Below are positions 1 through 10,844 of a DNA stretch of 10,844 nucleotides, one piece after another. Under the pieces are notes generated by a model, which did no database searches, was not told the origin of the DNA, and saw only the letters and a program-made list of their open reading frames with translations. A program made the position numbers and the translations under genes. The stretch lies in the NCBI GenBank assembly GCA_937897265.1, contig CALCPT010000052.1, positions 1 to 10,844 on the forward strand, written 5' to 3'. Origin of the DNA: an uncultured Alcaligenaceae bacterium. GTDB taxonomy: Bacteria > Pseudomonadota > Gammaproteobacteria > Burkholderiales > Burkholderiaceae_B. Each line of letters starts with the position of its first letter. Within the stretch, counting starts at the first letter, position 1.

Positions 1-2056
1 CGCCGACGACACCCACGGCACGCCGGTGATGCTGCGCGCCGAATCCGAAGGCCTGACGCCGGAGCAACTGATCGAACGCGTGTGGAAGGAACACAAGCGC
101 GACTTCGACAATTTCTCCGTTGGTTTCGATAACTACTACTCGACCCACTCCCCGGAAAACCGCGCACTGTGCGAAGAGATCTACGGCAAGCTCGAACAGG
201 GCGGCCTGATCACCAAACGCCCGGTCGAACAGTTCTACGACCCGGTCAAGGCGATGTTCCTGCCCGACCGTTTCATCAAGGGCGAATGCCCGAAATGCGG
301 CGCCAAGGACCAGTACGGCGATTCCTGCGAAGTCTGCGGCGCCACCTACAGCCCGACAGAACTGAAAAATCCCTATTCAACGGTGTCCGGCGCGGAACCG
401 GTGCGCAAGTCTTCCGAGCACCACTTCTTCAAGCTGTCCGACCCGCGCTGCGAAGGTTTCCTGCGCCGCTACACCCAGGGCGACAACCATCTGCAGTCCG
501 AAGCCGCCAACAAGATGAAGGAATGGCTCGGTGAAGCCGGCGAAGGCAAGCTGTCCGACTGGGACATCTCGCGCGACGCGCCCTACTTTGGGATCGAAAT
601 CCCCGATGCGCCAGGTAAGTATTTTTATGTCTGGCTAGACGCCCCGGTTGGCTATCTTGCATCCCTCAAGTCGTATTGCGCCAAAATAGGCATCGATTTT
701 GACACGCTACTTGATCCAAACGGCGCAACCGAACAAGTGCACTTTATCGGCAAAGATATTGTGTACTTTCATGCTCTATTTTGGCCGGCAACGTTGCAAT
801 TTTCAGGTCGCAAAACGCCTGATCAACTCAATGTGCATGGGTTTATTACCGTCAGCGGCGAAAAAATGTCAAAAAGCCGTGGCACCGGGATCTCACCCCT
901 GCGCTACCTTGCGCTTGGCATGAACGCCGAGTGGATGCGCTACTACATTGCAGCGAAGCTCAACGCGCGCGTTGAAGATATTGACTTTAATCCTGACGAT
1001 TTCATCGCTCGCGTCAATAGCGATTTGGTTGGCAAATACATCAATATTGCAAGCCGCGCCGCCAATTTCGTTAGCAAATATTTTGATGGGCAGCTTGCCT
1101 ACCCTGACGATGCTGCCTTGTTGGGCAGCAACTGGGCACAAGCCGCAGACCGCATTCGTGCCGATCTTGAGGCACGCGAATACGGGCGAGCGATTCGCGA
1201 AATCATGGCGCATGCAGATCAAATCAATCAAGCCTTTGACGCCGCCCAGCCTTGGCTGATAGCCAAAACCTTGGCATCGGCCGAGCCCGCGCAACGCACC
1301 GCCTTGCAGCATATTTGCTCGTCAGCGCTGGCGGGTTTCAAAGCGCTATCTGTCATGTTGGCGCCGATCTTGCCCGCCTTGTCGCAACGTGTTGCCACTG
1401 AACTGTTTGGCCAAACCAATCATTTTGTTTGGGCAGACGCCGGTGTATTGCCCACCCAGATCAACCCTTTCAAACATCTGATGCAACGGGTTGAGCCAAC
1501 GATGCTCGATGAACTCTTTGAGATTCCAGCGCAGGATACAGCGCCCAAGCAAGCTGGCGCGTCCAAACAGACGGCCTCAGGTAAGCAAGGTGCAGCGGCT
1601 CACCAAGCGACAGCGGCACAACATCAGCAACCGACAGCTGCACAAGCCTCAGCCAACAATAGGACTGAAGTTTCAGGTGAAGCCACTGTCGCCCCGGGCG
1701 GCGAGCCGCTCGCCCCCACCATTACGATCGATGATTTTGTCAAAATCGATCTGCGCGTGGCACGTATCGTCAACTGCGAACAGGTTGAAGGTTCGACCAA
1801 ACTATTAAGGCTAACGCTTGATGTAGGCGAAGGCCGCCTGCGTAACGTGTTTTCTGGGATTAAGTCTGCCTACACGCCCGAGCAATTGATCGGGCGCCTG
1901 ACTGTTGTTGTCGCCAACTTAGCGCCTCGAAAGATGAAGTTTGGTATTTCTGAGGGCATGGTGTTGGCGGCCAGCCATTTTGACGACAAAGTCGACACAG
2001 GTATTTACGTGCTTGACCCCTCATCGGGTGCGCAGCCGGGCATGCGGATTCACTAA
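1..2056 (+). CDS. metG: Methionyl-tRNA synthetase, 5' end cut off by the window edge
   Basis: Charges initiator and elongator tRNA-Met with methionine in the cytoplasm (class I aminoacyl-tRNA synthetase). The reading frame is open from base 2 and begins [10 protein letters not shown], the conserved segment just after the first part of the Rossmann fold, so roughly 50 N-terminal residues including the HIGH motif lie outside the window. Visible features are a zinc-knuckle pair (CPKCG and CEVCG, about bases 287-340), the conserved block [10 protein letters not shown]...[11 protein letters not shown] (about 560-645) and KMSKS at 863-877. An Ala/Gln-rich linker (about 1545-1700) leads to a C-terminal Trbp111-type tRNA-binding domain (from about 1719). 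Length fits the long, dimeric E. coli type (677 residues). Codon use changes sharply near 590-615: upstream is GC3-rich, downstream is mixed. The protein nevertheless reads through without frameshift or gap. Identity is certain; the origin of the upstream part is not. Confidence 0.97.
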
Positions 2057-2118
2057 GCTTGGCGCTGCAGTTTTAGCGTAGGGTGGTGACGGCGCTCTTG
2101 AATTGATGAGCTTAGGAC

Positions 2119-2192
2119 TGGAGCGGGTGATGGGAATCGAACCCACGCCTGAGGCTTGGGAAGCCGCCGTTCTGCCATTGAACTACACCCGC
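2119..2192 (-). tRNA. tRNA-Gly, anticodon CCC
   Basis: The minus strand folds as a 74-nt cloverleaf: acceptor arm GCGGGTG/CACCCGC, D arm GTTC...GAAC, anticodon loop TTCCCAA (anticodon CCC, reads GGG), T arm GTGGG-TTCGATT-CCCAT, discriminator T and an encoded CCA end (2119-2121). It closely matches E. coli glyU in arrangement and loop sequences. As I read it, the anticodon stem GCGGC/GCCTC has one C-U mismatch at 28-42; the other stems pair fully. It sits between metG and thiS and points back toward the metG 3' end, so read-through would be antisense to metG. No clear terminator follows it. Confidence 0.95.
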
Positions 2193-2213
2193 TCTGGCGC
2201 TCAGTCGAAACAG

Positions 2214-2219
2214 ATTATA
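2214..2219 (-). promoter_or_regulatory. -10 hexamer for the tRNA-Gly gene
   Basis: The minus strand reads TATAAT here, a perfect sigma-70 -10 box ending 21 nt before the mature tRNA 5' end, which places the start site about 15 nt upstream of the tRNA. The -35 is weak: CAGACT at 17-bp spacing is the best I find. Confidence 0.5.
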
Positions 2220-2239
2220 CGAGATCATTGCCAAACAGT

Positions 2240-2269
2240 CTGACAGACTGGGCCGGCAACCACTACAAT
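2240..2269 (+). promoter_or_regulatory. Putative sigma-70 promoter of thiS-trmB
   Basis: CTGACA (2240-2245, five of six matches to TTGACA), an 18-bp spacer and TACAAT (2264-2269, five of six matches to TATAAT). The expected transcription start falls at about 2276-2277, at the ATG preferred for ThiS, so the transcript would be leaderless. No Shine-Dalgarno sequence is visible before either candidate ATG. No THI-box (TPP riboswitch) motif is seen. Confidence 0.45.
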
Positions 2270-2276
2270 GCTCGGC

Positions 2277-2477
2277 ATGGAAATCGTACTCAATGGTCAG
2301 GCAAAAACCTTAGCCGGCCCTCTATCTGTTGAAGCACTTGTTACCGAGCTTGGTTTTGTCGGTAAACGCATCGCGGTCGAGCGCAATGGCGAAATCGTAC
2401 CTAAAAGCACACATGCTCAGGTGATAATCGCTGCCGGCGATCGCCTCGAAATCGTCGTCGCCGTCGGCGGAGGCTAA
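2277..2477 (+). CDS. thiS: Sulfur carrier protein ThiS
   Basis: A 66-residue ubiquitin-fold protein. After activation by a ThiF/MoeB-type adenylyltransferase it carries sulfur as a C-terminal thiocarboxylate and donates it to ThiG for thiazole synthesis in thiamine biosynthesis. Family marks are the start MEIVLNGQ, the central [11 protein letters not shown] segment, [13 protein letters not shown], and the essential terminal Gly-Gly. An in-frame ATG at 2268 would add MLG, but family members begin directly with M-x-I-x-(V/L)-N-G, so 2277 is preferred. The start lacks a ribosome binding site and may be leaderless. The gene is followed after 2 bp by trmB; thiG, the expected partner, is not in the window. 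Confidence 0.93.
2469..2473 (+). promoter_or_regulatory. Shine-Dalgarno sequence of trmB inside the thiS 3' end
   Basis: GGAGG lies 6 nt before the trmB ATG. It is built from the codons for the terminal Gly-Gly of ThiS and its flank, so translation of thiS and trmB is probably coupled. It fixes the trmB start at 2480. Confidence 0.75.
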
Positions 2478-2479
2478 GC

Positions 2480-3148
2480 ATGCACCCAACCCATATTCGT
2501 AGTTTTGTAAACCGCCGTAGCCATATTACGCAAGGCCAACAAGAGGCAATTGACGCCTTTTTAACCAAATGGTCGCTGGCCTACCGCCCCGGCCTGTTGA
2601 ACTTGACTGAGACCTTCGAGCGCGAAGCGCCGACGATTTTAGAAATTGGCTTTGGCATGGGCGAAACCACCGAAAAAATTGCGCTTGCCCGACCAGATGA
2701 TAATTTTTTAGGTGTCGAAGTGTTTAACGCGGGTGTCGGCGCCTTACTCAAACGCATTGAAGCCTCGAGCCTAACCAATATTCGCATTATTCAGCACGAT
2801 GCCGTTGAGGTCTTGCGCGATATGCTCGCCCCTCAAAGTCTGGCCGGGGTGCATATTTATTTTCCGGATCCGTGGCCCAAAACTCGTCACCATAAACGGC
2901 GCTTAATTCAACCACCGTTAGTTGAGCTGCTGGCCAGCCGCATGGCGCCGGGCGCCTACATTCACTGTGCCACCGACTGGGAACACTACGCCGAGCAAAT
3001 GCTGGCTGTGCTGTCGGCCGAAACAAGCTTACAAAACACTTGCGAGGGCTTCGCGCCACGGCCTGACTTCAGGCCACTCACCAAGTTTGAAAACCGCGGC
3101 CTACGCTTAGGGCACGGTGTTTGGGACGTGATTTTTAAAAAACGTTAG
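2480..3148 (+). CDS. trmB: tRNA (guanine-N7-)-methyltransferase TrmB
   Basis: Uses S-adenosylmethionine to form 7-methylguanosine at position 46 in the variable loop of tRNAs; cytosolic. The 222-residue protein shows the Rossmann SAM motif [11 protein letters not shown] (about residues 53-63), [19 protein letters not shown], the diagnostic [15 protein letters not shown] block (about 128-142), [13 protein letters not shown], and the C-terminal [16 protein letters not shown]. The start is supported by a strong GGAGG at 6-nt spacing. Compared with the Bordetella type I recall, the N-terminal extension is short. It is transcribed with thiS and ends tail-to-tail with ffh, the two stop codons overlapping. 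Confidence 0.97.
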
Positions 3149-4557
3149 CGCCCAAAGCCGCCAAGTTTGCCGAGGTTTTTCATACCACCCATGGCTCGCA
3201 TCATTTTGGCCATGCCACCTTTTTTCATTTGCTTCATCATGCCCTGCATTTGCTCAAACTGATTGAGCATGCGATTGACCTCTTGCACGGGTACGCCGGC
3301 ACCCGCCGCGATGCGGCGCTTACGCGACGCCTTCAGCAACTCCGGTTTGCTGCGCTCAAGCGGTGTCATCGAGTTGATGATGCCCTCGGTGCGACGCATT
3401 TGTTTTTCGGCCTGACCGCTTTGCAACTGGCCTGCGGCTTGAGCAAATTGTGCGGGCAGTTTTTCGAGCATTGAGCTCATGTCGCCCATCTTTTTCACTT
3501 GGGCGAGCTGCTCTTTAAAATCATTTAAATCAAACTTATCGCCTGATTTAATCTTTGCCGCCAGTTTGTTGGCCTCGGCCACATCAATATTTTGCTGAGC
3601 CTGCTCAACGAGCGACAGAATATCGCCCATCCCCAACACCCGCTGCGCCATGCGCTCAGGGTGAAAAGGCTCAAGACCATCAAGTTTTTCAGAGACACCC
3701 ACAAACTTTAAAGGCTTACCCGTCACGTGACGCACTGACAAGGCCGCGCCACCGCGCGCATCGCCGTCAAGCTTGGTCAGTACAACCCCAGTTAACGGTA
3801 AGGCGTCAGCAAAGGCGCGTGCCGTATTGACGGCGTCTTGACCTTGCATCGCGTCAACAACAAAAAGCGTCTCGATCGGATTGAGAACCTCGTGCAAGAG
3901 ACGAATTTCGCGCATCATCTCTTCATCGATGCCTAAACGACCTGCCGTATCGACAATCAACACATCAAAATGATGGCGCTTGGCGTAATCGAGCGCCGAA
4001 CGTGCGATATCGACAGGTTTTTGGGTCGGATCAGAGGCGATCCACTCAACCCCTACCTGCGCCGCCACGGTTTTTAGCTGCTCAATAGCGGCCGGGCGAT
4101 ATACGTCGGCACTGACCACTGCAACTTTCTTTTTGCCAGTTTTGCGACCATGCGCAACGTGACCGCCCTCGGTCAGCCAGCGGGCCAATTTACCGGTGGT
4201 GGTCGTTTTACCCGCACCTTGTAAACCGGCCATTAAAATGATGGCTGGCGGCTGCATCGCTAAAGACAGCTCGCTAGCGTCTGGGCCCAAATCACCGCCC
4301 ATTAGCGCAGTCAGCTCTTTGTGCACCACGCCCACTAGCGCCTGGCCAGGCGACAAGCTACCCACAACCTCTGCGCCCAGGGCCTTTTCTTTCACGTTGG
4401 CCACAAACTCCCGCACGACCGGCAGCGAGACATCTGCCTCGAGCAGGGCTAAACGCACCTCACGCAACATCTCTTGCGTATTGGCTTCGGTCAGGCGGGC
4501 TTCGCCCCGAATGGTCTTAACGACTCGGGATAGTCGTTGGGTTAGATTTTCAAGCAT
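3145..4557 (-). CDS. ffh: Signal recognition particle protein Ffh
   Basis: SRP54 GTPase that binds 4.5S RNA and signal sequences of nascent inner-membrane proteins and docks with FtsY. The 470 residues contain an N-terminal helical bundle (1 to about 90) and a G domain with P-loop [10 protein letters not shown] (111-120), [11 protein letters not shown] (151-161), DTAGR (203-207) and [10 protein letters not shown] (261-270). A methionine-rich M domain follows (about 330-453), with the RNA-binding SRKRRIAAG (411-419) and a Met/Lys/Gly-rich tail. Length is slightly above E. coli Ffh (453), partly from a short insertion around residues 131-143 before [11 protein letters not shown]. The ATG at 4557 is 28 bp from the divergent ccsA-like start. 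No good Shine-Dalgarno is visible. The 3' end overlaps trmB by 4 bp. Confidence 0.98.
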
Positions 4558-4573
4558 GGCAACAGTTTCGCTT

Positions 4574-4579
4574 TACACT
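4574..4579 (+). promoter_or_regulatory. Putative -10 element of the ccsA-like gene
   Basis: TACACT matches the TANNNT pattern and ends 6 nt before the ATG at 4586, where transcription would be expected to start, again implying a leaderless message. No convincing -35 is seen; the upstream bases are already inside ffh. Weak evidence on its own. Confidence 0.3.
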
Positions 4580-4585
4580 AGACAC

Positions 4586-5440
4586 ATGTCTGCGCCCATT
4601 GTATTTCACTCGCTCGCCGCTTTGGCCTATTCATTGCTGGCCCTTGCACTTTGGCGAGGCTTCGCGTCTGGCCAACCCGCCGTGCAGGTTGGGCAACTGG
4701 CGCGAGTCGGCCTTTTTGCCGCGATCATGCTCCACGGCTACGCACTACATCAATCTATTTTGTTGGATCAGCGCCTGCAATTGAGCTGGGCGCTGGCACT
4801 CTCGACAGCCGTTTGGCTGGGGATGATCGTCTTTTGGCTCGAAAGCCTGATCATTCGTATTGATGGCCTTCAACTCCTGCTTTTACCTGCAGGTGCAGTC
4901 AGCTGCCTGTTAGTCGCTTTGTTTCCCAAAGAGCAACTTGTGGCGCATGCAGTCGAACCCGCACTGCGCATTCACTTACTGATCGCTCTGTCGGCCTATG
5001 GTCTGGTCACTATCGCAGCGCTGCAAGCTATTTTGATGTCGGCCATCGACCGTCGCCTGCATTTTCCGATGGCAGCTGCGCGCGAAGCCAAAGGCTTAAG
5101 CGTTGTAGTGGGTCGTATCCTTGATGCACAACCCCCCTTGCTCGCACAAGAACAAGTGCTCTTTAGAGTCATCTGGGTGGCGTTTGCCTTACTCACCCTA
5201 GCGGTAGTCTCGGGCTCGCTCATCTCGGTTGCCGCCACCGGAAAATGGCTTCCGTTTGATCACAAAACTATTTTCACACTGCTGTCATGGCTGACCTTCG
5301 GAATACTATTAGTCGGACGCTACACCCGTGGTTGGCGCGGACGCATTGCCTTACGGTATACCTTGCTAGGGTTTGCGTTCATCGTACTCTCGTATACGGG
5401 TAGCCGCTTTGTTGTTGAAGTCATTTTGCAGAGAAGCTAA
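4586..5440 (+). CDS. CcsA/YpjD-like cytochrome c assembly membrane protein
   Basis: A 284-residue inner-membrane protein with about eight hydrophobic segments, of the cytochrome c assembly (CcmC/CcsA/HemX-like, PF01578) group. Members are thought to handle haem or support cytochrome biogenesis, but the exact role of this branch (E. coli YpjD) is not settled. Candidate haem-facing histidines are H50, H55, H129 and H226, the last in the family-typical DHKTIFTLLSW after a short loop following GKW. The frame stays open upstream, but that part overlaps ffh in antisense; the family N-terminus begins at MSAPIVFHSLAAL, so the ATG at 4586 is used. Lying divergent to ffh is the same arrangement as ypjD in E. 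coli. The stop overlaps the next start by one base (TAATG), indicating coupling. Confidence 0.9.
   Translation: MSAPIVFHSLAALAYSLLALALWRGFASGQPAVQVGQLARVGLFAAIMLHGYALHQSILLDQRLQLSWALALSTAVWLGMIVFWLESLIIRIDGLQLLLLPAGAVSCLLVALFPKEQLVAHAVEPALRIHLLIALSAYGLVTIAALQAILMSAIDRRLHFPMAAAREAKGLSVVVGRILDAQPPLLAQEQVLFRVIWVAFALLTLAVVSGSLISVAATGKWLPFDHKTIFTLLSWLTFGILLVGRYTRGWRGRIALRYTLLGFAFIVLSYTGSRFVVEVILQRS
4598..4603 (-). promoter_or_regulatory. Putative -10 element of ffh
   Basis: The minus strand reads TACAAT, 41 to 46 nt upstream of the ffh ATG, inside the first codons of the divergent ccsA-like gene. The -35 (GCCAAA at 17-bp spacing) is poor, so this is a candidate only. The gap between the genes is too small for a full promoter, so one must overlap coding sequence. 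Confidence 0.3.
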
Positions 5441-5700
5441 TGGGTAAAGTGCTTTTTTGGGTAACCATCTTTATCGTCGTCATCTTCGTGACACGACTCT
5501 TGGCTCTCCAGGCTGCCAAAAAACGCCGCCCGCCCCCGCAAGCGCCCTCTAAGCAAGGTGAAGCAGCAACCAACTCTGAAGCCATGGTGCGCTGTGCGCA
5601 CTGTGGTGTGCATTTGCCTCGCTCTGAGGCGTCGCTCATCGATCAAAACACTTGGTGCAGCACAGCCCATGCCAAGTTAGGCGTGCGTAACAGAGACTGA
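5440..5700 (+). CDS. Small membrane-anchored zinc-ribbon-like protein (PP0621 family)
   Basis: An 86-residue protein with an N-terminal membrane helix (about 4-23), a Lys/Arg/Pro-rich linker (about 27-40), and a cytosolic tail with C52-x2-C55 and C73-x3-H77, a likely metal site. The pattern MVRCAHCGVHLPRSEA...WCS..H matches what I recall as the PP0621 family, which has no established function. Start and stop fit: its ATG overlaps the TAA of the ccsA-like gene by one base, so the two are probably translationally coupled and may act together at the membrane. Family name recalled, not searched. Confidence 0.85.
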   Translation: MGKVLFWVTIFIVVIFVTRLLALQAAKKRRPPPQAPSKQGEAATNSEAMVRCAHCGVHLPRSEASLIDQNTWCSTAHAKLGVRNRD

Positions 5701-5747
5701 GCGCTACCAGGGCTCCGATCCTTGCCGCACAGCCAACGCCCCGATTG

Positions 5748-5774
5748 ATGACCACTGGTTCAACGTTATTCACC
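5748..5774 (+). repeat. First copy of a degenerate 27-bp direct repeat at the ampD start
   Basis: Bases 5748-5774 and 5788-5814 match at 21 of 27 positions, including the identical core GGTTCAACGTTA (5757-5768 and 5797-5808). Both copies begin with ATG. The second encodes the ampD N-terminus MPTGSTLLA; this one would read MTTGSTLFT. The 40-bp offset puts it out of frame with ampD, and its frame closes at TGA 5817-5819 after 23 codons. Confidence 0.7.
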
Positions 5775-5787
5775 AACGCACACGCCG

Positions 5788-6375
5788 ATGCCTACAGGTT
5801 CAACGTTACTCGCTCTTGATACTCGAGGTTGGCTTGAACCTAGTGAGCAAGTCGCGCTGCGGCCTTCTCCCAACTTTAACGAACGCCCATCAGATACCAA
5901 CATATCGTTGCTGGTGATTCACAACATCACGCTTCCACCGGGTCAATTTGGCACGCCGTACATCACCGATTTATTTTTAAATCAACTTGACCTGTCTGCT
6001 GACCCTTGGTTTGTCAACGTAGAAGGTCTGAAAGTTTCGGCGCATTTTGTGATCGATCGACTTGGCTTCATCACCCAATTCGTCTCCTGCGACGATCGCG
6101 CGTGGCATGCCGGCGCTTCGTCTTTTGAAGGGCGCGGGCAATGCAATGATTTTTCAATCGGTATTGAATTAGAAGGCACCGATGACCTGCCATTTGAGGC
6201 GGTGCAATACGACCGACTAGCCGCCCTCACTCAATGCCTGCGTGCACGCTATCCGTTGACCGCGGCCACTGGTCATTCAGATATTGCGCCTGGACGTAAA
6301 ACAGATCCGGGTCCCTTCTTTGACTGGTCACGCTTTAAAGCGTTGGCACAGTGGCCGATGGCACCAAGGGATTAA
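5788..6375 (+). CDS. ampD: 1,6-anhydro-N-acetylmuramyl-L-alanine amidase AmpD
   Basis: Cytosolic zinc amidase that removes the stem peptide from 1,6-anhydro-MurNAc peptides during cell-wall recycling; its loss raises inducers of AmpR-type beta-lactamase genes. The 195 residues carry the amidase_2 fold. Zinc ligands by family alignment are H45 (VIHNI), H163 and D173 (in GHSDIAPGRKTDPGP). K171 and E127 (in SIGIELEG) match the catalytic Lys and Glu known from Citrobacter AmpD. AHFVIDRLG and RAWHAG are also present. There is no signal peptide, as expected for AmpD rather than AmiD. 5788 is the only reasonable start, yet it has no visible Shine-Dalgarno and is preceded by a near copy of its own start region. 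It is convergent with htpG; no ampE or ampR is in the window. Confidence 0.95.
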   Translation: MPTGSTLLALDTRGWLEPSEQVALRPSPNFNERPSDTNISLLVIHNITLPPGQFGTPYITDLFLNQLDLSADPWFVNVEGLKVSAHFVIDRLGFITQFVSCDDRAWHAGASSFEGRGQCNDFSIGIELEGTDDLPFEAVQYDRLAALTQCLRARYPLTAATGHSDIAPGRKTDPGPFFDWSRFKALAQWPMAPRD

Positions 6376-6394
6376 CGCAGGCTTGAAGTCGTTC

Positions 6395-6428
6395 GACAGG
6401 CAGCTAGCCGCGAGACAAGGCAGCTAGC
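6395..6428. repeat. Short tandem direct repeat downstream of ampD
   Basis: GACA(A)GGCAGCTAGC occurs twice (6395-6408 and 6414-6428), with the 11-bp AGGCAGCTAGC exact in both at a 20-bp period. Each copy contains the palindrome GCTAGC. It lies in the 111-bp gap between the convergent ampD and htpG stops. Function unknown. Confidence 0.6.
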
Positions 6429-6451
6429 GATGACTGATTAGAGCAAAGCAA

Positions 6452-6475
6452 GGGCTCGCTGTCGCTGCAAAGCCC
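6452..6475 (-). terminator. Possible weak terminator hairpin between ampD and htpG
   Basis: GGGCT (6452-6456) pairs with AGCCC (6471-6475) around a 14-nt loop. On the minus strand the hairpin is followed by TTGCTTTGCTC, a poor T-tract, so it could help end htpG transcription. On the plus strand no T-run follows. The stem is short and the assignment uncertain. Confidence 0.3.
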
Positions 6476-6486
6476 CTGAGTCACAA

Positions 6487-8397
6487 TTAAGCCAACAACA
6501 ACTGATTCACACGCTTCACAAACGCAGTGGGGTCTGGCAATTGCGAGCCGTCTGCTAACAACGCCTGTTCAAACAACAAGGTTGCCCAGTCGTTAAACGT
6601 TTCGTCAGAAGCCGCTTGTACGCGTGCCACCAATGCATGCTCCGGATTAATCTCAAGCACAGGCAAGACATTAGGAGCAGCCTGACCTGCCGCTTTCAGC
6701 ATACGTTGCAGATGTGGGCTTAGATCATTTTGCCCCACTACCACGCACGAAGGCGAATCGACCAAACGTAAGGTGACGCGGACTTCTTTGACGCGATCTT
6801 TTAAGGACTCTTGCAAACGCTCAACCAAAGGCTTGAACTGTTCAGCCACTTCGGTTTGATGTTTCTTTTCTTCATCATCGGCCAACGCCTCAAGATCAAG
6901 CCCGCCTTTGGCAACCGACACCAACTGCTTGCCATCAAACTCACGCAGATGCGATAGCATCCACTCATCGACCCGATCCCACATCACCAACACATCAATA
7001 CCCTTCTTGCGGAAGATCTCGATGTGCGGACTGTTGCTACCAGCGGTATAGCTATCGGCCGTAACGTAATAAATTTTGTCTTGGCCTTCTTTCATACCGG
7101 CAACATAATCGGCCAACGTCACGGTTTGCGCGTCGGTCCCCTGCTTGGTTGAGGCAAAACGCAACAACTTAGAGATGCGTTCAATATTGCCTGCATCTTC
7201 ACCGGTACCTTCTTTCAGCACCTGACCAAATTCAGTCCAGAAGGTTGCGTAGTCTTCTTTTTTGTTTTCAGCCAAATCCTCGAGCATGCTCAAGACGCGC
7301 TTAGTTGAACCCTCGCGAATCGCTTTCACATCGCGGCTTTCTTGCAGCAACTCGCGCGAGACGTTCAGAGGCAAGTCGGCCGAATCAATCACCCCACGCA
7401 CAAAACGTAAGTACGAGGGCAACATCTGTTCAGCGTCGTCCATGATGAACACACGCTTGACGTACAGCTTCACGCCACGACGCGCGTCGCGATCCCACAT
7501 ATCAAACGGCGCATGCTTGGGTACGTACAGCAGTTGCGTGTACTCGCTACGCCCTTCAACACGGTTGTGTGTCCAAGCAAGGGGATCATCAAAGTCATGC
7601 GACACGTGCTTGTAAAACTCGCGGTATTGCTCATCGGTGACATCAGCTTTGCTGCGTGTCCACAGTGCATTGGCCTGATTCACGGCCTCCCACTCAGCGG
7701 TTTTGACTTGCTCAGACTTATCCTTATCCCACTCTTCTTTGAGCATTTCAACAGGCAATGAAATGTGGTCTGAATAGCGGCGCAGCACTTCACGCAATTT
7801 GTAGCCATTCAAAAACTCATCTTCATCGGCACGCAAATGCAGTGTGACTTCAGTGCCGCGTTCAGCGCGCGCGATTGCTGCGATCGTAAACTCGCCCTGG
7901 CCGTCTGACTCCCACATCACGCCTTGGTCGGCGGAGGCCCCCGCGCGGCGGCTGCGAACCGTCACTTTTTCAGCGACGATAAACGACGAATAAAAACCGA
8001 CGCCAAATTGACCAATCAATTGTGCGTCTTTTTTGTTATCACCAGTCAATTTAGAAAAGAACTCGCGCGTACCCGAGCGCGCGATCGTGCCAAGGTTGGC
8101 CACCGCCTCGTCACGCGACATACCCACGCCATTATCTGAAATCGTAATCGTGCGAGCAGCCTTGTCAAAATCAACCCGCACGCGCAGGTCGCCAAAGCCC
8201 TCGAGAAGCGCGGGCTGGTCAATCGCCTCAAAACGCAGCTTGTCGCACGCGTCGGAAGCGTTAGAAACCAATTCACGCAAAAAAATCTCTTTGTTGCTGT
8301 ACAGCGAATGGATCATCAGGTGCATCAGCTGTTTGACTTCAGCCTGAAAACCCATCGTTTGAGCGGCATCTGCCGCTGGAGTTGCTTGATTCATCAT
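6487..8397 (-). CDS. htpG: Chaperone HtpG (bacterial Hsp90)
   Basis: ATP-dependent cytosolic dimeric chaperone that remodels client proteins, often with DnaK. Using ATG 8397 it has 636 residues. The N-terminal ATPase domain shows [17 protein letters not shown] (catalytic Glu about 42, ATP/Mg Asn about 46), ISDNGVGMS (about 87-94) and the lid segment [11 protein letters not shown] (about 129-139). The middle domain has [11 protein letters not shown], with the conserved Arg. The C-terminal dimerisation domain ends in RVNQLLLA. The frame continues to a GTG at 8418, but that codon lies in a DnaA-box-like sequence, the extra residues are not family-like, and GGTGAG (8399-8404) sits just before the tandem ATGs at 8397 and 8394. 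The second ATG has better spacing. A sigma-32 promoter lies upstream. Confidence 0.97.
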
Positions 8398-8410
8398 GCT
8401 CACCGAAAAG

Positions 8411-8419
8411 TTATCCACA
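8411..8419 (+). promoter_or_regulatory. Perfect DnaA box in the htpG leader
   Basis: TTATCCACA matches the high-affinity DnaA consensus TTATNCACA at every position. It lies between the heat-shock promoter and the htpG start, 14 nt upstream of ATG 8397. Only one copy is seen, with no AT-rich unwinding element, so this is not an origin. DnaA binding is untested, and chance copies exist throughout genomes. Confidence 0.45.
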
Positions 8420-8464
8420 GGGCGACCCCAGGCCGCAATCGCTTGGCCGAGGGATTGTGCGTGT

Positions 8465-8495
8465 TAGTTGGGGGGTAAATCTTAAATTTCAAGGG
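8465..8495 (-). promoter_or_regulatory. Sigma-32 heat-shock promoter of htpG
   Basis: The minus strand reads CCCTTGAA (8488-8495), with its core CTTGAA at 8488-8493, a 14-bp spacer, then CCCCAACTA (8465-8473). This fits the RpoH consensus CTTGAA-N13-17-CCCCATNTA. The start site would be near 8458, leaving a leader of about 60 nt. The promoter begins only 13 bp after the stop of the upstream membrane-protein gene, so htpG can be induced independently by heat while still receiving read-through. Confidence 0.8.
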
Positions 8496-8508
8496 CTAAC
8501 TCTGAGTG

Positions 8509-9288
8509 TCAAGACGCTTGACGACGCATCAAAAAGTGACGGGCAATCAACTGCGCCACCAAAACACCAGGTATGGCGATCAAAAAACTGGCGACTAAGC
8601 TGTAGTTAGGCAAAGCGAGGGATAGCAGCAAGCAAAAAATCGCAAACGAAAAATAACCATACACCATGCCACGCAGCAGTGCGATCGCAAACAGCCTGCC
8701 AGAATGATGGTGCGAGAAGCCAACCAGTACAGTTGTCATTAAAGGAAACATCGCAATAATGCCGCTCATCCGAGAGCCAAAGGCTGAGGCAAAGTAAGTC
8801 ACCACAATAACGAGCGACGCACCGAGCCCCATGCGCAGCAGTAGATCAACGGGCCCGGTGGGGGCCGAAACCGCCCGTTGTGTCTCGACTTTTGGAAACG
8901 CCCATTGCGCGCATACCAGCAAGCCAATGACCCCAGCAAAACACAGTTCGATGGGTAAGCGCACAAATTGCAAGAGATACGCCGTCAGGCTGTAGGTTAC
9001 GTACGACGACAATAAACTGACTGCCACACCGGCTTTCAACGCTACCCAAGAGTAGGTCAAGCTAAATACCAAGACCGCTGCAATTGCTAGCAAGGTTCCT
9101 TGGGCGGCTTCTGAGGCAAAGACGTTGCCTTGCTCAAGCCCCAGAATAAAGAGCACCGGGCCCGCGAACACTGGTAAAGCCGACAAAAGCCCCGCCAAAG
9201 CTGGGCCATAGCGCCGACCCACAAGCGTCAATAACAACAGCATCGATGGCACGATCAATAGCTTGGCCATCAAGATGGGTGTGATCAC
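8509..9288 (-). CDS. Polytopic membrane protein of unknown function
   Basis: A 259-residue hydrophobic protein with about eight predicted membrane segments and a short basic C-terminus (RHFLMRRQAS). I do not recognise it with certainty. Two related halves can be seen: GPALAGLLSALPVFAGPV (about residues 28-45) resembles SGIIAMFPLMTTVLVGFS (about 175-192). In both, a G-hydrophobic-A/S-x-x-P turn is followed by a helix and then a Gly-rich segment. That suggests an internal duplication of a four-helix unit, perhaps like the small GlpM/DUF3147 proteins (a guess from memory). Its GTG start overlaps the stop of the MmgE/PrpD gene (GTGA), so translation is coupled and it may move a substrate or product of that enzyme. 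An ATG at residue 7 is an alternative start. Confidence 0.75.
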   Translation of the reverse strand: MITPILMAKLLIVPSMLLLLTLVGRRYGPALAGLLSALPVFAGPVLFILGLEQGNVFASEAAQGTLLAIAAVLVFSLTYSWVALKAGVAVSLLSSYVTYSLTAYLLQFVRLPIELCFAGVIGLLVCAQWAFPKVETQRAVSAPTGPVDLLLRMGLGASLVIVVTYFASAFGSRMSGIIAMFPLMTTVLVGFSHHHSGRLFAIALLRGMVYGYFSFAIFCLLLSLALPNYSLVASFLIAIPGVLVAQLIARHFLMRRQAS

Positions 9289-10649
9289 GGTCTAGCTGCC
9301 AAATGCTGCATCAAGTCGTTTGCATCAAAGCAGTTTTCTAAGTTTGCAATCAGGTCTTTTAAGGGTTGAGACGCCCCCATTGGCTGAGCCGCCAATTGCC
9401 AACAACGGTCAAACTTTATGGCACGCGCCTGCTCACTGAGAGGCCGCGCGGGGCTGGCCAGCATGGCTTCGATGCGATGCTCGAGCACTCTGCCATCGGT
9501 CAAGCGCACACGAACAACCTGAGGCCCCAGAGCATTTGGATTGGGATTGTCATCGACCTGCATGACGACTTTGCAGGCGAGTGCATAGGTTTGGTTATCG
9601 CTCAAGGCGTCGCCCCTGAAGTGCATGGCATCTAAGACCCCGTGCTGCAATACCTTGGCTAAGACGAAGGGCATGCATAGCCGAGCGTAATTAGGGGTGG
9701 GATGTTGTAGCGGCGGACGGTTCACCAAATGATTGATCAAAGGCGGGCCAATCACCGTGATCTCAGCGACGTCTAGCATTGAAAATTTGGCCTGCTCACG
9801 CAAAACCGTCACACCCTCGATACCGCCGTGGGTCGCTCGCCCGCTTGGGTAGGGCTTGTGGCTGAGGTCAGCAATTTTTGACCGTTGCCCCACCAAGCCA
9901 ACCACTGCGCGTTCAAGATCCCAATCGGTTTCAAACATCGTGAGATAGCCAAACTTGCCCGTCAGGGGTGTCTGCAAACTCGGAAACCCTGCCTGCGCCA
10001 AATCACACGACTGCAGTGCTGCGCGTGCATTTAAACCAATCTGTAGGGGCAGCACTACGCTACCCTCGGTGTGCGCCTGCATGGTGCCACTGACCTGCGC
10101 CAGTTGATGGCCAAACGCGGCTAAGGTGGTGTCAGCGTCAAAGCCACGGAGGTTAGCCAACCCCGCCACCGCACCAAAACCGCCCGAGGTTGCCGGCCGA
10201 AAAAACCGTAACCCTAGATTTGAGGCCAGGCCGATGGTGCACGCAATATCGACGCCTGCGGCCAGGGCGGTGAGCAGCGCTTTTCCGGTCACACCGCCTT
10301 TAACCTGCGCCTCGGCCAGCAACACCGGCAGTAGTGTCGCCATCGCATGCAATACCGCACCCTCGTGCAGGCAGTCATATTCTTGGCAGTGGATTTGATA
10401 GGCATTGACCAGTACCGCCTGCCCTCTTGGCAACTTCAGGTTGGTACCCCAGACAGAAACCTCTGCGCCCTCACCCCAGCTGCGTACCGCCTTGAGCAAA
10501 GGCTGGATTTCAGGCGTACTGCCGCCGGCGATGCCAACGCCTAAGGTATCCAGTAAAAAGACCTTTGCGCGCTCAATCGCGTGAGGCGTTAACGAGTCAA
10601 AAGTCAGCGCTGAGGCATGGCGGGCAAGTTGTAGATCAAGGCTTGGCAT
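9285..10649 (-). CDS. MmgE/PrpD family protein (putative dehydratase, decarboxylase or isomerase)
   Basis: A 454-residue cytosolic protein of the family that includes 2-methylcitrate dehydratase PrpD and cis-aconitate decarboxylase. Family marks are LDTLGVGIAGG (about 33-43), VNAYQIHCQEYDCLHEGAVLH (about 81-101), GALLTALAAGVD-like helix (123-134), FGAVAGLANLRGFD (158-171) and HKPYPSGRATHGGIEG (about 262-277). In the usual W-H-P-T segment it reads FRPAT (150-154), with Arg where the active-site His is normally found; the KPYPSC Cys is Gly. The real substrate is therefore unclear and methylcitrate is not assumed. No prpB or prpC is nearby. The ATG at 10649 is the natural family N-terminus, but no good Shine-Dalgarno precedes it. 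It is the first gene of a two-gene unit with the membrane protein. Confidence 0.9.
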   Translation of the reverse strand: MPSLDLQLARHASALTFDSLTPHAIERAKVFLLDTLGVGIAGGSTPEIQPLLKAVRSWGEGAEVSVWGTNLKLPRGQAVLVNAYQIHCQEYDCLHEGAVLHAMATLLPVLLAEAQVKGGVTGKALLTALAAGVDIACTIGLASNLGLRFFRPATSGGFGAVAGLANLRGFDADTTLAAFGHQLAQVSGTMQAHTEGSVVLPLQIGLNARAALQSCDLAQAGFPSLQTPLTGKFGYLTMFETDWDLERAVVGLVGQRSKIADLSHKPYPSGRATHGGIEGVTVLREQAKFSMLDVAEITVIGPPLINHLVNRPPLQHPTPNYARLCMPFVLAKVLQHGVLDAMHFRGDALSDNQTYALACKVVMQVDDNPNPNALGPQVVRVRLTDGRVLEHRIEAMLASPARPLSEQARAIKFDRCWQLAAQPMGASQPLKDLIANLENCFDANDLMQHLAARP

Positions 10650-10844
10650 GGTGTGACCGTAAGTAGTGTCTGTGATGGTTTGCGATGAATCTTAACAAGT
10701 AGAACGCAGCAAACTGCGCCCTGCTCAAGCCTCAAGACAAGAGTTGATGATCCCTGAACACCCCCCGCGCGCAAAATTTTTATTACAACGTATAATGCAC
10801 GTCTTCGTTCCAAAGCGCCTCGCGCGCGATCCCCCAAGGCCCGG
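10650..10844. other. Non-coding right end
   Basis: No credible gene is visible in these 195 bases. They hold the upstream region of the MmgE/PrpD gene, a small hairpin CGCAG-CAAA-CTGCG (10705-10718) without a T-tract, a GC-run then A/T-run (about 10760-10788), a TATAAT box, and a GC-rich last 45 bases. I could not place a convincing minus-strand promoter for the MmgE/PrpD unit. Confidence 0.6.
10791..10796 (+). promoter_or_regulatory. Consensus -10 box facing out of the window
   Basis: TATAAT is a perfect sigma-70 -10 hexamer, preceded by the A/T-rich stretch AAAATTTTTATTACAACG. At 15-18 bp spacing the -35 region is GC-rich and does not resemble TTGACA. Transcription would begin near 10803 and serve a gene beyond the right edge. 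Its nature cannot be told from here. Confidence 0.45.

Follow-up and report, generated by a model that had tools for sequence, protein, structure and literature searches.

A probable interspecies assembly chimera within metG at the end of a contig from an Alcaligenaceae genome bin

An interspecies chimeric contig is one in which non-overlapping parts match different species. This working definition is taken from PMC8171044, in which metagenome assemblers are described as generating chimeric contigs in high proportions on CAMI benchmark data. PMC8201837 describes misassemblies as relatively rare. For the enzyme concerned here, MetG (NCBIfam models NF001100 and TIGR00398), the titles and opening lines of abstracts of the papers listed on MetG recombination describe no hybrid or mosaic bacterial protein of the kind considered below, and no replacement of the MetG anticodon-binding domain. 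The nearest entry in that literature, by the same measure, is the MetRS of Mycoplasma penetrans with added domains (PMC13215547). On synthetase domain exchange, the question of whether GluRS2 is a chimera is posed in PMC3927822.

The window analyzed here is the whole of contig CALCPT010000052.1 (C52, 10,844 bases) from a bin of 728 contigs that is 89% complete with 3.2% contamination. The contig opens within a forward-strand metG frame that ends at base 2056. This frame scores above the curated cut-offs of NF001100 and TIGR00398 (786.8 vs 587 bits and 422 vs 336.35 bits), with hits across its length, but its two parts are of two lineages and the first 47–48 codons are absent from the contig. 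As in an interspecies chimeric contig, non-overlapping parts of C52 match different species, the foreign part lies at one end of the contig, and the apparent true neighbor of the native part is found elsewhere in the assembly, on contig C31. Unlike in the working definition, the join is inside a single gene with the reading frame kept, and gene-level annotation sees one normal MetG.

Codon composition and ancestry across metG

It had been proposed from the letters alone that codon usage breaks abruptly near base 590 of metG, that leucine is almost always encoded by CTG or CTC before this point, and that the remainder of the window has the second codon style. All three observations were confirmed. 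The GC3 of the metG frame was found to be 0.811 for codons starting at 1–589 (196 codons), 0.518 at 600–929 (110 codons), 0.584 at 930–1499 (190 codons), and 0.560 at 1500–2055 (184 codons). The maximum-likelihood change point was located at base 587, where GC3 falls from 0.815 to 0.560. The log-likelihood gain was 20.95, compared with a maximum of 8.88 among 2000 codon shuffles (0/2000 reached the observed value). Using bins of 40 codons, GC3 was 0.80–0.82 until base 601 and 0.38–0.70 thereafter, a range that excludes the final bin of 4 codons (0.75). The share of CTG and CTC among the leucine codons was 13/13 within the first 196 codons and 14/42 after. The GC3 values of the seven other window genes that were measured, 0.485–0.62, correspond to the post-break style.

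Two further features were noted beyond the end of metG. A gene for tRNA-Gly (CCC) is located just downstream at 2119–2192 on the reverse strand. A small frame at 2277–2480, named ThiS-like by eye, is directly followed by trmB. In related bacteria thiG is found between the ThiS-like frame and trmB, but there is no thiG between them here.

Comparison with relatives demonstrates that two ancestries are joined near base 590 of metG. Diagnostic sites were defined as bases that differ wholly between four chosen donor-type and ten chosen same-genus sequences. There are 262 such sites, six of which lie beyond base 1380 and fall outside the following counts. Within bases 1–586 the donor-type base was found at 116/116 sites, and within 587–1380 the genus-type base was found at 138/140, the two donor-type exceptions being at 793 and 1216. 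The last donor-type diagnostic base before the switch is 559 and the first genus-type base is 592. The switch interval (560–591, forward strand) contains zero diagnostic sites and includes the composition change point; it covers the conserved [10 protein letters not shown] codons, in agreement with the earlier placement of the break within a conserved block ([10 protein letters not shown]...[11 protein letters not shown]). The foreign 5′ part (1–586, forward strand) encodes MetG residues 49–243 in P0121 numbering, reaches contig base 1, and is assigned to another betaproteobacterial lineage. The native remainder (587–2056, forward strand) continues in frame with it, starting near codon 249 (native numbering) and ending at the stop codon, and belongs to the Alcaligenaceae genus of the window.

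The identities to individual relatives invert at the same place. Residues 1–194 of the window MetG were identical to P0121 at 194/194 positions (N-half protein search, among the matches listed), and residues 1–195 were 100% identical to L063, from a betaproteobacterial bin, and 97% identical to L062 and L067. Over residues 198–340 the identity to these three falls to 60–61%. The Alcaligenaceae bins L003–L009 have the reversed pattern, with 60–61% for the left part and 96–97% for the right part. At the DNA level, the left part shares 96% identity with L063 and 66–71% with ten same-genus bins. To the right of the break, L063 is 61–62% identical over 641–1400 and 67% identical over 1750–2056, and the ten same-genus bins are 83–89% identical over 641–940. 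The same-genus genes L003–L008 and L058 retain 90–100% protein identity per bin to L009 both left and right of the break, as far as residue 395, whereas the window drops to 55–64% identity to L009 on the left side only. After the break, the closest protein among the matches listed was P0002, with 144/145 and 333/344 residues identical (97–99%); P0002 is native-type from about codon 114 until the break.

The first 31 or so residues of P0002 have only weak similarity to the metG sequences that were fetched, and the protein becomes native-type near codon 114. The P0002 contig (2710 bases) may hold another join or error in metG.

The 120 relatives listed for the whole frame and the 120 listed for the N half, with 8000 candidates scored in each search, have no protein identifier in common. 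Among the 120 whole-frame relatives, the top-scoring match to the N half reached 61%. The original prediction that the downstream part is Burkholderiales-like is borne out at the level of the Alcaligenaceae, which that guess allows. The proposal that the upstream half is more like Neisseriales-type MetG is not borne out by the titles compared: for this half, the nearest titled sequences are labeled “Burkholderiales”, “Pseudomonadota”, “Betaproteobacteria”, and “beta proteobacterium”, and one at 92% is labeled “Bordetella parapertussis”. The donor lineage is betaproteobacterial, and its bins carry broad names only, apart from the one titled Bordetella parapertussis. Some naming schemes place the Neisseriales inside the Burkholderiales, so the Neisseriales-type label may still apply.

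Separate trees for the regions before and after about base 600, which had been suggested as a check, were found to be discordant and place the window with the donor lineage and with the Alcaligenaceae genus, respectively. The trees were built from 55 rows, comprising the window together with 49 fetched loci and 5 proteins. In the N-half tree the window groups with L063, P0121, P0122, L062, L067, L074, and P0124 (support 98), and in the C-half tree it lies beside P0002 among same-genus bins (12 rows, support 97). A tree in which the N half of the window is forced into the genus is worse by 170.6 log units (p-AU 0.0016). Over the post-break catalytic part (window residues 196–345), where the donor group alone forms one side of a branch, keeping the window among the donors carries a cost of 162.5 log units (p-AU 4e-60). 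The clade test on the C half (280.8 log units, p-AU 3e-22) is confounded, since the donor group alone costs 53.3 log units (p-AU 0.008); we think that this is due to the mosaic anticodon-binding segment of the donor group itself. The groups in all of these topology tests were chosen with the data already known, and the p-values are therefore optimistic.

The native metG start and the same-genus genomes

The original prediction called for inspection of what lies upstream of the window. The window is the entire contig, but contig C31 (3829 bases) of the same bin carries a native metG start. The frame at C31:3587–3829 encodes the first 81 codons of metG and is open to the contig end. Its native codons 48–81 are a second version of window bases 1–103 (forward strand); C31:3727–3805 is 77% identical to window bases 1–79, and the protein alignment over the overlap is gapless. 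In a domain search of the bin, C52 and C31 were the only contigs with metG sequence; the remaining matches were frames of 900–970 residues, which are presumably other class I synthetases. When the donor-type L063 locus was searched against the bin, matches were obtained on C52 (81%) and on C31, C317, and C52 (67–73%), and no donor contig was found at the metG locus. The bin likewise yielded no match for the native stretch that should link the C31 end to the switch and that measures about 505 bases in relatives. Upstream of metG, C31 carries chromate-transporter-like genes, mrp, and dcd (named from reading the translations), and in close relatives, among them L006, L009, L058, and L065, the C31 sequence is located immediately 5′ of metG. 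The native start has a GC3 of 0.654 and 4/4 leucine codons that are CTG or CTC. Because this start is itself fairly GC-rich, ancestry separates it from the foreign part more cleanly than composition does.

Thirty-one same-genus genomes were searched in addition to that of the window. Thirty of these match both the C31 end and the window from base 590 onward, and G548 matches neither. The two homologues are located on one contig, 504–511 bases apart, in 30/30 of the genomes with matches. Given this arrangement, C31 is the expected left neighbor, and the first ~586 bases of C52 occupy the place of native sequence. One of the 30 matched genomes (G563) was left unfetched, and thus 29 genes were compared. 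The foreign half was found in 0/29 of the fetched same-genus metG genes, the N halves of which are 80–99% identical to the native-type P0012 vs 57–62% to the window.

Some further observations concern these genomes. G550 has two versions of the metG start, at C120:9225–9515 (92% identical to the C31 end) and at C463:2915–3023 (90%), and was counted by its C463 match, not by C120. Other bins of the genus may therefore also contain metG starts that are split or present twice. G567 and G568 have additional partial matches on second contigs. The set includes DNA identical to the loci of Zwartia panacis, Z. hollandica, and Z. vadi (L148 = L011, L150 = L022, and L156 = L023). The metG DNA of L005, L058, and L009 (= L131, L134, and L135) is the same as in genomes placed in the genus of the window, and the titles of these public bins, “Bordetella parapertussis”, “Candidatus Methylopumilus sp.”, and “Gammaproteobacteria bacterium”, look wrong.

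A mosaic segment in MetG of the donor lineage

The donor-type MetG group (L063, L067, L062, L074, and P0121–P0141) has a sharply bounded diverged segment at about residues 396–565 (P0121 numbering), which we take to be the anticodon-binding domain. L063 and L067 are 95–99% identical in protein and 71–82% identical at third positions up to residue 395, 36–52% and 26–41% identical over residues 396–560, and 99% and 77% identical after residue 611. Pairs were compared among the 113 of the 120 listed N-half hits that are longer than 640 residues. Of the protein pairs with an identity of 97% or more over residues 1–395, 29/75 are below 65% in the segment. Conversely, P0135 and P0144 have the same segment (100% identity) but a catalytic part with 89% identity.

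A similar situation is found in another genus (25 genomes around G208), where 41/300 pairs combine a catalytic identity of 93% or more with a segment identity below 75%. The gene of G208, a one-contig genome (L158), is 55–69% identical to the 24 others over residues 441–500. Over residues 1–385 it is 93–100% identical to 23 of the 24, and L182 is 84–93% identical. L177, L181, and L182 likewise stand alone in the segment. The pattern in these alignments resembles a natural exchange between lineages, in which an essential enzyme has had its tRNA-anticodon-binding part replaced, and it merits separate study. Such an exchange was considered as the cause of the break in the window and rejected: its boundaries are at about 395 and 565 vs about 243 for the window, and the diverged-segment pattern was not seen in the same-genus sequences that were compared.

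Origin of the junction

The original prediction offered either a natural hybrid synthetase or two genomes joined in assembly at a conserved stretch. The two ancestries near base 590 stand, and between the two origins the evidence favors the assembly join. We are highly confident that C52 is an interspecies assembly chimera at metG, and the “hybrid” MetG enzyme is probably not real. The foreign sequence is confined to the contig end, the join is in a conserved stretch, native overlapping codons are present in the bin, and no second example of the junction was found among the sequences searched, as would be predicted for an interspecies chimeric contig. Sequence from a relative of L063 and P0121, another betaproteobacterium, would have been joined to the metG of the window organism within the conserved stretch at 560–591, and C52 would thereby extend about 586 bases leftward into the wrong genome. 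The real metG start of the organism would be the end of C31. The join would have been made by the assembly (or by chimeric library molecules) and most likely not by nature, with both organisms presumably present in one sample. An assembler would need a word shared by both genomes at the join. The longest exact word listed as shared by the fetched donor-type and genus sequences around the switch is 11 bases, and a 20-base word is shared further downstream; these lengths come from fetched relatives and not from the native DNA of the window species.

Natural homologous recombination could instead have swapped the 5′ part of metG in the organism or in a minority strain, with a crossover in the same conserved codons that would give a working hybrid MetRS. 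The frame is intact, the join is at homologous positions, and donor and recipient are both betaproteobacteria. A natural event is also made more likely by the mosaic metG of the donor lineage, whose members appear to exchange another part of the gene, the anticodon-binding domain, apparently by natural recombination. The boundaries of that exchange differ from the one in the window, however, and the foreign tract begins at C52 base 1 with no upstream boundary inside the contig. The bin also contains the native start, on C31, placed as in all of the same-genus genomes with matches. The same junction is absent from the 120 listed whole-frame relatives and from the 29 same-genus genes, and no other hybrid protein was found among the matches listed (120 whole-frame and 120 N-half, 8000 candidates scored each). 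We regard natural recombination as improbable on these comparisons. C31 could be from another strain in the bin, and if that were the native strain, recombination within a sub-population would be compatible with the data as well. The specific version in which a minority strain of the Alcaligenaceae population carries a hybrid MetRS, with its catalytic N half from the other betaproteobacterial lineage, and other cells keep the native gene of C31 is likewise judged to be improbable. Lastly, GC3 can differ along a gene, here by about 0.25, but the idea that the break is variation of one genome's own, with codon bias in a 5′ part that is conserved or strongly expressed and has no foreign ancestry, is refuted by the trees of the two parts and is scarcely credible given the uniformly donor-type left diagnostic sites, the cost of holding the N half with the genus, and the one-sided loss of identity to same-genus genes that are themselves alike on both sides.

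As an assembly chimera, C52 would represent a genome-quality error that is missed by gene-level checks: the joined gene is open, passes the MetG cut-offs, and would enter trees as one sequence. Use of the C52 record would mislead MetG trees, transfer scans, and claims of hybrid enzymes. A real junction, by contrast, would mean that an essential tRNA synthetase exists as a natural hybrid between lineages, and if the hybrid belonged to a minority strain, metG would be a gene at which these betaproteobacteria naturally exchange parts of enzymes.
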